Shown here: positions 1 through 64,000 of the stretch, piece by piece | Position numbering within the stretch: position 1 is the first letter of the stretch | Layout of the letters: each line of letters starts with the position of its first letter | Translations under genes and position numbers: made by a program | The notes under the pieces: generated by a model | Told to the model about the DNA's origin: nothing | The model's database searches: none | What the model saw: the letters and a program-made list of their open reading frames with translations, nothing else | NCBI RefSeq assembly: GCF_003990185.1 | Contig: NZ_RZHF01000006.1 | Coordinates: forward strand, 93,027-157,026 | From: Vreelandella nanhaiensis | Lineage (GTDB): Bacteria; Pseudomonadota; Gammaproteobacteria; Pseudomonadales; Halomonadaceae | Length of the DNA: 64,000 nt | Direction: 5' to 3'

Positions 1-153
1 CGCGCGCTGCTCGTTGATAAACCACGCTTGCTCCGGTTTTTTGACGATAAAGCCGATCTTCACGTCGTCACTTTGTGCCTGCACTGAACCTAGCGAAGCC
101 AACATGATTGCGCTACCCAGCGCTAAACGCGTGAAAGTGGTTACGATACCCAT
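1..153 (-). CDS. AraF-like periplasmic sugar-binding protein, N-terminus only
   Basis: Only the first 51 codons are in the window; the gene runs off the left edge. The start is a signal peptide (MGIVTTFTRLALGSAIMLAS, cleavage near VQA-QS), followed by DDVKIGFIVKKPEQAWF. That resembles the mature start of the L-arabinose-binding protein AraF (family knowledge: ENLKLGFLVKQPEEPWF in E. coli). It should bind a pentose or hexose in the periplasm for an ABC importer whose ATPase and permease would lie outside the window. It is 76 bases downstream of the exported aldose 1-epimerase on the same strand, so the two are probably one operon. ATG at 153 is chosen because GGAG (GTTAGGAGCACAAC on the minus strand) lies just upstream. 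The sugar specificity is inferred from 20 or so residues only. Confidence 0.75.
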   Translation of the reverse strand, partial: MGIVTTFTRLALGSAIMLASLGSVQAQSDDVKIGFIVKKPEQAWFINEQRA

Positions 154-229
154 TGTTGTGCTCCTAACGTTCTAGAGATTGTTAATGTTATTGTTGAAAT
201 CAGAGTCTGGTTTCGATCAGGCGTATGGG

Positions 230-1459
230 CTAAGTGTCCATTTCGTCCTGGGCAGAAAAGCGGAAGATCGTTCGTGAACGGTAAGTCTCTCCTGGCTCTA
301 AAATCGTGCTGGGAAAGGTGTCCTGGTTGGGCGAGTCGGGGAAGTGCTGGGTTTCCAGCGCAAACCCGGAGCGCTGCGGGTAGGCTTGACCACTTTTACC
401 GGTCAGGTCGCCGGTCAAGAAATTACCCGAATAGAACTGAATGCCTGGCTCGGTAGTTTCGATTTCCAGCATCCGTCCGCTTTGCGGCTCCCATACTTTG
501 GCCGCTATCACTAGATCACCTTGTTCGGCGTCATCTCGGTTAAGCGCAAAGTTATGGTCGTAGCCTCCACCGAAAGAGAGCTGCTCGTTGTCCTGCTCAA
601 CCCGCTCGCCAATCGGTGTTGCCTGGGTAAAATCGAACGGCGTACCTTCAACTGGTTGCAGCTCTCCCGTCGGAATCAAGGATTCACTGACCGGTGTAAA
701 GGCATCGGCGTTGAGCATAAGCTGATGATCAAGAATGGAGTCGCTTCCCTCACCCTTGAGATTGAAGTAGCTATGCTGGGTAAGGTTGATGGGCGTTGCC
801 TTATCGGTCTCAGCGCGGTAATCGAAGATCAAGGCATCGTCATCGGTCAAAGTGTAGGTCACTTCAGTTTCCAGGCGACCGGGGTAACCCTCTTCGCCAT
901 CTTCGCTGGTATAGCGCAGCACAAGCCCCGTACCTTCATCATTCTTAAACGGCTCGGCCTGCCAAAGCACTCTATCGAACCCCTGTTGACCGCCGTGCAG
1001 ATGGTTGTCGCCATCGTTGGTGGCAAGCGTATAGGTTTCACCCTCAAGCGTGAACTGCCCTTCGGCAATACGGTTGCCGTAGCGCCCGATGATGGCGCCG
1101 AAGTAAGGGTTAGCCTCGCGATACTCATCAGATAAATAGTCGTCCAACGAATCGAACCCCAGCACAATATCGTCGACATCGCCCTCCCGGTCAGGCGTCT
1201 TTAGCGACAGGATCGTACCGCCATAGTTGGCAACCCGCAGCTCAATGCCGTTGGCGTTAGTGAGCTGATAAACGTCAACTTGACGACCATCGGGCAGTTG
1301 GCCAAACACGGATTTGGTGACGCCATGCTCTGCTTCACTATTTGCCATGGGTTCCTTATCACTTTGAGCCTGAGCCACGTTTATCAGTAGCGCAGCGGTT
1401 CCTGCACTCAGCAGCAGTATTGAACCAGCGCGGCTTGATTTAAAGCGCATGAGAGGCAT
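230..1459 (-). CDS. galM: Aldose 1-epimerase (mutarotase), exported
   Basis: This 409-residue protein interconverts alpha and beta anomers of aldoses. Family motifs visible are GNRIAEGQF and DNHLHGG in the first half, LTQHSYFNLKG carrying the catalytic histidine, and an ETQHFPDSPN block near the C-terminus with the usual catalytic glutamate region (LETQHF). Residues 1-31 form a signal peptide (MRFKSS then a hydrophobic run ending AQAQS), so it probably works in the periplasm, supplying the right anomer to the AraF-like binding protein encoded just downstream. AGGGGA eight bases before the ATG at 1459 supports this start. It is divergent from the LysR gene at 1652. Substrate range (arabinose, galactose, xylose) cannot be told from sequence; the link to arabinose is from context. 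Confidence 0.88.
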   Translation of the reverse strand: MPLMRFKSSRAGSILLLSAGTAALLINVAQAQSDKEPMANSEAEHGVTKSVFGQLPDGRQVDVYQLTNANGIELRVANYGGTILSLKTPDREGDVDDIVLGFDSLDDYLSDEYREANPYFGAIIGRYGNRIAEGQFTLEGETYTLATNDGDNHLHGGQQGFDRVLWQAEPFKNDEGTGLVLRYTSEDGEEGYPGRLETEVTYTLTDDDALIFDYRAETDKATPINLTQHSYFNLKGEGSDSILDHQLMLNADAFTPVSESLIPTGELQPVEGTPFDFTQATPIGERVEQDNEQLSFGGGYDHNFALNRDDAEQGDLVIAAKVWEPQSGRMLEIETTEPGIQFYSGNFLTGDLTGKSGQAYPQRSGFALETQHFPDSPNQDTFPSTILEPGETYRSRTIFRFSAQDEMDT

Positions 1460-1480
1460 GTTATTTCCCCTGTTGAGGAT

Positions 1481-1556
1481 GTTGTTATTAGCTCGACATC
1501 GTTGTTCTTGCGCAACATCGTTGTTATTGGCGCGATATGGTTGTCGCTATTACATG
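1481..1556. repeat. Degenerate ~20-bp tandem repeats in the galM/LysR divergent promoter
   Basis: Four successive units begin at 1481, 1501, 1520 and 1540. The first three read GTTGTTATTAGCTCGACATC, GTTGTTCTTGCGCAACATC and GTTGTTATTGGCGCGATATG; the fourth (GTTGTCGCTATTACATG) is degenerate. The unit length of 19-20 bases is about two helical turns and the array sits just upstream of the minus-strand epimerase gene. It may be an array of regulator sites, perhaps for the adjacent LysR protein, but could also be a neutral microsatellite-like expansion. Confidence 0.6.
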
Positions 1557-1651
1557 CCCCACAGTAGACAGCTCTACCATAACCAACCAATATGCAAATG
1601 CATCAATTTCGATATCTTTATTGCTATCAGTACCACTAGAAGGCTTATTTC

Positions 1652-2623
1652 ATGGGTGTTCTTGACGAGAACTGGTTTCTTCACGCACGACTAAAGTTGC
1701 GTCACTTCCAGCTATTTTTAGCGCTTGATGAGCAACGCAACCTGCACCGCGCCGCCGCTCAGCTCAACATGAGCCAGCCTGCCGCGTCGAAACTCCTCAG
1801 CGACCTGGAAAACAACCTGGGCGTGCGCCTGTTTGATCGTCAGCCGCGGGGGCTAACGCCTAATTGGTATGGAGAGGTGATGATTCGCCACGCGCATAGC
1901 GTGCTGTCAGCGTTGCGTCATACCGGTGAGGAGTTAACCGCGCTACGTGATGGCAACCTGGGCACTGTCGCGGTCGGCACCGTGATGGCGCCTGCGGTTA
2001 CCTTACTCACCAGTGCTATTGAGCGTGTTCACCGAGACCGCCCGGAACTTAAGATCAGTGTGGAAGTAGATGTTAGCAAAGCGCTGGTGCCGCGCTTACT
2101 GGAGGGAGAGCTGGACTTTGCCATCACACGTATTCCTCCAGGCAGCAATATAGAGCATTTTGTGTTTGAAGAGATCGGAGAGGAAGAGCTGTGTTTTGTC
2201 TGCCGCGAAGGGCACCCTTTGGCAGGTAAAAGGTCTTTGCATCTCGCCGATATGGCCGCCTATCCGTGGTCGCTGCAACCACCCGGCGCACTGATGCGCC
2301 AGCGTGTTGACAGCCTGTTCCTTCATCATCAGGTAGCACCGCCCCGCCAAATCGTCAACACTGCCGATTTGCTGGTGTCGCTGGCGCTGGTAGATAAATC
2401 CGACACCATCACGGTGACTACTCGCGAGACCGCTGACCTGCTCTGCCCGCCGCAGCGCTTTCATCTACTCCCGTTCAGCGAAACGCTCAGCGTGCAACCT
2501 TATGGCCTGGTAAGTTTACGTCACCAGCGACTTTCCCCCGGAGCGGCGGCATTGATGAGCACGCTTCGAGAGGTTATCTCGCAAGCGTCTTTACGCACCT
2601 CAACCGCTCCACCATCAAAGTAG
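1652..2623 (+). CDS. LysR-family regulator, GbpR-like
   Basis: A 323-residue LysR-type transcription factor. Residues about 13-72 form the winged helix-turn-helix (LKLRHFQLFLALDEQRNLHR, then AAAQLNMSQPAASKLLSDLE), and residues about 100-310 the effector-binding domain. The start RLKLRHFQLF and the motif SQPAASKLLSDLE resemble the subgroup containing Agrobacterium GbpR, the regulator of a galactose/arabinose ABC importer (established knowledge). It is divergent from the epimerase/AraF-like operon, the usual arrangement for a LysR regulator and its target. AGAAGG lies a few bases before the ATG at 1652; a later start at the RLKLRHF segment lacks an ATG. Likely effector: an aldose such as arabinose or galactose (inference). 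Confidence 0.85.
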   Translation: MGVLDENWFLHARLKLRHFQLFLALDEQRNLHRAAAQLNMSQPAASKLLSDLENNLGVRLFDRQPRGLTPNWYGEVMIRHAHSVLSALRHTGEELTALRDGNLGTVAVGTVMAPAVTLLTSAIERVHRDRPELKISVEVDVSKALVPRLLEGELDFAITRIPPGSNIEHFVFEEIGEEELCFVCREGHPLAGKRSLHLADMAAYPWSLQPPGALMRQRVDSLFLHHQVAPPRQIVNTADLLVSLALVDKSDTITVTTRETADLLCPPQRFHLLPFSETLSVQPYGLVSLRHQRLSPGAAALMSTLREVISQASLRTSTAPPSK

Positions 2624-2656
2624 CAGCAATCAATTTGAAAGCAGATGCTCGTTTTA

Positions 2657-4162
2657 TCATAGAGAGGCTCGCTCGGTTTTCTGCTTTTGATAGCGATAAG
2701 CTTTAATCAAAAGCGGTGAGCACCACAGCAAGATGACCGCGACACCAAGTCCTGCACTGATGGGTCTTGCAAAGAAGCTGGTTAGGTCGCCACCGGTTCG
2801 CAGCATGGCACTCATAAAGTTGTTTTCAACAACAGACCCTAGCACCAAACCGAGTATGGCGGGCGCCATAGGGAAGTCATTGACGGCTAGTAAATAGGCC
2901 ACCAGCCCAACGATTAGCATTAACCAGATATCTACAACACTATTATTGATAGCGAAAGCACCCACAATGCAAAAGCACAATATAATGGGCATCAATACTC
3001 GGCTGGGTGTCAGAATGAATAACTTTGATAATCTAATAGCCATATACCCAATAGGTAGCATCATCAAGTTAGCCAAGATAAATACGATAAAAAGTGCGTA
3101 GATGAGTCCACTCCCATCCATAAAAATGGTGGGACCAGGATTCATCCCTTTCATATATAAAACGCCAATCACGATAGCGGTGATGGAGTCGCCAGGAATT
3201 CCAAAGACCAGGGCGGGTACCCATGCACCACTGATACCGGAATTATTAGCCGAACTGGCATCCACGATGCCTTCAACATTACCGGTGCCATATTTGGCAC
3301 TGTCTTTTGACCTACCTTTCCCCACACCATAGGAGATCCAGGCCGCAATATCCGCACCCGCTCCAGGTAATGCCCCAATCAATGTGCCGATTGAGCTGCC
3401 ACGCACCATATTGCGCCAATAGCGCTTAATGTGTCCCGGCACATTGTGGAAAACACTATCTTTATCAACAACGCTGATGGTTTTTTTCTCGGATTTTGAG
3501 CCGTAGTAACTCATCAGTTCATTGAGGGCAAACATACCGATCATAACGGGTATGAAGTTAATACCTGCCATAAGATCGGGCACTCCAAACGTGAAGCGAG
3601 GAGCGCCACTCATCATATCCAGCCCTACCGTTGACAGCAGGATGCCAAAAAGCAGTGAAAGAAATGCTTTTGTTCTAGAGCCTACAGAAATAAAAATTGA
3701 GCAGCTTAGCCCCAATACCGCGAGCCAAAAGTATTCGAAAGCACTGAACTTGAGCGCTACTTCCGCGAGTGACTGAGCAACGACGATTAAAATGATGGTG
3801 CCAAAAATACCGCCAAAAACGGAACAGACCAGATTAATACCCAGAGCTTCTCTCGCTCTGCCTTTTTTGGCTAACGCATACGATTCACCCACATAGGCGG
3901 CGGAGGCAGGTGTGCCCGGTATATTGAGATACGTACCGGGAATGTCCCCCGCAAATATTGCCATGGCCGATGTGGTTACAATGGCTGCAATAGCGGGAAT
4001 AGTGTCCATATAGAAGGTTAAAGGGACTAACAGTGCGACAGCCATTGTTGCCGTAAGCCCGGGGACTGCACCAACAAATATGCCAAATAATGAAGCTGCC
4101 AAGATAACCAATATGGTTTCAAAATTCAAAACCAGCCCTACTCCATTCATCAAGATATCCAT
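2657..4162 (-). CDS. tctA: Tripartite tricarboxylate transporter, large permease TctA
   Basis: This 501-residue inner membrane protein is the large permease of a TTT-family secondary transporter. It has about a dozen hydrophobic segments and the two family signature loops: GAVPGLTATMAVALLVPLTF near residue 30 and GALPGAGADIAAWISYG near residue 260. TTT systems import carboxylates delivered by a TctC-type binding protein and driven by ion gradients. Its ATG lies inside the end of the small permease gene (13-base overlap), so tctC, tctB and tctA are one minus-strand operon. Substrate is unknown; context (dehydratases, aldolase) suggests a sugar acid or short hydroxyacid. Confidence 0.93.
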   Translation of the reverse strand: MDILMNGVGLVLNFETILVILAASLFGIFVGAVPGLTATMAVALLVPLTFYMDTIPAIAAIVTTSAMAIFAGDIPGTYLNIPGTPASAAYVGESYALAKKGRAREALGINLVCSVFGGIFGTIILIVVAQSLAEVALKFSAFEYFWLAVLGLSCSIFISVGSRTKAFLSLLFGILLSTVGLDMMSGAPRFTFGVPDLMAGINFIPVMIGMFALNELMSYYGSKSEKKTISVVDKDSVFHNVPGHIKRYWRNMVRGSSIGTLIGALPGAGADIAAWISYGVGKGRSKDSAKYGTGNVEGIVDASSANNSGISGAWVPALVFGIPGDSITAIVIGVLYMKGMNPGPTIFMDGSGLIYALFIVFILANLMMLPIGYMAIRLSKLFILTPSRVLMPIILCFCIVGAFAINNSVVDIWLMLIVGLVAYLLAVNDFPMAPAILGLVLGSVVENNFMSAMLRTGGDLTSFFARPISAGLGVAVILLWCSPLLIKAYRYQKQKTERASL

Positions 4163-4650
4163 GGCAGGCTACCCCCTAATAAAACCCCTTGCGGCAATGG
4201 AATAAGTAAATAGTGAGAGAAAATAAAATAAATAGCTGATGACATAACCACAGAGGTTATCAGGGCCACGTAAATCTTTGTTTTTCTCAACAACATGAGC
4301 GAAAACATAATGATTATTATGGTGAGCATTGCCCCCAGATAATCGCTTGCCAGGATATAAAAGACGATCGCTATGGGGGGCAGCACCATCGCCCAGCCCA
4401 TTTTTTCAGGCGGCGAGGTAGCGAGTGTCGGATCATCCTGTACTGCTTGGGCGGCCGCTTTTCTTCTTTGCCATAGCGCATTCAAAGTAAGTACCGCACC
4501 GCCGATGCAAAATCCCCCTCCAACGAGAGAGGGGAACAGTGAAGGCCCATACTGAAGGCTGGGTAGAGTAGGAAATTGCTGAGCTGTGATAATCGTCACA
4601 ATCCCTGCAATCATAAACCCTATACCGGCGAAAACGTCTCTCATTGTCAT
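4150..4650 (-). CDS. tctB: Tripartite tricarboxylate transporter, small permease TctB
   Basis: A 166-residue protein with four or so predicted membrane segments and the loose features of TctB: an N-terminal hydrophobic hairpin, a charged mid-section (QRRKAAAQAVQDDP) and two C-terminal helices ending in LLIPLPQGVLLG, a frequent ending in this family. It forms the membrane complex with TctA, with which it overlaps by 13 bases, and starts 3 bases after the stop of the TctC gene. The family is poorly conserved, so the assignment leans on size, hydrophobicity, the C-terminal LPxG motif and position. Confidence 0.88.
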   Translation of the reverse strand: MTMRDVFAGIGFMIAGIVTIITAQQFPTLPSLQYGPSLFPSLVGGGFCIGGAVLTLNALWQRRKAAAQAVQDDPTLATSPPEKMGWAMVLPPIAIVFYILASDYLGAMLTIIIIMFSLMLLRKTKIYVALITSVVMSSAIYFIFSHYLLIPLPQGVLLGGSLPWIS

Positions 4651-4653
4651 TCC

Positions 4654-5646
4654 TTAGTTAGCTAAGCCAACTTGTTCAACAATTTCACCGAGAATGCCGT
4701 CCATCTCTTCCATCATTTGGCCAAACTCTTCCGCATTGCGCCATTCGGTTCCAAACCCTCTCTGCGTCATGAAATCCTGGTACGTATCACTTTGATAAGC
4801 AGCCTCAAGAGCTGACTCAAGCGTTGCGACAACCTCTGGGTCCATGCCTTTAGGCCCAACGATGCCTCGCCACGCACCTACTTGGTAGTCACTACCCACA
4901 AGTTCGTTGGTAGTAGGAATATCGGGGAAGGCTGAAAGACGCTCTGCGGCCATGACGGCAAAACTTTTTACACGTCCCGCATCCATCATCGAACGAGCTT
5001 CAGGCACCGACGTAGAAACAATATCAATCCCTCCCGATGCCAGCTCCGTCATCGCGGGCGCCGAGCCTTCGCTGGGGATCCAGATAACCTGATCGGCGGG
5101 AATGCCTTGATCCATCAAAAAGCCTGTAAAGGCCAGATGCCAGATACCACCCTGTCCGGTTCCCGACGCGGTGAGGCTGCCTTTGGGCTCGGTACGAATG
5201 GCTTCCATTAACGCATCAAGACTCTCAAATTCTCCATCGGTGGCGACCTGAATGCCGGGAGAGTCGTAGTTGATTTGCGCAATGGGGGTAAAGTCTTCGT
5301 AAGTTAAATCCGTCAATCCTTGCCAATGCATAGTGTTAACTTCAACAGTGGCTAAGCCGAGCGTGTAGCCGTCAGGCGCTGCGTTAAGCATGGCGGTATG
5401 CCCAACTACGCCGCTGCCGCCAGTACGATTCACCACGTTGACGTTCTGGCCCAATTCCTCTTCCAAGGCGCGGGCAATGGTGCGCGCTGTTGCATCAGTA
5501 CCGCCGCCCGCAGCCCAAGGCACAATCAGCGTAATGGGGCGTTCTGGATAATCCGCCAGGGCAGAGCTAGAGGCAGCCATAACGGCTGCTGCTAAACTTG
5601 AAATACAGAATGTTTTAAGAGAATGGTTTGTCATTATCATTTTCAA
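4654..5646 (-). CDS. tctC: TctC/Bug-family periplasmic binding protein (copy 1)
   Basis: A 330-residue exported binding protein of the TctC/Bug family. A signal peptide ends at SSSALA-DYPERP (residue about 31). The mature protein begins with the family's DYPERPITLIVPWAAGGGTD block, which forms the ligand-binding loop, followed by ENVNVVNRTGGSGVVG-like sequence and NAAPDGYTLG. It feeds TctBA encoded immediately downstream. A close paralogue lies at 6777-7775, separated from it by an aldolase gene. Start may be MKMIM or the next ATG (MTNHSL), four codons later. The bound carboxylate cannot be read from the sequence. Confidence 0.93.
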   Translation of the reverse strand: MKMIMTNHSLKTFCISSLAAAVMAASSSALADYPERPITLIVPWAAGGGTDATARTIARALEEELGQNVNVVNRTGGSGVVGHTAMLNAAPDGYTLGLATVEVNTMHWQGLTDLTYEDFTPIAQINYDSPGIQVATDGEFESLDALMEAIRTEPKGSLTASGTGQGGIWHLAFTGFLMDQGIPADQVIWIPSEGSAPAMTELASGGIDIVSTSVPEARSMMDAGRVKSFAVMAAERLSAFPDIPTTNELVGSDYQVGAWRGIVGPKGMDPEVVATLESALEAAYQSDTYQDFMTQRGFGTEWRNAEEFGQMMEEMDGILGEIVEQVGLAN

Positions 5647-5708
5647 TATCCTCTAGTAATTGCTTACCTACGTTTTATAGTTATAAAGACGGTTTAAAGC
5701 GCCTTATA

Positions 5709-6506
5709 TCAGTACGTTCTGGTTGACGGCTGAGGAGGTAACTCTTTATAGCGGGCAAGCGTTGTTAGTGCCCCCTGACGGAGCAGGCTAATATCGATAC
5801 CTACCGCAATAAACTGGCAGCCTAACGCCTGATAGCGGCGAGCATCCTCTTCTAGCGGCGCGAGTATCCCTACCGGCTTGCCTGCTGCATGAACCGTGTT
5901 AATCACTTTCTGTATCGCACTCTGGACATCGGGGTGGCCAGGATTGCCGGGATACCCCATTCCCACCGAAAGATCTGCCGGACCAATAAAAACCGCATCG
6001 ACGCCGTCGGTGGCGGCAATCGCTTCTACCTGCTCAACCCCTTTAGGTGACTCAACCTGGACAATCAGACAAAGCGACTCATGCGCCTTATTCAGGTAGT
6101 CATCCACGCCATCCCATCGGGTTGCACGCACCAGCCCACCGCCCACACCGCGTATGCCATGCGGTGGATAGCGCGTCGCCCGTACCAAGGCGGCCGCTTG
6201 CTCCGCACTTTCTACCATCGGCACCATCAATGTTTGTGTGCCTATATCTAGCAGTTGCTTAATCAACGCAGGATCATGATTAACGCTACGCACAACAGGC
6301 GCGGATGAATAAGGTGCTACAGCCTGTAGCTGGGCCAGAATAGTGGGTACCGTATTCGGGGCATGCTCGCCATCGATCAGCAGCCAATCAAACCCCGTGT
6401 TGGCGATTATTTCCGTGGCATACCCAGTCGCAAAGCCTGCCCAGCAGCCCCACATGGGTTCTCGCTTGATCAGCATGTTCTTGAATGGATTAATGGGCAA
6501 TTGCAT
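5709..6506 (-). CDS. HpaI/GarL-type class II 2-keto-3-deoxy acid aldolase
   Basis: A 265-residue metal-dependent pyruvate aldolase of the HpcH/HpaI family. Recognisable motifs are GFDWLLIDGEHAPN, the RYPPHGIRGVGGG loop, VQVESPKGVEQVEAI with the metal-binding glutamate, and GPADLSVGMGYPG with the metal-binding aspartate. The closest characterised relative I can recall by motif is E. coli GarL, which splits 5-keto-4-deoxyglucarate into pyruvate and tartronate semialdehyde; HpaI, RhmA and the sulfo-ED KDSG aldolase share the fold, so the substrate is not fixed. The start at 6506 is preferred over the longer frame from 6554 because GAAGGAG sits seven bases before it. It lies between two tctC paralogues, implying the transporter brings in the precursor of its substrate. 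Confidence 0.88.
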   Translation of the reverse strand: MQLPINPFKNMLIKREPMWGCWAGFATGYATEIIANTGFDWLLIDGEHAPNTVPTILAQLQAVAPYSSAPVVRSVNHDPALIKQLLDIGTQTLMVPMVESAEQAAALVRATRYPPHGIRGVGGGLVRATRWDGVDDYLNKAHESLCLIVQVESPKGVEQVEAIAATDGVDAVFIGPADLSVGMGYPGNPGHPDVQSAIQKVINTVHAAGKPVGILAPLEEDARRYQALGCQFIAVGIDISLLRQGALTTLARYKELPPQPSTRTY

Positions 6507-6634
6507 GCGTTGACTCCTTCGAAAGGCGGATGAAAACCACTGTCTGAAGATCATCTACGTCGTTAACTGATCAAGATTTATGAGCACTTTCTTCTTGAGC
6601 GTTACGTCTTCGTTTATGCCATAGGGTGAATACG

Positions 6635-6647
6635 GTCTCTTTGAGAC
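6635..6647. repeat. Small palindrome GTCTC-TTT-GAGAC
   Basis: A perfect 5-bp inverted repeat around TTT lies in the 270-base gap between the second tctC gene and the aldolase gene, next to the larger hairpin at 6651-6671. It may be a regulator half-site pair or part of a larger RNA fold; short enough to be chance. Confidence 0.3.
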
Positions 6648-6650
6648 ATA

Positions 6651-6671
6651 CTCCTCCCGGTCAGGGAGGAG
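6651..6671 (-). other. Intergenic stem-loop, 8-bp GC-rich stem
   Basis: CTCCTCCC and GGGAGGAG form a perfect 8-bp stem around a five-base loop. It lies between tctC copy 2 and the aldolase on the transcribed minus strand. No uridine run follows, so it is not a standard intrinsic terminator; it could be a processing or stability element that separates expression of the binding protein from the enzymes. Its arm also contains a GGAGG sequence, which could act as a decoy ribosome site. Confidence 0.5.
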
Positions 6672-6721
6672 GAAAGTGAACGTCGTATAAACGTGGCATA
6701 TCAGGAAACGGTTGAGTAATA

Positions 6722-6761
6722 GCGGTTTCTACAACAACAAATTCTATTGCGGAGAAACCGC
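6722..6761 (-). other. Stem-loop just after tctC copy 2
   Basis: GCGGTTTCT and AGAAACCGC form a 9-bp perfect stem with a 22-base loop, starting 15 bases after the stop codon of the second binding-protein gene on the minus strand. Position and shape fit the 3' stem-loops that protect binding-protein mRNA from exonucleases in transporter operons (general knowledge); a weak terminator is the alternative. Confidence 0.5.
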
Positions 6762-6776
6762 CTACATTGTCGTGCC

Positions 6777-7775
6777 TCAGTTAGCTAAGCCAACCTGTTC
6801 AACAATTTCACCGAAGACGCTGTCCATCTCTTGCATCAATTGCCCGAACTCTTCCGCATTACGCCATTCAGTACCAAAGCCTTGCTGGTCCATAAACCCT
6901 TGGTAGGTGTCACTGTTGTAAGCAGCTTCCAGCGCAGACTCCAAGGTTGCCACTATTTCTAGGTCCATGCCTTTAGGACCGGCGATACCGCGCCACTCGC
7001 CCACTTGATAGTTGCTGTCGATTAACTCGCTCGTGGTAGGAATATCGGGAAAGCTGGGTATACGTTCAGGCGACATGACCGCAAAGCTTTTAACCCGACC
7101 GGCTTCCATCATGGAGCGGGCTTCAGGCACAGAACTTGGTACGATATCAATACCCCCGGATACCAGCTCGACCATTGCTGGCGCCGCGCCTTCACTAGGA
7201 ATCCAGGTAACCTGGTCGGCGGGAATACCCTGATCCATCAAAAAACCCGCAAAGGCTAAATGCCAAACACCGCCTTGTCCGGTACCGGAGGCAGTAAACG
7301 TGCCCTTGGGCTCAGTACGTATAGCATCGAGCAGCTCTTCAAGGCTCTCATAAGGGGAGTCTGCGGCGACCTGTATGCCGGGGAAGTCATAGTTGATTTG
7401 CGCAATCGGAGTGAAGTCTTCATAGGTAAGGTTGGTTAAACCCTGCCAATGCATCATGTTCACCTCCCCGGTCGCCAAGCCAAGGGTATAACCATCTGGC
7501 TTGGCATTGATCATGGCAGTATGGCCGACAACGCCACTGCCACCGGTGCGGTTAACAACGTTGACGTTCTGTCCCAACTCCTCTTCCAATGCACGGGCGA
7601 TGGTGCGCGCTGTCGCATCAGTGCCGCCGCCAGCAGCCCACGGCACAATCAACGTAATAGGGCGTTCTGGATAATCCGCAAGGGCTGAGCCAGAGGCCAC
7701 CAGAACCGCTGCTGCTATGCTGGAAGTGAGGAGTGTCTTGATCTTGAGAGAATGGTTTGTAATTGTCATATCCAC
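6777..7775 (-). CDS. tctC: TctC/Bug-family periplasmic binding protein (copy 2)
   Basis: A 332-residue paralogue of the protein at 4654-5646. The two share long identical runs, including the mature start DYPERPITLIVPWAAGGGTD, NRTGGSGVVGHTAM, ASGTGQGG and GTEWRNAEEFGQ, and the same C-terminus EIVEQVGLAN. A signal peptide ends at GSALA. Differences cluster around the binding pocket loops (for example SPYESLEELLDAI against GEFESLDALMEAI), so the copies may bind different but related ligands for one TctAB pair. A stem-loop follows the stop codon. Recent duplication is the obvious reading. Confidence 0.92.
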   Translation of the reverse strand: MDMTITNHSLKIKTLLTSSIAAAVLVASGSALADYPERPITLIVPWAAGGGTDATARTIARALEEELGQNVNVVNRTGGSGVVGHTAMINAKPDGYTLGLATGEVNMMHWQGLTNLTYEDFTPIAQINYDFPGIQVAADSPYESLEELLDAIRTEPKGTFTASGTGQGGVWHLAFAGFLMDQGIPADQVTWIPSEGAAPAMVELVSGGIDIVPSSVPEARSMMEAGRVKSFAVMSPERIPSFPDIPTTSELIDSNYQVGEWRGIAGPKGMDLEIVATLESALEAAYNSDTYQGFMDQQGFGTEWRNAEEFGQLMQEMDSVFGEIVEQVGLAN

Positions 7776-7896
7776 TTTCCTTTGGTCGTTACTGCCTGGA
7801 TTTGATTATCGTTTTTTGAAACTGCTGGGTTCCATCTTTTATTACTTTCCTGTTAAAAACTTCCTTTATTTCTATTAAGCTGATCAACCTTATTTT

Positions 7897-9042
7897 TTAG
7901 AAAACCTCTTTAAGCATTTTGAAGAAATCTTCCTTAGAAGGAGCACGCGGATTGGTAGCCGTGGAGTGATCTTCCAATGCCCACTGCGCCACTTGATTTA
8001 GATGCTCTTCCTTAACGCCCATTTCACTCAGGCTGGAAGGCATCCCTAACTTAATATTGAGCTTTTCAAATGCTTCGGCTAAATCGTCATCCGGGGCAAG
8101 CCCCATCGCATCCTTGAGGCGAGCGTATTTTTCCTCGCAATCGCGCTGGTTAAACCTGAGAACGGTCGGCATTAGCACGGCATTGAGCGTGCCATGGTGA
8201 AGTTTTAGCTCATGCAGACCACCTAACGCATGGGATAGAGAGTGCACTGCTCCCAGCCCCTTCTGAAACGCCATGGCGCCTTCAAGGGCCGCCATCATCA
8301 TTTCATTTCTAGCGGTTAAGTTAGCGCCGTTTTCAACCGCCTCTACCAGATAGGTGCTCGCGCGCTTCAGACCATCCAATGCAATCGCTTCAGCCGGTGG
8401 ATTCAATTTTGGGCTTAAAAAGGTTTCAACGCAGTGAGCAATCGCATCCATACCCGTTGCGGCAGTCAAAAAAGGCGGTAAACCGAGCGTCAAACGTGGG
8501 TCGCAGATAGCAACAGCGGGAATCAGATAAGGAGAAAGAAAACCCAGTTTTCGATTATCTTTCATGGTAATGAGAGAGGCTCGCCCCACCTCACTGCCCG
8601 TCCCCGCCGTTGTGGGTACCGCAATCAACGGCAGCACATTGGCATTAATCTTAGCTACGCCACCCTCAATCGCAGCGTACTGGCGTAATGGCGCAGGGTG
8701 GTTAAAAAGTAAAGCGACCGCTTTAGCCAAATCAATGCTGGAACCGCCGCCAACGGCCACAATGCCATCACACTCGCTTTCTCGCAGGAAAGTCAGCGCT
8801 TGTTCTACGGCGGTTTCAGTAGGGTTGGAAGGTGTTTCATCGAAAATGCAGGCTTTTTCATTAATCTCTTTAGAAAGTTCTGCAGATTCAATTACTTGCG
8901 TAATAATAGGCGTACTACTCAGCCCCTTATCAGTCACAAACAAAGGCCTTTTCACCTTAAGCAACTGCAGCTCATTAGCTAACTCCGCAATCGCATTCTC
9001 GCCAAACTGGATTTTTGTTAAGTAGTTGATGATGTAGGGCAT
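7897..9042 (-). CDS. Iron-containing (group III) alcohol dehydrogenase
   Basis: A 381-residue NAD(P)-dependent alcohol dehydrogenase of the Fe-ADH family. The dinucleotide-binding GGGSSIDLAKA motif is at about residue 95, and the metal ligands are supplied by TGMDAIAHCVE (Asp, His) and by HSLSHALGG and ELKLHHGTLNAVLMP (two His). Members act on lactaldehyde, butanol, 1,3-propanediol, hydroxyacid-oxoacid pairs or semialdehydes; here it could reduce an aldehyde made by the aldolase, such as tartronate semialdehyde or glycolaldehyde (inference). It is the first gene of the minus-strand set, 121 bases upstream of tctC copy 2, and divergent from the UxaA-like gene. Confidence 0.92.
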   Translation of the reverse strand: MPYIINYLTKIQFGENAIAELANELQLLKVKRPLFVTDKGLSSTPIITQVIESAELSKEINEKACIFDETPSNPTETAVEQALTFLRESECDGIVAVGGGSSIDLAKAVALLFNHPAPLRQYAAIEGGVAKINANVLPLIAVPTTAGTGSEVGRASLITMKDNRKLGFLSPYLIPAVAICDPRLTLGLPPFLTAATGMDAIAHCVETFLSPKLNPPAEAIALDGLKRASTYLVEAVENGANLTARNEMMMAALEGAMAFQKGLGAVHSLSHALGGLHELKLHHGTLNAVLMPTVLRFNQRDCEEKYARLKDAMGLAPDDDLAEAFEKLNIKLGMPSSLSEMGVKEEHLNQVAQWALEDHSTATNPRAPSKEDFFKMLKEVF

Positions 9043-9445
9043 TTTAATTTCTCGTTATTGTTTTGCTTGAAACCAAATATGCATCTATCTAAAGGTGTCA
9101 TACAGCATACCTGCATGACAATAGTTATGAGGTTATTTTTGGCCACTCATGTTTTCAAGAAAACGCTTTATTCAAATAAGCTATTGTTAAATAGTTACTT
9201 TATTTTCATAGCAAAAGTATCAACCGGACCGCAGGCTATCGACATCACTTTTCCATAGGTGCCCATATTCAATACCTGAAAACAATCTAGGACAAATGAA
9301 CATTGCATTCAATGATCATTACATAGGACGATAGTATAATCGACGTACACAGCTTAGTTGCTAAAGTGCATCAACAGTGACCGCTTACTAGCTAGCTTGC
9401 GCGTAGCTCTTACCCAAAAAGCCAATAATAAATTTGAGGTAAACA
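9043..9445. promoter_or_regulatory. Divergent promoter region between Fe-ADH and UxaA-like genes
   Basis: This 403-base gap is AT-rich and holds no convincing gene. Visible elements are a perfect 10-bp palindrome AATGATCATT at 9311-9320, the inverted pair CATTG/CAATG at 9301-9314 overlapping it, and a TATAAT hexamer at 9335-9340 on the plus strand, about 105 bases before the ATG at 9446. No well-placed -35 box accompanies the TATAAT. The palindromes are candidate sites for the GntR regulator encoded at 11004. Confidence 0.4.
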
Positions 9446-10975
9446 ATGGATCTCATTAATTCCCCGTCCGTTATTATTCAGCTCAATCCGCGGGATAACG
9501 TGGGCGTAGCCTCAAAAGCGGTGCCCACAGGATTTCCAATTGATAAAAATGGCACACTCGCTAAAGAGAATATCGATGCAGGTCATAAAGTTGCGTTAAC
9601 TGGGATCAACAAAGGCGACGCCATATATAAATACGGCCAGCTAATTGGGATAGCGGCGCAAAACGTAGAACCCGGTGAGCATGTACACACCCACAACCTC
9701 GCCATGATAGAGCTTGATTCTTCGTTAAAGGATTTCCAGCCTCACCCGCAAACAGACACCACAAGTAGTTCACGAACCTTCCAAGGTTTTCAACGTGATG
9801 ATGGCAGCGTAGGCACGCGTAACTACATTGGTATTCTATCTACCGTCAATTGTTCCGCGACGGTAGCTAAAGCAGCGGCAGACAAACTCAACCAGTCTGA
9901 TGAACTAAGCCAAATGGGGTTCGATGGCGTCGTCGCAATCACCCATGGCTCGGGCTGTGCCATGAACACAGACTCAGAGGGTTTTTCCTTTCTTGAGCGC
10001 GTCATTGCAGGTTATGCCCAGCACCCCAATTTTGCCTTCGTGCTTATTATCGGTTTGGGCTGTGAGACCAACCAGGTCAAAACACTGGTCGCAAAAAAGG
10101 GGTTAGAAGACGCTTCGCGGCTTGCTTACTTTAATATTCAGGATGCGGGAGGAACTCGCACCAGTATAAAAACAGCATGTGATCACATCATGCGGATGGC
10201 TTCTCAGCATGGGCAGATGCAGCGTAAACCTGCTTCCCTAGAGCACTTGGTGGTTGCACTGCAGTGCGGCGGTTCAGACGGTTATTCAGGGATTACGGCA
10301 AATCCTGCGCTTGGCCACGCGGCTGATCTTATCGTGCAACACGGAGGCAGCGTTATCCTTGCAGAAACTCCTGAGATTTACGGTGCTGAGAACCTTTTAA
10401 TAGACCGCTCTATCAACGAAAACGTCGCGCAAAAACTGCTTGATCGTATTACATGGTGGAAGCATTACACCGAAATAAACGGTGCCGAGCTAAACAATAA
10501 CCCGTCGCCGGGCAATAAAGCGGGAGGGCTTTCAACGATTCTTGAAAAATCCCTAGGGGCCGTTGCGAAAGGTGGCAGCTCAAGCCTTAACGATGTACTG
10601 CACTATGCCGAAAAGATAACCACTCGTGGCTTTAATTTTATGGATAGCCCGGGCTACGACCCAGTCTCTGTTACCGGTCAAATTGCCTCTGGGTCAACGG
10701 TTATCTGTTTTACTACCGGGCGAGGATCGGTTTCAGGTTTTAAACCCGCCCCCTGCCTGAAGCTCGCAACCAATACCTCCATGTATGAGAAAATGCATGA
10801 AGACATGGATATAAACTGTGGCGTTATCGTCGATGGCACTGCCAGTGTAGAAGACGTCGGAGAACAGATTTTTGAGCGCATTATCGCCATTGCCTCAGGC
10901 GACATGAGTGCTAGCGAGTCACTGGGTTATGGTAGTAATGAGTTCGTTCCTTGGCTGGTCGGTGCCATCACCTAA
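9446..10975 (+). CDS. UxaA/GarD-family sugar-acid dehydratase
   Basis: A 509-residue dehydratase of the altronate/galactarate family, in the fused arrangement. Residues about 10-95 are the SAF domain, ending in the metal-binding GEHVHTHNLA; the large catalytic domain follows, with GSGCAMN, GLGCETNQ, QCGGSDGYSGITANPALGH, NPSPGNKAGG and FTTGRGS. SAF-domain wording and AETPEIYGAENLL are nearer UxaA (altronate) than GarD (galactarate). SuyAB sulfolactate lyases share the fold but are normally split. The reaction is loss of water from an aldonate or aldarate to give a 2-keto-3-deoxy acid, the right substrate type for the aldolase at 5709. GAGG precedes the ATG by eight bases. Specificity is unresolved. 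Confidence 0.88.
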   Translation: MDLINSPSVIIQLNPRDNVGVASKAVPTGFPIDKNGTLAKENIDAGHKVALTGINKGDAIYKYGQLIGIAAQNVEPGEHVHTHNLAMIELDSSLKDFQPHPQTDTTSSSRTFQGFQRDDGSVGTRNYIGILSTVNCSATVAKAAADKLNQSDELSQMGFDGVVAITHGSGCAMNTDSEGFSFLERVIAGYAQHPNFAFVLIIGLGCETNQVKTLVAKKGLEDASRLAYFNIQDAGGTRTSIKTACDHIMRMASQHGQMQRKPASLEHLVVALQCGGSDGYSGITANPALGHAADLIVQHGGSVILAETPEIYGAENLLIDRSINENVAQKLLDRITWWKHYTEINGAELNNNPSPGNKAGGLSTILEKSLGAVAKGGSSSLNDVLHYAEKITTRGFNFMDSPGYDPVSVTGQIASGSTVICFTTGRGSVSGFKPAPCLKLATNTSMYEKMHEDMDINCGVIVDGTASVEDVGEQIFERIIAIASGDMSASESLGYGSNEFVPWLVGAIT

Positions 10976-11003
10976 TCGTTCATTCAAGGACAATGGATTA
11001 ACC

Positions 11004-11972
11004 ATGACACAAACGCTGCGCGACCAGCTCTATACGGCTCTTAAGCAGGGTATTGTTGGAAAACGTCTGGAACCCGGCCTTGTGCTGCTTGAAGGGAATA
11101 TAGCCGAGCTGTTTGGTATCAGCCGCTCCCCTGTTCGCCAAACCCTGAGCCGGTTACACGAAGAGCAGTATATCTGCCGCTTTGAGGGGCGCGGCTATCT
11201 AGTGGGGACGTCGCCTCAAGAAGTAGTACGGCGCTCCCTCAGTGAGAGTGATTTCAAACAACGCGGCGACACCCCCAAAGTAGACCGGACCGTTTCCTGG
11301 CGCGCCCACATCGACAGCGTCGAGCATGCCATTGTCCTATGTTCAATTAAGGGCGCTTTTGAACTCAATGAACTGCAGCTGTCCAAATCACTGAATGTCA
11401 GCCGCACGGTTACCCACCAAATTCTTCTCTATTTGCAGTCCATCGGCCTGGTCGAAAAGATTAAATACAACAGCTGGAGCGTAGTCCCTTTAGATGACAA
11501 GCGACTACACAACCTTTATGAAGCACGCCGCCAACTAGAGCCTTACATGATTGCGCGTGCCGCCCATCATATTTCAGAAAGTGTACTCAACGGCTATATT
11601 GCCAAACTCAAGCACGCCGCCAACAGTTATCCAGATATTAGCGGTGAATTACTGGATGAGTTAGAAAATGACCTTCACCACTCCGCCGTCAGCCTAGGTG
11701 ATAACCAGGAAGTAATGAATATGCTACGGCGTACTCATCCTATCTTATTAATCAGCAAGCATTTACTTGGGCGAGTACTTAAACTTCCCGATCAAGACCC
11801 TTTTTTCGATGAGCACTTGTGGGTATTCGAAAAAATGCGTCTACAACAGCCAGAGCAAGCTGCAAAAGTATTGGTGGCTCACTTAGAGCGCTCAGAGTCT
11901 AAAGTACTCGAGCGTCTTATCAATTTCAGAGAATCAGGTGATATCAATATACCGCTTTATTTAAGAGGATAA
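11004..11972 (+). CDS. GntR-family regulator with two winged helices and FCD domain
   Basis: A 322-residue protein. Residues about 1-66 form a GntR winged helix (TLRDQLYTALKQGIVGKRLE, then IAELFGISRSPVRQTLSRLH). A second helix-turn-helix follows at about residues 90-155 (IKGAFELNELQLSKSLNVSR, VTHQILLYLQSIGLV), then an all-helical FCD-type ligand domain (LYEARRQLEPYMIARAA). Typical FadR-subfamily proteins have one winged helix and about 230-250 residues, so this is a long two-HTH form. ATG at 11004 is preferred to the upstream frame at 10908, which overlaps the dehydratase gene. It probably controls the dehydratase and flanking operons. Confidence 0.87.
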   Translation: MTQTLRDQLYTALKQGIVGKRLEPGLVLLEGNIAELFGISRSPVRQTLSRLHEEQYICRFEGRGYLVGTSPQEVVRRSLSESDFKQRGDTPKVDRTVSWRAHIDSVEHAIVLCSIKGAFELNELQLSKSLNVSRTVTHQILLYLQSIGLVEKIKYNSWSVVPLDDKRLHNLYEARRQLEPYMIARAAHHISESVLNGYIAKLKHAANSYPDISGELLDELENDLHHSAVSLGDNQEVMNMLRRTHPILLISKHLLGRVLKLPDQDPFFDEHLWVFEKMRLQQPEQAAKVLVAHLERSESKVLERLINFRESGDINIPLYLRG

Positions 11973-12113
11973 GCCAATAGCAACGCATTCCCTCAACAAG
12001 AACAATATTAATAAAAACAATATCAATAAGAACATATAAAAGCGGTTTAACAGCCTGTCTGGCAAGCGCCACGCGACATTTCAACAGCCTACCCACCGTT
12101 AGAGGAACCAACA

Positions 12114-12992
12114 ATGACAATTTCACGGTCTATCGGCTTTATTGGCACCGGCATTATGGGCGCCCCGATGGCTGGGCGTTTGGCCCGCGCAGGGCACCAA
12201 GTGCGCGCCTGGAACCGGACAAAAAGCAAGGCCGACAACCTGGCATCTGTGGGTGTCGAAATAGTGGAAAAGCCTGAACAGGCAGTTACCGCAAGCGACG
12301 TCGTGATCGTTATGCTCAGCTCTGGGCCGGTGTGCGATGAGTTACTTTTAGGCCCTGATGGCCTGCTCAACGCCATGCAGCCTGGTGCTACCCTGATCGT
12401 CATGAGTTCTATACCGGTCGAGACGGCACGCCGCCAAGCGGAGGAAGCCGCAACGCACCAGATCCACTACTTAGACGCGCCGGTATCCGGCGGTGAGCAG
12501 GGTGCGATTGATGGCACTCTGGCCATTATGGCGGGCGGCGATTCTGCACGCTTTAAAGCGGTTGAGCTCATCCTTTTATCGCTCGGCAGGCCGGTACATG
12601 TTGGCCCAGCGGGCAGTGGTGAACTGGTCAAGCTCGCCAATCAAATGATTGTGGCCAATACCATTGCCACGGTGGCCGAAGCCATATTGCTGGCAGAGCA
12701 CGGGGGAGCTAACCCGGCGCAAATGCTTAATGCGCTTGAAGGCGGCTTTGCCGACTCAACCATTTTGCGTATCCACGGCCAGCGCATGATCAAGGAGGAT
12801 TTCACCCCCGGCGGACCGGCGAAATGGCAATTGAAAGACACCCAAACCGCCATGGCCTTAGCCCAAGAATTGCAGCTTAAGCTACCCGTATCTTCATTGG
12901 TCAACGGGCTTTATGAAGCGCTTGTCGCCCAGGGAGAGGGAGACCTCGACCATAGCGCTCTGATACGCCAGCTCAGACGACAAAATCAATAA
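12114..12992 (+). CDS. Tartronate semialdehyde reductase / beta-hydroxyacid dehydrogenase (GarR-like)
   Basis: A 292-residue NAD(P)-dependent enzyme of the 3-hydroxyisobutyrate dehydrogenase family. The dinucleotide fold is at the N-terminus (GFIGTGIMGAPMAGRLARAG), the substrate loop is the canonical DAPVSGGEQGA, and the catalytic lysine is in GSGELVKLANQM. These are features of GarR/GlxR, which reduce tartronate semialdehyde to D-glycerate. With the GarL-type aldolase and the UxaA/GarD-type dehydratase in the same region, it completes a plausible aldarate route (dehydratase, aldolase, reductase). AGAGGA precedes the ATG by seven bases. L-threonate or 3-hydroxyisobutyrate are alternative substrates. 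Confidence 0.88.
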   Translation: MTISRSIGFIGTGIMGAPMAGRLARAGHQVRAWNRTKSKADNLASVGVEIVEKPEQAVTASDVVIVMLSSGPVCDELLLGPDGLLNAMQPGATLIVMSSIPVETARRQAEEAATHQIHYLDAPVSGGEQGAIDGTLAIMAGGDSARFKAVELILLSLGRPVHVGPAGSGELVKLANQMIVANTIATVAEAILLAEHGGANPAQMLNALEGGFADSTILRIHGQRMIKEDFTPGGPAKWQLKDTQTAMALAQELQLKLPVSSLVNGLYEALVAQGEGDLDHSALIRQLRRQNQ

Positions 12993-13030
12993 ACAATCCG
13001 TCCACCCATAACGCCGGGAAAATAAATACA

Positions 13031-14086
13031 ATGAGCCAACATTACGATGCCCAGGAAATAACGCGATTCAGCACTGACTTACTTTTAGCAGCAGGGCTTG
13101 ATGATGATAAAGCCCATGCCGTGGCTGAGGTACTGGTTGAAGGCGACCTGATGGGACACACCACTCATGGGCTTCAACTCCTCGCACCTTACCTTGAGGA
13201 AATTCAGTCAGGCCGCATGCCGGTCACCGGCGAGTATGAGGTAATTTCTCAACGTGCCGCCGTACAGACCTGGGATGGCCGTTATTTACCCGGGCCGTGG
13301 CTGATACTCAAAGCCATGGAAGCCGCGGAAGCCATGGCGCGTTCCTGCGGTACTGGTACGGTGGTAATTCGGCGCTCTAATCATATTGCCTGCCTGGCTG
13401 CCTATCTAAAACGTGCCACCGATCAAGACCTCGTAGTGGTGATTGAATCATCCGACCCGGCGACTAAATCCGTTGCCCCCTATGGCGGGTTAGAGGCTAC
13501 TCATACCCCCAATCCTATTGCCGTGGGCTACCCCACTGATTCAGGCCCTGTCCTTTTGGATGTCAGCACATCCATTACCACCAATGGCATGGTGGGACGG
13601 CTTAACAAGCAAAACAGCCGTTTGCCTTATCCGTGGCTTAAAGACCATCAGGGCCAGGCAACCGACCGCCCCGAGGTGCTTTTCGACGAACCCAAAGGCA
13701 GCATTATGCCCATCGGTGGTCTAGACCACGGTCATAAGGGTTACGCACTAGGGCTCATGGTGGAAGCATTGACGTCTGGCCTGGCAGGATTCGGACGCGT
13801 CCAGGCGCCTACGCAGTGGGGTGCCTCGGTCATGGTGCAGGTGCTGGACCCGGAAGCCTTTGGAGGGCTTGAAGCGTTCAAGCGCGAAACCGGCGCACTG
13901 GCTGATGCGTGCCGTAACAATCCAGTCGCTGAAGGCGATCCTCAGGTACGCATTCCGGGAGAGCGCGGGCTCGATTTACATAAGCGCTACTCACAGCAAG
14001 GCGTTCCGCTTCCAGAGGGCGTTCCCGAAGCGCTTCATAATTGGTCAGAGCGTTTAGGCGTTACTTTTCCCCAGGCACGCCAGTAA
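13031..14086 (+). CDS. Ldh2-family malate/L-lactate/sulfolactate-type dehydrogenase
   Basis: A 351-residue NAD(P)-dependent 2-hydroxyacid dehydrogenase of the Ldh2/MDH2/YlbC/YiaK fold. Visible family motifs are the catalytic-histidine segment GDLMGHTTHGLQLL near residue 45, RRSNHIACLAAYL, THTPNPIAVGYPT and GLDHGHKGYALGLMVEAL. Members oxidise or reduce malate, L-lactate, ureidoglycolate, 2,3-diketogulonate, delta-1-piperideine-2-carboxylate or (R)-sulfolactate. Substrate here is unknown; it is cotranscribed between two beta-hydroxyacid dehydrogenases. Its ribosome site is weak (GGGAA). A second member of the family is encoded at 26513. Confidence 0.88.
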   Translation: MSQHYDAQEITRFSTDLLLAAGLDDDKAHAVAEVLVEGDLMGHTTHGLQLLAPYLEEIQSGRMPVTGEYEVISQRAAVQTWDGRYLPGPWLILKAMEAAEAMARSCGTGTVVIRRSNHIACLAAYLKRATDQDLVVVIESSDPATKSVAPYGGLEATHTPNPIAVGYPTDSGPVLLDVSTSITTNGMVGRLNKQNSRLPYPWLKDHQGQATDRPEVLFDEPKGSIMPIGGLDHGHKGYALGLMVEALTSGLAGFGRVQAPTQWGASVMVQVLDPEAFGGLEAFKRETGALADACRNNPVAEGDPQVRIPGERGLDLHKRYSQQGVPLPEGVPEALHNWSERLGVTFPQARQ

Positions 14087-14164
14087 ACGCTTTCTGCTTA
14101 GGGTGCAGGTTCAGACAAGCGAGCGTTATCTAAAACGTAATCAAATAACTGATCGGAGATCACC

Positions 14165-15073
14165 ATGAAACAGGAACGTATCGGATTCATCGGGCTCGGC
14201 TTAATGGGTAAGGAAATGGCCCGCAATATAGTGCGTAACGGCTACCCGCTGACCGTTATGGCTCATCGCAATCGCTCGCCTTTAGAGGTGCTCTCTGCCG
14301 AAGGTGCCATTGAAGTCGATAGCGCCGCCGAGATGGCCAAAACCAGCGATATTGTTTTTATCTGCGTCAAGACATCCGAACAAGTTAGCGAGATTGTGAC
14401 CGGAACCGATGGTTTGATGGCTGGGGCCCATGAAGGGCTGATTATTATCGACTGCTCTACGGCTCATCCTGAATCAACCGAGCGCCTTGCTGAAACTGTC
14501 GCGGAGCGCGGCGTAGTGCTGGTTGACGCGCCATTAGCTCGCACGCCACGCGAAGCCCGAGAGGGGCGGCTCAACGTCATGCTAGGAGGCGATGCCTCTA
14601 CGGTTACGCGTATTACGCCGGTCATCGAAAGCTTCGCCGAGAACATCTTTCATGTCGGTGCGGTCGGGTCAGCGCATAAGTTGAAGCTGATTAACAACTT
14701 CCTGTCGCTGGGCGCAGCGGCGCTCGTTAGCGAAGCTGCTACCATGGCTGCTGGAATGGATGTCCCCCAGGATAAGCTGCTGGAAATCTGTTCTCAGGGC
14801 GGCGCCAATAGCGCCATGCTGGCCCCGGTTATGGAGTGGGTGCTGCAGAAAGAGTGTACAAAGCTGCAGTTCAGCCTCGGAAATGCCGAAAAGGACATGC
14901 GCTACCTAGCTGAAACGTTAACCGAGTACCGGCTAACCTCCAACATGCTTTCCCCACTTTGCGAATTCCTTAACCTGGCTCGAAACGATGTGGGAGAAGA
15001 GAGCTTCGTTCCCCAAGCTTACGACAGCTGCATGCAGCGTAATGGTATGGCCTCAGACGGCAACAAGCGTTGA
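14165..15073 (+). CDS. Beta-hydroxyacid dehydrogenase with YihU-like substrate loop
   Basis: A 302-residue NAD-binding enzyme of the 3-hydroxyisobutyrate dehydrogenase family (GFIGLGLMGKEMARNIVRNG at the N-terminus, catalytic lysine in HKLKLINNFLSLGAAAL). The substrate loop is unusual: where most members have DxPVSGG, this one has DAPLARTPREA. E. coli YihU, the sulfolactaldehyde / gamma-hydroxybutyrate reductase, has DVPVGRT there and a similar KLINNYMS lysine helix. It therefore probably acts on a different substrate from the GarR-like enzyme two genes upstream. GGAG lies eight bases before the ATG. It is the last gene of this plus-strand run and converges on the sugar dehydrogenase at 15133. 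Confidence 0.85.
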   Translation: MKQERIGFIGLGLMGKEMARNIVRNGYPLTVMAHRNRSPLEVLSAEGAIEVDSAAEMAKTSDIVFICVKTSEQVSEIVTGTDGLMAGAHEGLIIIDCSTAHPESTERLAETVAERGVVLVDAPLARTPREAREGRLNVMLGGDASTVTRITPVIESFAENIFHVGAVGSAHKLKLINNFLSLGAAALVSEAATMAAGMDVPQDKLLEICSQGGANSAMLAPVMEWVLQKECTKLQFSLGNAEKDMRYLAETLTEYRLTSNMLSPLCEFLNLARNDVGEESFVPQAYDSCMQRNGMASDGNKR

Positions 15074-15132
15074 GATAGACCGTAGGCTGCCTCGCTATCG
15101 CGGCTTAACTTCCCACCGCGACTTGGCAGCGT

Positions 15133-16059
15133 TCACTCCACAAACGCGTCGGTAGCCTCGCGGTAACCATATAAAAAGGCGTCAGCCACTTGGCGTAGTG
15201 GCGCTACATCCACGTCACTACGCCCACTGGCGACAAGCTCAACAAAGTGGTTATAAAGGCCGGCATACTCGCGCTCCTCCTCATCCACTATCAACTCGTC
15301 GTTAATCAGCAGGCGCCGCCCCCCCTGGGTCAGGCTTAGATGGCCGTTATCCGTATCGACGCGGATATCCCAGGTTTGCGGGCCGGTTTGGCGAAAATCA
15401 AAAGCCGCCTCAATCTCGACACCGTATGGATCGGTAAAAGAAAGCTCTGCGGCAATCGGGGTCTGGCAGTTAGTCGGCACCCATAACTGGGCCTGGCGCA
15501 GAAAAAATGGCTGGGGGAGAATGGCGGTGACGATCGAAAGCGCGTTAATACCTGGATCAAACACCCCCATGCCGCCCGGCTGCCATATCCACGCCTGACC
15601 TGGGTGCCATACTCGCACGTCTTCTTTCCATTCAACCTCAACGCGCTGAACCTGGCGCTCTGAAAGCCACTGCTTGGCTTGCGCAACGCCGGGTGCAAAG
15701 CGTGAGTGCCAGGCGGCAAACAGGCTAACGCCCTGCTCGGCAGCAAGTAGCATCAAGCTTTCCACTTCACTAAGTGTGGCCCCGGGTGGCTTTTCCAGCA
15801 GCACGTGCTTGCCGCGCAGTAGCGCAGCACGCGCCTGCGAGTAGCGCAAGTGCGTCGGCGTACAGATTGCCACGGCGTTTATTTCCGGGTGGGCGTCGAG
15901 CATCGCGCCCAAGTCTTGATAGCCGGGAACGTCTGGTAACGCAGCGTAAGGGTCTGCCGTGGCGACAAGCTGGCAGTGAGGGATGGTGGCTATCGCCGGA
16001 AGGTGCTGGTCGCGAACGATTTTACCCACACCCACTAAGCCGAGGTTGAAGTCAGACAT
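15133..16059 (-). CDS. L-arabinose / D-galactose 1-dehydrogenase (Gfo/Idh/MocA family)
   Basis: A 308-residue NAD(P)-dependent sugar dehydrogenase that oxidises C1 of an aldose to the lactone. It starts with LGLVGVGKIVRDQHLPAI, has the catalytic-lysine motif LLEKPPGATLSEV, and the WHSRFAPGV, RVWHPGQAWIWQPGG and GVFDPGINALSIVT blocks that match, as I recall it, the Azospirillum L-arabinose 1-dehydrogenase and the Pseudomonas D-galactose 1-dehydrogenase, which act on both sugars. It supplies step one of the non-phosphorylative arabinose pathway whose later enzymes are at 17888, 23115 and 24125. No dedicated lactonase gene is seen in the window. AAGG precedes the ATG. Confidence 0.9.
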   Translation of the reverse strand: MSDFNLGLVGVGKIVRDQHLPAIATIPHCQLVATADPYAALPDVPGYQDLGAMLDAHPEINAVAICTPTHLRYSQARAALLRGKHVLLEKPPGATLSEVESLMLLAAEQGVSLFAAWHSRFAPGVAQAKQWLSERQVQRVEVEWKEDVRVWHPGQAWIWQPGGMGVFDPGINALSIVTAILPQPFFLRQAQLWVPTNCQTPIAAELSFTDPYGVEIEAAFDFRQTGPQTWDIRVDTDNGHLSLTQGGRRLLINDELIVDEEEREYAGLYNHFVELVASGRSDVDVAPLRQVADAFLYGYREATDAFVE

Positions 16060-16103
16060 GTGCTTGCCTTTGTTTTAATTTAAGAGCTTAACGGGAAATG
16101 GAT

Positions 16104-16874
16104 TCAGAGAGCAGCGTGGGGTAGCTCAACGCTGCGCCCTAATGAGCTAACGCTATGTTCAAGCCCTAGCGCTTCTGCCGTCCCTGCCAATACCGCCTGG
16201 GCTGCCAGAAAAGCCTCTCGGGGGCGGCGCAGCCGGATACTTTCCATCAGCTGTCGATGACGCTCCAGGCTCTCTTCCGGATCAGAGGCGCTTTCGTTCG
16301 ACATCGAGACCAGCAGATAGATCGAGGGCCGCAGGATATGCGATAGCTGCGCCCAGACGATATTATGAGTCGCTTTGAAGATCGCCTCGTGGAAGGCAAT
16401 ATCACATTCGCTGTGTAAACGCCGCTCCTCTTGGCAGGTCGCATTGCGCAGGTTCTGCCCTAACCCTTCAAAGGCCTCTTCGATGGCTACTAAATCACGT
16501 GCCTTGGCGCGCTTGGCGGCGGTCATCGCTACATAGGGCTCAACATCCAGGCGAAACGCGAGAATTTCGCGTTGAATATCTGGATTAGGGGCCGCATAGC
16601 GGGTCAGCCAGTCGGTCACCTGAACATCGAGAATATGCCACTCTGAGTACTCCCGCACCTTGGAGCCGTGGCCTGAGATACGCTCGATAATGCCCGCCTC
16701 AACCAGCTGACGCAAATCACTACGCACCGCCGAGCGATTAATAGCAAAGCGTTCGCATAGATCCAGTTCACGCGGCACAAAGTCGCCGGGGCGGTAGCGT
16801 CCTCCGAAGATCTCCTCGGCGAGGTATTCAGCGATACTGGGGCGAGCCGGCGACTTAATGAGAGATGATGTCAC
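16104..16874 (-). CDS. GntR/FadR-family regulator (first of two in the arabinose region)
   Basis: A 256-residue repressor-type protein: GntR winged helix at residues about 12-72 (IAEYLAEEIFGGRYRPGDFV, INRSAVRSDLRQLVEAGII) and an FCD ligand domain at about 95-225 with the metal-binding pattern DIAFHEAIFKATHN. It starts with GTG at 16874, about ten bases after AGGG. It sits between the sugar dehydrogenase and the EamA/IlvD-like genes, all on the minus strand, and is the nearest candidate to bind the perfect palindrome at 19853-19871. Likely effector is a sugar acid intermediate (inference). Confidence 0.88.
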   Translation of the reverse strand: MTSSLIKSPARPSIAEYLAEEIFGGRYRPGDFVPRELDLCERFAINRSAVRSDLRQLVEAGIIERISGHGSKVREYSEWHILDVQVTDWLTRYAAPNPDIQREILAFRLDVEPYVAMTAAKRAKARDLVAIEEAFEGLGQNLRNATCQEERRLHSECDIAFHEAIFKATHNIVWAQLSHILRPSIYLLVSMSNESASDPEESLERHRQLMESIRLRRPREAFLAAQAVLAGTAEALGLEHSVSSLGRSVELPHAAL

Positions 16875-16905
16875 TGCGATAAAACCCTATTTCAATTCCA
16901 GCCAA

Positions 16906-17886
16906 TCATAACGTACTTGACCGGTCTACTGTGACAGGCGGCGTCGTTTCATCGACGGCCCTAGTTTCATCGACGGTAATAGTTTCAAGCCCTGCACGCT
17001 GCCTGAGTTCCAGCCGCCGTTCATAAAGGCCTTTAGCACTTAGGGTGCCGAGCACCAGGGCGCCGCCCACCATGGCAACTGGTGCGGGCTGTTCAGCCAG
17101 AATCCACCAGGCCAGCAGCGTGCCCACCACGACTTCCAGCAACAGCAGCAAGCCCACTTCAGCGGAAGGCAGATACAACGGCCCACGCTGCAAAAGCGTG
17201 ACACCGCAAGGCACAATAAACAGGCAAAGCAATACCACCACCGCAAGTTGATTTGTGGCGGGTAAGGACGGCTCGCTCCCCGCCAGCCAGAAAAGCCCGG
17301 CGGTGCTGCCCACAATAAGGCCGTTGAATACCAGCATCGGGCTCATATCCACCCCCGGACGCGTACGGCAGAGGGTAAAATTAATCGCCAGGGTCGTCGC
17401 TGTCACCAAGGCAAAAGCGTTGCCTACCCATGAGCCTGCGCCTGAGTCATCTAACGCAATCATGGCGACACCCGCCATGCACAAACAGATCGCCAGCCAA
17501 GTGCGCCGGGGCAAACGCTCCTTGAGAATGATCCAGGAGAGAATTGCCGCGATTAGCGGCGCGCTGGCCAGTATCATCAACACGTTGCCTGCCTTGGTGT
17601 ACTGATTGCCAAGCACGAAACCGCAGGTTGTCAGACTAAACAACAGCGCCACGGCGATCCCGGTCCAGCCGCAGCGGCGATAGGCTGCCAACGTGCCGCG
17701 GCCATAGCGCGCCAGAGCGATTAGCAAAAAACCCAGCGCAGAGAGAAAACCGCGCCACATCAGTATCTCTGCATCGGGCAGGTCAGCTACCTTGATCAGC
17801 AAAGCATCCGGCGCCATGATTATCGCGCCGCCACCGGTCAGCAGCAGCCCCTGCTGGCGATGCGACAAAGCTTTAAAGCGGCTCAT
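16906..17886 (-). CDS. EamA (DMT superfamily) permease
   Basis: A 326-residue inner-membrane protein with about ten hydrophobic segments in two EamA repeats (first around APDALLIKVADLPDAEILMW, second around GLLLLLEVVVGTLLAWWILA). DMT permeases export or import metabolites; function here is unknown. The start at 17886 is one base after the stop of the dehydratase gene, so translation is probably coupled; a longer frame from 17928 would overlap that gene. The tail after residue about 300 is hydrophilic and repeats DETRAVDETTPPVTVD-like sequence. It may handle overflow of a pathway intermediate such as arabinonate. Confidence 0.83.
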   Translation of the reverse strand: MSRFKALSHRQQGLLLTGGGAIIMAPDALLIKVADLPDAEILMWRGFLSALGFLLIALARYGRGTLAAYRRCGWTGIAVALLFSLTTCGFVLGNQYTKAGNVLMILASAPLIAAILSWIILKERLPRRTWLAICLCMAGVAMIALDDSGAGSWVGNAFALVTATTLAINFTLCRTRPGVDMSPMLVFNGLIVGSTAGLFWLAGSEPSLPATNQLAVVVLLCLFIVPCGVTLLQRGPLYLPSAEVGLLLLLEVVVGTLLAWWILAEQPAPVAMVGGALVLGTLSAKGLYERRLELRQRAGLETITVDETRAVDETTPPVTVDRSSTL

Positions 17887-17887
17887 G

Positions 17888-19690
17888 CTAATGATTATCC
17901 CTTGGCGGATGCTGGCGGGCCACATCACGGTACTTGGTCGCAGGCTCCAAGGTCATGCCACGATCCAGCGGCTCGACCATACTGCGCTGAATCTCTTGCC
18001 AAGGGGTCTGGTGGCCTGGATAACGGTAGCCGCCCTGCTGGGCCAAACGTTCGCGGCGTGCTTCCAGCTCACTCGCGTCAATCAGCAGCTGCACTTCGCC
18101 ACGTTTAAGATCAACTCGCAGTCGATCACCGCTTTCAAGCAGCGCAAGCCCGCCCCCTGTGGCCGCTTCCGGCGACGCATTGAGTATCGACGGCGAGCCG
18201 GAAGTGCCCGATTGACGCCCATCGCCCAGGCAGGGCAGCGACTCAATCCCTTGTTTGATCAGCGCCTCTGGCGGCTGCATATTGACCACTTCGGCGCCAC
18301 CCGGATGCCCCACCGGACCAGCGCCGCGCATCACTAGAATGGTGCGGGCGTCGATATTCAGCGCCGGATCGTCGATACGAGCGTGATAATCCTCCGAACC
18401 ATCAAACACTACCACCTTGCCTTCAAAGGCTTCAGGGTCGCTTGGATCATTCAGGAAGCGATCGCGGAAATTCTGGGAGATAACACTGGTTTTCATCAGC
18501 GCTGATTCGAACAGGTTGCCTTTGAGATTTAGAAACCCTGCATGGGCTACCAACGGCTCGGCGTAGCGGCAAATCACGTTGGAATCCTGTGTTTCCCGGC
18601 CCTGCAGATTATTACCCAGAGAGCGACCATTCACCGTCAGCGCATCGCTGTGCAGTTTGCCGGCTCCCTGGAGTTCATGAAGGATCGCGGGCACGCCCCC
18701 CGCGCGGTGAAACTCTTCACATAGAAAAGCGCCGGCAGGCATCACGTTGGCCAACAGCGGAATCTCATGGCCCAGGCGCTGCCAATCGTCATTATTCAGC
18801 TCAACGCCTGCATGACGGGCGATCGCGTTAATGTGAACCGGCGCGTTGGATGAGCCGCCCAGCGCCGAACAGGCCACAATGGCGTTCTCAAACGCTTCGC
18901 GGGTCAGAATATCCAGCGGACGCAGGTCTTCCCAGACCATATCGACGATTCGCACGCCGGTGTCATAGGCCGCCATCGCGCGCTCTTTATAGGGCGCGGG
19001 GATGACCGCCGAGCCCGGCAGGCTCATTCCCAATACCTCAGCCATGGAGTTCATGGTAGACGCCGTGCCCATGGTATTGCAGTGACCAATCGAGGGCGCT
19101 GAGTCACTGGCGCGTGACAGAAACTCTGCGTAGTCGATATCTCCCGCTGCCAGGCGTTTACGCAGCTCCCAGATAATCGTCCCCGAGCCCACCCGCTCGG
19201 CGCCTCGCCAGCCGTTAAGCATCGGCCCACCGGACAGCACAATCGAAGGAATATTTACCGTTGCCGCGGCCATCAGCGCGGCGGGGGTGGTTTTGTCGCA
19301 GCCGGTGGTTAGCACCACACCGTCCAACGGATAGCCATGGAGCACTTCCACCAGCCCCAGGTAAGCGAGATTACGATCCAGCGCCGCGGTAGGCCGACGC
19401 ACATTCTCATGAATAGGATGCATGGGGAACTCAAACGGCACGCCACCCGACGCACGAATGCCGTCTTTAACCCGCTTGACCAGATCAATATGGTGACGGT
19501 TGCACGGGGTTAAATCAGACCCCGACTGGCAGATACCGATAATCGGTTTACCGCTCGTCAATTCATCCAACGTAATGCCGTAATTGAGGTAGCGCTCAAC
19601 GCACAGCGCCGTAGTGCCGGGGTGGTCAGGGTTATCGAACCAATAACGTGAACGCAACTGCTCAGGGGTTATTCGATGAGGGTTGGCCAT
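17888..19690 (-). CDS. IlvD/Edd-family aldonate dehydratase (L-arabinonate type)
   Basis: A 600-residue iron-sulfur dehydratase. Cluster-binding cysteines are visible at about C63 (DLTPCNRH), C131 ([12 protein letters not shown]) and C204 ([13 protein letters not shown]). The length and the start [20 protein letters not shown] match the sugar-acid branch (L-arabinonate, D-xylonate, D-galactonate dehydratases) rather than amino-acid IlvD. It would convert L-arabinonate to 2-keto-3-deoxy-L-arabinonate, between the sugar 1-dehydrogenase (15133) and the AraD1/GguC enzyme (23115). GGAG lies before the ATG at 19690. The promoter region it shares with the TRAP operon contains a perfect 19-bp palindrome. 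Confidence 0.9.
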
Positions 19691-20018
19691 GGCTACGCTC
19701 CACGCCTAAAGTGAAGGTAAAACGTCAGTAGGCGTACCTAAGCCACTCAACCGGCCCTACTAACATTCCCAGTTAAATAATCTCCTTCAAACACAAGGAG
19801 GGGGTCGCCATGACGGTACGCGTTCTCCACCGCATCGTCGATACATACAAAAGTATATGTTGAACATATACGCAAAACGTTACACATTCACCTGAGGGCT
19901 TGTGGCGCTTAACCCAAAAGGCAGTGCCGCTGACATACAACAACAGACAATAGGCTGCAGCTCGTTTGAAGAATACCCTCAGCGAAGCGCCCTGCAGCAC
20001 GCCAGGAGAGTGACGACT
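19691..20018. promoter_or_regulatory. Divergent control region between dehydratase and TRAP operon
   Basis: This 328-base gap has no gene. It separates the minus-strand dehydratase/EamA/GntR/dehydrogenase set from the plus-strand TRAP/AraD1/ALDH operon and so is the natural control point for the whole arabinose route. It contains the perfect palindrome listed separately at 19853-19871, and GGAGAG just before the TRAP binding-protein start. Confidence 0.6.
19853..19871. promoter_or_regulatory. Perfect 19-bp palindrome, probable GntR operator
   Basis: GTATATGTT G AACATATAC is a perfect inverted repeat with 9-bp arms and a one-base centre. The inner GT-TGA-AC core agrees with the GT...AC spacing of FadR-subfamily GntR operators (established consensus), and two such regulators are encoded nearby (16104, 25714). 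Its place in the divergent region lets it control both operons. Confidence 0.7.
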
Positions 20019-21101
20019 ATGCATCATCTTTTAAAGCGCACCCTATTAGTAACCGGTGCTACGCTGCTCAGCTCAGGCATGGCTTACGCGCAAACGTCCA
20101 AGCCCGACCTTTCTGAACCACCCGAGATCGAAGGCGGCGTTGTAGGCGATCACGGCAGTGTGACCCTGCGCATGGGACTTGGCCTGGCCGAAAGCTCGCC
20201 TCAGTACATCTCCAGCCAGTACTTTGCGGATATTCTTGACCAGCGCAGCGAAGGAAGAATCAGCGTCAACATCTTCCCCAACAGCCAGCTCGGTGACGAC
20301 GTGCAGATGATGGAAATGCTCCAGACCGGCACGCTGGACATGACCTACCCTTCCTCCTCCCCCGCAACCGGCTACGTTGAAGAGCTAGCCGTTTTCGACC
20401 TGCCGTTCCTGCTCCCTACCCGTGAAGCCGCCATTGAGGCCATGCGTAGCGACGCCGCTCAAGAGATGCTCGACGCGTTTGATGGCACCGGCATCAAGGC
20501 ACTGGCCTTTGCTGAAAATGGCTTCCGCCAGCTTTCCAATAGCGCACGGGAAGTCTCATCGCCGGAAGACGTAGCCGGTTTGGACGTTCGCGGCCTTTCC
20601 GTACGCACCATGGAAAACCCCGTTCACCTGGCTATCTGGCAGGCGTTAGGTGCCAACCCGACACCCATGGCGTTTGGTGAGCTGTTTTCGGCCATGGAAC
20701 AGGGCGTTGTGGATGGCCAGGAAAACCCCTGGAGCACCATCCTGACATCCAATTTCTATGAAGTGCAGGACTACGGCTCCGAAACCCGCCACGTTTATAC
20801 CCCCTTTATCAAAATGATCTCCCAGCGCACCTGGGATCGACTCGACCCTGAGTATCAGGAGCTGGTTCAGGAGGCCGCTCTGCAGGCCGCCGATTACGAA
20901 ATCCAGCTCTCCTCCGAATACGACGATTGGGCACGGGAGCAACTTGAAGAGCGTGGCATGCAAATTACCCGTCTTAACGACGAACAGATAGCCGCTTTCC
21001 AGGAAGCCGTACAGCCCGTTTATGACGAGTGGGCACCGCGCATTGGTGAAGATCTGGTGGCTGAGTTCCAGCGGCTCGCCGAGTCGGCAGCAGCCCAATA
21101 G
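20019..21101 (+). CDS. dctP: TRAP transporter periplasmic binding protein (DctP family), arabinose region
   Basis: A 360-residue binding protein of the DctP family. A signal peptide ends at GMAYA-QTSKP. The ligand-arginine segment is GLDVRGLSVRTMENPVHLA and the family tail GVVDGQENPWSTI is clear. ATG at 20019 follows AGGAGAG by nine bases; the frame extends upstream but no ribosome site supports that. It feeds DctQ and DctM encoded downstream and is separated from them by a strong 34-bp hairpin. TRAP systems usually bind carboxylates, so arabinonate or another aldonate is a likely ligand, but some bind sugars. Confidence 0.92.
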   Translation: MHHLLKRTLLVTGATLLSSGMAYAQTSKPDLSEPPEIEGGVVGDHGSVTLRMGLGLAESSPQYISSQYFADILDQRSEGRISVNIFPNSQLGDDVQMMEMLQTGTLDMTYPSSSPATGYVEELAVFDLPFLLPTREAAIEAMRSDAAQEMLDAFDGTGIKALAFAENGFRQLSNSAREVSSPEDVAGLDVRGLSVRTMENPVHLAIWQALGANPTPMAFGELFSAMEQGVVDGQENPWSTILTSNFYEVQDYGSETRHVYTPFIKMISQRTWDRLDPEYQELVQEAALQAADYEIQLSSEYDDWAREQLEERGMQITRLNDEQIAAFQEAVQPVYDEWAPRIGEDLVAEFQRLAESAAAQ

Positions 21102-21149
21102 GCACCTGCTGATACGTCGGCTTGCTCTCGTGCACCTTTGCCACGACTA

Positions 21150-21183
21150 GACCATGCAAGAGGCAAATGCCTCTTGCATGGTC
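21150..21183 (+). other. Perfect 34-bp hairpin between TRAP dctP and dctQ
   Basis: Arms GACCATGCAAGAGGCA and TGCCTCTTGCATGGTC are exact reverse complements, 16 bp each, around an AA loop. A short pyrimidine run including TTTT follows about 12 bases later. It lies 49 bases after the dctP stop and 25 before the dctQ start. Probable role: partial terminator or mRNA 3' protector giving more binding protein than permease. It includes an ATG in the dctQ frame, which is a reason not to start dctQ there. Confidence 0.8.
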
Positions 21184-21207
21184 GTTATCTGTCTTTTCGG
21201 AGAGCTC

Positions 21208-21801
21208 ATGGATACACCTGATACCCCCATTCCGGATACTGCGGCCTTCTTCGATGATCCCCAGCGCCAGCCGCTGGAGATCGATACCGAGCAGCGCCGT
21301 GGTCCTGCGCTGTTTCGTTGGCTGACACTTGCGATGGAACACGCGATTGCGGCTCTTCTGGTAGCGCTCATCTTGTCGGTATCGGCCAACGTGGTGGGCC
21401 GCGCCGTATTGAATCACTCACTGCCCTGGGCCGATGAGCTGGCACGCATGCTGTTTATCTGGCTGATTTTCCTGGGTGCTGCGGCAGCGTTCGCCCGCTA
21501 TGAGCATATTGCGGTGGATATTTTAGTGCGCAGATTAAAACCGCGCGCCGCCCATGCACTGTATCTGTTTCAGCATTTGGTGATTACCGCGTTGATGGGA
21601 ATCATCGTCTGGGGTGGTTTTCTGGTGATGTCGCGTGCCTCGGGGCGCACCGCAATCCTTGGCGTGCCATGGAATATGGTGAATGCCTCGCTGGTACTTT
21701 GCGCCGCCTTTATTGCCGCTGTGGCCATCTGGCGCGCCTGGCAAAGCATTTTGCAGATACGCTCGCCGAACGTCATGCCCACCGCTGATGGAGACCGTTA
21801 G
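21208..21801 (+). CDS. dctQ: TRAP transporter small permease (DctQ)
   Basis: A 197-residue membrane protein with four hydrophobic segments (for example HAIAALLVALILSVSANVVG) and the DctQ signature LPWADELARMLFIWLIFLGA. The first 40 residues are acidic and hydrophilic, an N-terminal extension also seen in other Halomonas-type DctQ proteins. ATG at 21208 has GGAG upstream; the frame is open from 21154 but that start lies in the hairpin. It ends three bases before dctM. Confidence 0.9.
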   Translation: MDTPDTPIPDTAAFFDDPQRQPLEIDTEQRRGPALFRWLTLAMEHAIAALLVALILSVSANVVGRAVLNHSLPWADELARMLFIWLIFLGAAAAFARYEHIAVDILVRRLKPRAAHALYLFQHLVITALMGIIVWGGFLVMSRASGRTAILGVPWNMVNASLVLCAAFIAAVAIWRAWQSILQIRSPNVMPTADGDR

Positions 21802-21804
21802 ATC

Positions 21805-23088
21805 ATGCTATGGATTTTTCTAGGCATCCTGTTCGCCTCGCTGGCCCTGGGCTTACCCATTGCCTTTGGCTTGGGCGTTGCGGCTGTGGTGATGGCGCTA
21901 CTCTCTGATATTCCTTTGTCCATCATGATTGAGCAGTCAATACGCGGGGTAAACAGCTTCCCGCTGCTGGCCATACCGTTCTTTATTCTGGTGGGCGAAG
22001 TAATGAGCAACGGCGGCATTGCCCGCCGCTTAATGGAGCTTGCAGGGGCCTTGGTCGGTTTTGTACGCGGTGGCCTGGGCCAAGTCGCGATTACCGGTTC
22101 CATGTTCTTTGGCGGCATTAGTGGTTCTGCCGTGGCCGATACCGCCGCGACCGGCGCGATGATGATTCCCTCCATGACCAAGCAGGGCTACACCGCCCCG
22201 CAGGCCACAGCGATCAATACCGTTTCCTCGGTCATCGGCATCATTATCCCACCCTCTATACCACTGATTTTGTTCGGCATTGTGACCGAAACCTCCATTA
22301 GCCGCCTGTTTATCGCCGGCATCGTGCCGGGGATATTGATCGGCTTCGGGCTGATGGCCACGACCTTCATTATGGCTACCATCGGCCACGCCGGGCAGAC
22401 TCGAAAGTTCCGCTTCGATTTGCTATGGCAAGCGTTCAAGGCAGCGTGGCTTGCTCTGGTGCTGCCGGTGATCGTCATCGGTGGGATTATCGGTGGCATA
22501 TTTACCGCCACTGAGGCGGCTGTTGCCGCGCTGCTCTACTCGCTGTTTATCTCGCTGGTGATCTACCGTGAATTCCACATCCGCGAGCTGTGGGGCATGT
22601 TGATTCGTACTGCTCGATTGACTGGGATGGTCTTGCTTCTGCTGGCGTTTGCTACCGTCATTGCCTGGTTTCTAACCATTAATATGGTGCCGCAAACGCT
22701 GGTTACCCAGGTCCAGGCAATCACTCAGGACCCTTTTCTACTGCTGTTGATCGTTGCCGGCTTACTGCTGCTCGTGGGGTTCGTGATGGACCTGACCCCG
22801 GCCATGGTAATCATGGCGCCAATGTTGACACCCATCGTTACCTCGGTGGGCGTTGACCCGGTCTACTTTGGCGTACTCATGGCGTTCATTCTTGGCATTG
22901 GCCTTTTAACACCGCCGGTGGGCACCTGCCTGTACGTTGGCTGTGGGGTCGGCAAGGTTTCCATGGAACAGCTGGTTAAGGCCATGCTGCCTTACTACGC
23001 CGCCTTGCTGGTAGTGCTGGTTATATTGATCGCCTTTCCCGGCATTGTGACGTGGCTACCTGACCTCACCGCTGTGCGCGGCAACTAA
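21805..23088 (+). CDS. dctM: TRAP transporter large permease (DctM)
   Basis: A 427-residue inner-membrane protein with about twelve hydrophobic segments and the DctM hallmarks: LLAIPFFILVGEVMSNGGIA, GGISGSAVADTAATGAMMIP, PPSIPLILFGI, FTATEAAVAALLYS and LTPPVGTCLYVG. It is the ion-coupled transport channel of the TRAP system, working with DctQ. It is followed by the AraD1/GguC-like gene after 26 bases, so transport and catabolism are one operon. Confidence 0.95.
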   Translation: MLWIFLGILFASLALGLPIAFGLGVAAVVMALLSDIPLSIMIEQSIRGVNSFPLLAIPFFILVGEVMSNGGIARRLMELAGALVGFVRGGLGQVAITGSMFFGGISGSAVADTAATGAMMIPSMTKQGYTAPQATAINTVSSVIGIIIPPSIPLILFGIVTETSISRLFIAGIVPGILIGFGLMATTFIMATIGHAGQTRKFRFDLLWQAFKAAWLALVLPVIVIGGIIGGIFTATEAAVAALLYSLFISLVIYREFHIRELWGMLIRTARLTGMVLLLLAFATVIAWFLTINMVPQTLVTQVQAITQDPFLLLLIVAGLLLLVGFVMDLTPAMVIMAPMLTPIVTSVGVDPVYFGVLMAFILGIGLLTPPVGTCLYVGCGVGKVSMEQLVKAMLPYYAALLVVLVILIAFPGIVTWLPDLTAVRGN

Positions 23089-23114
23089 CCACCGACATTA
23101 TATAAGGAAATCAT

Positions 23115-24113
23115 ATGCGCTTGATTCAGTACCTCGACCAGAACCATGTTCGGGTCGCCGTGGTGGAAGATGCCCAGATCGTACGCCCTATCACGATCGA
23201 AGGCGGAACCTATGCGTTGGCCAAAGCCGCTATTGCCGCCGGTGAGTCCCTTGAGCAAGCCATTAAATCACGACTCAGCGACGCTCAGGTTGATTACCAA
23301 ACGTTAATCGACGAGCAGCGCCTACTACCGCCGCTCACTCATCCCGATCCCGCTCACTGCCTGGTGACTGGTACCGGCCTCACTCACTTGGGCAGCGCCG
23401 ATACGCGATCTGCCATGCATGCCAAAACTCAGGTGGCCGAGGAGGAGCTGACCGACTCCATGCGTATGTTCAAACTCGGCGTCGAAGGTGGAAAGCCCTC
23501 AAACAACGCCGAAGGGGCACAGCCGGAGTGGTTCTATAAAGGTGATGGCGACTGCATCGTTGCCCCGGAAGCGGAGATGCCTTCTCCAGCATTTGCCCAG
23601 GATGCCGGTGAAGAACCTGAGCTTGCCGGGCTTTATATTGTCGCTGACGACGGTACGCCATGGCGGATCGGCTACGCCGTGGGCAACGAATTCTCCGATC
23701 ATGTTACCGAGCGTTTTAACTACCTGTGGCTTGCACACTCCAAGCTGCGCGCTTGCAGCATCGGGCCTGAACTGCTGATCGGTGAACTTCCCGCCCATCT
23801 CGAAGGCACCAGCCGTATTGTGCGCGATGGGCAAACGCTGTGGGAGAAGCCGTTTTTAACGGGCGAGGCCAATATGGCTCACAGCCTCGATAACCTTGAA
23901 TATCACCACTTCAAATACCCCGGTTTTCGCCGCCCTGGCGATGTCCACGTCCATTTCTTCGGCACCGCCACGCTGAGCTTTGCCGACCAGATCCAAACCC
24001 GAGATGGCGATCGTTTCGAGATTACGCTTAACGACTTTGGCCGCCCGCTACGTAACACGCTGCGCATGCTCTCGACGCACGAGTACGAGAAAACCACCGT
24101 CAACGCGCTTTAA
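23115..24113 (+). CDS. AraD1/GguC, FAH-fold 2-keto-3-deoxy-L-arabinonate dehydratase (probable)
   Basis: A 332-residue fumarylacetoacetate-hydrolase-fold protein of the GguC/AraD1 type. Visible family parts are [41 protein letters not shown] and [20 protein letters not shown] with the acidic metal ligands (EFSDH), and [17 protein letters not shown]. In arabinose gene clusters members of this family are predicted to dehydrate 2-keto-3-deoxy-L-arabinonate to 2-oxoglutarate semialdehyde, the substrate of the next gene. GguC is also found beside galactose/arabinose importers in Agrobacterium. AAGGA precedes the ATG. The reaction is from context, since FAH-fold enzymes also do C-C hydrolysis. Confidence 0.85.
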
Positions 24114-24124
24114 CAGGAGGCTAC

Positions 24125-25702
24125 ATGACACTGCAAGGTACACTGCTGATCGGCCAACAGGCCGTCACCGGTTCTCAAGCCGATATTTATGCCGTCAACC
24201 CCGCCACCGGCGAGACGCTGCCGCCGCGCTATCCCGGTGGTAGCCGCGCCGACGTTGAAAAAGCCTGCCAGCTTGCCGAGGCGGCGTTCAGCCAATACCG
24301 CGAAACCACGCTTGAAGCGCGCGCCCAATTTCTGGAAACCATTGCCGATGAGATTGAAGCGATAGGTACTGAGCTAACCCAACGCGGCGCGGCGGAAACC
24401 GGCCTGCCTGAAGCGCGCCTTGAAGGTGAGCGTGGCCGGACCTGTGGCCAGCTACGGCTGTTCGCCTCGGTGGTGCGTGCAGGTGAATGGCTAGACCTGC
24501 GCCTTGACCCGGCGCAGCCTGAGCGCCAGCCTATGCCGCGTGCGGATTTACGTCAGCGTCATATTCCTCTTGGCCCAGTGGCCGTATTTGGTGCCAGCAA
24601 TTTCCCGCTGGCTTTTAGCGTAGCGGGGGGCGATACCGCCTCCGCCCTGGCGGCGGGTTGCCCTGTTGTGGTCAAGGGCCATTCAGCCCACCCCGGCACT
24701 TCTGAACTGGTAGGCCGCGCCATTCAGCGTGCAGTTGCCAAGTGCGAAATGCCTGAAGGCGTATTTTCGCTGCTCTTCGGTTCAGGTCGAGATATTGGTC
24801 AAGCATTGGTCTCGGACCCACGTATTAAAGCCGTCGGCTTTACCGGCTCGCGTAGCGGCGGTATGGCCTTGATGGCCACAGCCCAAGCCCGTCCTGAGCC
24901 AATTCCCGTCTATGCGGAAATGAGCAGCATTAACCCGGTATTCCTCTTCCCCGAGGCATTAAAAGCGCGCGGTAACAAGATTGCCGAAGGCTTTGTCGCC
25001 TCGCTGAATATGGGCGCAGGCCAGTTCTGTACCAACCCAGGACTGGTGATTGGCCTTAAAGGCGCCGACCTGGATGCATTTATCAGTGCTGCTGGGGAAG
25101 CTGTTAAAGCCAGCAATGCCCAAACGATGCTGACACCCGGTATTCACGAAGCTTATCAAAGTGGTATATCCGCCCTTTCGGACCATTCCAACGTCAAGGA
25201 GATTGCTCGCGGCCAAGCAGGCAGCGGCCCGCATAGCTGCCAAACAGGGCTATTTGTGGCCAGCGCGCAAGATTTCCTGGCCGACGACGCCTTACAGGGA
25301 GAAGTCTTCGGTGCTTCCTCGCTGGTTATTGAGTGTCAGGATAGCGACGAAATTCAACGCATTGCAGAGCAGCTCGAAGGCCAGTTGACCATTACACTGC
25401 AAATGGACGATGGCGACCTGAATGCCGCCAAGGCGCTCCTGCCGACGCTCGAGCAGCGCGCTGGCCGCATTCTGGCCAATGGCTGGCCTACGGGTGTCGA
25501 GGTGGGGCACGCAATGGTGCATGGCGGACCTTACCCGGCAACATCTGATAGTCGTACCACGTCAGTGGGCAGCGCCGCGATTTACCGCTTCCTACGTCCG
25601 GTCTGCTACCAGGACTTGCCTACTGACTTACTGCCTGAAGTGCTACGCGACGATAATCCTTTGAACGTTTCCCGGCTGGTTGATGGGAAGCGTGAGAGCT
25701 AG
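24125..25702 (+). CDS. 2-oxoglutarate semialdehyde dehydrogenase (NADP-type ALDH)
   Basis: A 525-residue aldehyde dehydrogenase. The cofactor/oxyanion region [16 protein letters not shown], the glutamate in [11 protein letters not shown] and the catalytic cysteine in [12 protein letters not shown] are present, and the shape and length fit type III ketoglutarate-semialdehyde dehydrogenases of sugar-acid pathways. It would finish arabinose oxidation by making 2-oxoglutarate. AGGAGG lies before the ATG, 11 bases after the AraD1 stop. It converges on the GntR gene at 25714 with only 11 bases between. Confidence 0.92.
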
Positions 25703-25713
25703 CAACGGCAACA

Positions 25714-26436
25714 TCAAGAAGCATCCGATAGGCGTTTTTTAAGCTGCCTATAGGTACCGTAATGACGGTCGAGGTGGCGCCGCATGGCCGCCTCGGCCGC
25801 ATCGGGATCCCGGGACTCAATAGCTTCGATAATTTCAGTATGAGCAGCAGTGGCTGCCTTATCTTCATCCTTTTGCTGCAGAACGTGGGCACGCCTATCG
25901 TCCAGCCACTCGGAGAGCGCTACGTGAATAGCATCAAAGATCGGGTTGCGGCCGATACTTGCCAACACTCCATGAAAATCGTTATCGGAGCGCTTGAAAC
26001 GAGCCTCATCCCCGATGGCATCGCGATTGGCTGTCAGCGCATCGCGCAATCGCGTCAAATCCTCATCGCTTGCGTGGCGTGCAGCATTACGCGCCAGCGA
26101 TATCTCGAACATCGCCCGGGCTTCCTGAAAATACTGCTGCCCATCAGGCTTGGAAAGCAACTGCCGGGTGACGCCAGAAAGCCTCGCCATGACGGCTTCG
26201 GCGGTAGGGCGGATCACCCTGGCACGCGTGCCGCTGTTGATCGCGATTAGCCCAAGCTGTTGCAAATGGAACAGCGCTTCACGCACGGCGGGTCTGCCCA
26301 CACCAAACTGCTCCATCAATTCCCGTTCTGAAGGCAATTGATCATTTTCGCTTAGCCGCCCCTCAAGAATCTCCGCCTCGAGCTGTTCGGCGACCTGTTC
26401 AGACAGCGTTTTACGCTCGATCCGGTATCTGCTCAT
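25714..26436 (-). CDS. GntR/FadR-family regulator (second in region)
   Basis: A 240-residue regulator: winged helix at about residues 8-75 (LSEQVAEQLEAEILEGRLSE, FGVGRPAVREALFHLQQLGL) and an FCD domain at about 90-225 with the metal pattern RSDNDFHGVLASIG. The NanR/UxuR-like look suggests a sugar-acid ligand. It heads a minus-strand gene converging on the ALDH and is 76 bases from the Ldh2 gene at 26513. The paired GTATGAC-type sites upstream of the TRAP operon (30749) and in the SDR/FAH gap (31800) are candidate targets. AGGAG precedes its ATG. Confidence 0.88.
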   Translation of the reverse strand: MSRYRIERKTLSEQVAEQLEAEILEGRLSENDQLPSERELMEQFGVGRPAVREALFHLQQLGLIAINSGTRARVIRPTAEAVMARLSGVTRQLLSKPDGQQYFQEARAMFEISLARNAARHASDEDLTRLRDALTANRDAIGDEARFKRSDNDFHGVLASIGRNPIFDAIHVALSEWLDDRRAHVLQQKDEDKAATAAHTEIIEAIESRDPDAAEAAMRRHLDRHYGTYRQLKKRLSDAS

Positions 26437-26512
26437 AGGCAGTCACTCCTGGTTAACCTGGAATTCACCGCCACTTTACTGCATTTCCCGTTGCGATCCT
26501 TCAACTGTACCT

Positions 26513-27589
26513 TCAATCGAGTCGAGATAGCGGCGCTAGCTGGTACTGCTTGGCGATCTCTGCATAGGCCGACTGATTGGCAGAATCCAGTGGAATGCCA
26601 TCTGCATCGCGCTGCGCTTGGCAGCGCCATTCGCGATCACCTGGCGCCATAACCCGCGCATCTGGAGTGGCAGGCTGGGCACGTAGGTCCGCTAAATACT
26701 CGGCCAACCCGCGTGCAAAAGTGCCCTCTTCCACAAACGCATCAGGTTTCATCGCTAAAAAGAAATGCCCCACGCCACGAGGCGTCGCCATATCCGGTCC
26801 GCCCATGGGGAGAAGTTTGAAGCCGTGCTGCATTCCCGACAGCACCGAACTGAGTATCTCGACCATCCCGGCAAGCCCTGCGCCCTTAAACCCAAAGCTA
26901 CTGCCTCCTAACGGCAGCAAAGCTTCAATCTCGCCAGGCACGCGACTCACCTTTCCGGCCGCATCAGCGGCCACTTGATCCGGAAGCTCGCGACCAATGG
27001 CACCGAACTGCTGCACGCGATTCCAGGGAATCGAGCTGGTTGCCATGTCCAACAAATACGGCGCGCCTCCTTCTACCGGTGCTGCAAAGGCGATGGGGTT
27101 GGTACCATGAAAGGGCTTGGCCCCGTCGTGTAGTAGCACGAATGGGTCCGAGTTACAGAATGCCATGCCCAGGTAGCCCCGCTCGGCCGCCGCTAACGCA
27201 TAACATCCCGCTGCCCCAAAATGCGATGAGTTACCTACCGCCACAGCCCCCATCCCCACTTCGCTGGCCATTGCCATGGCGTGCTCAATGGCGGTGAAGC
27301 CCGCTAGATGGCCTAACCCATCATCCGCATCTAAAAAGCCCGTTGCCGCTAAGCGCTGGTGAAACACCATGTTAGGCGCGCCGTTAATGCGCCCGCCATT
27401 AAGTGCCTTTAAATAATGCGGCAATAGACGCAACCCATGGCTGTCGGTGCCCATGCGTGAGGCGGTTACCAATGCGCGGCTCACGGCATCCGCAGATGCT
27501 TGATTGGCACCGGCTGCCACAAGTGCCGCTTGCATAAAGCGCGTTAAATCCTCACGGGTAACGCGAAAATCCAATGACGTGTCGGTCAT
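26513..27589 (-). CDS. Ldh2-family dehydrogenase
   Basis: A 358-residue NAD(P)-dependent hydroxyacid dehydrogenase of the Ldh2/MDH2 fold, paralogous in family to the enzyme at 13031. Motifs include ASRMGTDSHGLRLLPHYL with the catalytic histidine, GNSSHFGAAGCYAL, FHGTNPIAFAAP and GSSFGFKGAGLAGMVEIL. ATG at 27589 is chosen because GGAG lies nine bases upstream; an in-frame TTG two codons earlier has no better signal. It lies 55 bases after the dctM gene on the same strand, so is the last gene of the TRAP operon 30668-26513. Substrate unknown; a sugar acid or lactate is likely. Confidence 0.87.
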   Translation of the reverse strand: MTDTSLDFRVTREDLTRFMQAALVAAGANQASADAVSRALVTASRMGTDSHGLRLLPHYLKALNGGRINGAPNMVFHQRLAATGFLDADDGLGHLAGFTAIEHAMAMASEVGMGAVAVGNSSHFGAAGCYALAAAERGYLGMAFCNSDPFVLLHDGAKPFHGTNPIAFAAPVEGGAPYLLDMATSSIPWNRVQQFGAIGRELPDQVAADAAGKVSRVPGEIEALLPLGGSSFGFKGAGLAGMVEILSSVLSGMQHGFKLLPMGGPDMATPRGVGHFFLAMKPDAFVEEGTFARGLAEYLADLRAQPATPDARVMAPGDREWRCQAQRDADGIPLDSANQSAYAEIAKQYQLAPLSRLD

Positions 27590-27644
27590 TAACAAATACT
27601 CCAGATCCTAATATTGTCGTTGGCGGCAAATCAGCCGATAGTGC

Positions 27645-29024
27645 TCAACGGTATATCAGCGTGGGAAGCCACATGGAAATAGCCGGAATAAAAGTCACTA
27701 ATAGCAAACAGATCACCAGAGGAATAAGAAACGGAATGGTTCCTCGCATGCAGCGCTCAAAGCTTACGTTGGCGACTCGGGAAAGTACGTAGAGCACCAT
27801 TCCCACCGGTGGCGTCAACAGACCAATCATCAGGTTGAGCACCATAATCACGCCGAAGTGAACGGGATCGACACCCACAGCCACCGCCATGGGCAATAGA
27901 ACCGGCACTAGAATAGTGATCGCGGCAATGGTTTCCATAAAGCAGCCGACAATGATAAGTACAATATTGGCCATCATCAGTACGGCAAGCTTGCTATCAG
28001 CAAAGGGCCCCATTAAGGCAATCACGTTCTGGGTAACCTGATTGCTAGTGAGTATCCAGGCAAATATCGATGCTGAAGAGACAATGAACAAAATGACTGC
28101 GGTTGTCTCGATGGTTTCCATACTGACTTTTAATAATTTCCGCCAGGTCAGAGTGCGGTAAACCACGACACCTAGTATCAGCGCATAAAACACCGCAGCG
28201 ACCGCCGCTTCGGTAGGTGTAAAAGCGCCGGTAATAATGCCGCCCACGATAATGACGGGCGTCATTAGCGATAAAAAAGCCCGCTTAAAGGTATGTCCAA
28301 GCACGCGCACCGAAAATACCGCGTCACGCTGATAACCCCGTCGACGCGAGATGATAAAGATCATCAACATTAACATCGCCCCCATTAACAGCCCAGGAAT
28401 TAACCCGGCTGCAAATAGTTGGCCCACGGAGGCGGATGCCATGACGCCGTAAATGACCATCGGTAAACTAGGCGGGATGATCGGCCCGATGGTCGACGAA
28501 GCGGCGGTAATGCCCACCGCAAATTCCTCATCGTAGCCAGCATCTTTCATCGCTTTCACTTCAATCATGCCAAGGCCACCGGCATCCGCCACGGCCGCCC
28601 CTGACATTCCAGAGAACACGATGCTGGCGCCTACATTCACGTGACCCAGCCCACCGCGCATCCAGCCCATCAGGGCCTTGGCAAAATTGAAGATCCGCTC
28701 AGTGATGCCGCCGTTATTCATTAAGCTGCCAGCAAAGATAAAAAACGGAATGGCCAAGAGTGGAAAGCTATCGATGCCGTTGATCATACGGTGCGCAATT
28801 ACGATATTGGGCACTTGGCCTGTGATCAGTACAAACATCAAGCAGGCGCCTGCCAAGCTAACCGCAATGGGGACCCCGAGCACCAACATAGTGAATAAGG
28901 CAAAAAACAAGAAGCCGAGGTGATACCCCATCAGCGGTAATATTACGCAACCCAGCACGGCCAGTGCCGACAGCAGCGGTGACACTAACGGCTTTTGCCA
29001 GCGCATCATGGAAATTCGGGACAT
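27645..29024 (-). CDS. dctM: TRAP transporter large permease (DctM), second system
   Basis: A 459-residue membrane protein with the DctM motifs SFPLLAIPFFIFAGSLMNNG, SGAAVADAGGLGMIEVKAM, IIPPSLPMVIYGV, FTPTEAAVAAVFYAL and LTPPVGMVLYVLS. It carries about 35 extra residues before the first shared helix (one more hydrophobic segment). ATG at 29024 follows AAGAGG; the frame is open to a GTG at 29063 that has no spaced ribosome site. It works with the DctQ and DctP encoded upstream. Confidence 0.93.
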   Translation of the reverse strand: MSRISMMRWQKPLVSPLLSALAVLGCVILPLMGYHLGFLFFALFTMLVLGVPIAVSLAGACLMFVLITGQVPNIVIAHRMINGIDSFPLLAIPFFIFAGSLMNNGGITERIFNFAKALMGWMRGGLGHVNVGASIVFSGMSGAAVADAGGLGMIEVKAMKDAGYDEEFAVGITAASSTIGPIIPPSLPMVIYGVMASASVGQLFAAGLIPGLLMGAMLMLMIFIISRRRGYQRDAVFSVRVLGHTFKRAFLSLMTPVIIVGGIITGAFTPTEAAVAAVFYALILGVVVYRTLTWRKLLKVSMETIETTAVILFIVSSASIFAWILTSNQVTQNVIALMGPFADSKLAVLMMANIVLIIVGCFMETIAAITILVPVLLPMAVAVGVDPVHFGVIMVLNLMIGLLTPPVGMVLYVLSRVANVSFERCMRGTIPFLIPLVICLLLVTFIPAISMWLPTLIYR

Positions 29025-29066
29025 GGCAGGCCTCTTGATAAAAATGGCATGACGGGAAACCACTTC

Positions 29067-29609
29067 TCAAACGACATCGTTACGATCCCGGTACTTCAGA
29101 TAGAGCCGCTGAATGGTACGTAGCGCCATTAATACAAACGCCGCACAGACCGTGAAATAGATAATGCTCTTGGGCAGGTCAACCGACACCATCAAGCTAT
29201 TGGTACGTGATGCCAGCTGATAGGCGATCCATGCCATCGCTATGTAAAAGACAAGGCTTACCAGGTTCACCAAGCGCTCCAGCAAGCGCGCCTGCCACTG
29301 CGGCATGTAATGGTAGAAGAACTCCACCATAATGTGGCTGCCGTTGCGGGCGGCCATTACGCTGCCCAAAAAGCCAACACCAATCAGCAGATAACGGGCA
29401 ATTTCTTCGGTCCAACCGATAGAACTGCCCAGCACATAGCGGCTAAAAAACTGAGTGAATACCACCAGAATAAGCGCCCAGAACAGCGTCAGGGTCACAA
29501 AGTCTTCAACTCGATAATCACTCAGTTTGAAGGGGGCATCGTCGAAGGCGGATTCAAAATCCACCATCGGATCAATGCTGGGAGGTGCATCTTCGCGTGC
29601 GTCACTCAT
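29067..29609 (-). CDS. dctQ: TRAP transporter small permease (DctQ), second system
   Basis: A 180-residue membrane protein with four hydrophobic segments and the motif GSSIGWTEEIARYLLIGVGF. The N-terminal 35 residues are hydrophilic and acidic. It bridges DctP and DctM. GGAG precedes the ATG at 29609; it is followed closely by dctM. Confidence 0.9.
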   Translation of the reverse strand: MSDAREDAPPSIDPMVDFESAFDDAPFKLSDYRVEDFVTLTLFWALILVVFTQFFSRYVLGSSIGWTEEIARYLLIGVGFLGSVMAARNGSHIMVEFFYHYMPQWQARLLERLVNLVSLVFYIAMAWIAYQLASRTNSLMVSVDLPKSIIYFTVCAAFVLMALRTIQRLYLKYRDRNDVV

Positions 29610-29666
29610 GGCACAATACTCCAGACACTTCGCTAGGAAGATAGCGAAGTGCTCGCTGAGGTTGGA

Positions 29667-30668
29667 TTATTGGCCGATAGCCTGCAGACGATCGTAGGTT
29701 TCCTGATCCCAAGTGGCGGCGCTGCCGTTATGAGCGGGCACGACGGCTTCACGGAAGATGTCGCGATCTACTTCGTTGATGGTATTACCCTGCTCCTCAA
29801 ACCAGGCTACCAACTCTTCCTCAGCCTGCTGGATATCTTGGGTATTGTTCTCAGCGGCTTCCTGGAATACCTCACGGAATATCTCCTGATCCTCTTCGCT
29901 CAACTGGTTCCACCGCGGTCCACCTACGATCGTGATCAGCGAATCGGTAATGTGGCCGGTCAGGTTGATGTAATCCTGCACCTCATGAAAGGCCTTGGCG
30001 CGAATGGTTGGCAGCGGATTTTCCTGCGCGTCGACCACGCCTTGCTGCAAGGCCAGGTAGACTTCATCGAAAGCAATCGGGGTGGGGTTAGCGCCTACTG
30101 CGTTAGGCATCATCATGTACATCGGCGCATTGGGCACACGTATCTTGAGACCTGCCATATCCTCGGGTGTATTGATCGGCGTATTCGACGTTACATGGCG
30201 TTCGCCATAATAGTTAAGAGCCAAAGGCACATTGCCGGTTGCATCCTGATAGCCCTGGGCAATTTCCTGGAAAAGATCACTATCAGCAAAGGCCTGCCAG
30301 TGATCAAAATCACGGAACATATACGCAGCACCTGCAATGCCGATGGGCCCGTAACCGCGGCCAGCAAACTGCGTGCCGGTATAGATGACATCCACCGTGC
30401 CTAGCCCAAGCCCTTCGTTAATGTCTTCTTCTTTCCCTAAAGAAGAGGCAGCGTATACCTGCATGGTGTAGCGCCCTTCAGTCCGCTCTTCAATTTCATC
30501 CGCCGCCCACAGCGCCCACTTATGGAAGGGTTCCGACGTTTCATAAACATGTGCGAAACGTAGATTTTCGGCGGCTTGTACGGCCCCGGCGAAACTAACG
30601 CCTGACGCAATTAACGTAGCGATTAGCACGCGGGACATAGTAAAGCGCTGCTGACGTTTGTGGTTCAT
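29667..30668 (-). CDS. dctP: TRAP transporter periplasmic binding protein (DctP), second system
   Basis: A 333-residue binding protein. ATG at 30668 (MNHKRQQRFTMSRVLIATLI) follows GAGGA by seven bases and begins a signal peptide ending AVQAAENLRF; the frame continues upstream into the promoter, which is not coding. The ligand-arginine block is MAGLKIRVPNAPMY and the tail motif GVVDAQENPLPTI. Located next to genes for deoxysugar-acid oxidation, it probably binds a six-carbon deoxy sugar acid such as fuconate or a related aldonate (inference). Confidence 0.92.
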   Translation of the reverse strand: MNHKRQQRFTMSRVLIATLIASGVSFAGAVQAAENLRFAHVYETSEPFHKWALWAADEIEERTEGRYTMQVYAASSLGKEEDINEGLGLGTVDVIYTGTQFAGRGYGPIGIAGAAYMFRDFDHWQAFADSDLFQEIAQGYQDATGNVPLALNYYGERHVTSNTPINTPEDMAGLKIRVPNAPMYMMMPNAVGANPTPIAFDEVYLALQQGVVDAQENPLPTIRAKAFHEVQDYINLTGHITDSLITIVGGPRWNQLSEEDQEIFREVFQEAAENNTQDIQQAEEELVAWFEEQGNTINEVDRDIFREAVVPAHNGSAATWDQETYDRLQAIGQ

Positions 30669-30748
30669 TGGGTATTCCTCACAACGATTGAATTTATTAT
30701 TAGCTGTTGTTGCGTGTGGCCGAAGCCAAGGAAGCTGACCATCTTTTT

Positions 30749-30763
30749 GTATACGTGTCATAC
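30749..30763. promoter_or_regulatory. Operator candidate GTATACGTGTCATAC
   Basis: This 15-mer lies about 80 bases before the second TRAP binding-protein gene. It differs by one base from the 15-mer at 31800-31814. Read on the other strand it is GTATGACACGTATAC, an imperfect palindrome with the GT...AC pattern of FadR-type GntR operators and a GTATAC core as in UxuR/ExuR sites. The matching copy 1 kb away in a divergent promoter supports a shared regulator. Confidence 0.6.
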
Positions 30764-30921
30764 CACCAAGCTAAAATTTAGTTGGTAGTTTTAGATCGTG
30801 CAACTATCTATAGTCGCATTTTATTTTTTTAGCACCGCAATGAAAAACGAAATAACACTCTGATATTAATTAAATTTTTGATATCTACGTAAAGCTAGCT
30901 ACAGCCAATATAACTAAATGC

Positions 30922-31686
30922 TTATGGCATTAGCTGTCCGCCGTTCACCTCGACTATTTGCCCAGTCACATAGCCGCTCAAAGCTTCGGTACCCAGAAAG
31001 ACGTAAGCACCAACACACTCTTCAGCAGTTCCCAAACGCCCCATGGGGATTGAAGCGCAGGCGGCTGTTAAAAAGGCCTCACTAGAGTGCCGCTCATGAA
31101 AATCCGTTGCAATAACACCCGGCGCCACGGCATTAACTCGAATCCTCTCTCCGGCTAACTCCTTGGCCATATTGCGCGTCAGCGTACTAACAAAACCTTT
31201 AGCTGAAGCATATAAACCGGCCCCGGCTCCCCCGCCGTTACGTGCAGCAATTGAAGTAGTGTTAATGATATTTCCTTGTCCGGAACGCCGAAAATGTGGC
31301 AAAGCGGCACAGCTCGCCATCATGACTGAGCGCACATTGAGATCCAATACACGGCTGTACTGGTCGTCATCCATATTGTCTAAACTGACTCGCCCCAGCA
31401 TATCGCCCGCGTTGTTGATCAAAAGATCCAGACCTTGCAGCCGTTCGGCCGCATCATCAATAAGCCGGCGTACTTCTGATGACTGGCTGACGTCCGCTCT
31501 TAAGGTAAAAGCATCGCCACCCGAATCGCGAATAGTGCTAGCCACCGCCTCAGCGGAGGATTCGCTACTATGATAATGCACCGCCACATGTGCTCCCAGT
31601 GCACCTAGCTGCTTCGAGACAGCAGCCCCTATTCCACGGCTGGCCCCCGTAATCAGTACCCTCTTGCCTTTCCACTCTTCTAACAT
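30922..31686 (-). CDS. SDR oxidoreductase, probable 2-keto-3-deoxy sugar acid dehydrogenase
   Basis: A 254-residue classical short-chain dehydrogenase: cofactor motif VLITGASRGIGAAVSKQLG, NNAGDML, catalytic serine in IINTTSIAARN and the YxxxK pair in GAGLYASAKGFVSTLTRN (Tyr, Lys), ending GYVTGQIVEVNGGQLMP. The pathway for L-fuconate or L-rhamnonate oxidation uses an SDR to convert the 2-keto-3-deoxy acid to a 2,4-diketo acid before FAH-fold cleavage (Xanthomonas pathway); an FAH-fold gene and fuconate dehydratase are encoded divergently. A fucose or arabinose 1-dehydrogenase role is possible. AAGGGGA precedes the ATG. Confidence 0.85.
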   Translation of the reverse strand: MLEEWKGKRVLITGASRGIGAAVSKQLGALGAHVAVHYHSSESSAEAVASTIRDSGGDAFTLRADVSQSSEVRRLIDDAAERLQGLDLLINNAGDMLGRVSLDNMDDDQYSRVLDLNVRSVMMASCAALPHFRRSGQGNIINTTSIAARNGGGAGAGLYASAKGFVSTLTRNMAKELAGERIRVNAVAPGVIATDFHERHSSEAFLTAACASIPMGRLGTAEECVGAYVFLGTEALSGYVTGQIVEVNGGQLMP

Positions 31687-31799
31687 GACATTCCCCTTAA
31701 AACCTGCGTATATAAAATTTACTCAACGCTTGTGTTCATTTAATGCACTTTCGCTATCGACCCGAAATGCAGCGGTGCGCTAGAGTAAGTCATGATCTG

Positions 31800-31814
31800 G
31801 TATACCTGTCATAC
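31800..31814. promoter_or_regulatory. Operator candidate GTATACCTGTCATAC
   Basis: Second copy of the 15-mer found at 30749, one base different. It lies in the 198-base divergent region between the SDR gene and the FAH-fold gene, so could control both directions. The best regulator candidate in the window is the GntR protein at 25714. Confidence 0.6.
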
Positions 31815-31884
31815 ATAACAATATCTATAACATCATAGGCGATAAGGTATTAACTGCCAGTCGCTTAGTAACCCGGAGGCGATC

Positions 31885-33048
31885 ATGGAACTACTTTCCC
31901 TGACTGACACCCTTCCCACCGACTTGGATCATGCCCTGCTCGTTGGCCGCGTATGGCTGGACGGCACGCATCCAGGCCCCGCATTGGTCACGGTGCATGA
32001 TGGCAACGTTATCGATATTACCGAGTTTGGCCCCACCATGGCCGACCTGCTAGAACGCGATGATATGCTGGAAGTTGTGCGGCGCGCGGAAGGTATATCG
32101 TTGGGCAGCATCGAGGTGCTGCTGGCGAATTCTCAGCAGGCTCAACCACAAGCACCCTACCTGCTCGCCCCTTGCGATGTTCAGGCCGTTAAAGCCTGCG
32201 GCGTTACCTTTGCCGTCAGCTTGCTGGAGCGGGTCATCGAAGAGCAGGCAGGCGGCGACCCGGCTAAGGCCGTTGCGCTGCGCGATGACCTGCAGGCGCT
32301 GATTGGCACTGATCTTTCCAAGATTTCCCCCGGGTCTGTAGAAGCCATGGCGCTTAAGACAGCACTTCAGGCGCGCGGTGGCTGGTCACAGTATATGGAA
32401 GTAGGTATCGGCCCCGATGCGGAAGTGTTTACCAAAGCCCAGCCGCTCTCTTCGGTCGGTTTTGGCACACCAGTGGGGCTGCATGCGTCCTCGCAGTGGA
32501 ATAATCCTGAGCCCGAAATCGTGCTGGCCGTGGACAGCCGCGGTCAGGTACGAGGCGCTACCTTGGGCAATGATGTCAATTTGCGTGATGTTGAGGGGCG
32601 CAGCGCCCTACTGCTTGGCAAAGCGAAAGACAACAACGCCTCCTGCTCAATCGGCCCCTTTATTCGCCTGTTTGATGACCACTTTGACATCGACAGCGTG
32701 CGCAATTGCCAAGTCTCACTGCGTATTGAAGGCAAGGATGACGACTTCCTGCTTCAAGGCGAGAGCGATATGCGTGAAATAAGCCGCGACCCGCTGGATC
32801 TGGTACGCCAAACCATCGGTGCCCATCACCAGTACCCTGATGGTTTCATGCTGTTTCTGGGTACGATGTTCTCCCCTATCAAAGACCGCGATGGGAAAGG
32901 CCAGGGCTTTACTCATCACCTCGGTGATCGCGTCACTATTTCTACCCCCGCCCTGGGTGCCCTGGTCAACTCGGTGGGCAGAAGCGATCAGCTGCCGCCG
33001 TGGACCTACGGTATTCGCGAGCTGATGCGCCACTTGGCTCGCCGCTGA
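31885..33048 (+). CDS. FAH-fold 2-keto-3-deoxy acid dehydratase or diketo acid hydrolase
   Basis: A 387-residue fumarylacetoacetate-hydrolase-fold enzyme. The catalytic part is at about residues 190-370, with EVFTKAQPLSSVGFGTPVG, the metal-binding NNPEPEIVLAVDSRG, GNDVNLRDVEGRSALLLGKA and FTHHLGDRVTISTPALGAL. Length and motifs resemble Caulobacter XylX and archaeal 2-keto-3-deoxy-aldonate dehydratases (about 385 residues) more than the shorter diketo-hydrolases. Paired with fuconate dehydratase it may act on 2-keto-3-deoxy-L-fuconate or its diketo form. GGAGG precedes the ATG, and the three-gene plus-strand operon 31885-35811 starts here. Confidence 0.8.
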   Translation: MELLSLTDTLPTDLDHALLVGRVWLDGTHPGPALVTVHDGNVIDITEFGPTMADLLERDDMLEVVRRAEGISLGSIEVLLANSQQAQPQAPYLLAPCDVQAVKACGVTFAVSLLERVIEEQAGGDPAKAVALRDDLQALIGTDLSKISPGSVEAMALKTALQARGGWSQYMEVGIGPDAEVFTKAQPLSSVGFGTPVGLHASSQWNNPEPEIVLAVDSRGQVRGATLGNDVNLRDVEGRSALLLGKAKDNNASCSIGPFIRLFDDHFDIDSVRNCQVSLRIEGKDDDFLLQGESDMREISRDPLDLVRQTIGAHHQYPDGFMLFLGTMFSPIKDRDGKGQGFTHHLGDRVTISTPALGALVNSVGRSDQLPPWTYGIRELMRHLARR

Positions 33049-33085
33049 TCCCATCTCTGCTCACACTACACTCCAGGAGAACGCA

Positions 33086-34390
33086 ATGACAACAATTACG
33101 CACGTCGAGATCCAGGATATCCGTTTTCCCACCTCACGCTCGCTCGATGGCTCCGATGCCATGAACGCAGCACCCGATTACTCAGCCACGTATGTCATCC
33201 TGCATACCGATGACGGCAGCCCAGAAGGCCATGGTTTAACCTTTACAATCGGCCGTGGCAACGAAATTGTAGTCACCGCCGTGCACTCCCTGGCGCCGCT
33301 GATCGAGGGTCGCGAGCTTGCCTCTATTACCGATAATATGGGCACTTTCTGGCGCGAACTCACCGGCGACAGTCAGCTGCGCTGGATTGGCCCTGATAAG
33401 GGCGCGATTCACTTAGCCACCGCAGCTATCGTTAACGCCGTATGGGATATGTGGGCGAAACGCGAAGGTAAACCGGTATGGAAATTGCTGGTGGATATGA
33501 CTCCGGAGCAGTTGGTTCGCTGCCTCGACTTCCGCTTTGTCACCGACGCGCTAACCCCTGAAGAAGCGATTTGCTTGCTGCGCCGTCAGGCCCCTGGTAA
33601 AGCGGCACGTGAAGCCGAAATGCGCCGCGATGGCTACCCCGGCTACACCACTTCCGCAGGCTGGCTGGGCTACAGCGATGAAAAAGTGCGCAGCTTGGCC
33701 CGCGAAGCTCTGGCAGAAGGCTGGACCCATTTTAAACAGAAAATTGGCGGCGACATTGAAGAGGATGCGCGCCGTGCAGCGCTACTACGTGAAGTGATCG
33801 GCTGGGACAACGTGCTGATGATGGACGCCAATCAGGTGTGGGAGGTCGACGAAACAGTCGCCAAAATGCGCCGACTGGCTGAATTTGACCCACTATGGAT
33901 CGAAGAACCCACCAGCCCCGACGATATTCTGGGTCACGCCGAGATCCGCCACCGCGTCGCGCCTATCGGGGTCGCTACCGGCGAACACTGCCACAACAAA
34001 GTGATGTTCAAGCAGTTCTTTCAGGCGGACGCCATTGATTACTGTCAGCTGGACGCTGCCCGCCTGGGTGGGCTCAATGAAGTGATTCTAGTAGTGCTCA
34101 TGGCTGCCAAATTCGGCGTACCGGTTTGCCCGCATGGCGGCGGCGTTGGGCTGTGCGAATACACCCAGCACATCTCGTTGTTTGATTACATCGCAGTATC
34201 CGGCGAACTTGAAGGGCGCGTACTTGAGTATGTAGACCATCTTCACGAGCACTTTATCGACCCGGTAGTGATCAACCATGGCCGCTATCAGGTACCCGAT
34301 GCGCCGGGCTACAGCATTGCCATGCACGCGCAGTCCCAGGCACAGCATCGCTACCCGGAGGGTGCAGCATGGCAGGAAGCGGGCCAATGA
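33086..34390 (+). CDS. fucD: L-fuconate dehydratase (enolase superfamily)
   Basis: A 434-residue enolase-superfamily acid-sugar dehydratase of the L-fuconate type. It shows the KQKIGG lysine motif, the metal ligands in MMDANQVW, WIEEPTSPDD and GEHCHNK, and the HGGGVGLCEY histidine loop; GSDAMNAAPDYSATYV near the start and QLRWIGPDKGAIHLA are characteristic of the FucD branch. It dehydrates L-fuconate to 2-keto-3-deoxy-L-fuconate, with D-arabinonate and L-galactonate as known side substrates of the family. CAGGAG precedes its ATG. It overlaps the next gene by ATGA. Confidence 0.92.
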   Translation: MTTITHVEIQDIRFPTSRSLDGSDAMNAAPDYSATYVILHTDDGSPEGHGLTFTIGRGNEIVVTAVHSLAPLIEGRELASITDNMGTFWRELTGDSQLRWIGPDKGAIHLATAAIVNAVWDMWAKREGKPVWKLLVDMTPEQLVRCLDFRFVTDALTPEEAICLLRRQAPGKAAREAEMRRDGYPGYTTSAGWLGYSDEKVRSLAREALAEGWTHFKQKIGGDIEEDARRAALLREVIGWDNVLMMDANQVWEVDETVAKMRRLAEFDPLWIEEPTSPDDILGHAEIRHRVAPIGVATGEHCHNKVMFKQFFQADAIDYCQLDAARLGGLNEVILVVLMAAKFGVPVCPHGGGVGLCEYTQHISLFDYIAVSGELEGRVLEYVDHLHEHFIDPVVINHGRYQVPDAPGYSIAMHAQSQAQHRYPEGAAWQEAGQ

Positions 34391-35811
34391 TAGATACCAC
34401 TAGCTTTCTAAATGAACTCGCCAGCCTGCTTGGAGAGCGCGGCTTGCTGCGCGAGCCGGATGCCATGGCGCGCTACGTAAGCGACTGGGCAGGTGTCACG
34501 CTGGGCATGCCGTTGGCCGTGGCACGCCCGGCAAACACAGAGGAAGTCGCTGAAGTTGTTCGGCGCTGCTACGCACAAGGTATCGCGATGACGCCCCAAG
34601 GCGGTCACAGCGGCCTGGTGGCAGGCGCCTTGCCCGCCGCAAGCGGTCAGGAGCTGGTGATCAGCCTCGAACGCCTGGATAACGTGCGCGCCATTGATCC
34701 CATCAACTTCACTATCACGGTGGACGCGGGCTGTATTCTCGAAAACGTCAAACTGGCCGCAGCGGAGCATGACTGCGACTTTCCGCTTTCGCTAGGCGCG
34801 CAGGGCAGCTGCCAGATTGGCGGCAACATCGCCACTAACGCAGGCGGGCTCAATGTACTGCGCTACGGCATGATGCGCGAGCTGGTGCTCGGCCTTGAGG
34901 TCGTGCTGCCGGATGGGCGCGTGCTGGATAGCTTGAGTGCCCTGCATAAGGACAACCGCGGTTACGACCTTCAACAGCTGTTTCTGGGCAGTGAAGGCAC
35001 CTTGGGGATTGTCACGGGTGCTGTGCTCAAACTTTCCCCTCGCCCGACCCAGAACCGCACCGCCCTGCTCGGTCTGCCGTCGGTACAAGCGGTGATCGAT
35101 CTATATGGTTTAGCGCGGCGCGACTGCTGCGATTTGCTGACGGCTTTCGAGCTCATTCCCCGGCGCTGCATTGAGCTTGCGATAGAGGCAACGCCCGAGC
35201 TACGCGACCCGCTGGAAAGTGCTTACCCCTGGTACGTATTGATGGAAGTCGCGGCCACAGGGCCGGTGGACCTGGGCGCTATGCTGGAGCAACTGCTGGA
35301 AACCGGTATGGCGCGTGACCTGGTGCTTGATGGGGCACTGGCATCCAGCGCTACCCAATCCGCGCAGCTGTGGCAGTTTCGTGAAAGCATGCTGGAAGGG
35401 CAGAGGCGGCGCGGTGAGCATTTACGTACCGACATTTCGATACCTATCTCAGCCATTCCTGACTTTGTCACTCGCGCCAGTGAAGTCGTAATGGACGCTT
35501 CTCCCGAGTGCGAAATTATCGCTTACGGGCATGTGGGCGATGGCAATCTGCACTTCAATATACTGCCGCCCATTACACTTTCTAACGCGGATAAAAAAGC
35601 CCATCTGCACGCCTTGGAAGAGCGGCTTTTTGAAGTGCTTGACGATTTCCACGGCAGCATCAGCGCCGAACACGGTATTGGGCGCACCAAGCAGGCAGCC
35701 TATTTGGCTCGGCTTTCACCAATAGAGCGGGAGTTGATCAGCGGGGTTAAAACCCTGTTCGACCCGAAAGGGTTGATGAACCCCGGGCGTATTCTGCCTA
35801 ACGATGGCTAA
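34387..35811 (+). CDS. FAD-linked D-2-hydroxyacid dehydrogenase (GlcD/D-LDH/D-2HGDH family)
   Basis: A 474-residue flavoprotein: PCMH FAD-binding domain at about residues 35-215 (TPQGGHSGLVAGA, LGAQGSCQIGGNIATNAGG, GSEGTLGIVT) and the C-terminal FAD-oxidase domain with YGHVGDGNLHFN and SAEHGIGRTK carrying the metal-binding histidines. It oxidises a D-2-hydroxyacid (lactate, glycolate, 2-hydroxyglutarate), passing electrons to the chain. In this operon lactate from deoxysugar-acid cleavage is a natural substrate, although the Xanthomonas fucose route yields L-lactate, so stereochemistry does not quite fit. The ATG at 34387 overlaps the fucD stop; ATG at 34369 is an alternative. Confidence 0.85.
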   Translation: MIDTTSFLNELASLLGERGLLREPDAMARYVSDWAGVTLGMPLAVARPANTEEVAEVVRRCYAQGIAMTPQGGHSGLVAGALPAASGQELVISLERLDNVRAIDPINFTITVDAGCILENVKLAAAEHDCDFPLSLGAQGSCQIGGNIATNAGGLNVLRYGMMRELVLGLEVVLPDGRVLDSLSALHKDNRGYDLQQLFLGSEGTLGIVTGAVLKLSPRPTQNRTALLGLPSVQAVIDLYGLARRDCCDLLTAFELIPRRCIELAIEATPELRDPLESAYPWYVLMEVAATGPVDLGAMLEQLLETGMARDLVLDGALASSATQSAQLWQFRESMLEGQRRRGEHLRTDISIPISAIPDFVTRASEVVMDASPECEIIAYGHVGDGNLHFNILPPITLSNADKKAHLHALEERLFEVLDDFHGSISAEHGIGRTKQAAYLARLSPIERELISGVKTLFDPKGLMNPGRILPNDG

Positions 35812-35819
35812 TCGCCAAT

Positions 35820-35861
35820 CCAACCCCGCCCCGCTGGTTTTTTTCAGTAGGGCGGGGTTGG
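35820..35861. terminator. Convergent hairpin terminator
   Basis: CCAACCCCGCCC and GGGCGGGGTTGG form a perfect 12-bp stem with an 18-base loop that contains TTTTTTT. It sits in the 55 bases between the convergent flavoprotein gene (plus) and dctM (minus). No T-run follows the stem on either side, so it may be a two-way transcription barrier of unusual shape; T7 in the loop would need the polymerase to pause on a partial stem. Confidence 0.65.
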
Positions 35862-35866
35862 TCATA

Positions 35867-37162
35867 TCAATACCCCATCACCCCAGGCAGCCAGGTGGCC
35901 AATCCTGGCACCGCAATCAACAGCAGAATGGTCGCTATAATCGGCAGTAAAAACGGCAGTACCGCCTTGACCACTTGGCCGTAACGCAATCTGGTAATAC
36001 CCACCATCATGAACAGCACCGTGCCGAATGGCGGCGTAATGACCCCGACCGACAGGGTAATCACCATTACGATACCGAAATGCACCGGGTCCAGCCCTGC
36101 ACTCAACGCGGCAGGCACCACAATGGGAGTAAAGATCAGGATGCTTTCAATCACCGACATAAAGCAGCCGATCAGCAAGAAGAACAGCGCAAAGCAGATC
36201 AGCAGCGCAATAGTGGGCATATCGACACTGGCCACTTGACCGGCCAGCGCCTGGGGAATACCCATACGCACCAGAATCCAGCCATAGAAGCTTGATACCG
36301 CAATAATCAGCAGGATGACAGCGCTGAACATCAATGTACGCCGAAACGCGTCGTACAGGCTCTTCCAGCTCAGATCGCGATAGATCACCCCGCCCAATAT
36401 CACCGCATACAGCGAGGCAATCGCGCCGGCTTCTGTCGGTGTGAAGAAGCCTCCCCAAATACCGCCAACGATTATCGCGGGCATCATCAAGGGTAAAATG
36501 GCCCGCTTGCCGGTCCGCACGACTTCGCCTGCATTGAAGGGCACGGGAGCGGGCATCACGACTTTACCTGTGGCGCCGAGTAAAACGGTCATGCCCATTA
36601 GCAGCAGCGCCATTAAAATACCCGGCACAAGCCCCGCCATAAAGAGTCCACCGATACTCACATTAGCAAGCCAGCCGTACACTACCAGCGCGATACTGGG
36701 CGGCAGGATCGGGCCGACCACACTCGAAGCAGCGGTAATCCCGGTCGTGTAGTCGAGCGCATAACCGCGCTCTTTCATCGCCTTGATTTCGATACTGCCA
36801 AGCCCCGCGGCATCGGCCACCGCAGTGCCTGACATAGTGGCAAAGATAGAGCTCGCCACCACGTTGGCGTGGCCCAGCCCACCCTTGGTAAATCCTACCA
36901 AGGCGGTTGCAAAATCAAATATTCGGGTCGTGGTCGAACCCAGGTTCATGATGTTGGCCGCCAGGATAAACAGCGGAATCGCCATCAAGGTAAAGTTGTT
37001 AAGCGTTTGCACCATGCGCAATGAAAGCAGCTCGACCGGCAAACCACCGGCCCCGGTTACCGCCAGCGCAATAAACGAGGTAACCCCGATCGACACCACC
37101 ACGGGCAGGCCGATCATCATTAAAAACAGCAGCCCGCCGACGAATATCGCAAGTTCCATCAT
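35867..37162 (-). CDS. dctM: TRAP transporter large permease (DctM), third system
   Basis: A 431-residue membrane protein with DctM motifs TLMAIPLFILAANIMNLGS, SGTAVADAAGLGSIEIKAM, ILPPSIALVVYGW, FTPTEAGAIASLYAVI and ITPPFGTVLFMMVG. It overlaps dctQ by four bases (ATGA). GAGGAG precedes the start, a double ATG. Third TRAP system in 20 kb, so the organism devotes separate importers to separate acids. Confidence 0.94.
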   Translation of the reverse strand: MMELAIFVGGLLFLMMIGLPVVVSIGVTSFIALAVTGAGGLPVELLSLRMVQTLNNFTLMAIPLFILAANIMNLGSTTTRIFDFATALVGFTKGGLGHANVVASSIFATMSGTAVADAAGLGSIEIKAMKERGYALDYTTGITAASSVVGPILPPSIALVVYGWLANVSIGGLFMAGLVPGILMALLLMGMTVLLGATGKVVMPAPVPFNAGEVVRTGKRAILPLMMPAIIVGGIWGGFFTPTEAGAIASLYAVILGGVIYRDLSWKSLYDAFRRTLMFSAVILLIIAVSSFYGWILVRMGIPQALAGQVASVDMPTIALLICFALFFLLIGCFMSVIESILIFTPIVVPAALSAGLDPVHFGIVMVITLSVGVITPPFGTVLFMMVGITRLRYGQVVKAVLPFLLPIIATILLLIAVPGLATWLPGVMGY

Positions 37163-37698
37163 GGCGTTATCTCCTCGTGCGCGGGTTTATTCAACCACGT
37201 GACGGGGCCACGTAAGGTCTGCCAGGTGGCGGTCATCGCCATGGCAACAAAACTGAATAACAAGCCGTAATAGAGATAGGAGAAGCTGATACTCAACGAG
37301 ACTGTTTTATTGTTGGCGCTCATATCGGACATGATCCAGGCGCCCCAGCTGGCTAGCACAAAAAAGACGACGGAGATGATGGCCGTCAGCCGATACTGCA
37401 CCTGATGCCCCAGCGCACTTAGCCGATGACTAAACAGATCCACGACCAGATGGTCGCTGCGTACCCAGGCTGAGATCGAGCCGAAACCAATGGCGTAAAT
37501 AGCCAGCAGCGAGACAACTTCCTCGGTCCAGGGCATACCCCAGTTCAACAGATCGCGGGCAACCACGGCGGTCACGATCAACCCTAAAATGCCGACCAGT
37601 AGTGCTACACCTACGGCATCGCATAAACGGGTGACATGGCGCAGGACATAAAAAGCCAAACGATCGGCTCCGTTTGCGGGTGGCAGTGCTCCATCCAC
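37159..37698 (-). CDS. dctQ: TRAP transporter small permease (DctQ), third system
   Basis: A 179-residue membrane protein with four hydrophobic segments and the motif LNWGMPWTEEVVSLLAIYAI. It starts with GTG at 37698, eight bases after AAGGAG, and overlaps dctM at its end. It lies 57 bases after the binding-protein gene. Confidence 0.9.
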   Translation of the reverse strand: MDGALPPANGADRLAFYVLRHVTRLCDAVGVALLVGILGLIVTAVVARDLLNWGMPWTEEVVSLLAIYAIGFGSISAWVRSDHLVVDLFSHRLSALGHQVQYRLTAIISVVFFVLASWGAWIMSDMSANNKTVSLSISFSYLYYGLLFSFVAMAMTATWQTLRGPVTWLNKPAHEEITP

Positions 37699-37755
37699 AA
37701 GATAACTCCTTACCTAAGACGGTGGCGGCATCAGAATGCCGCCACCTGATGATGA

Positions 37756-38742
37756 TCAGTCGCTTACTTGGCTCGCGCTGATAGCGTCGTCGCGTACACC
37801 GTCGGCCATTTCTGACAGCACACGATCAATGGCGGGCATGGCCGCTTCGCGGAAGGCTTCGATGTCCGGCTCGATTACCGTCATGCCCTCTTCCTGAAGC
37901 GCATCCAGGTAAAAATCATCCAGTTCGCGCTCTTGCTCGGTGCCATAGGCTCGCGCAACATCAACCGCCTCAGAAATCAATGCCTGATCCTCTTCCTCCA
38001 AACCGTCCCACCAGCGCGCGCTGGCGACCCAGCTCCAGGGGAACTGCACGTGGCTGGTGGTAATGAGGTAGTCCTGCACTTCCCACAGGCGCCGCGTGTA
38101 GGGCGAAGAGAGCGAGTTCTCATGACCATCGACCTGGCGGGTCTGCATGGCGAGATAGATTTCCGGCGCGGGTACGTTTACCACCTGTGCACCCAGTTCT
38201 TCCCAGACCGCTAGCCAGATCGGCAGTGACGGAAGGCGTAGACGGAAGCCCTGCAAATCCTCTGGCGTATGAATCTCTTTATTGGCGGTCATATGGCGCG
38301 GACCGCGGTGTTGAACACCGAGAAACTTCAGGCCGCCCTGCTGTTCTGCCTGCTCAATCAGCGTCTGGCCCGATGGGCTATCGATATAGCTATCCACCTC
38401 ATCCCACGTTGTAAACAGGAAGGGCACGGTAATGGCGTCGTATTCCGGCGCGTATTGCTGGCGCCAGTTGCCACCGGTGAGTGAAAGCTGGGTCTGGCCC
38501 AGGTTAAGCAGCTCCAGTACGGAATCTTCACCGCCCAAGGAGCCCGCCAGGAAAGGCCGTACGTTGAAGCGTCCAGGTGCCTGCTCTTCCAGGTACTGTG
38601 CAAAGCGCTCAACCGCAGCGCTTTCAGAGCCGCCTTCACTCATGGTGTTGTTAACTTGAATTTCAATCGGGTTGGCCAGCGCGAAGGGAGCAACCGCTAA
38701 AATGCCTAACGCGGTGAGCGTGGCAAGCAGTGATTTTTGCAT
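37756..38742 (-). CDS. dctP: TRAP transporter periplasmic binding protein (DctP), third system
   Basis: A 328-residue binding protein with a signal peptide (MQKSLLATLTALGILAVAPF, cleavage near ALA-NPIE). The ligand-arginine region is LQGFRLRLPSLPIWLAVW and the tail motif RQVDGHENSLSS. It is divergent in sequence from the other two binding proteins. Neighbouring CoA transferase and HMG-CoA-lyase-like genes suggest a branched or dicarboxylic acid ligand (inference). Confidence 0.91.
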   Translation of the reverse strand: MQKSLLATLTALGILAVAPFALANPIEIQVNNTMSEGGSESAAVERFAQYLEEQAPGRFNVRPFLAGSLGGEDSVLELLNLGQTQLSLTGGNWRQQYAPEYDAITVPFLFTTWDEVDSYIDSPSGQTLIEQAEQQGGLKFLGVQHRGPRHMTANKEIHTPEDLQGFRLRLPSLPIWLAVWEELGAQVVNVPAPEIYLAMQTRQVDGHENSLSSPYTRRLWEVQDYLITTSHVQFPWSWVASARWWDGLEEEDQALISEAVDVARAYGTEQERELDDFYLDALQEEGMTVIEPDIEAFREAAMPAIDRVLSEMADGVRDDAISASQVSD

Positions 38743-39041
38743 GAGATGTACTCTCTCAATTTGTCGTTATAGGCAGGATGTTGCGATGTTGTCCTATGGA
38801 TCTTGAAACAAGCCGCCGATACGCTCAAATCGACGTTCGAGAAGGCAGCCTTCGTATAATACGATGGCTATAGAACCCATGAACGCGGGCGTTTGAGGGC
38901 ATATACGAATCAGCATACGACTAAAGATGAAGGAACATCGGCAGTCGTTAGCCAGGTTTACTCCGGAGTCGGCCTGTAATGGAGGATTCAGCAAGCCTAC
39001 GAGCATTCTCCAAACGCGAAGCCGACAAGTATGTGTGGCGT
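38743..39041. promoter_or_regulatory. TRAP-3 upstream region with ATACGA repeats
   Basis: This 299-base gap carries no gene. It contains the 13-bp palindrome TCGTAT-A-ATACGA at 38852-38864 and two more ATACGA copies at 38903-38908 and 38915-38920. Repeated half-sites upstream of the TRAP binding-protein gene suggest a regulator array. The LysR gene ends at the right side of the gap, so only the TRAP operon can be its near target. Confidence 0.5.
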
Positions 39042-39944
39042 CTAAAAAGGCGCCGTTTCCGCTTTAACCAGATGATCCACTAAATGACGAGCAGTGGCCG
39101 GTAGCGTGGCATAGCGGCGCATACCGATAACCAGCTCACGTTGTGCCCAAGGATCGCTAAGCGGAATACTTTTTAACTCCAGATCTCCAAGATCTCGGTA
39201 GATGGTCTGTTCAGGCAGTATGCCCACGCCCATCCCATGATGAATCATGCGACAAATAGCGTCGAAACTACGCACCTGAATACGCATGCGCAGCGCTTTA
39301 TCAGCTAAATTGGCCTGCTCATGCAGCAGCGCTTGCAGCGAGGCATCCTGCTGGAGGCCGATAAAATCGAAGTCGAGGGCTTCATTGAAGGCAATGCTTT
39401 CACGCTCCGCCAGCGGGTGATTACCAGGCGTCACTAATACTAGCCGGTCATGTCGGTACGAAAGCTTCTGAAGATCAGGTGCCGCAACATGCCCCGCGAA
39501 GATGCCGATATCGGTCAATCCATCGCGCACGGCAGCCACAATTTCACTACTTACTCGTTCCTGAAGGTCAATTTTAATATCGGGGTAGTGGCGGGAAAAA
39601 GTACTGAGGTCCTGGGGAAGAAACGCAATGATTGCCGAGGTATTGGAGTGAATACGCACATGGCCGCGCACCCCTTCGCCATATTCACTCAGCTCCGCTT
39701 CCAGGCGCTCGATATTATCCATGATGCGTCGGGCGTGGTGTAAAAACGCCTGGCCTGCGGGGGTTAGCTCGACGCCTCTGGGGCGGCGATAAAGCAGCGT
39801 CGTGCCGACCAATGCCTCCAAGTCGCTAATCCGTTTACTTACCGCGGCAAGGGCCAGATGCTCACGCTCGGCCGCAGCCGTCAGGCGTCCTTCATCCGCC
39901 ACAGAAATAAACAGCTTAAGGGTGACAAAGTCGAAGCGGCGCAT
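39042..39944 (-). CDS. LysR-family regulator (CoA transferase/TRAP-3 locus)
   Basis: A 300-residue LysR protein: helix-turn-helix at residues 1-60 (FDFVTLKLFISVADEGRLTA, ALAAVSKRISDLEALVG) and an effector domain from about 88. ATG at 39944 is chosen over GTG at 39950. It lies upstream of, and transcribed away from, the CoA transferase gene, and after a gap from the TRAP operon on the same strand, so it may control both. Effector unknown. Confidence 0.88.
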   Translation of the reverse strand: MRRFDFVTLKLFISVADEGRLTAAAEREHLALAAVSKRISDLEALVGTTLLYRRPRGVELTPAGQAFLHHARRIMDNIERLEAELSEYGEGVRGHVRIHSNTSAIIAFLPQDLSTFSRHYPDIKIDLQERVSSEIVAAVRDGLTDIGIFAGHVAAPDLQKLSYRHDRLVLVTPGNHPLAERESIAFNEALDFDFIGLQQDASLQALLHEQANLADKALRMRIQVRSFDAICRMIHHGMGVGILPEQTIYRDLGDLELKSIPLSDPWAQRELVIGMRRYATLPATARHLVDHLVKAETAPF

Positions 39945-40094
39945 GATCACATCTCTTACCCAACAGTCTGCTTATGCTAACGCATACCTTCGCCAGCCAC
40001 GAATCCTTTGTTACCCATTGCCTAATTGTCGACCCAAAACGGCTGCCCCATGCTGGCGCTCACTGCGAACAACGATAAGTAGAGGAGAACCTTG

Positions 40095-41300
40095 ATGAAT
40101 GCTCCTGAAGCGCGCCAGCTGCCCTTGCAAGACCTAAAGGTGCTTGAATTAGGCCAGCTGATTGCTGGTCCCTTCGCCACCAAGTTGCTAGGTGAATTTG
40201 GTGCTGACGTGATCAAGATTGAGCCGCCCGGCACCGGAGACCCACTTCGTAAATGGCGAATGATTGAAGACGGCACCTCGCTTTGGTGGCATGTGCAGAC
40301 CCGCAATAAGCGATCGGTAGCGCTGGATTTACGCAGCGAAGAAGGCCAGGCCTTGGTGCGCCAGCTTGCCGCCGAGGCAGATGTTGTCGTGGAGAATTTT
40401 CGCCCCGGCACGCTGGAGAGCTGGGGGCTAGGCTGGGAAGCGTTATCAGCGCTCAACCCACGGTTGATCATGGTGCATATTTCGGGTTACGGGCAGACAG
40501 GCCCCTACCGCGACAAGCCCGGCTTTGGCGTGATTGGCGAAGCCATGGGCGGGCTACGCTACCTTACCGGCCAACCGGATGAGCCTTCGGTACGGGTGGG
40601 CGTAAGCATTGGCGACTCGCTTTCCGCCCTTTACGCGGTCATCGGCACTTTGCTGGCCCTTCAGGAGCGTAACCGCAGTGGCCTGGGCCAGGAAATCGAC
40701 GTTGCGTTGTACGAGTCCGTGTTCGCGATGATGGAAAGTCTCCTGCCGGAGTTTGATGCCAGCGGTCATGTCCGCGAGCCCAGCGGCAGCGCCCTTCCCG
40801 GCATCACCCCTTCCAATGCCTACCGCTGCCAGAACGGCGACTATGTGCTCATCGCTGGCAATGGTGACAGCATCTTTAAACGTCTGATGGGCGTGATTGG
40901 CCGGGAGGATTTAGCCAATGATCCCGCACTTGCCCATAACGACGGGCGCAGCCAACAAGCCGCCATGATCGATGCAGCCATTGAAGCCTGGACGCTAGAG
41001 CGCCCGCGCAGTGCCATTCTACAAGCTCTGGATGACGCCCGAGTGCCCGCCGGCTACCCCTACACCGCTAAAGATATCGCCTTTGACCCCCACTACCTGG
41101 CACGGGAGATGATCCAAACCTTTACCCGCCCTAATGGCCAACCGTTAAAAGTGCCCGGCGTATTGCCCAAGCTAAGCGCCACACCTGGACGTTTGGGCAA
41201 TGGTGGCCCGGCGTTGGGTCAGCATACCGACGACGTATTGGACGAGCTAGGTATCGACCAGGAAACCCGCGCCAAACTGCGCCAAGCAGGCATCATTTAA
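40095..41300 (+). CDS. CaiB/BaiF (class III) CoA transferase
   Basis: A 401-residue family III CoA transferase. Motifs are VLELGQLIAGPFATKLLGEFGADVIKIE split across two blocks, RNKRSVALDLRS, the catalytic aspartate region EIDVALYESVFAMME and GYPYTAKDIAFDPH. These enzymes move CoA from succinyl-CoA or another donor to a carboxylate. Next to an HMG-CoA-lyase-like gene 11 bases downstream, it probably activates a 3-hydroxy-3-methyl acid (3-hydroxy-3-methylglutarate, citramalate or a relative) for cleavage. GGAG lies before the ATG. Confidence 0.9.
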   Translation: MNAPEARQLPLQDLKVLELGQLIAGPFATKLLGEFGADVIKIEPPGTGDPLRKWRMIEDGTSLWWHVQTRNKRSVALDLRSEEGQALVRQLAAEADVVVENFRPGTLESWGLGWEALSALNPRLIMVHISGYGQTGPYRDKPGFGVIGEAMGGLRYLTGQPDEPSVRVGVSIGDSLSALYAVIGTLLALQERNRSGLGQEIDVALYESVFAMMESLLPEFDASGHVREPSGSALPGITPSNAYRCQNGDYVLIAGNGDSIFKRLMGVIGREDLANDPALAHNDGRSQQAAMIDAAIEAWTLERPRSAILQALDDARVPAGYPYTAKDIAFDPHYLAREMIQTFTRPNGQPLKVPGVLPKLSATPGRLGNGGPALGQHTDDVLDELGIDQETRAKLRQAGII

Positions 41301-41310
41301 GGAGTTTGTT

Positions 41311-42255
41311 ATGAGCCAGTTATCAACCTGCCCTTTGAGAATCGAGATCAACGAAGTGGCCCCGCGTGACGGCCTGCAAATCGAGTCGCGTTTTGTACCT
41401 ACCGAAGACAAAATCCGCTGGATTGACGCACTCTCCTCCACGGGTCTTAAACGCATCGAAGCGACGTCGTTTACTTCCCCCAAGGCGATTCCCAACCTGC
41501 GCGACGCTGCCGAAGTTGTCACCGGCATTCAGCGCCGGGAAGGCGTGGATATCACCGTGCTGGTACCCAACGTAAAAGGTGCCGAGCGCGCGCTTGCCTG
41601 CAACGTCGACGAAATCAACCTGGTCATGTCGGCAAGCGATAGCCACGGCCTAGCCAACCTGCGCATGACGCCCGAGCAATCCCTTGAACAATTTGCGGCT
41701 ATCTTGGACGTGACCCAGAGCAGCGGCGTATTTATCAACGCCTCGCTCTCCACCACGTTTGGCTGTCCCTTTGAAGGCGAGGTACCCGAAGCGCGGGTGC
41801 TGGGATTGGTTGAAAAGCTGATTGCGCTGGGCATTCAAGGGATAACCCTTTGCGATACCACCGGCATGGCCAACCCGACCCAGGTCAAACGGCTGTGTGA
41901 CGCCGTACTTGAACGCTGGCCCGAAATGCCGTTTACCCTGCATTTTCACAACACCCGCGGCATGGGCCTGGCCAATGCCCTGGCGGCCTGGCAGGCAGGG
42001 ATTACCCGCTTTGACTCAGCACTCGGTGGGCTGGGCGGCTGCCCCTTTGCTCCCGGCGCCACCGGCAACGTATGCACCGAGGATCTAGTGCATATGTTTG
42101 AAGCCATGGGCGTGGACACCGGCGTTGACCTGGATGCCCTGCTTGACGTCGCCGCTACTCTCCCAGAGCTTATCGGCCATGAGGTACCGGGGCAGGTGGC
42201 GAAAGCAGGAAAATCGACGCGGCGTTATCCGATGCCAGTATCAGCTCTTCAATAA
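41311..42255 (+). CDS. HMG-CoA-lyase-like C-C lyase
   Basis: A 314-residue HMGL-family TIM-barrel lyase. It has the metal-binding VAPRDGLQIE, the FTSPKAIPNLRDA loop, LHFHNTRGMGLANALAAWQ with the metal-binding His-x-His, and the catalytic-cysteine glycine loop GGLGGCPFAPGATGN. It splits a 3-hydroxy-3-methyl acyl-CoA into acetyl-CoA and a 3-oxoacid, or a citramalyl-CoA-like substrate into acetyl-CoA and pyruvate. Operon with the CoA transferase supports uptake and breakdown of a free acid rather than leucine catabolism, where the lyase normally sits with other enzymes. Confidence 0.9.
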   Translation: MSQLSTCPLRIEINEVAPRDGLQIESRFVPTEDKIRWIDALSSTGLKRIEATSFTSPKAIPNLRDAAEVVTGIQRREGVDITVLVPNVKGAERALACNVDEINLVMSASDSHGLANLRMTPEQSLEQFAAILDVTQSSGVFINASLSTTFGCPFEGEVPEARVLGLVEKLIALGIQGITLCDTTGMANPTQVKRLCDAVLERWPEMPFTLHFHNTRGMGLANALAAWQAGITRFDSALGGLGGCPFAPGATGNVCTEDLVHMFEAMGVDTGVDLDALLDVAATLPELIGHEVPGQVAKAGKSTRRYPMPVSALQ

Positions 42256-42309
42256 TGAACCACCCTATTCTCCTGCTGCGTTGAAGTCTTTAGCCAAGAG
42301 GGCTATATA

Positions 42310-42343
42310 ACGATTACCTGACACAACTCCGCCATATAATCGT
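42310..42343. promoter_or_regulatory. Spaced inverted repeat ACGATTA / TAATCGT
   Basis: Seven-base arms ACGATTA (42310-42316) and TAATCGT (42337-42343), 20 bases apart, lie about 80 bases before the ABC transporter ATPase gene. The arm centres are 27 bases apart. Possible operator; short arms mean chance cannot be excluded. Confidence 0.35.
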
Positions 42344-42420
42344 CACACGACAGCAACATTTTCACCGCAAGCTGGCCAGCAGTAATTAACAGCTGGTGGA
42401 ATAGATATGAGCCTGTGTGT

Positions 42421-43548
42421 ATGAGCCAATCGCGTATCCGCCTGGAGCGCGTGACGAAACGCTGGAGCACGACAACCGCTGTCGATGCCATTTCCTTTGA
42501 TGTGACGCCAGGCCAGTTTGTCATTCTGCTGGGTCCGTCGGGCTGTGGAAAATCCACCACGCTGCGCATGATTGCGGGCTTGGAAGAGGCAAGCGACGGG
42601 AAGATCGATATCGGTGAGCGCGATGTTACGCGCCTGCCACCAGGCGACCGCGGCTTAAGCATGGTGTTTCAATCCTATGCGCTGTTCCCGCACTTAAGCG
42701 TTGCCGACAACATCGTGTTCGGCCTGCGCAGCCGCAAAGTGCCTAAAGCTGAACAGCGTGAGCGGCTGGCCAAAGTGGCTGAGCTTGTCGACCTTACCGC
42801 TTACCTGAACCGTAAACCTGCCCAGCTTTCCGGTGGCCAACGCCAGCGAGTGGCGCTTGCGCGCGCAATAATTTCTGAGCATCCGATCTGTTTGATGGAT
42901 GAGCCGCTCTCCAACCTGGATGCGCGCCTGCGCAGTGATATGCGTCGGGAAATCAAGGCACTACAAAGCCGTCTGAAAATGACGGTGATTTACGTAACCC
43001 ACGATCAGGTCGAGGCCATGAGCATGGGGGATCGTGTGATTCTGATGCAGCATGGCCGCATCGTTCAAGACGGTACGCCTGACGAGCTTTATAACCGGCC
43101 TGCCAGCGCCTTTGCCGCTAGCTTTATAGGGAGTCCTGCCATGAATTTGTTGCCACTTGTAAAAGGCGATCAGGGTGCTGTTATTGACGGCGAACCCACC
43201 ACCACGGTAGCGCCGCTGGAAGCCGCTGGCGGGCAATTAGGCATTCGCCCAGAAGATATTGAGCTACGCCCGGCATCAGAGCCTGGCGTTCCGGCCACCG
43301 TACTTAGCGAGGAGTATTTGGGCGCCGATACAATCGCTCACGTCACCGTAGGCACCCATACCCTGCGGGTTCGGCTAAGCGGAAAGCATGCGCTAACCGG
43401 CCAAGCGTGCCGCCTGCATTGGGCGGCGGAAAGTGCCCACCTGTTTGATACCGATGGGCTGCGACGTCATGACCTGACGCCGACCCTACTGCCGTCTGCA
43501 CACCGCTCAATCCCCCGTCCACCTGTGGTGGGCTCTTTCCAACATTAA
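42421..43548 (+). CDS. ABC transporter ATPase, UgpC/MalK type
   Basis: A 375-residue importer ATPase with Walker [18 protein letters not shown]-loop [11 protein letters not shown], signature [15 protein letters not shown], Walker [12 protein letters not shown], the H-loop [14 protein letters not shown] and a C-terminal TOBE/OB domain (about residues 235-350). It begins the operon ATPase, binding protein, two permeases. The start could be GTG at 42415 or ATG at 42421; neither has a strong ribosome site. Confidence 0.93.
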
Positions 43549-43565
43549 TGTTCGTGGAGTCTTTT

Positions 43566-44846
43566 ATGCGTTTGCGTATCCCTTTTGCTACCACAGCCCT
43601 GGTGGCCGGACTGTTAAGCGCCGCCCAGGCAAGCGCTGATACCATTGATTTAACCATGTACTACCCCGTATCAGTTGGCGGTGCACTGACCGACGTGATC
43701 GATAACCTCGTGAATGAGTTTGAGAGCGAGCATCCCGAGATCTCGGTAGAAGCCATCTACGCTGGCAACTACGACGACACCCGCGTGCGGACAATGTCGG
43801 CGATTGAGTCAGGCGACACGCCGCAGCTATCGGTCATGTTCTCCATCGATCTTTACGAACTGATCGAGCAGGACGCCATTGTGGCGTTCGATGATCTGGT
43901 CGAAACCGATGAGGAGCGCGACTGGCTCAATAGCTTCTACCCCGGCCTGATGGAAAACGGCCAGTTGGATGGCAAAACCTACGGTATTCCTTTCCAGCGC
44001 TCCACCATTGTGCTGTTCTGGAATAAAGAGGCGTTTGAAGCGGCTGGTTTAGATCCTGAAACCCCGCCGGAAAACTGGCAAGAGATGGCCGACATGGCGG
44101 CGACGATTCGCGAAGCCTCCAACGGTGAGCAATGGGGCGTGATGGTGCCGTCTACCGGCTACCCCTACTGGATGTTCCAGGCGTTCGCATTCCAGAACGG
44201 CCACCGTTTGATGAGCGAAGACGGCACCGAAGTCTATTTTGATGACCCCGCCGCAGTTGAAGCCCTTGAATACTGGGTATCACTGGCAACCGAACATAAC
44301 GCTATGCCGGATGGCACCATCGAGTGGGGCACGCTGCGGCAGAACTTTATTGAGCAGTCCACCGCCATGATGTGGCACACCACCGGCAACCTGACCGCCG
44401 TGCGCAATGAGGCCGGTTTTGATTTTGGCGTCGCCATGCTGCCCATGAATACCCAGCGCGGCAGCCCCACAGGCGGCGGTAACTTCTACGTCTTTAAAGA
44501 TGCTTCTGAAGAAGAGCAGCGCGCTGCGATGACGTTTATCCGCTGGATGACCGCACCTGAGCGCGCCGCCGACTGGTCGATTGAAACGGGCTACATGGGC
44601 GTAAGCCCCGCCGCTTACGAGACCGATGCGCTGCGCGAATACGTGGAGAGCTTTCCGCCCGCCGCCGTTGCCCGCGACCAGCTGGAACACGGTACTGCCG
44701 AGCTTTCCACTTACCAGGGTGGCCGCATTCGTCGCACGCTGGATAACGCCGTTCAGGCAGCCTTGACTGGTCAGATGGAACCAGAAGCCGCACTTAGCCA
44801 AGCCCAGCGGGAAGCGGACGCCATACTGCGTCGTTACGCACGTTAA
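43566..44846 (+). CDS. ABC transporter sugar-type binding protein, UgpB-like
   Basis: A 426-residue family 1 extracellular binding protein. A signal peptide (MRLRIPFATTALVAGLLSAA) ends at QASADTIDLT. The mature start, FESEHPEISVEAIYAGNYDD, and IPFQRSTIVLFWNKEAFEAA, GLDPETPPENWQ recall UgpB (glycerol-3-phosphate / glycerophosphodiester). GGAG lies six bases before the ATG at 43566, preferred to ATG at 43548 that overlaps the ATPase stop. Ligand could be a sugar, polyol or phosphodiester. Confidence 0.9.
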   Translation: MRLRIPFATTALVAGLLSAAQASADTIDLTMYYPVSVGGALTDVIDNLVNEFESEHPEISVEAIYAGNYDDTRVRTMSAIESGDTPQLSVMFSIDLYELIEQDAIVAFDDLVETDEERDWLNSFYPGLMENGQLDGKTYGIPFQRSTIVLFWNKEAFEAAGLDPETPPENWQEMADMAATIREASNGEQWGVMVPSTGYPYWMFQAFAFQNGHRLMSEDGTEVYFDDPAAVEALEYWVSLATEHNAMPDGTIEWGTLRQNFIEQSTAMMWHTTGNLTAVRNEAGFDFGVAMLPMNTQRGSPTGGGNFYVFKDASEEEQRAAMTFIRWMTAPERAADWSIETGYMGVSPAAYETDALREYVESFPPAAVARDQLEHGTAELSTYQGGRIRRTLDNAVQAALTGQMEPEAALSQAQREADAILRRYAR

Positions 44847-44864
44847 GCCCTTCCTTATCCATTC

Positions 44865-44887
44865 GCCGGGGCTCGCCCCGGCTTTTC
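44865..44887 (+). terminator. Hairpin with T-run between binding protein and permease genes
   Basis: GCCGGGG-CTCG-CCCCGGC followed by TTTTC is a compact intrinsic terminator shape. It is inside the operon, 19 bases after the binding-protein stop and 21 before the first permease, so it is probably leaky and limits permease expression. Confidence 0.75.
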
Positions 44888-44907
44888 TTCACTTGCGGTA
44901 GTTATCC

Positions 44908-45792
44908 ATGGCATTAACCGCCCACCACAAAATGCAGATGTATGGCGCGCTGCTGTTACTGCCAGCCGCCGTGCTGTTAGCCGCTTTTGCGTATCTGCCC
45001 ACTATTACTACCGTGATTAACAGTTTGTTTCTGCCCGGATTTCGCGGCGCACCGCCGGAATTCGTCGGGCTTGAGAATTATCGTTTTCTGTTCGATGACG
45101 CCAAGTTCTGGAAAGTAGCGCGCAATAACCTGATTTACGCGCTGGGCACGATCCCTACCTCCATCGCCTTGGCGCTGGGCATGGCACTGTTCGTTAACGG
45201 CAAACTGCCGGGGCGCGGCCTTGTGCGTATGGCCTACTTCACACCGACTATTTTGCCTATGATTGCCGCGGCCAATATCTGGATGTTTTTCTACGCCCCG
45301 CAAATTGGCCTATTTAACAAGCTGCTCGGGGCGCTGGGGTTTTCTGGGGTGAATTGGTTGGGCGACCCAAGTGTCGCTCTGGGCTCGGTGATCGTGATGT
45401 CAGTCTGGAAAGAAGCCGGCTTCTTCATGATTTTCTATCTCGCGGCACTTCAAGGCATACCGCCCGAGCTAAAAGAAGCCTCCGACCTTGAAGGTACCAG
45501 CCGCTGGAGTTTCTTCTGGCGAGTGACCTTTCCGCTCTTGATGCCGACCACACTGTTTGTGCTGATCAATGCGTTAATCAATGCAGTACGCGTGGTCGAC
45601 CATCTGTTTATTCTGACCAAAGGCGGGCCCAATAACGCGACCAATTTGCTGCTGTATTACGTCTACGAAAATGCCTTCTCGTTTTTTGACCGCACCACGG
45701 CGGCCACTATTACGGTGGTGATTCTGCTGGTACTTGCGGTGGTTGCCACGCTGAAGTTCACGATTCTAGACCGCAGGACGCATTATCAATGA
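44908..45792 (+). CDS. ABC transporter permease, MalF/UgpA type
   Basis: A 294-residue membrane protein with six hydrophobic segments and the ATPase-contact EAA loop (GIPPELKEASDLEGTSRWSF). Standard for the first permease of a CUT1-type importer. It overlaps the second permease by four bases (ATGA). Its ribosome site is weak, and it follows a hairpin, both suggesting lower expression than the binding protein. Confidence 0.92.
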   Translation: MALTAHHKMQMYGALLLLPAAVLLAAFAYLPTITTVINSLFLPGFRGAPPEFVGLENYRFLFDDAKFWKVARNNLIYALGTIPTSIALALGMALFVNGKLPGRGLVRMAYFTPTILPMIAAANIWMFFYAPQIGLFNKLLGALGFSGVNWLGDPSVALGSVIVMSVWKEAGFFMIFYLAALQGIPPELKEASDLEGTSRWSFFWRVTFPLLMPTTLFVLINALINAVRVVDHLFILTKGGPNNATNLLLYYVYENAFSFFDRTTAATITVVILLVLAVVATLKFTILDRRTHYQ

Positions 45793-46649
45793 GTTCAACC
45801 ACAACACACTCAAGCTTCAGGAACTCTACGTCTCGATCTCGCCGGCTATCCATCCCGTCGCTTGAAACCGTGGCGGCGTGGCTATTGGCAGTGATTTGGA
45901 TTTTTCCATTACTGTACGCTTTTTGGGCCGCCTTTCACCCCAGCGAATTTATGGTGCGTTTTGAGCTGTTTGCCCCACTGACGTTGGATAACTTCGTTAA
46001 CGCTTGGTCACAGGCGCCGTTTGGCCGCTACTACCTCAACACCTTTGCTTTGGTGACAGGTGTGGTACTTGCTCAGTTTGTGGTGTGTACGCTGGCGGCA
46101 TTTGCCTTTGCACGGTTTCCCATTCCAGGTAAAAACTTGCTGTTTATGCTGGTGCTCATTCAGTTATTTGTATTCCCCGAAGTGCTGATCGTGGAGAACT
46201 ACCGTATCGCCAGCGAGCTAGGGTTAATCAACACCATCACCGGTATTGGCCTGCCTTATGTCGCCAGCGCCTTTGGCATTTTTCTATTACGTCAGACGTT
46301 TAAGACCATTCCCCGCGAGCTTGAAGATGCCGCGCGTATCGAGGGCTGCAGCTGGCTGGAAATTCTCTGGAAGGTCTACGTGCCTCTGGCCAAGCCTACC
46401 TACCTGGCCTATGGGCTGGTTTCAATCAGCCACCATTGGAACAACTTTTTGTGGCCGTTGGTGGTGACCAACTCAGTATCAAGCCGCCCGTTAACCGTTG
46501 GCCTAGGCGTATTTTCCGCCCCTGAAACGGGGGTTAACTGGGCAACGGTCAGCGCGGCCACGCTGCTCAGCATCGCGCCGCTGTTGATTGCTTTTCTACT
46601 CTTTCAGCGCCAGTTTGTGCAGTCGTTTTTAAGAGCAGGCATTCGCTAG
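45789..46649 (+). CDS. ABC transporter permease, MalG/UgpE type
   Basis: A 286-residue membrane protein with six hydrophobic segments after a serine-rich 25-residue N-terminus, and the EAA loop TIPRELEDAARIEGCSWLEI. It pairs with the MalF-type permease. It is the last gene of the importer operon; recQ follows in the same direction with its own ribosome site 60 bases later. Confidence 0.92.
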   Translation: MSSTTTHSSFRNSTSRSRRLSIPSLETVAAWLLAVIWIFPLLYAFWAAFHPSEFMVRFELFAPLTLDNFVNAWSQAPFGRYYLNTFALVTGVVLAQFVVCTLAAFAFARFPIPGKNLLFMLVLIQLFVFPEVLIVENYRIASELGLINTITGIGLPYVASAFGIFLLRQTFKTIPRELEDAARIEGCSWLEILWKVYVPLAKPTYLAYGLVSISHHWNNFLWPLVVTNSVSSRPLTVGLGVFSAPETGVNWATVSAATLLSIAPLLIAFLLFQRQFVQSFLRAGIR

Positions 46650-46709
46650 GCAAACGCGTAAGAGGCTTTTTCGTGCGACAATCCCCCCTCGGCAAAAAGG
46701 AGAGTGAGG

Positions 46710-48848
46710 ATGCACGGCGAATCCAACCCGGCGGCCCTCAAGGTGCTGCAGGAAGTCTTTGGCTTTGAGCACTTTCGCGGTCCGCAGCAGGCGATTATTG
46801 ATCATGTCATTGCCGGGGGCGATGCGCTGGTACTGATGCCCACTGGCGGCGGCAAATCGCTGTGCTACCAGATCCCCGCGCTGTTACGCGAAGGCACCGC
46901 CATCGTGGTATCGCCCTTGATCGCGCTAATGCAGGATCAGGTGGCGGCACTCGTTCAAAATGGCGTACGCGCCGCCTATCTCAACTCCAGCCTCGACTAT
47001 CATGAAGCGGTCGAGGTGGAGAATCGCCTGCGCTCAGGCGAGCTGGACCTTTTGTATGTGGCCCCCGAGCGGCTCGCCACGCCGCGTATGCAGGCGCTTC
47101 TGGAGCAGGCCCGGATAGCACTGTTCGCCATTGACGAGGCCCACTGTGTTTCCCAGTGGGGACATGACTTTCGCCCCGAGTACCGCCAGCTCTCCCAGCT
47201 TCACCAACGCTTTCCCCAGGTGCCGCGCATCGCACTCACTGCCACCGCCGATGTGCCCACTCGGGGCGATATCATCGAGCACCTGCAACTGGGTGAGGCA
47301 GCGCTTTACAATAGCGGCTTTGATCGTCCCAACATCCGCTACCATATCGCTGAAAATCAGGGCAACGCCCGCGAGCAGCTGCTGCGCTTTATCCGCGAAA
47401 ATCACAACGGCGAAGCCGGAATCGTCTACTGCCTATCCCGACGCAAGGTGGACGACACCGCCGCCTGGCTTGAGCGCCAGGGGCTAACCGCTCTGCCTTA
47501 TCATGCAGGGCTTCCCCCCGAACAGCGCCAGCATCACCAGACTCGTTTTCTACGTGAAGATGGCGTAATCGTGGTGGCCACCATCGCCTTTGGTATGGGC
47601 ATCGACAAGCCGGACGTGCGCTTTGTCGCGCATCTCAACCTGCCCAAGAGCATTGAAGCCTACTATCAGGAAACCGGCCGCGCCGGGCGCGACGGCCTGC
47701 CCGCAGATGCATGGATGGCTTACGGCCTGCAGGATGTCATCACGCTGCGCCAGATGCAGCAGGACTCCAGCGCTCATGATCATCAAAAGCGCATTGAGCA
47801 GCAAAAGCTCGACGCCATGCTGGGGCTTTGCGAGATCATCAGTTGCCGCCGTCAGGTGCTTTTGCACTACTTCGGCGACCACCTGGATGCGCCCTGCGGT
47901 AACTGCGACAACTGCCTGACCCCGCCCGAGACCTGGGACGCCACGGTGGCGGCGCAAAAGGCGCTTTCGTGTGTCTATCGCACCGAGCAGCGTTTCGGCG
48001 TCACCTATCTGGTGGATGTGTTGCTGGGTAAAAGCAACGAGCGCATCACCCGCTTTGGCCACGACAAGATCAGCACCTTTGGCATCGGCAAGGATCTCTC
48101 GGCCAGCGAATGGAAAGCGCTCTTTCGCCAATTGATTGCGAGCGGTCTTCTAAGTGTGGACATGGAAGGTCATGGCGGGATTCGCTTAACGGCAAACGCT
48201 AAGCCAGTGCTGCGTGGTGAGGAATCGCTGACCCTACGTAAGCCGAGCAAGGTTAAGGCCGCCCGGCGCAGCAGCAAGGGCGGCTCGGGCGCTCAAGGCC
48301 ACGGCGCCCTTTGGGAAGCGCTGCGCCAGCACCGCAAGGCACTGGCCGACGCTCAGGGCGTACCTGCCTACGTCATCTTCAACGACGCCACGCTTGCCGA
48401 GCTGAGCGAGCAACGCCCGCAAAGTCTGGCGGCACTAGGCGGCATCACCGGCATTGGTGCCCGCAAGCTTGAGGATTATGGAGAGGGATTTCTGGCGGTC
48501 ATCATGGCGCATAAAGACGCGCCCTCAAGCGCCCCCGTGGGCGATAGTGCTCTGGAGTCCGCCGCCCTCTTGCGCCAAGGGCTAGCGCCTGAGGAAATCG
48601 CCCAAGCGCGGGGGCTTGCCCCCAACACCGTTTACCGCCACCTGGCCGATGTGATCGAAAGCGGCGCGCTGGCGCTCGATCAGGTGATCCAGCTCGATGA
48701 AAACACGCTTAACCAAATTCGCGCGGCGTTCGAGCAGCACGCAGGCCTGGGTATGAAAGCGGTGTTCGATGCGCTGGATGGACGTTTCGATTACAACGTG
48801 CTGGCTTGCGTGCGGGCCTGGCTGGCAGCTAGACCCAAGAGTTCATAG
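46710..48848 (+). CDS. recQ: ATP-dependent DNA helicase RecQ
   Basis: A 712-residue superfamily 2 helicase. Visible are Walker [17 protein letters not shown], the DEAH box [18 protein letters not shown], motif [17 protein letters not shown], the zinc-binding CGNCDNC segment, the RQC winged helix ([16 protein letters not shown]) and an HRDC domain near residues 525-605. A further about 100 residues after HRDC ([30 protein letters not shown]) form a HTH-like tail, common in gammaproteobacterial RecQ. ATG at 46710, seven bases after AAGGAG, is preferred over GTG at 46704. It repairs stalled and recombining DNA. Confidence 0.96.
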
Positions 48849-48880
48849 CCTTCATGTGGCTCCTTGAAAGCAGGCCCGGC

Positions 48881-50356
48881 TCAGCACTGCTGGCGATTGA
48901 CGCCGTGACGAAGGCGCAGATAGCCGCGTAGCCGCCGGGCGAGTACATCGACGCCGATATTGATCAGCGCGGTGATCAATATCAGTACCATCGCCCGGTC
49001 GAAACGAATCTCCTGGATGGCGCTGTCGACATAGAAGCCGAGCGTAGCGATGCCCAGAATGCCCAGGATCGCCGTCTCCCGCATGATGATTTCCCAACGG
49101 TAGAACACAAGCGCCAGGAAGGGGCCGTAAAGCCTTGGGAGCATTTCAAAGGCGTAGCGGTCGATGCCATGCGGCGCATCCTGGCGAAGCTGTATTTCGT
49201 TGCTGCGCCGACCCACCAGGTGCGCGATGATGCCACCGTTATGTAGCGCCAACGCCACCACCGCCGGCAGCATCGATGGCCCCCAGAGCTGAAGCAGAAT
49301 GAATGCCAGCATGTACTCTGGCGTCGAGCGCATGATGACCAGCACTACGTGCCCCGCCGCCCCGCTTGCGCGATGGGTAAAATGGCGCGAAATCACCGGA
49401 AAGAGCGCAAGCGCAAGCACCCCGGTGGCCACCAGAGCAACCTGTGTCAGCAGCAGCGTATTTAATATGCCGGGCAGCGCCTGATTCATGAACAGCTGGG
49501 CGAACCACTCCCAGAGCGCGGACAGCCCCTCGCCCCTTTTGAGCGGCGAGGGCACGATATCCTCGGTGAAAAACCGCGTGACGTTCGACCACGTGATGGG
49601 AAGCCCAGTGCCTAGCAGAAACGGCGCGACCAGCAGGTAAACTGGCAAAAGTCTTGGGCGTACCCACCAGCGCAGCGTGCCGATCAACAGGTAGAACAGC
49701 AGCAAAAGCGCACCCACCGTCGAATAGTGGCCTTGGGCGAAGGCAGCCATGAGGTGATAGCCGATGGTCGGCATGCCCACAAAGCCCAACACCGCACTCG
49801 AGCGCAGACCGCACTCCAGCCGGTAGGCCGTGTAACTCACCAGGTGCGGCCAGGCCTGGCTGAGGCGCGCGTAGACGAGCTTTGAGAGCCGCCCGGCGCG
49901 CCGGGGAAGCACATCAAGGGGGAGCGGGTCGGTCTCATCGAGTATTTCGGCGTACACCTTGGCGAAAATACCCGCGTAGGGAATGGCGATGGCCAGCAAC
50001 CCGGTCACCGGGTGCAGACCAAAGCTCTGCAGAAAGATCAGCGCCCAGAAAAGTTCGTGGATGGCGCGAATGAAGGCGCTGAAGGTGCGTACCCACCAGC
50101 GGTGAAAACATAGCGCCAGTAGCATTCCCCCCCCCGCGCCCAGGCCCACGCCGACAAACGCGAAGGCAACGGTGCGCAGGAGCGCCTCGCCCAACGAATC
50201 GATACCGCTGAAATCCGGCTGGACCAGACCCAGCAGCAGTTGGCCGACAGAGCGCCACGGGTCGTGCGCGCTGATCTCGAAATCGCCAAGCGCAAAGCAT
50301 ACCAGCGCCAGCAGAATAAAGCCCAGCGTGACGCGGGTGGTGGCACGCAGCGCCAT
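48881..50356 (-). CDS. phnE: PhnE-like ABC permease, two permease domains fused
   Basis: A 491-residue membrane protein. Typical PhnE is about 260-280 residues; this one holds two permease units, at about residues 50-240 and 290-480, each with an EAA-like loop (GRLSKLVYARLSQAWPHLVS and DRYAFEMLPRLYGPFLALVF). The second half carries the PhnE motif ILGILGIATLGFYVDSAIQE. One chain probably makes both halves of the channel. It overlaps the ATPase stop (TGATG). It ends convergently with recQ, 32 bases apart. Confidence 0.85.
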   Translation of the reverse strand: MALRATTRVTLGFILLALVCFALGDFEISAHDPWRSVGQLLLGLVQPDFSGIDSLGEALLRTVAFAFVGVGLGAGGGMLLALCFHRWWVRTFSAFIRAIHELFWALIFLQSFGLHPVTGLLAIAIPYAGIFAKVYAEILDETDPLPLDVLPRRAGRLSKLVYARLSQAWPHLVSYTAYRLECGLRSSAVLGFVGMPTIGYHLMAAFAQGHYSTVGALLLLFYLLIGTLRWWVRPRLLPVYLLVAPFLLGTGLPITWSNVTRFFTEDIVPSPLKRGEGLSALWEWFAQLFMNQALPGILNTLLLTQVALVATGVLALALFPVISRHFTHRASGAAGHVVLVIMRSTPEYMLAFILLQLWGPSMLPAVVALALHNGGIIAHLVGRRSNEIQLRQDAPHGIDRYAFEMLPRLYGPFLALVFYRWEIIMRETAILGILGIATLGFYVDSAIQEIRFDRAMVLILITALINIGVDVLARRLRGYLRLRHGVNRQQC

Positions 50357-51009
50357 CAGTAGAGGTCCTGAAGGGTGGCGCTGGAGAGCGCCTCGCTCGG
50401 GGCATCGAGCACGATCGCGCCGTCCTTGAGACCGACGATGCGCGTACAGAACGCAAGTGCAAGCTCCAGGTCGTGCATCGCCAGCACCGCCTGCGGGTAG
50501 CCCTCGGTCAGCATGGCCATTACGTGACTTGCTTGAGGGCCGTCGAGGGCCGAGACCGGCTCGTCGGCCAGCAGCAGATCGCCCTGCTGGTAGAGTACCC
50601 GGGCTGCGGCCACACGCTGGCGCTGGCCACCGGAAAGCTCGCCGCAGGGCGTCCAGCGCTTCTCACCGATGCCCACCTCGTCAAGCAGCGCTTTGATCTC
50701 ATCGATATCGCGGCGCCACGGTTTTGCCAAGGTGGCAAGGTTGCGCCACCACCGGTGGCGGTCGAGCCGCCCCATGTAGACGTTGTGAAACACCGAGAGC
50801 GTATCGACGAGCCCCAGCGCCTGGGGCATCAACGCCACATTTTGCGCCTGCCAGCGGTCGAACATCAGCGAGAGCAGCGTCGACTTTCCCGCCCCACTCT
50901 TGCCGATGAGCGCGACACGCTCACCGGCGGCAATACGCATCGACAGCGGCCCGAGCACCCGCGTGGCGCCGTAGTGCGCCTCGGCGTCCTTGAGAGCGAA
51001 ATCGCTCAC
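50356..51009 (-). CDS. phnC: PhnC-like ABC ATPase
   Basis: A 217-residue ATPase, shorter than usual PhnC (about 250). Walker A GKSGAGKSTLLSLMF, signature [17 protein letters not shown], Walker B LLLADEPVSALD. GTG start at 51009, two bases after the binding-protein stop, implies coupling. Energises import through the fused PhnE-like permease. Confidence 0.87.
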   Translation of the reverse strand: MSDFALKDAEAHYGATRVLGPLSMRIAAGERVALIGKSGAGKSTLLSLMFDRWQAQNVALMPQALGLVDTLSVFHNVYMGRLDRHRWWRNLATLAKPWRRDIDEIKALLDEVGIGEKRWTPCGELSGGQRQRVAAARVLYQQGDLLLADEPVSALDGPQASHVMAMLTEGYPQAVLAMHDLELALAFCTRIVGLKDGAIVLDAPSEALSSATLQDLY

Positions 51010-51011
51010 CG

Positions 51012-51878
51012 CTAGAGCAGATCCAGCGATACGGCGACGTCGTGTATGGGCTGAAAATCTTCATTGGAGGCCGGAATGAAGCCCGAGCGCGGGAAGCTCG
51101 CCAGAAGGTCCGGGTCATCCATGTCGATCAGCGCCTGCTTAAGCCGCTCGGTGAAGCCCTCGCCGAAGCGCTCGTCCACGTCGCCGCGCACGGTCCAGTG
51201 GTAGTCCGGGTAGGTGGGCGATTCCCACACGACCTGCACCCGTTCGGGGTCGACGTTGCCCTGCTCGACCTCGTTTTCCCAGGCGGTGTAGCTCAACACC
51301 CCCGCCTGGTAGGCGCCGGACTGCACCAGCGACACCGTGCGGCTATGGTTGCCGCTGTAGCCCACGCGCTTGAAAAGCTCGTTCGGCGAGGCGCCCAGGT
51401 CGCGAGTCAGAAAGTACTCCGGCATCAGCCGCCCGGAGGTGGAACTTTGCGAACCGAAGGTAAAGGTGAGCCCTTTTAGCGCCTCGGGGGAGGTATCGGA
51501 CTCGACCGGCTCGATACCGGTGGCCTGGTTGGCGATAAAGTAGCTCTTGTACTCCGGGTCCTCGACCCCCTGGGCGATCGCCTGAGAGCCGGGCACCAGC
51601 TCGCGCGCCTGAACGCCGGTAAAGCCGCCGAACCAGGCCAACTGAACTTGGTTGTTGCGAAACGCGGTAACGGAGGCGGCGTAGGACGTCACGGGGATGA
51701 AACGTACATCCACATCGAGCTCATCGGCGAGGTAGCCGGCCACCGACTGAAAACGCTGCTGAAGGCGGGTTTCGTCCTCGTCGGGAATGGCGGTAAATAC
51801 GAGCGTATCGGCGGCGGCAAGCGGAGAGACAAGCGCAAACAGAACGGCCGCACGGGCCAGAAGCGGTTGGCGGAGCAT
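51012..51878 (-). CDS. phnD: PhnD-like periplasmic binding protein
   Basis: A 288-residue binding protein with a signal peptide ending VSPLAAA-DTLVFTAIPDED. The ADTLVFTAIPDEDETRLQQR start, FIPVTSYAASVTAFRNNQVQ and LAWFGGFTGVQARELVPGSQ match the phosphonate/phosphite PhnD/PtxB family; YTAWENEVEQG is also family-like. ATG at 51878 follows AAAGGG; a longer frame from 51944 lacks a ribosome site. No C-P lyase or phosphonatase gene is nearby; instead mtnA lies 155 bases upstream on the same strand, which raises another substrate. Confidence 0.85.
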   Translation of the reverse strand: MLRQPLLARAAVLFALVSPLAAADTLVFTAIPDEDETRLQQRFQSVAGYLADELDVDVRFIPVTSYAASVTAFRNNQVQLAWFGGFTGVQARELVPGSQAIAQGVEDPEYKSYFIANQATGIEPVESDTSPEALKGLTFTFGSQSSTSGRLMPEYFLTRDLGASPNELFKRVGYSGNHSRTVSLVQSGAYQAGVLSYTAWENEVEQGNVDPERVQVVWESPTYPDYHWTVRGDVDERFGEGFTERLKQALIDMDDPDLLASFPRSGFIPASNEDFQPIHDVAVSLDLL

Positions 51879-52033
51879 AAGAACACCCTTTGGCGATGAT
51901 GGGAAAATTGGCGCGAGGCGCCAAAGCAAACCTCGCCAAAGCATAGCAGCTCCTTACCTATATAGATGGGCGAACGCGACAATGCTGCGCGCGGCCTTGC
52001 CCAGCATGCAGGCCTAGTATTTCAGGCAAGCCG

Positions 52034-53050
52034 TTACCGGCAGTGCTCGCCCCGGGCGATGGCGGCTTTGTCGAACACGCCGGTATCCAGCACCCAGCCG
52101 GTCACTAAGGACGCCGGCGTAACATCAAAAGAGGGGTTCCAAACCGGCGCGTTTTCCGGTGCCCAAACGATATCGCCAAAGGCGCCGGTGGCGCCTCGTA
52201 TCTCAGCAGCGTCGCGCTGCTCGATCGGAATGTCATCGCCCGTGGCGCAGGCCGGGTCTACCGTGGTGTACGGCGCTACCACATAAAACGGCACCTGGTG
52301 GTAGTTGGCGACGACAGCAAGCATATAGGTGCCCACTTTATTGGCAAAGTCGCCGTTGGCGCAGATGCGGTCGGCGCCGACCATCACTTTATCCACTTTG
52401 CCTGCTGCCATCAGGCTTGCGGCCATGCTGTCCGCAATCAGCTGGTAAGGAATATCCAGATCGGCCATTTCCCAGGCGGTTAACCGGCCGCCCTGAAGCA
52501 GCGGGCGGGTTTCGTTCACGTACACGTGCAGTGTTAGCCCGCGCTTTTTGGCAACCGCCAGCGCGCCAATTGCCGTGCCGACACCGGCCGTCGCCAGAGC
52601 GCCGGTATTGCAGTGAGTGAGCACTCGCTCACCCTCTGCCAACAAGTCCGCGCCATACTTAGCCATCCGCAAACACAGCTCGCGGTCCTCTTCAAACAGC
52701 GCGGTGGCGCGCTCAGAAAGCGCAGCCGGCCCCTGGGAAAAGCAAGCCTCCATGGCATCCAGGCAGTACATCAAATTAACCGCCGTGGGGCGTGTAGCGC
52801 GTAAGCGATCGCTTACCCGTTGCCACTCGTTCTCCCGCCCAGGGTGTTGCGCGGCATACTGCGCCAACACGAAGGCAGCGCTTAAACCAATTAGCGGCGC
52901 GCCGCGAATCGCCAGGCTTTTCACCGCTGTCTGCCACTCATCAGGCGAGCTACAGCGCACCCATGTTTCGGTTTGCGGCAAGCGCGTCTGATCCAGATAC
53001 TCAAGCGAGTCGGCATATACCCGCAAACTGCGTGACTGAAGATGAGGCAT
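52034..53050 (-). CDS. mtnA: 5-Methylthioribose-1-phosphate isomerase
   Basis: A 338-residue aldose-ketose isomerase related to eIF2B subunits. Family motifs: IRGAPLIGLSAAFVLAQ, THCNTGALATAGVGTAIGA with the catalytic cysteine, and MVGADRICANGDFANKVGTY with the catalytic aspartate, ending with PAENAPVWNPSFDVTPASLV-like sequence. Converts MTR-1-P to MTRu-1-P in methionine salvage. AAGGAG precedes the ATG. Divergent from mtnBCD; together with mtnK at 55705 it completes the route. Confidence 0.96.
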   Translation of the reverse strand: MPHLQSRSLRVYADSLEYLDQTRLPQTETWVRCSSPDEWQTAVKSLAIRGAPLIGLSAAFVLAQYAAQHPGRENEWQRVSDRLRATRPTAVNLMYCLDAMEACFSQGPAALSERATALFEEDRELCLRMAKYGADLLAEGERVLTHCNTGALATAGVGTAIGALAVAKKRGLTLHVYVNETRPLLQGGRLTAWEMADLDIPYQLIADSMAASLMAAGKVDKVMVGADRICANGDFANKVGTYMLAVVANYHQVPFYVVAPYTTVDPACATGDDIPIEQRDAAEIRGATGAFGDIVWAPENAPVWNPSFDVTPASLVTGWVLDTGVFDKAAIARGEHCR

Positions 53051-53176
53051 CAGGGCTCCTTGAGTACTTAGGGAAAGAACGGATGAGAAAGAAAGGATAC
53101 GGCGCGCGACTTATCAGCCGCGGAGCATATCATATAGAATGAATACCTTTAAAAGCGACGCGATGCTGACCCTACG

Positions 53177-53764
53177 ATGACCTCACAAGACGAACTGCTA
53201 GCGGCCATTTCGTGGGCGGCCCAGCAAGGCTGGACACCCGCCACGGGAGGCAACTTTTCTGCCCGCATGCCACAAGGTTATCTGGTAACCGCCTCGGGCC
53301 GCGATAAAACCCGCATTCAGGCCGATGACTTGCTGCTTTGCGACCTTGAAGGCCAAGTGCTTGAAGGCAATGGTAAACCCAGCGCTGAGAGCGATCTTCA
53401 CGCGGCGCTCTACCGCCTGGACCCGACGATTGGCTGTATATTACACACTCACACCGTGGCCAGTACCGTTCTGTCGCGCCGCTTTCCTGAAGGCATCAAG
53501 CTAAACGGCTTCGAGATGCAAAAAGCGCTGCAGGGCAATCACACCCACGACGCCACGGTCCACCTGCCGGTTGTACCCAATTCTCAAGATATGAATGAGC
53601 TGGCGGATCATGTGCGTACAGGCTGGCCAATGCCGTGGGGCTTTCTTGTGGCTGGACACGGCATCTATGCCGTCGGCGAAACCATTGCCGCCTGCCGCCG
53701 TCATCTGGAAGCCATTGAGTTTTTACTTGCCTGTGTACTTGAAGAGAGTCGGTGGTCTAAATGA
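53177..53764 (+). CDS. mtnB: Methylthioribulose-1-phosphate dehydratase
   Basis: A 195-residue class II aldolase-fold enzyme. GWTPATGGNFSARMP, SGRDKTRIQADDLLL, the catalytic-acid region KPSAESDLHAALY, zinc histidines in CILHTHTVASTVLSRRF and VAGHGIYAVG. Dehydrates MTRu-1-P to the diketone phosphate used by MtnC. It overlaps mtnC by four bases. Confidence 0.96.
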   Translation: MTSQDELLAAISWAAQQGWTPATGGNFSARMPQGYLVTASGRDKTRIQADDLLLCDLEGQVLEGNGKPSAESDLHAALYRLDPTIGCILHTHTVASTVLSRRFPEGIKLNGFEMQKALQGNHTHDATVHLPVVPNSQDMNELADHVRTGWPMPWGFLVAGHGIYAVGETIAACRRHLEAIEFLLACVLEESRWSK

Positions 53765-54465
53765 TAAATAATCCAGGTCTTGATAACACAAACATTCGCG
53801 CCGTGGTAACCGATATCGAAGGCACCACCACGGATATCAACTTTGTGCATAAGGTGCTGTTTCCCTATGCTCACGACCAGCTTCCCGAATTTGTCTACAC
53901 TCACTCAGCGCAACCCGATATAGAAGAGCAGATAGCCGCGGTGCGCGATGAGCTAAAGGAACCGGATGCCTCGCTGGATAAAGTGATCGAAACGCTGCTT
54001 CATTGGATCGAGACCGATCAGAAGGTCACGCCGCTTAAAGCGCTTCAGGGCATGATGTGGGCCGATGGCTATCAGCGCGGCGCCTTCAAGGGACATTTGT
54101 ATAAAGATGTCGCCCCACGCCTTCGCCAGTGGGCAGAGGCCGGAAAACAGCTTTACGTCTACTCGTCAGGCTCCATGCAAGCGCAAAAAATGCTGTTTGG
54201 CTACAGCACAGAGGGCGATCTAACACCGCTGTTCAGCGGCTATTTCGATACCCATATCGGTCACAAGCGCGAAGCCGAGGCGTATCAGCACATTGTCAGC
54301 AAGCTACAGCTCCCCGCCGACGAAATCCTGTTTCTATCCGATGTCGTGGAAGAGCTGGATGCCGCCAAACAGGCGGGCATGCAGACGCTGCAACTGGTGC
54401 GTGAAGGTACCCAGGCTGGCACCGAGCACGCTTGCGTGACAAGCTTCGCTGAGATCGATCTTTAA
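53761..54465 (+). CDS. mtnC: Enolase-phosphatase E1
   Basis: A 234-residue bifunctional HAD enzyme. The nucleophile motif is VVTDIEGTTTDINFVHKVLF; later come YVYSSGSMQAQKMLFGYS, IGHKREAEAYQ and LFLSDVVEELDAAKQAGM. It enolises then dephosphorylates the diketone phosphate to the acireductone. Start overlaps the mtnB stop. Confidence 0.96.
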   Translation: MINNPGLDNTNIRAVVTDIEGTTTDINFVHKVLFPYAHDQLPEFVYTHSAQPDIEEQIAAVRDELKEPDASLDKVIETLLHWIETDQKVTPLKALQGMMWADGYQRGAFKGHLYKDVAPRLRQWAEAGKQLYVYSSGSMQAQKMLFGYSTEGDLTPLFSGYFDTHIGHKREAEAYQHIVSKLQLPADEILFLSDVVEELDAAKQAGMQTLQLVREGTQAGTEHACVTSFAEIDL

Positions 54466-54498
54466 CTGTTCAAGCGTTAACTAGTGGAGAGCGCCTTA

Positions 54499-55047
54499 AT
54501 GTCACAACTCAAAGTATTTGCCGATCAAGACCCAAACAACGCGCTAATCGATACCACCGATGGCGAGCAGATCAAAGCCGAGCTAAACCGTGTTGGCGTG
54601 CTGTTTGAGCGCTGGGCAACACCGGGCGAAATTGCCGATGACGCCACCCAGGACGACATACTGGCGCTCTACCAAGAGGATATCGAGCGGCTAAAGGCCC
54701 AGGGTGGTTACCAGACGGTCGATGTGCTGCATATGGTGCCCACGCATCCTGAAAAAGACGCCATGCGCCAGAAATTCCTGAATGAGCACCGCCATCATGA
54801 AGACGAAGTACGCTTTTTTGTGAAGGGTCAGGGACTTTTCTGCCTGCATATCGAGGACAAGGTGTACCAAGTACTATGCACCCGCAATGACCTGATCAGC
54901 GTACCCGCCAATACGCCGCACTGGTTCGATATGGGACCTAATCCGGAATTCACCGCGCTGCGCTTTTTCGATAACGTGGAAGGCTGGGTACCCCACTGGA
55001 CCGAGAGCGATATCGCTGGCAGGTTTGATCGTATTGATCAGCTGTAA
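54499..55047 (+). CDS. mtnD: Acireductone dioxygenase
   Basis: A 182-residue cupin. Metal ligands are in EHRHHEDEVRFFVKGQGLF (two His, one Glu) and PANTPHWFDMG. Depending on Fe or Ni it makes the methionine precursor KMTB or a side product with CO. ATG at 54499, with GGAGAG upstream; GTG at 54484 is the alternative. Followed by a hairpin terminator. Confidence 0.95.
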   Translation: MSQLKVFADQDPNNALIDTTDGEQIKAELNRVGVLFERWATPGEIADDATQDDILALYQEDIERLKAQGGYQTVDVLHMVPTHPEKDAMRQKFLNEHRHHEDEVRFFVKGQGLFCLHIEDKVYQVLCTRNDLISVPANTPHWFDMGPNPEFTALRFFDNVEGWVPHWTESDIAGRFDRIDQL

Positions 55048-55068
55048 ATATCGGCAATGACTTTAAGG

Positions 55069-55096
55069 ACGCGGGTTCAATTCCCGCGCTCTTTTA
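55069..55096 (+). terminator. mtnBCD terminator, ssrA-3'-end-like hairpin
   Basis: CGCGGG-TTCAATT-CCCGCG followed by CTCTTTTATTT, 22 bases after the mtnD stop, is a good intrinsic terminator. The string GGACGCGGGTTCAATTCCCG also looks like the T-arm end of tmRNA/tRNA genes, and a 19/21 copy in the same orientation occurs at 55663-55683. Confidence 0.8.
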
Positions 55097-55346
55097 TTTC
55101 TTTCATTTAAACAAATTGGGTGTAGCTTTCCCTGTAAATTTAAGCCAGGATCTTATAGAAACTTAAACCAGATTTTAGCTTTCTCCCTATACAAAAATAT
55201 CAATATAGCCTTTTATTCACCTCACTGAGCAAACGATCTAAGTCATTTTGAGATTTCTTCAACTCTGTCATAAGATGAAAATTAACGTTCTTACTTTTTA
55301 TGTTTTTCATAATCAAAATTGGATTAAACTGAGACCAAGCTTCTGG
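55097..55346. other. AT-rich non-coding stretch after mtnD
   Basis: About 250 bases, much poorer in G+C than its neighbours, with no convincing reading frame and no clear motif. It continues into the AT-rich small gene at 55347. Composition suggests foreign origin. Confidence 0.5.
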
Positions 55347-55634
55347 CTAAAAATCTTTTTTAGTTTTTTCTAACGATACTTCCATTTCTTTTATTATAGT
55401 CTTTAAATTATCAACCTCATCATTTCCTAATAAACTCTCACCCGTTAGCTCGTAATATTCATTAGCTTTCGTCTGAAAATTATAAAAAGCTCTCTTAAAG
55501 CTCTTAAAATCTTTTTCACATGAGTAAACTTGATTCAGAAAACCATCATAAAATGATAAGAAGGAGAAAAAATACCCAACTAAAAGCGATAATATAGCTA
55601 CTACTAAGGCAATACATGATATTAAAATAGCCAT
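55347..55634 (-). CDS. Small membrane-anchored protein, unknown
   Basis: A 95-residue protein I do not recognise. Residues 1-27 are a single hydrophobic segment (MAILISCIALVVAILSLLVG); the rest is charged, aromatic-rich and likely helical (KSFKRAFYNFQTKANEYYEL, LKTIIKEMEVSLEKTKKDF), so probably an inner-membrane anchor with a cytoplasmic or periplasmic coiled coil. Codons are AT-rich, unlike neighbours. ATG at 55634 follows GGAG by nine bases; the frame is open back to 55715 inside mtnK, but a terminator lies between. Bracketed by 21-bp near-repeats, it looks like acquired DNA. Confidence 0.6.
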   Translation of the reverse strand: MAILISCIALVVAILSLLVGYFFSFLSFYDGFLNQVYSCEKDFKSFKRAFYNFQTKANEYYELTGESLLGNDEVDNLKTIIKEMEVSLEKTKKDF

Positions 55635-55660
55635 ATTAAAACTCCGAAAACCAATAAATA

Positions 55661-55684
55661 AAGACGCGGGCTTAATTCCCGCGT
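55661..55684 (-). terminator. mtnK terminator
   Basis: On the minus strand GACGCGGG-AATTAAG-CCCGCGTC is followed by TTTATTTATT, starting about 20 bases after the mtnK stop. Strong intrinsic terminator. In plus-strand orientation it is a 19/21 direct repeat of the mtnD terminator. Confidence 0.8.
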
Positions 55685-55704
55685 CACTTTCAAAGCACAC
55701 CGCT

Positions 55705-56982
55705 TTATAGAACATCCTGGCGGTTATAGGCCTGGGCTAGATCGATCAGTGCCGATATATCGCAGGCTGCCTCAGGATTCAGAATCAAGGCTTGGCCCAT
55801 CAGCACGTTGCGGGCTTCAAGCCTGGCGCGTAGCGCAGTGTCTTCGATCTCTTCAAAATCGGCGTTGTGGGCAAGTGAAAGCACCCGGCGGTGCATCTCG
55901 ATGCCGCAATAAGCCAGCGCATCCAGGCGAATCTCGCCCAGCAGCGCATCACAAGCGTCGTCCGCACTGTTGCCCTGCTCTTCAAACAACGCTCTGGGAA
56001 ACAGAATGCCAGTGCGCTCGGTTTGCCATAAATGACGGAACTCAGCATCAAAGCTTGTGAAGCACGCCTCAATCACCTCGAGAATCCACGCCTGGTAAGC
56101 GGCCAGATCATCTTCTTGACGGTGGGCGGGCTGGCTGAAATACGCCATCAGGAAGTTGGCAACCGCCATCCCCAGGTCAAACGCCATCGGCCCGTACTGG
56201 GAAAATTCAGGGTCGATCACGCGCACGTCGGTATCGGTCGCCATGATCGAGCCCGAATGTAAGTCACCGTGGAGCATGGTTTCGGTATTGGCGGTGAACT
56301 TCATCAATAGCCGCTGCACCTTGGCTTTTAATGGCGCATTACGGCGCAGCTCATCCACCACCGGCGAAAGCTCCGGCGTATGGTGGTTCATCTCGGCGCC
56401 GTAATAGGGGTCAGTGAACACCAGCGATTCGGTAATGGCGGGAATCGCCACGTTGCCGGAAAACAGCCCCACATCCTGCTTTTTCTCAGGGCTTGCCAAG
56501 GAAAGCTCCGAGCCGCGAAACGCCGTGCGCGCGCAGAACTGACCGATGGTTTCCCCAAGCTGAGCCACCCGCTCGCCCTTGATCAGCTTGCGTCGTAAAA
56601 TCGTGTGCGGGTAGAGATACTCCATCACGATCAGGGCCTGGGGCTTATCAAAGTAAAATACTTCAGGCGCAATGCCTGGGGCGCGCTTGGCCTGGCGCAC
56701 AAGCGCATAGTACTCAAAGTGCGCGCGATAAAGCGGCAGTGGCCAGCTTTCGCCCACCATACGTACGTAGGGCAGTGCCTGCTTGACCACCACGCTGCCC
56801 GTGGCGCCTGTCACAATAAACACTAGGTTCAAGTTACCGTCGCCCACCTCGCGAATTTCCCAGCTCGCGGGGTCACCACCTACACGGCTGGCCACTTCGT
56901 GTACATCTCCCAGGCGCGCTGCCAAGGTATCGACTGTTAGCGCTGCATAACGCAAGGCCGCTTCTGGTTGACCGTTTTCCAC
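55705..56982 (-). CDS. mtnK: 5-Methylthioribose kinase
   Basis: A 425-residue aminoglycoside-phosphotransferase-fold kinase. REVGDGNLNLVFIVTG, VVVKQALPYVRMVGESWPL with the ATP-binding lysine, catalytic loop MLHGDLHSGSIM and metal-binding VIDPEFSQYGPMAFDLG are typical of MtnK. It makes MTR-1-P, so this organism uses the MtnN/MtnK route (MTA nucleosidase elsewhere) rather than MTA phosphorylase. GTG start at 56982 with GAGGAG six bases upstream. Separated from mtnD by the AT-rich insert. Confidence 0.94.
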   Translation of the reverse strand: MENGQPEAALRYAALTVDTLAARLGDVHEVASRVGGDPASWEIREVGDGNLNLVFIVTGATGSVVVKQALPYVRMVGESWPLPLYRAHFEYYALVRQAKRAPGIAPEVFYFDKPQALIVMEYLYPHTILRRKLIKGERVAQLGETIGQFCARTAFRGSELSLASPEKKQDVGLFSGNVAIPAITESLVFTDPYYGAEMNHHTPELSPVVDELRRNAPLKAKVQRLLMKFTANTETMLHGDLHSGSIMATDTDVRVIDPEFSQYGPMAFDLGMAVANFLMAYFSQPAHRQEDDLAAYQAWILEVIEACFTSFDAEFRHLWQTERTGILFPRALFEEQGNSADDACDALLGEIRLDALAYCGIEMHRRVLSLAHNADFEEIEDTALRARLEARNVLMGQALILNPEAACDISALIDLAQAYNRQDVL

Positions 56983-57177
56983 AGCGTGCTCCTCAAGCAG
57001 AATTTTTGCGTATTTGTCATCACCAGAGAGCCAATGTCAAATAGATGTTCGAGCATGCGGATTGCCGTTAACCAGCAGATTTTCCGCTTCTCGGTCCTGT
57101 CTCGCTTTAGTAGTGCACGCTGCGGTAACGCCACTACACTGTGTGGAAACCGCCAACGTTATTGAAAGGAGGAAGCA

Positions 57178-57462
57178 ATGCAGCGCCAGCAGGACCCTCA
57201 AACGCACGACTGGACCTTTACTATCGGGCATCAGGAACTTGTGATTCACCGGCGCTATGAAGCGTTCAGTATGCTCAACGACTTCCTGCTGGGCATCTGG
57301 TTTACCTTCGGCAGCATTTGCTTCTTTTTTGAGGGCACCGTAAAAACGGTGGGCGTGTGTCTTTTCGTCGTTGGCAGCCTTCAGCTGTTGATTCGCCCAG
57401 CGATTCGCTTGCACCGCTATATTTACTTTAAACAGCTTCCAGATACCGACCAGGACGCTTAG
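57178..57462 (+). CDS. YrhK-family small membrane protein
   Basis: A 94-residue protein with two hydrophobic segments (LNDFLLGIWFTFGSICFFFE and VGVCLFVVGSLQLLIRPAIR) matching the YrhK-like domain. Function of the family is unknown to me. AAAGGAGG precedes the ATG. Divergent from mtnK and convergent with the DeoR gene, eight bases apart. Confidence 0.75.
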   Translation: MQRQQDPQTHDWTFTIGHQELVIHRRYEAFSMLNDFLLGIWFTFGSICFFFEGTVKTVGVCLFVVGSLQLLIRPAIRLHRYIYFKQLPDTDQDA

Positions 57463-57469
57463 TGTCCTT

Positions 57470-58225
57470 TTATCCCAGAAACCTGACGCCTCTGGCGGCG
57501 AGCGGGCTGCGTAATCGGTCGGGTAAAGGAGCATCGGTCACAACTGCGTCGTAGTCGGCCAGTTGTCCGGCGGCGCAGCGCAGCGGTAAATCGAACTTGG
57601 TTTTATCCAGCACCAGGACGCGATAGGCCGCATTGGCCAAGAGCGCTTCGCGGGCCATAACCTCATCGTCGTTGTAATCAAAAAGGCTGCCCTGGGCGTC
57701 CATTCCGCCTACCGAGACAATGCCTACATCTACCCGGTAGCGTTGAAAAAAGCGCCACGCGTCACCGCCAATCACGTCCTGATCGCGGCGGCGTACCCGG
57801 CCGCCCGCGACCACCAGCTCACATTCCAGGGCGGATAGCTTGATAAGTGCGTGAAGGTTATTGGTCATGATATGCAGCCCCTTTTTATCGTGCAGCGCGT
57901 CGGCCAGCTGTTCAACGGTAGTGCCGGTACCTAAAAACAGAGACTGATGGTGCTGAATCAACGAGGCGGCCTGGCGCGCAATATGCCGTTTTCCAGCTTC
58001 ATTGACGATCTGGCGCTGGTCATAGCCGATATTTTCACGGTCAGGAAACGGCAATACCTCGCCATGGCGACGTAGCACCATCCCCTTTTCGGCAAGAAAG
58101 CGGATATCACCTCGCAGCGTTTGTACTGATACACCAAACTGGCTGGCCAGTGCCTCTAGGGAGTGGCGTCCCTCCTGGCGCACCCGCTCAAGCAGTGCCT
58201 GGCGACGCTCGTTTAAGCCTTTCAT
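57470..58225 (-). CDS. DeoR-family regulator
   Basis: A 251-residue repressor-type protein: DeoR helix-turn-helix at residues 4-58 (LNERRQALLERVRQEGRHSL, FGVSVQTLRGDIRFLAEKGM) and the DeoRC sugar-phosphate-sensing domain with SLFLGTGTTVEQLAD and VGIVSVGGMDAQGSLFDYND. The nearest well-known type is GlpR/AgaR, sensing phosphorylated small molecules. ATG at 58225 is chosen over ATG at 58246, which lacks a ribosome site. It is divergent from the ABC/MBL/HAD operon; three evenly spaced sites lie in the gap. Confidence 0.88.
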   Translation of the reverse strand: MKGLNERRQALLERVRQEGRHSLEALASQFGVSVQTLRGDIRFLAEKGMVLRRHGEVLPFPDRENIGYDQRQIVNEAGKRHIARQAASLIQHHQSLFLGTGTTVEQLADALHDKKGLHIMTNNLHALIKLSALECELVVAGGRVRRRDQDVIGGDAWRFFQRYRVDVGIVSVGGMDAQGSLFDYNDDEVMAREALLANAAYRVLVLDKTKFDLPLRCAAGQLADYDAVVTDAPLPDRLRSPLAARGVRFLG

Positions 58226-58254
58226 CGTGCTCTCATTCCCCCTCATTTTTTGCT

Positions 58255-58305
58255 AACGAAAGCCTTGTTGAAGTTTTCGAAAGCTCGACCCCATCAAACG
58301 AAAGC
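58255..58305. promoter_or_regulatory. DeoR-type operator array, three sites at 21-bp spacing
   Basis: AACGAAAGC at 58255, TTCGAAAGC at 58276 and AACGAAAGC at 58297 start exactly 21 bases apart, two helical turns, in the 146-base divergent region. DeoR-family proteins are known to bind repeated TTTCG(T/A)T elements, which is the reverse complement of this motif. Exact phasing makes chance unlikely. Confidence 0.78.
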
Positions 58306-58371
58306 GTACTGTCACGATGTTGTAAGGTGATGACAGTAGTGTGAGCAGGGTTAACTCACTGGAGATTTCTG

Positions 58372-59364
58372 ATGTTCAAGCGCTCACTCTGCACCGCTAT
58401 CGCTCTTACCAGCACGATTGCAAGCCTGGCTATTTCAGCAAATGCCATTGCCGACGATAAGCTCGTGCTCTATACCAGCCAGCCCAACAGCGACGCCCAG
58501 CAAACGGTCGATGCTTTCCAGGCGGCTTATCCGGATATCGAGGTGGAGTGGGTACGCGACGGCACCACGCGGTTGATGACCCGCCTGCGCTCCGAGCTTG
58601 CCGCCGGGGTCAGTAACCCCGATGTGCTGCTGATTGCCGACAGCATGACCATGGAGTCGCTAAAGCAGGAAGGCCAGCTTCAGGCTTACCTGAGCCCTGA
58701 ACGCGATGCCTTTGATGCCGAGCTTTTCGACCCGGAAGGTTACTACTACGGCACCAAGCTGATCACCACCGGGATCGTCTATAACACCGGCGCGGAAGAA
58801 CAGCCGCAAAGCTGGCAGGATCTGCTCAAGCCTGAGTACGAAGGACTGGTCACGATGCCCAGCCCGCTCTACTCGGGTGCAGCGCTGATTCACATGGCGG
58901 CGATTAGCGAGAACCCCGCCCTGGGTGAGAGCTATTACGATGCCCTGCATGACAACCGCACCGAAGCCCAGGGTGGTAACGGTGGTGTATTCAACGCAGT
59001 GGCGGCTGGCACCAAGCCTTACGGAATCGTAGTGGACTTCCTGCCCATCCGCGAAGCGGCCAAAGGCTCGCCGGTTGAGTTTGTTTTCCCTGAAGAGGGC
59101 GTAAGCGCGGTCACCGAGCCCGTCGCTATTATGGCAGGCGCCAAAAACGTCGATGCGGCTCAGAAGTTTGTCGATTTTGTGCTCTCGGAAGAGGGCCAGC
59201 AGCTTGTCAGCGAGCAGGGTTATCTACCTGCCCACCCCGATGTTACACCGCCGGAAGGCTTCCCCGCCCGTGACACTATTGAGCTGATGCCCGTCGATAT
59301 CGCCCAGGCGCTTGAGCAGGAAGAAGCCCTGAAGCAACGTTTCAGCGATCTGTTCGGCGGCTGA
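58372..59364 (+). CDS. ABC transporter family 1 binding protein (Fe3+/phosphonate-type)
   Basis: A 330-residue binding protein with a signal peptide ending ANAIA-DDKLVLYTSQ. The mature part resembles AfuA/FbpA and 2-aminoethylphosphonate binding proteins: LVLYTSQPNSDAQQTVDAFQ, WVRDGTTRLMTRLRSELAAG, GTKLITTGIVYN. The iron-binding tyrosine pair of FbpA is not evident, so a phospho-compound ligand is favoured by context. GGAG precedes the ATG. Confidence 0.87.
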   Translation: MFKRSLCTAIALTSTIASLAISANAIADDKLVLYTSQPNSDAQQTVDAFQAAYPDIEVEWVRDGTTRLMTRLRSELAAGVSNPDVLLIADSMTMESLKQEGQLQAYLSPERDAFDAELFDPEGYYYGTKLITTGIVYNTGAEEQPQSWQDLLKPEYEGLVTMPSPLYSGAALIHMAAISENPALGESYYDALHDNRTEAQGGNGGVFNAVAAGTKPYGIVVDFLPIREAAKGSPVEFVFPEEGVSAVTEPVAIMAGAKNVDAAQKFVDFVLSEEGQQLVSEQGYLPAHPDVTPPEGFPARDTIELMPVDIAQALEQEEALKQRFSDLFGG

Positions 59365-59366
59365 TT

Positions 59367-61067
59367 ATGTCACCGAGTCTTACCCAAGGCAGCCAGCACC
59401 GCTGGCTGCTTACCCTTCTGACGCTTACCGTCGTCCTGCTGAGCCTGGCACCTAGCCTGCGCCTTCTGGTCGAAGCGTTAAGCGATCTGACGCAAGGGGG
59501 CAACGCGCCGCTATGGCGTGTGCTCCAATCAGCGAGTACCTGGCGGGCCCTGTCGCACAGTCTCTACACCTCGGGGTTGGGCATGTTGATTGCCCTTACG
59601 CTAGGCAGCCTGTTTGCGTTTGTCATCACCCTGACCGACATTCGCGGCAAGGCGTGGCTGGTGTTCTGCTTTATGTTGCCGATGATGATTCCGCCCCAGG
59701 TCACGGCGCTTAGCTGGCTACAGCTATTTGGCCCGGCAAGCCCGTTACTCAAAAGCATCGGTATGGCACCGCCGCTGGGCAGCCCGCAGCCGCTCTACTC
59801 GGCGGAAGGCATCGCGCTACTGTTAGGTATTCAAAGTGCCCCGCTGGTATTTCTGGCCCTGCGCACCTCGCTACTTTCACTACCCCGCGAACTTGTCGAA
59901 GCCGCCCGCATCAGTGGCGCCCGGCAAAACCAGGTATGGCGGCATATCGTACTGCCCGTGACGAGAAGTGGCCTGGTAGCAGGTAGCGCCATGGCGTTTA
60001 TCTCAAGTCTGGGTAACTTTGGCATTCCGGCCATGCTGGGCATTCCTGCGGGCTATTACGTTCTACCCACGCTGATCTACCAGCGCATGGCCAGTTTTGG
60101 CACCGGCGTCCTCGCTGAGATGGCCGCGCTTTCACTATTGATCGGCGTGCTGGCGCTGGCGGGTGTGGCGCTTCAGCAACACTGGATGGGCCGCAGCCGT
60201 TTCGGGCTGGTGGGGCATAGCGGGCGCGCCCATGATTTCTCACTCGGCCGCTTTCGCGCGCTGGTCACGGTGCTGCTGGTAAGCGTGTTACTGGTCATTC
60301 TTGTCGCGCCGCTGGTGGCACTGGTAGTCAGCTCGCTGGTGCCGGCCATGGGCGTACCGCTTAATGCCGATACCGCCACTCTAAATGCCTACCATGAAGT
60401 GATTGGCCGCCAGGGCGCTACGTGGCGCGCCATGCGCAATAGCTTTTGGCTCGCCGGTGGCGCAGCCGTGGTGCTCATGCTGTGCAGTCTGCCGCTGGCG
60501 TACCGCCTCCAGCGGCTTCCAGCGCGCCTGCAAAATCTGACGCTGAGTATTATCGAGCTACCTTACGCCCTGCCTGGCGTGGTACTCGCAATTGCCTGCA
60601 TTCTACTGTTCGTGCGGCCATTGCCCATTATCAACGTCGCACTGTACGGCACGCTGGGGCTGATCTTCGTGGCCTATCTGGCGCGTTTTCTGGTGGTGTG
60701 CCTAAAGCCGGTCAGCGCAAGCCTCGCCCAGTTAGACCCTTCCCTTGAAGAAGCCGCCCAGCTCGCCGGTGCCGGCCCGTGGCGCCGCCTTACCACTATC
60801 GTCATGCCGCTGATTGCACCCGCGCTGTTTGCTGGCGGGCTTTTGGTGTTTCTGCTGGCTGTCAACGAGCTGACCGTCTCGGCGCTTTTATGGAGTGCGG
60901 GCAACGAAACCCTGGGCGTACTGATTTTCAACCTCGATGAAGGTGGCGAAAGCGTGCTGGCCTCAGCGGTGTCCGTGCTGGTCGTGCTGATGGTCGCTTC
61001 ACTCATGCTCTCGCTTAGCCTTTTGGCCCCGCGTTTACCCAAAGGAGTCGTGCCATGGCAGGGCTAA
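59367..61067 (+). CDS. ABC permease, two-domain FbpB type
   Basis: A 566-residue membrane protein with about twelve hydrophobic segments in two permease units, each with an EAA loop (LPRELVEAARISGARQNQVW and LDPSLEEAAQLAGAGPWRRL). FbpB/PhnV-like fused permease. It starts two bases after the binding-protein stop and overlaps the ATPase gene by 13 bases. Confidence 0.92.
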   Translation: MSPSLTQGSQHRWLLTLLTLTVVLLSLAPSLRLLVEALSDLTQGGNAPLWRVLQSASTWRALSHSLYTSGLGMLIALTLGSLFAFVITLTDIRGKAWLVFCFMLPMMIPPQVTALSWLQLFGPASPLLKSIGMAPPLGSPQPLYSAEGIALLLGIQSAPLVFLALRTSLLSLPRELVEAARISGARQNQVWRHIVLPVTRSGLVAGSAMAFISSLGNFGIPAMLGIPAGYYVLPTLIYQRMASFGTGVLAEMAALSLLIGVLALAGVALQQHWMGRSRFGLVGHSGRAHDFSLGRFRALVTVLLVSVLLVILVAPLVALVVSSLVPAMGVPLNADTATLNAYHEVIGRQGATWRAMRNSFWLAGGAAVVLMLCSLPLAYRLQRLPARLQNLTLSIIELPYALPGVVLAIACILLFVRPLPIINVALYGTLGLIFVAYLARFLVVCLKPVSASLAQLDPSLEEAAQLAGAGPWRRLTTIVMPLIAPALFAGGLLVFLLAVNELTVSALLWSAGNETLGVLIFNLDEGGESVLASAVSVLVVLMVASLMLSLSLLAPRLPKGVVPWQG

Positions 61068-62101
61068 CCCTTAAGCAAGTTACCAAGCAGTTTGGCGAAC
61101 ACAAGGCCGTGGATGGGCTTTCATTAACGGTTGAACCGGGTGAGTTCGTCGCCCTGCTCGGCCCCAGCGGCTGCGGAAAAACCACCATGCTACGTATGCT
61201 GGCCGGGTTCGAGCAGGTCAGTGCCGGGGAGATCCACCTGGGCGATACGCTTTTGGCAAGCGCGCAGCACCACGTACTCCCCGAGCAGCGCAACATGGCC
61301 ATGGTGTTCCAATCCTACGCGTTGTGGCCGCATATGAGCGTCGCGGATAACGTCGGCTACCCACTCAAACTGCGCGGCATGCGCGGGGCAGAATATCAAC
61401 GCCGTGTTGAGCAAGCGCTTGCCCTGGTGGCGCTTGAACCCTACGCCCAGCGAACGCCTCAGGATTTAAGCGGCGGCCAGCGCCAGCGCGTGGCGCTCGC
61501 CCGCTGTCTGGTCACCAACCCATCAGTGGTGCTTCTGGATGAGCCCTTGGCGAACCTGGATCGCCACCTGCGCGCCTCCATGGAGCATAGCTTTGCAGAT
61601 TTTCACCGCCGCACCGGCGCGACCATGGTGTACGTCACGCACGATCAAAGCGAAGCCATGGCGCTGGCCGACCGTATCGCGGTGATGCAGGCGGGCAAAC
61701 TGGTGCAGTGGGCCACGCCCGAAACGCTCTACCGCGAACCGCGTACGTCCTGGGTGGCAAGCTTTATCGGCCAAGGCAGCCAACTGATGATAAGCAACGG
61801 CGCACCGGGCAGGCGTCTTGGCGGCCATGAGCTGATGCAGGGGCTGACGTCTCCCGCCTCCCAGCGAAACCAGCCAGTACTGGTGCGCCCTGAACACATT
61901 CAGGTGCATCCCGAGGCGCCGAGCCAGCAGGATTTAACCGCCCGTGTTGAGCGCCAAACCTTTCGTGGCGAGCGTTACGAGCTTCACCTGCGCATGAGGG
62001 ACGGCGAAACGCTGCTCACCTATCATTCCCATGCACTGAAAGAGGGCCAGCAGGTGGCGCTAACGCTCTTGGAAGGCTGGTGTCTGGAGCCTGACCAATG
62101 A
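61055..62101 (+). CDS. ABC ATPase, FbpC/PotA type
   Basis: A 348-residue ATPase: Walker A GPSGCGKTTMLRMLAGF, FQSYALWPHMS, signature [15 protein letters not shown], Walker B VVLLDEPLANLDR, H-loop VTHDQSEAMALADR, and a TOBE tail from about residue 250. GGAG lies before the ATG. Overlaps the MBL gene by ATGA, tying transport to hydrolysis. Confidence 0.93.
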   Translation: MAGLTLKQVTKQFGEHKAVDGLSLTVEPGEFVALLGPSGCGKTTMLRMLAGFEQVSAGEIHLGDTLLASAQHHVLPEQRNMAMVFQSYALWPHMSVADNVGYPLKLRGMRGAEYQRRVEQALALVALEPYAQRTPQDLSGGQRQRVALARCLVTNPSVVLLDEPLANLDRHLRASMEHSFADFHRRTGATMVYVTHDQSEAMALADRIAVMQAGKLVQWATPETLYREPRTSWVASFIGQGSQLMISNGAPGRRLGGHELMQGLTSPASQRNQPVLVRPEHIQVHPEAPSQQDLTARVERQTFRGERYELHLRMRDGETLLTYHSHALKEGQQVALTLLEGWCLEPDQ

Positions 62102-63201
62102 GCGCCAGCATCAACATTTTAAGCGGCCTGGGCGATAAAGGCCCGGCGGCCATTGTGGTGGAGGCCAACGGCAAGCGTCTGCTGCTTGACGCTGGCGGCG
62201 CACTGCACCCAGGCGAGCCTACCACCTGGGCACGCGGGCTTGATATCGATGCGGTAATTATCAGCCATGATCATATCGATCATATTGGCGGCGTCAGCGA
62301 GCTGCCCGCTACGCTGCCGCTTTACTGCACACCCCTGGTCGCTCAGGCACTTCCCAAAGGGCGAGCCTGGCAGTCGCTGCCTGAACGCAGTACCTGTCAG
62401 GTTGCCGGCATTCCGGTGACTACCGGCCAGGCGGGCCATTCATTGGGCGGGGTATGGATTCACCTGGGTATTGAGGGCGGCATTTTCTACAGCGGCGACG
62501 CCTGCTTTGAGTCTCGGCTGTTTCCGTTTGATGCACCGCCACCGGCGCGTATTGCGCTGTTGGACGCTTCTTATGGCACCTACGATCAGCCCCAACAGGC
62601 ATGCGTGGATGCCATTAGCGAACACTTGAACCGCCCGCTGGTTTTCCCGGTTCCTGAATCGGGCCGGGCGCTTGAGATGGCGCTCTGGCTAGCCGAAGAG
62701 GCGGACGCTCGTGGGCTTTCGCTCGCCATTGATCCGGTTATTCGAGCCAACCTGAAAACACTGTTGGCACTCCCCTCGACGCTGCGCCGCTCCCATGCGG
62801 ATGACAACATTAAAACGCTTCTGACTCGCCCTGATGCCTCCCAGCCAACGCTCAAGCTGATCAGCGATCGTGACGATACCGCTGCCATGTGGCCCGGCTT
62901 CCACCTGCTGCATACCGGTTATCTGACGCCTTCGCGCTGCGCCGAACTTGCCGCTGGCGACATCCTCTGGCAGCGCTGGAATGTGCACCTGCGCGCCTCG
63001 CACTTGGTCGAGCTTGCCGATCAGATACAGGCCGAACGTGTCGTGCCGCTATTTACCCACTTATCCGAACCCGCACTCGGCGCATGGCGAACGTTACTGG
63101 GTGCCCGCCTCGCCACGGAAAAGACCCTGTTCTTAAATACTTACGCCTTGAATACTCACACTTTAGATGCCAACGCCTTGAATAACAGGAGCCCTGCATG
63201 A
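62098..63201 (+). CDS. Metallo-beta-lactamase-fold hydrolase, possibly beta-CASP-like
   Basis: A 367-residue MBL-fold protein. The metal motif HxHxDH is at H57-D58-H59-I60-D61-H62 (ISHDHIDHIGG), with later ligands in QAGHSLGG and YSGDACF. From about residue 170 the sequence FPVPESGRALEMALWLAEEA resembles the GRaxE helix of beta-CASP nucleases, and LRASHLVELADQIQAERVVP resembles their C-terminal histidine segment. So it may be a nuclease or phosphodiesterase. No signal peptide, hence cytoplasmic. Coupled by ATGA overlaps to the ATPase before and the phosphatase after. Confidence 0.8.
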   Translation: MSASINILSGLGDKGPAAIVVEANGKRLLLDAGGALHPGEPTTWARGLDIDAVIISHDHIDHIGGVSELPATLPLYCTPLVAQALPKGRAWQSLPERSTCQVAGIPVTTGQAGHSLGGVWIHLGIEGGIFYSGDACFESRLFPFDAPPPARIALLDASYGTYDQPQQACVDAISEHLNRPLVFPVPESGRALEMALWLAEEADARGLSLAIDPVIRANLKTLLALPSTLRRSHADDNIKTLLTRPDASQPTLKLISDRDDTAAMWPGFHLLHTGYLTPSRCAELAAGDILWQRWNVHLRASHLVELADQIQAERVVPLFTHLSEPALGAWRTLLGARLATEKTLFLNTYALNTHTLDANALNNRSPA

Positions 63202-63647
63202 CCCACGCTGTCATTGTCGATGTCGACGGTACCTTAGCTGAATTCCACCCCACGAAAGTACACGAATGGGTATTAGGCCCCGCAAAACAGTGGGACCCCT
63301 TCTTTGCGTATATGGCCGAAGCGCCGGTAATCGAACCGGTTGCCCGGCTGGTGAAATTATTGAAAGCCCAGGGCCAGCAGATCGTCATTTGCAGCGGCCG
63401 TCCGGATACCCACCGCGACCATACCCATGAGTGGTTGACGCGCAACGCCATACCGTTTGACGCCATGTACCTGCGCCCGGATGGCCATGATCATGTGGAT
63501 GACGAAGCGGTCAAAGAAGCCCTGCTCAACACCATGCGTGAAGATGGTTTCGAGCCCTGGCTGGTGCTGGACGACCGCGATGCAGTGGTTGCCCAGTGGC
63601 GCGCTCTAGGCCTTACCTGCCTGCAATGCGCCCCGGGTGATTTTTAA
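63198..63647 (+). CDS. HAD-family phosphatase resembling the T4 Pnkp 3'-phosphatase domain
   Basis: A 149-residue HAD protein. Nucleophile motif VIVDVDGTLAEF, threonine/serine motif VICSGRPDT, acidic motif LVLDDRDAVVAQWRALGL and a C-terminus LQCAPGDF. Phage T4 polynucleotide kinase's phosphatase domain has the same order and closing motif (as recalled: IDDRTQVVEMWRRIG... and ASGDF). No kinase domain. Likely removes a phosphate from nucleotide-like or small phosphoesters. CAGGAG precedes the ATG. Confidence 0.83.
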   Translation: MTHAVIVDVDGTLAEFHPTKVHEWVLGPAKQWDPFFAYMAEAPVIEPVARLVKLLKAQGQQIVICSGRPDTHRDHTHEWLTRNAIPFDAMYLRPDGHDHVDDEAVKEALLNTMREDGFEPWLVLDDRDAVVAQWRALGLTCLQCAPGDF

Positions 63648-63690
63648 TCGAGCGCCGGCCAGGCTGCACTTTTGCCAAGTAGTCTACGCG

Positions 63691-63864
63691 CTACTTATTG
63701 AGCTTCTTGAGCCGCTGTTCGGCCCGTTTGATGGTGGAAATTTTTTCGGGCCGCTTCATGGATTTCCAGTGGCGAATCTCTTCGATGCTCCGCCCACAGC
63801 CAGTGCACATGCCGCCTTTCAACTGACAGGCGGATATGCAGGGGCTATCGATTTTCTGAGCCAT
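63691..63864 (-). CDS. DUF1289 small cysteine-rich protein
   Basis: A 57-residue protein of the DUF1289/YdhL type: four cysteines in SPCISACQLKGGMCTGCGRS followed by IEEIRHWKSM, typical of the family, which probably binds zinc or Fe-S; function unknown. ATG at 63864 overlaps the stop of the upstream gene (TGATG) and follows GAGG. The frame is open back to 63903 but only with a TTG start. Confidence 0.8.
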   Translation of the reverse strand: MAQKIDSPCISACQLKGGMCTGCGRSIEEIRHWKSMKRPEKISTIKRAEQRLKKLNK

Positions 63865-63998
63865 CAATGCCTCGCTGTTCGTGAGCGCAATCGGCGCTGC
63901 CAATCACCGTCGTGGGCGCGCTTGCACGCCTGCTCACTATCGAAGTCGATATGATGTGTGACGCTATCAAGCGCCACGCCCGCCTCAGCCAGGGCGCT
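63864..63998 (-). CDS. C-terminal fragment of an unidentified gene
   Basis: The last 44 codons of a minus-strand gene enter from the right edge and end in TGA overlapping the DUF1289 start. Visible residues include SALAEAGVALDSVTHHIDFD and CKRAHDGDWQRRLRSRTARH. I cannot assign a family. The frame is supported by the overlap with the DUF1289 gene. Confidence 0.55.
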   Translation of the reverse strand, partial: SALAEAGVALDSVTHHIDFDSEQACKRAHDGDWQRRLRSRTARH

Positions 63999-64000
63999 TG

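Follow-up and report, generated by a model that had tools for sequence, protein, structure and literature searches.

The space shared by a DeoR-family regulator gene (deoR) and a divergent ABC importer operon in Vreelandella nanhaiensis carries three CGAAAG half-sites in tandem, followed at a fixed distance by a putative Pho box. On sequence grounds, the half-sites are a real, though putative, operator array. It is likely that they are half-sites for the DeoR-family protein, which would repress both its own gene and the importer, and that PhoB activates the importer at low phosphate. The window (the whole stretch of DNA that was analysed, 64,000 nucleotides) contains the following features:

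57470..58225, minus strand: DeoR-family regulator gene, 251 aa, with HTH_DeoR and DeoRC domains
58257..58262, plus strand: repeat 1, CGAAAG, the half-site farthest from the importer; it precedes the deoR start codon by 32-37 bp
58278..58283, plus strand: repeat 2, CGAAAG; CGAAA columns invariant in 36 non-redundant family promoters
58299..58304, plus strand: repeat 3, CGAAAG, its start 10 bp ahead of the Pho box; none of its six columns varies over 36 family promoters
58309..58326, plus strand: putative Pho box CTGTCAC-GATG-TTGTAAG, in which 4 bp separate two 7-bp repeats; it starts 10 bp after the start of repeat 3
58337..58342, plus strand: putative -10 hexamer TAGTGT, 10 bp after the Pho box
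58372..59364, plus strand: ABC importer substrate-binding protein (SBP_bac_6); nearest solved relatives include AfuA and P5PA
59367..61067, plus strand: ABC importer permease, fused, with two BPD_transp_1 stretches
61055..62101, plus strand: ABC importer ATPase
62098..63201, plus strand: MBL-fold hydrolase
63198..63647, plus strand: HAD phosphatase, similar to the PNKP phosphatase domain

The array, the regulator and the importer operon

The original prediction placed WWCGAAAGC at 58255, 58276 and 58297, between the DeoR gene and the importer operon. Plus-strand matches at 58255-58263, 58276-58284 and 58297-58305 bear this out; the period is exactly 21 bp, and the array lies in a 146-bp intergenic space with deoR on the minus strand and the importer operon on the plus strand. 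Single copies of WWCGAAAGC are not rare, as there are ten matches on both strands of the window (mean of 100 shuffles 2.38, largest 6); the rarity lies in the equal spacing. Of all 7-mers in the window, CGAAAGC alone occurs as three copies at a constant period of 12-40 bp, and 60 dinucleotide shuffles yielded no such triple. Four 6-mers have such triples, two of them being parts of the CGAAAGC array, against 0.17 per shuffled window.

The genome (4.03 Mb, 29 contigs) has just two exact, overlapping CGAAAG-N15-CGAAAG pairs, both in the array. A pair alone is unremarkable, since the reversed control pattern gives 7 matches. With up to two mismatches there are 29 matches, below the control (71). 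No second array site was found elsewhere in the genome at 0 or 1 mismatch. A wider regulon was rejected on these two results, and the uniqueness of the array at 0 or 1 mismatch favours a local regulator.

The regulator belongs to the DeoR family by both of its domains: an N-terminal DeoR-type helix-turn-helix (HTH; PF08220, 47.7 bits, cut-off 21) and a C-terminal DeoRC sensor domain (PF00455, 137.5 bits, cut-off 31.8). Its start at 58225 was picked by eye for the upstream sequence GAGGGGGA. Twelve NCBIfam families for named E. coli DeoR-family equivalogs (GlpR, AgaR, SrlR, UlaR, DeoR and others) match it, none above cut-off; the best scores 155 bits against a required 331. The HTH segment [ST]-x-Q-T-x-R-[GATS]-D-x-R, which we take to be the recognition helix, is present in 20/20 aligned alpha- and gammaproteobacterial orthologues and in 0/2 Coriobacteria DeoR proteins. 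The sensor domain has the D-x-x-K motif of DeoR-family effector contacts (D207 and K210), which is invariant across nine aligned family orthologues; the available text of PMC10991401 gives the corresponding contacts as Asp206/Lys209 in UlaR and Asp210/Lys213 in LacR, whose effector is tagatose-6-phosphate. A profile search of solved structures returned one sequence, the deoxyribose operon repressor chain 7l6l, aligned to query residues 74-234; as this chain is the sole solved match, the geometry of binding could not be taken from a DNA complex. None of the nine proteins scanned near the array showed an AraC-family domain.

The putative Pho box has the CTGTCAT-like form of two repeats and a 4-bp spacer, with one mismatch to CTGTCAYNNNNYTGTMAY. 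That consensus, searched through the whole genome with one mismatch allowed, gives 8 matches against 5 for the reversed control. Three other matches precede phosphate-type genes and are oriented towards them: an ABC permease gene (by context, pstC) next to a pstS-like gene, a second pstS-like gene, and a Porin_O_P gene; both pstS-like assignments are below the family cut-off. One match is near a polyphosphate kinase gene (ppk) and is oriented away from it; one begins 25 bp before an ORF which is presumably glutamate dehydrogenase; two more are inside other ORFs. PhoB is encoded in the genome (TIGR02154, 360.5 bits, cut-off 296.2), and in Halomonas sp. HAL1 it binds a Pho box, according to the available part of PMC4563254. 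The importer transcript would be expected to start near 58349. A scan of 58150-58420 for sigma-70 consensus promoters and terminators found nothing, including for the deoR promoter. Between the Pho box and the -10 hexamer, GATGACA (window 58329-58335) is invariant over the 36 non-redundant family promoters; ATGAC likewise follows the Pho-box matches before the pst-type permease gene and near ppk, and it resembles an inverted Pho half-site.

Among solved structures, the substrate-binding protein is closest to AfuA (4r72-4r75; phmmer E 4.6e-20 to 4r72). P5PA (6wce) comes fifth of 42 solved relatives (phmmer E 1.4e-14), and many of the other relatives carry iron-binding names. AfuA binds hexose and heptose phosphates (PMC4546632) and P5PA binds pyridoxal phosphate (PMC8427247), as stated in the accessible portions of these papers. 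The system is a candidate importer of a phosphorylated organic compound, as suggested by this homology and the Pho box.

Several other details of the locus should be recorded. A histidine phosphatase gene (PF00300) lies between the MBL and HAD genes in all six relatives with ORFs inspected (L086, L089, L092, L096, L098 and L105), and the annotation of a Phaeobacter plasmid shows the same arrangement. In the window, an overlap of the MBL and HAD genes (63198-63201) leaves no room for the histidine phosphatase gene, which is missing there. The substrate-binding gene of one relative (G248:C25:73709-74686) has an in-frame TAG. Upstream, a methionine-salvage cluster (window 52034-56982) comprises mtnA, mtnB, acireductone synthase and S-methyl-5-thioribose kinase; it presumably also includes acireductone dioxygenase, as ORF 54484-55047, a shorter form of which had no NCBIfam match. 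A YrhK-like ORF (PF14145, window 57178-57462) lies between the kinase gene and deoR.

Promoters with and without deoR

Genomes of the family were divided according to whether they encode a deoR orthologue (E <= 1e-50), which is the case in 42/275 (40 in the genus of the window and 2 in another). The CGAAA triplet is present in the promoter beside every one of the 42 orthologues, with repeat 1 either 21 or 22 bp from repeat 2: the spacing is 21/21 bp in 23 and 22/21 bp in 19. The sixth base of a repeat is not G in some of them. Over the 36 non-redundant family promoters, the CGAAA columns of repeats 2 and 3 are invariant and most spacer columns carry less than 1 bit; the profile dips at repeat 1 because the 22-bp clade sits out of register there. 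Repeat 3 is 10 bp from the Pho box in 42/42, the Pho box has at most two mismatches in 42/42, and TAnnnT follows it after 10 bp in 42/42. A hidden period of 10-11 bp was rejected, as the mid-spacer columns hold no conserved site. No hidden palindrome at the individual gammaproteobacterial repeats was seen by eye in the aligned promoters, which were not scored for this.

The substrate-binding protein (E <= 1e-70) is found in 77/275 family genomes: the 42 with a deoR orthologue and 35 without. None of the 35 deoR-lacking loci has deoR within 3.5-3.8 kb around the substrate-binding gene. Their importer promoters have no CGAAA pair at 20-23 bp (0/35), though a Pho-box match with at most two mismatches is kept in 27/35. 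A lone CGAAA stands 10 bp before the Pho box in 3/35. In these three loci (L164, L165 and L173) the full CGAAAG is intact, which may reflect either recent loss of deoR or another binder. With one mismatch allowed, CGAAAG is found at the repeat-3 offset in 6/34 scorable promoters (L180, which has no Pho-box call, was omitted), where the mean is 0.33 per offset and the next highest count is 3. Three of the six remnants are intact, two of these being from close sisters, and three have one change. They look as if repeat 3 had decayed after the loss of deoR, a pattern that would speak against pure linkage.

Linkage is nevertheless a fair objection: a single deletion might remove the neighbouring deoR and repeats together. 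On a tree of the binding protein, presence of deoR changes at least five times within the family. Four well-supported independent contrasts are all concordant with the repeats; the sign test gives p = 0.125, which is not significant because four pairs can never reach significance. The tree is a quick one, in which 38/96 inner branches have less than 80% support, and L090 was left out.

More distant promoters were taken from a scan of 84,980 species genomes for deoR relatives, which gave 79 loci with the best 80 of 85 relatives kept. The promoter counts omit L059-L085 (82-97% identity, Halomonas and Vreelandella records from a group already sampled) and 24 Coriobacteria loci, L114-L137, which have 28-32% identity and in whose vicinity no importer genes were found. 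The distant set of 23 also drops L086-L088 and L101, which are Halomonas records, and L112, in which no importer gene was found. Importer genes adjoin deoR in all 23 distant loci scored; L104 is the one locus where no HAD gene was found. The importer occurs in Halomonadaceae, Nitrincola, Marinobacterium, Pokkaliibacter, some Enterobacteriaceae and Alphaproteobacteria.

Of 14 gammaproteobacterial promoters outside the family, ten have a CGAAA pair at 20-23 bp. The last two repeats are 21 bp apart in nine of these and 22 bp apart in one. Across family and outgroup promoters, repeat 1 stands in 21-, 22- or 23-bp phase; in six of the ten outgroup promoters with a pair it was not found at 20-23 bp. 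The other four, from Enterobacteriaceae, have no pair at that spacing, yet CGAAA stands 10 bp from the box in them, and again close to the start of the importer. The last CGAAA is 10 bp from the best Pho box in 14/14 (Nitrincola, Marinobacterium, Pokkaliibacter, a Nitrincolaceae MAG and Enterobacteriaceae); it should be noted that five of these boxes have 3-4 mismatches and that some of the promoters are near copies of each other.

In Alphaproteobacteria, the same half-site forms a palindrome, CTTTCG-NN-CGAAAG, which is present with at most one mismatch in 10/10 loci from Rhodobacterales and Cohaesibacter (nine are exact). Letter-shuffled regions, drawn from 8 of the 10 alphaproteobacterial regions, contain it at this stringency in 2/4000 cases. 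In 9/10 loci the importer gene begins a short way downstream of the palindrome, and close to the deoR start there is a second, weaker copy with 1-3 mismatches. The Pho-box match is poor, with 3-5 mismatches, in all nine alphaproteobacterial promoters scored. The locus L112, from Celeribacter persicus, has a deoR orthologue but no importer was found in it; there is one copy of the palindrome beside deoR, followed, by eye, by an apparent transposase start.

Comparison of orthologous promoters had been named as one means by which the DeoR reading could be refuted. The repeats are present in them, and the reading stands. Assignment to the DeoR protein is well supported by the co-occurrence of triplet and deoR (a triplet in 42/42 with deoR, a pair in 0/35 without), by the uniqueness of the array at 0 or 1 mismatch, and by the HTH segment common to the 20 aligned orthologues. 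The prediction of repeats on one face of the helix holds for repeats 2 and 3, with 21 bp in 42/42 family promoters and in 9/10 outgroup promoters with the pair (22 bp in the tenth). It holds less well for repeat 1, whose distance is 21, 22 or 23 bp where a copy was found at 20-23 bp at all. The original prediction further read same-face repeats as suited to a multimeric DeoR protein, with cooperative repression as the predicted consequence.

Proposed regulation and alternatives

The following mechanism is proposed. The DeoR-family protein encoded by the divergent gene would bind the three CGAAAG half-sites. Bound there, it would repress its own gene, repeat 1 being 32-37 bp upstream of the start codon, and would restrain the importer promoter by its closeness to the Pho box, where it would hinder PhoB or polymerase. 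At low phosphate, PhoB would occupy the Pho box, which takes the place of a -35 element, and activate the importer promoter. DeoR would be released when a phosphorylated inducer, probably formed from the imported compound by metabolism, binds at the D-x-x-K site. Full importer expression would then need both low phosphate and the phosphorylated inducer. The original prediction described a plain repressor operator. The array itself was correctly identified; the Pho box was overlooked, and its presence makes a two-input promoter the reading.

The geometry makes autorepression easier to see than repression of the importer, since all three repeats are upstream of the Pho box and leave the -10 hexamer uncovered. 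Other points against the DeoR reading are that the phase of repeat 1 is not fixed, that four Enterobacteriaceae lack the pair, that CGAAA persists at the 10-bp place in three promoters without deoR, that the scan found no sigma-70 promoter for deoR, and that the Pho boxes are poor in the alphaproteobacterial promoters and in 5 of the 14 other gammaproteobacterial ones.

The same geometry would also suit activation of the importer by DeoR jointly with PhoB, since the repeats are about 47-89 bp upstream of the inferred transcript start, on one face of the helix and at a fixed 10 bp from the Pho box. Activation is the mechanism of the E. coli L-fucose operon activator, which is a member of the DeoR family. 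We nevertheless consider joint activation unlikely. The alphaproteobacterial layout, with the palindrome shortly before the importer gene in 9/10 loci and a weaker copy near the deoR start, suits repression, and importer promoters lacking deoR mostly keep the Pho box and presumably work. Moreover, the LacI- and DeoR-family sites considered in Caldicellulosiruptor all overlap promoters or sit in 5' UTRs, as far as the accessible text of PMC8579813 goes. Repression is preferred to activation on account of this family habit and of the alphaproteobacterial layout.

It is considerably less probable still that the repeats are sites for PhoB or some other protein, or are an extension of the Pho box, and adjoin deoR merely through the shared promoter. 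One helical turn separates the last repeat from the Pho box in 56/56 gammaproteobacterial deoR promoters scored, the repeats and deoR are physically linked, and repeat 3 is intact in 3/35 promoters without deoR, all of which such an explanation would accommodate. It does not account for the lack of a CGAAA pair in promoters that lack deoR and mostly keep the Pho box, nor for the position of the alphaproteobacterial half-site, which is near both gene starts instead. In addition, there is no CGAAAG in the 20 bases before the three other Pho boxes (those of the permease gene beside the pstS-like gene, the second pstS-like gene and the Porin_O_P gene). Functionless repeats that arose by chance have a negligible probability. 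The ten WWCGAAAGC matches in the window and the frequency of pairs at 21-bp spacing in the genome (7 reversed-control matches) could be cited in favour of chance; it was rejected on the shuffles and on conservation, the repeats being kept in 42/42 orthologous promoters against variable spacers.

Under the preferred reading, in which DeoR represses and PhoB activates, one orthologous group of DeoR proteins would use the same half-site in two layouts: in Gammaproteobacteria as a 21-bp tandem one turn from the PhoB site, and in Alphaproteobacteria as a palindrome near both gene starts. The fixed 10 bp may further mean that DeoR and PhoB touch or compete, forming a composite switch for phosphate and a phosphorylated metabolite. 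We put the two layouts and the composite switch forward tentatively, as one reading that we hold to be somewhat less likely than its opposite.

The reading predicts that this uncharacterised importer has a promoter responding to two signals, phosphate limitation and a phosphorylated metabolite. Promoters with spacings of 21/21, 22/21 and 23/21 bp occur naturally and, along with a set free of the regulator, are available for the study of DeoR-family occupancy of tandem half-sites. Release of DeoR from the operator could also serve as a direct assay in the search for the substrate of the importer.

Comparison with known systems

The locus is undescribed among the matches listed in literature searches on DeoR operators, DeoR with Pho boxes, and organophosphate systems, which covered titles and the starts of abstracts, mostly non-subscription. 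The substrate-binding protein is homologous to those of AfuABC (PMC4546632) and P5PAB (PMC8427247). Unlike these systems, as they are presented in the available parts of the two papers, the operon in the window adds MBL-fold and HAD hydrolases (and a histidine phosphatase in relatives) and a DeoR regulator.

The importer promoter resembles PhoB-dependent promoters in which the Pho box replaces the -35 element. A Pho box is defined as two 7-bp repeats with a 4-bp spacer in the accessible text of PMC4563254; here this is followed by 10 bp and TAnnnT, and inspection by eye shows this arrangement also before the pst-type permease and Porin_O_P genes of the genome. Unlike a plain PhoB-dependent promoter, it has the array of a second, local regulator fixed one helical turn upstream. 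A loose parallel is the CcpA site immediately upstream of the PHO box in B. subtilis phoPR, mentioned in the available part of PMC4415409.

The closest parallel for the array is RhaR, a DeoR-family regulator of Chloroflexus aurantiacus and relatives. In the portion of PMC3870299 available, EMSA shows RhaR bound to a 38-bp fragment that carries four TCGAAA sites, with L-rhamnulose releasing it; RhaR motifs are direct repeats with a period of 10-11 bp, and direct repeats of 21 bp are reported for AraC-family regulators. As with RhaR, a DeoR-family regulator gene stands beside the target operon and the sites are TCGAAA-like direct repeats. Unlike those described for RhaR in that text, the repeats in the window have a period of 21 bp with no conserved site in mid-spacer. 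The RhaR target is sugar catabolism, whereas the array in the window is followed by a Pho box at a fixed distance and has a palindromic counterpart in Alphaproteobacteria. Tandem TCGAAA-like operators of DeoR-family proteins are already known; what appears to differ here is the period of 21 bp, the Pho box locked in place and the alphaproteobacterial palindrome.
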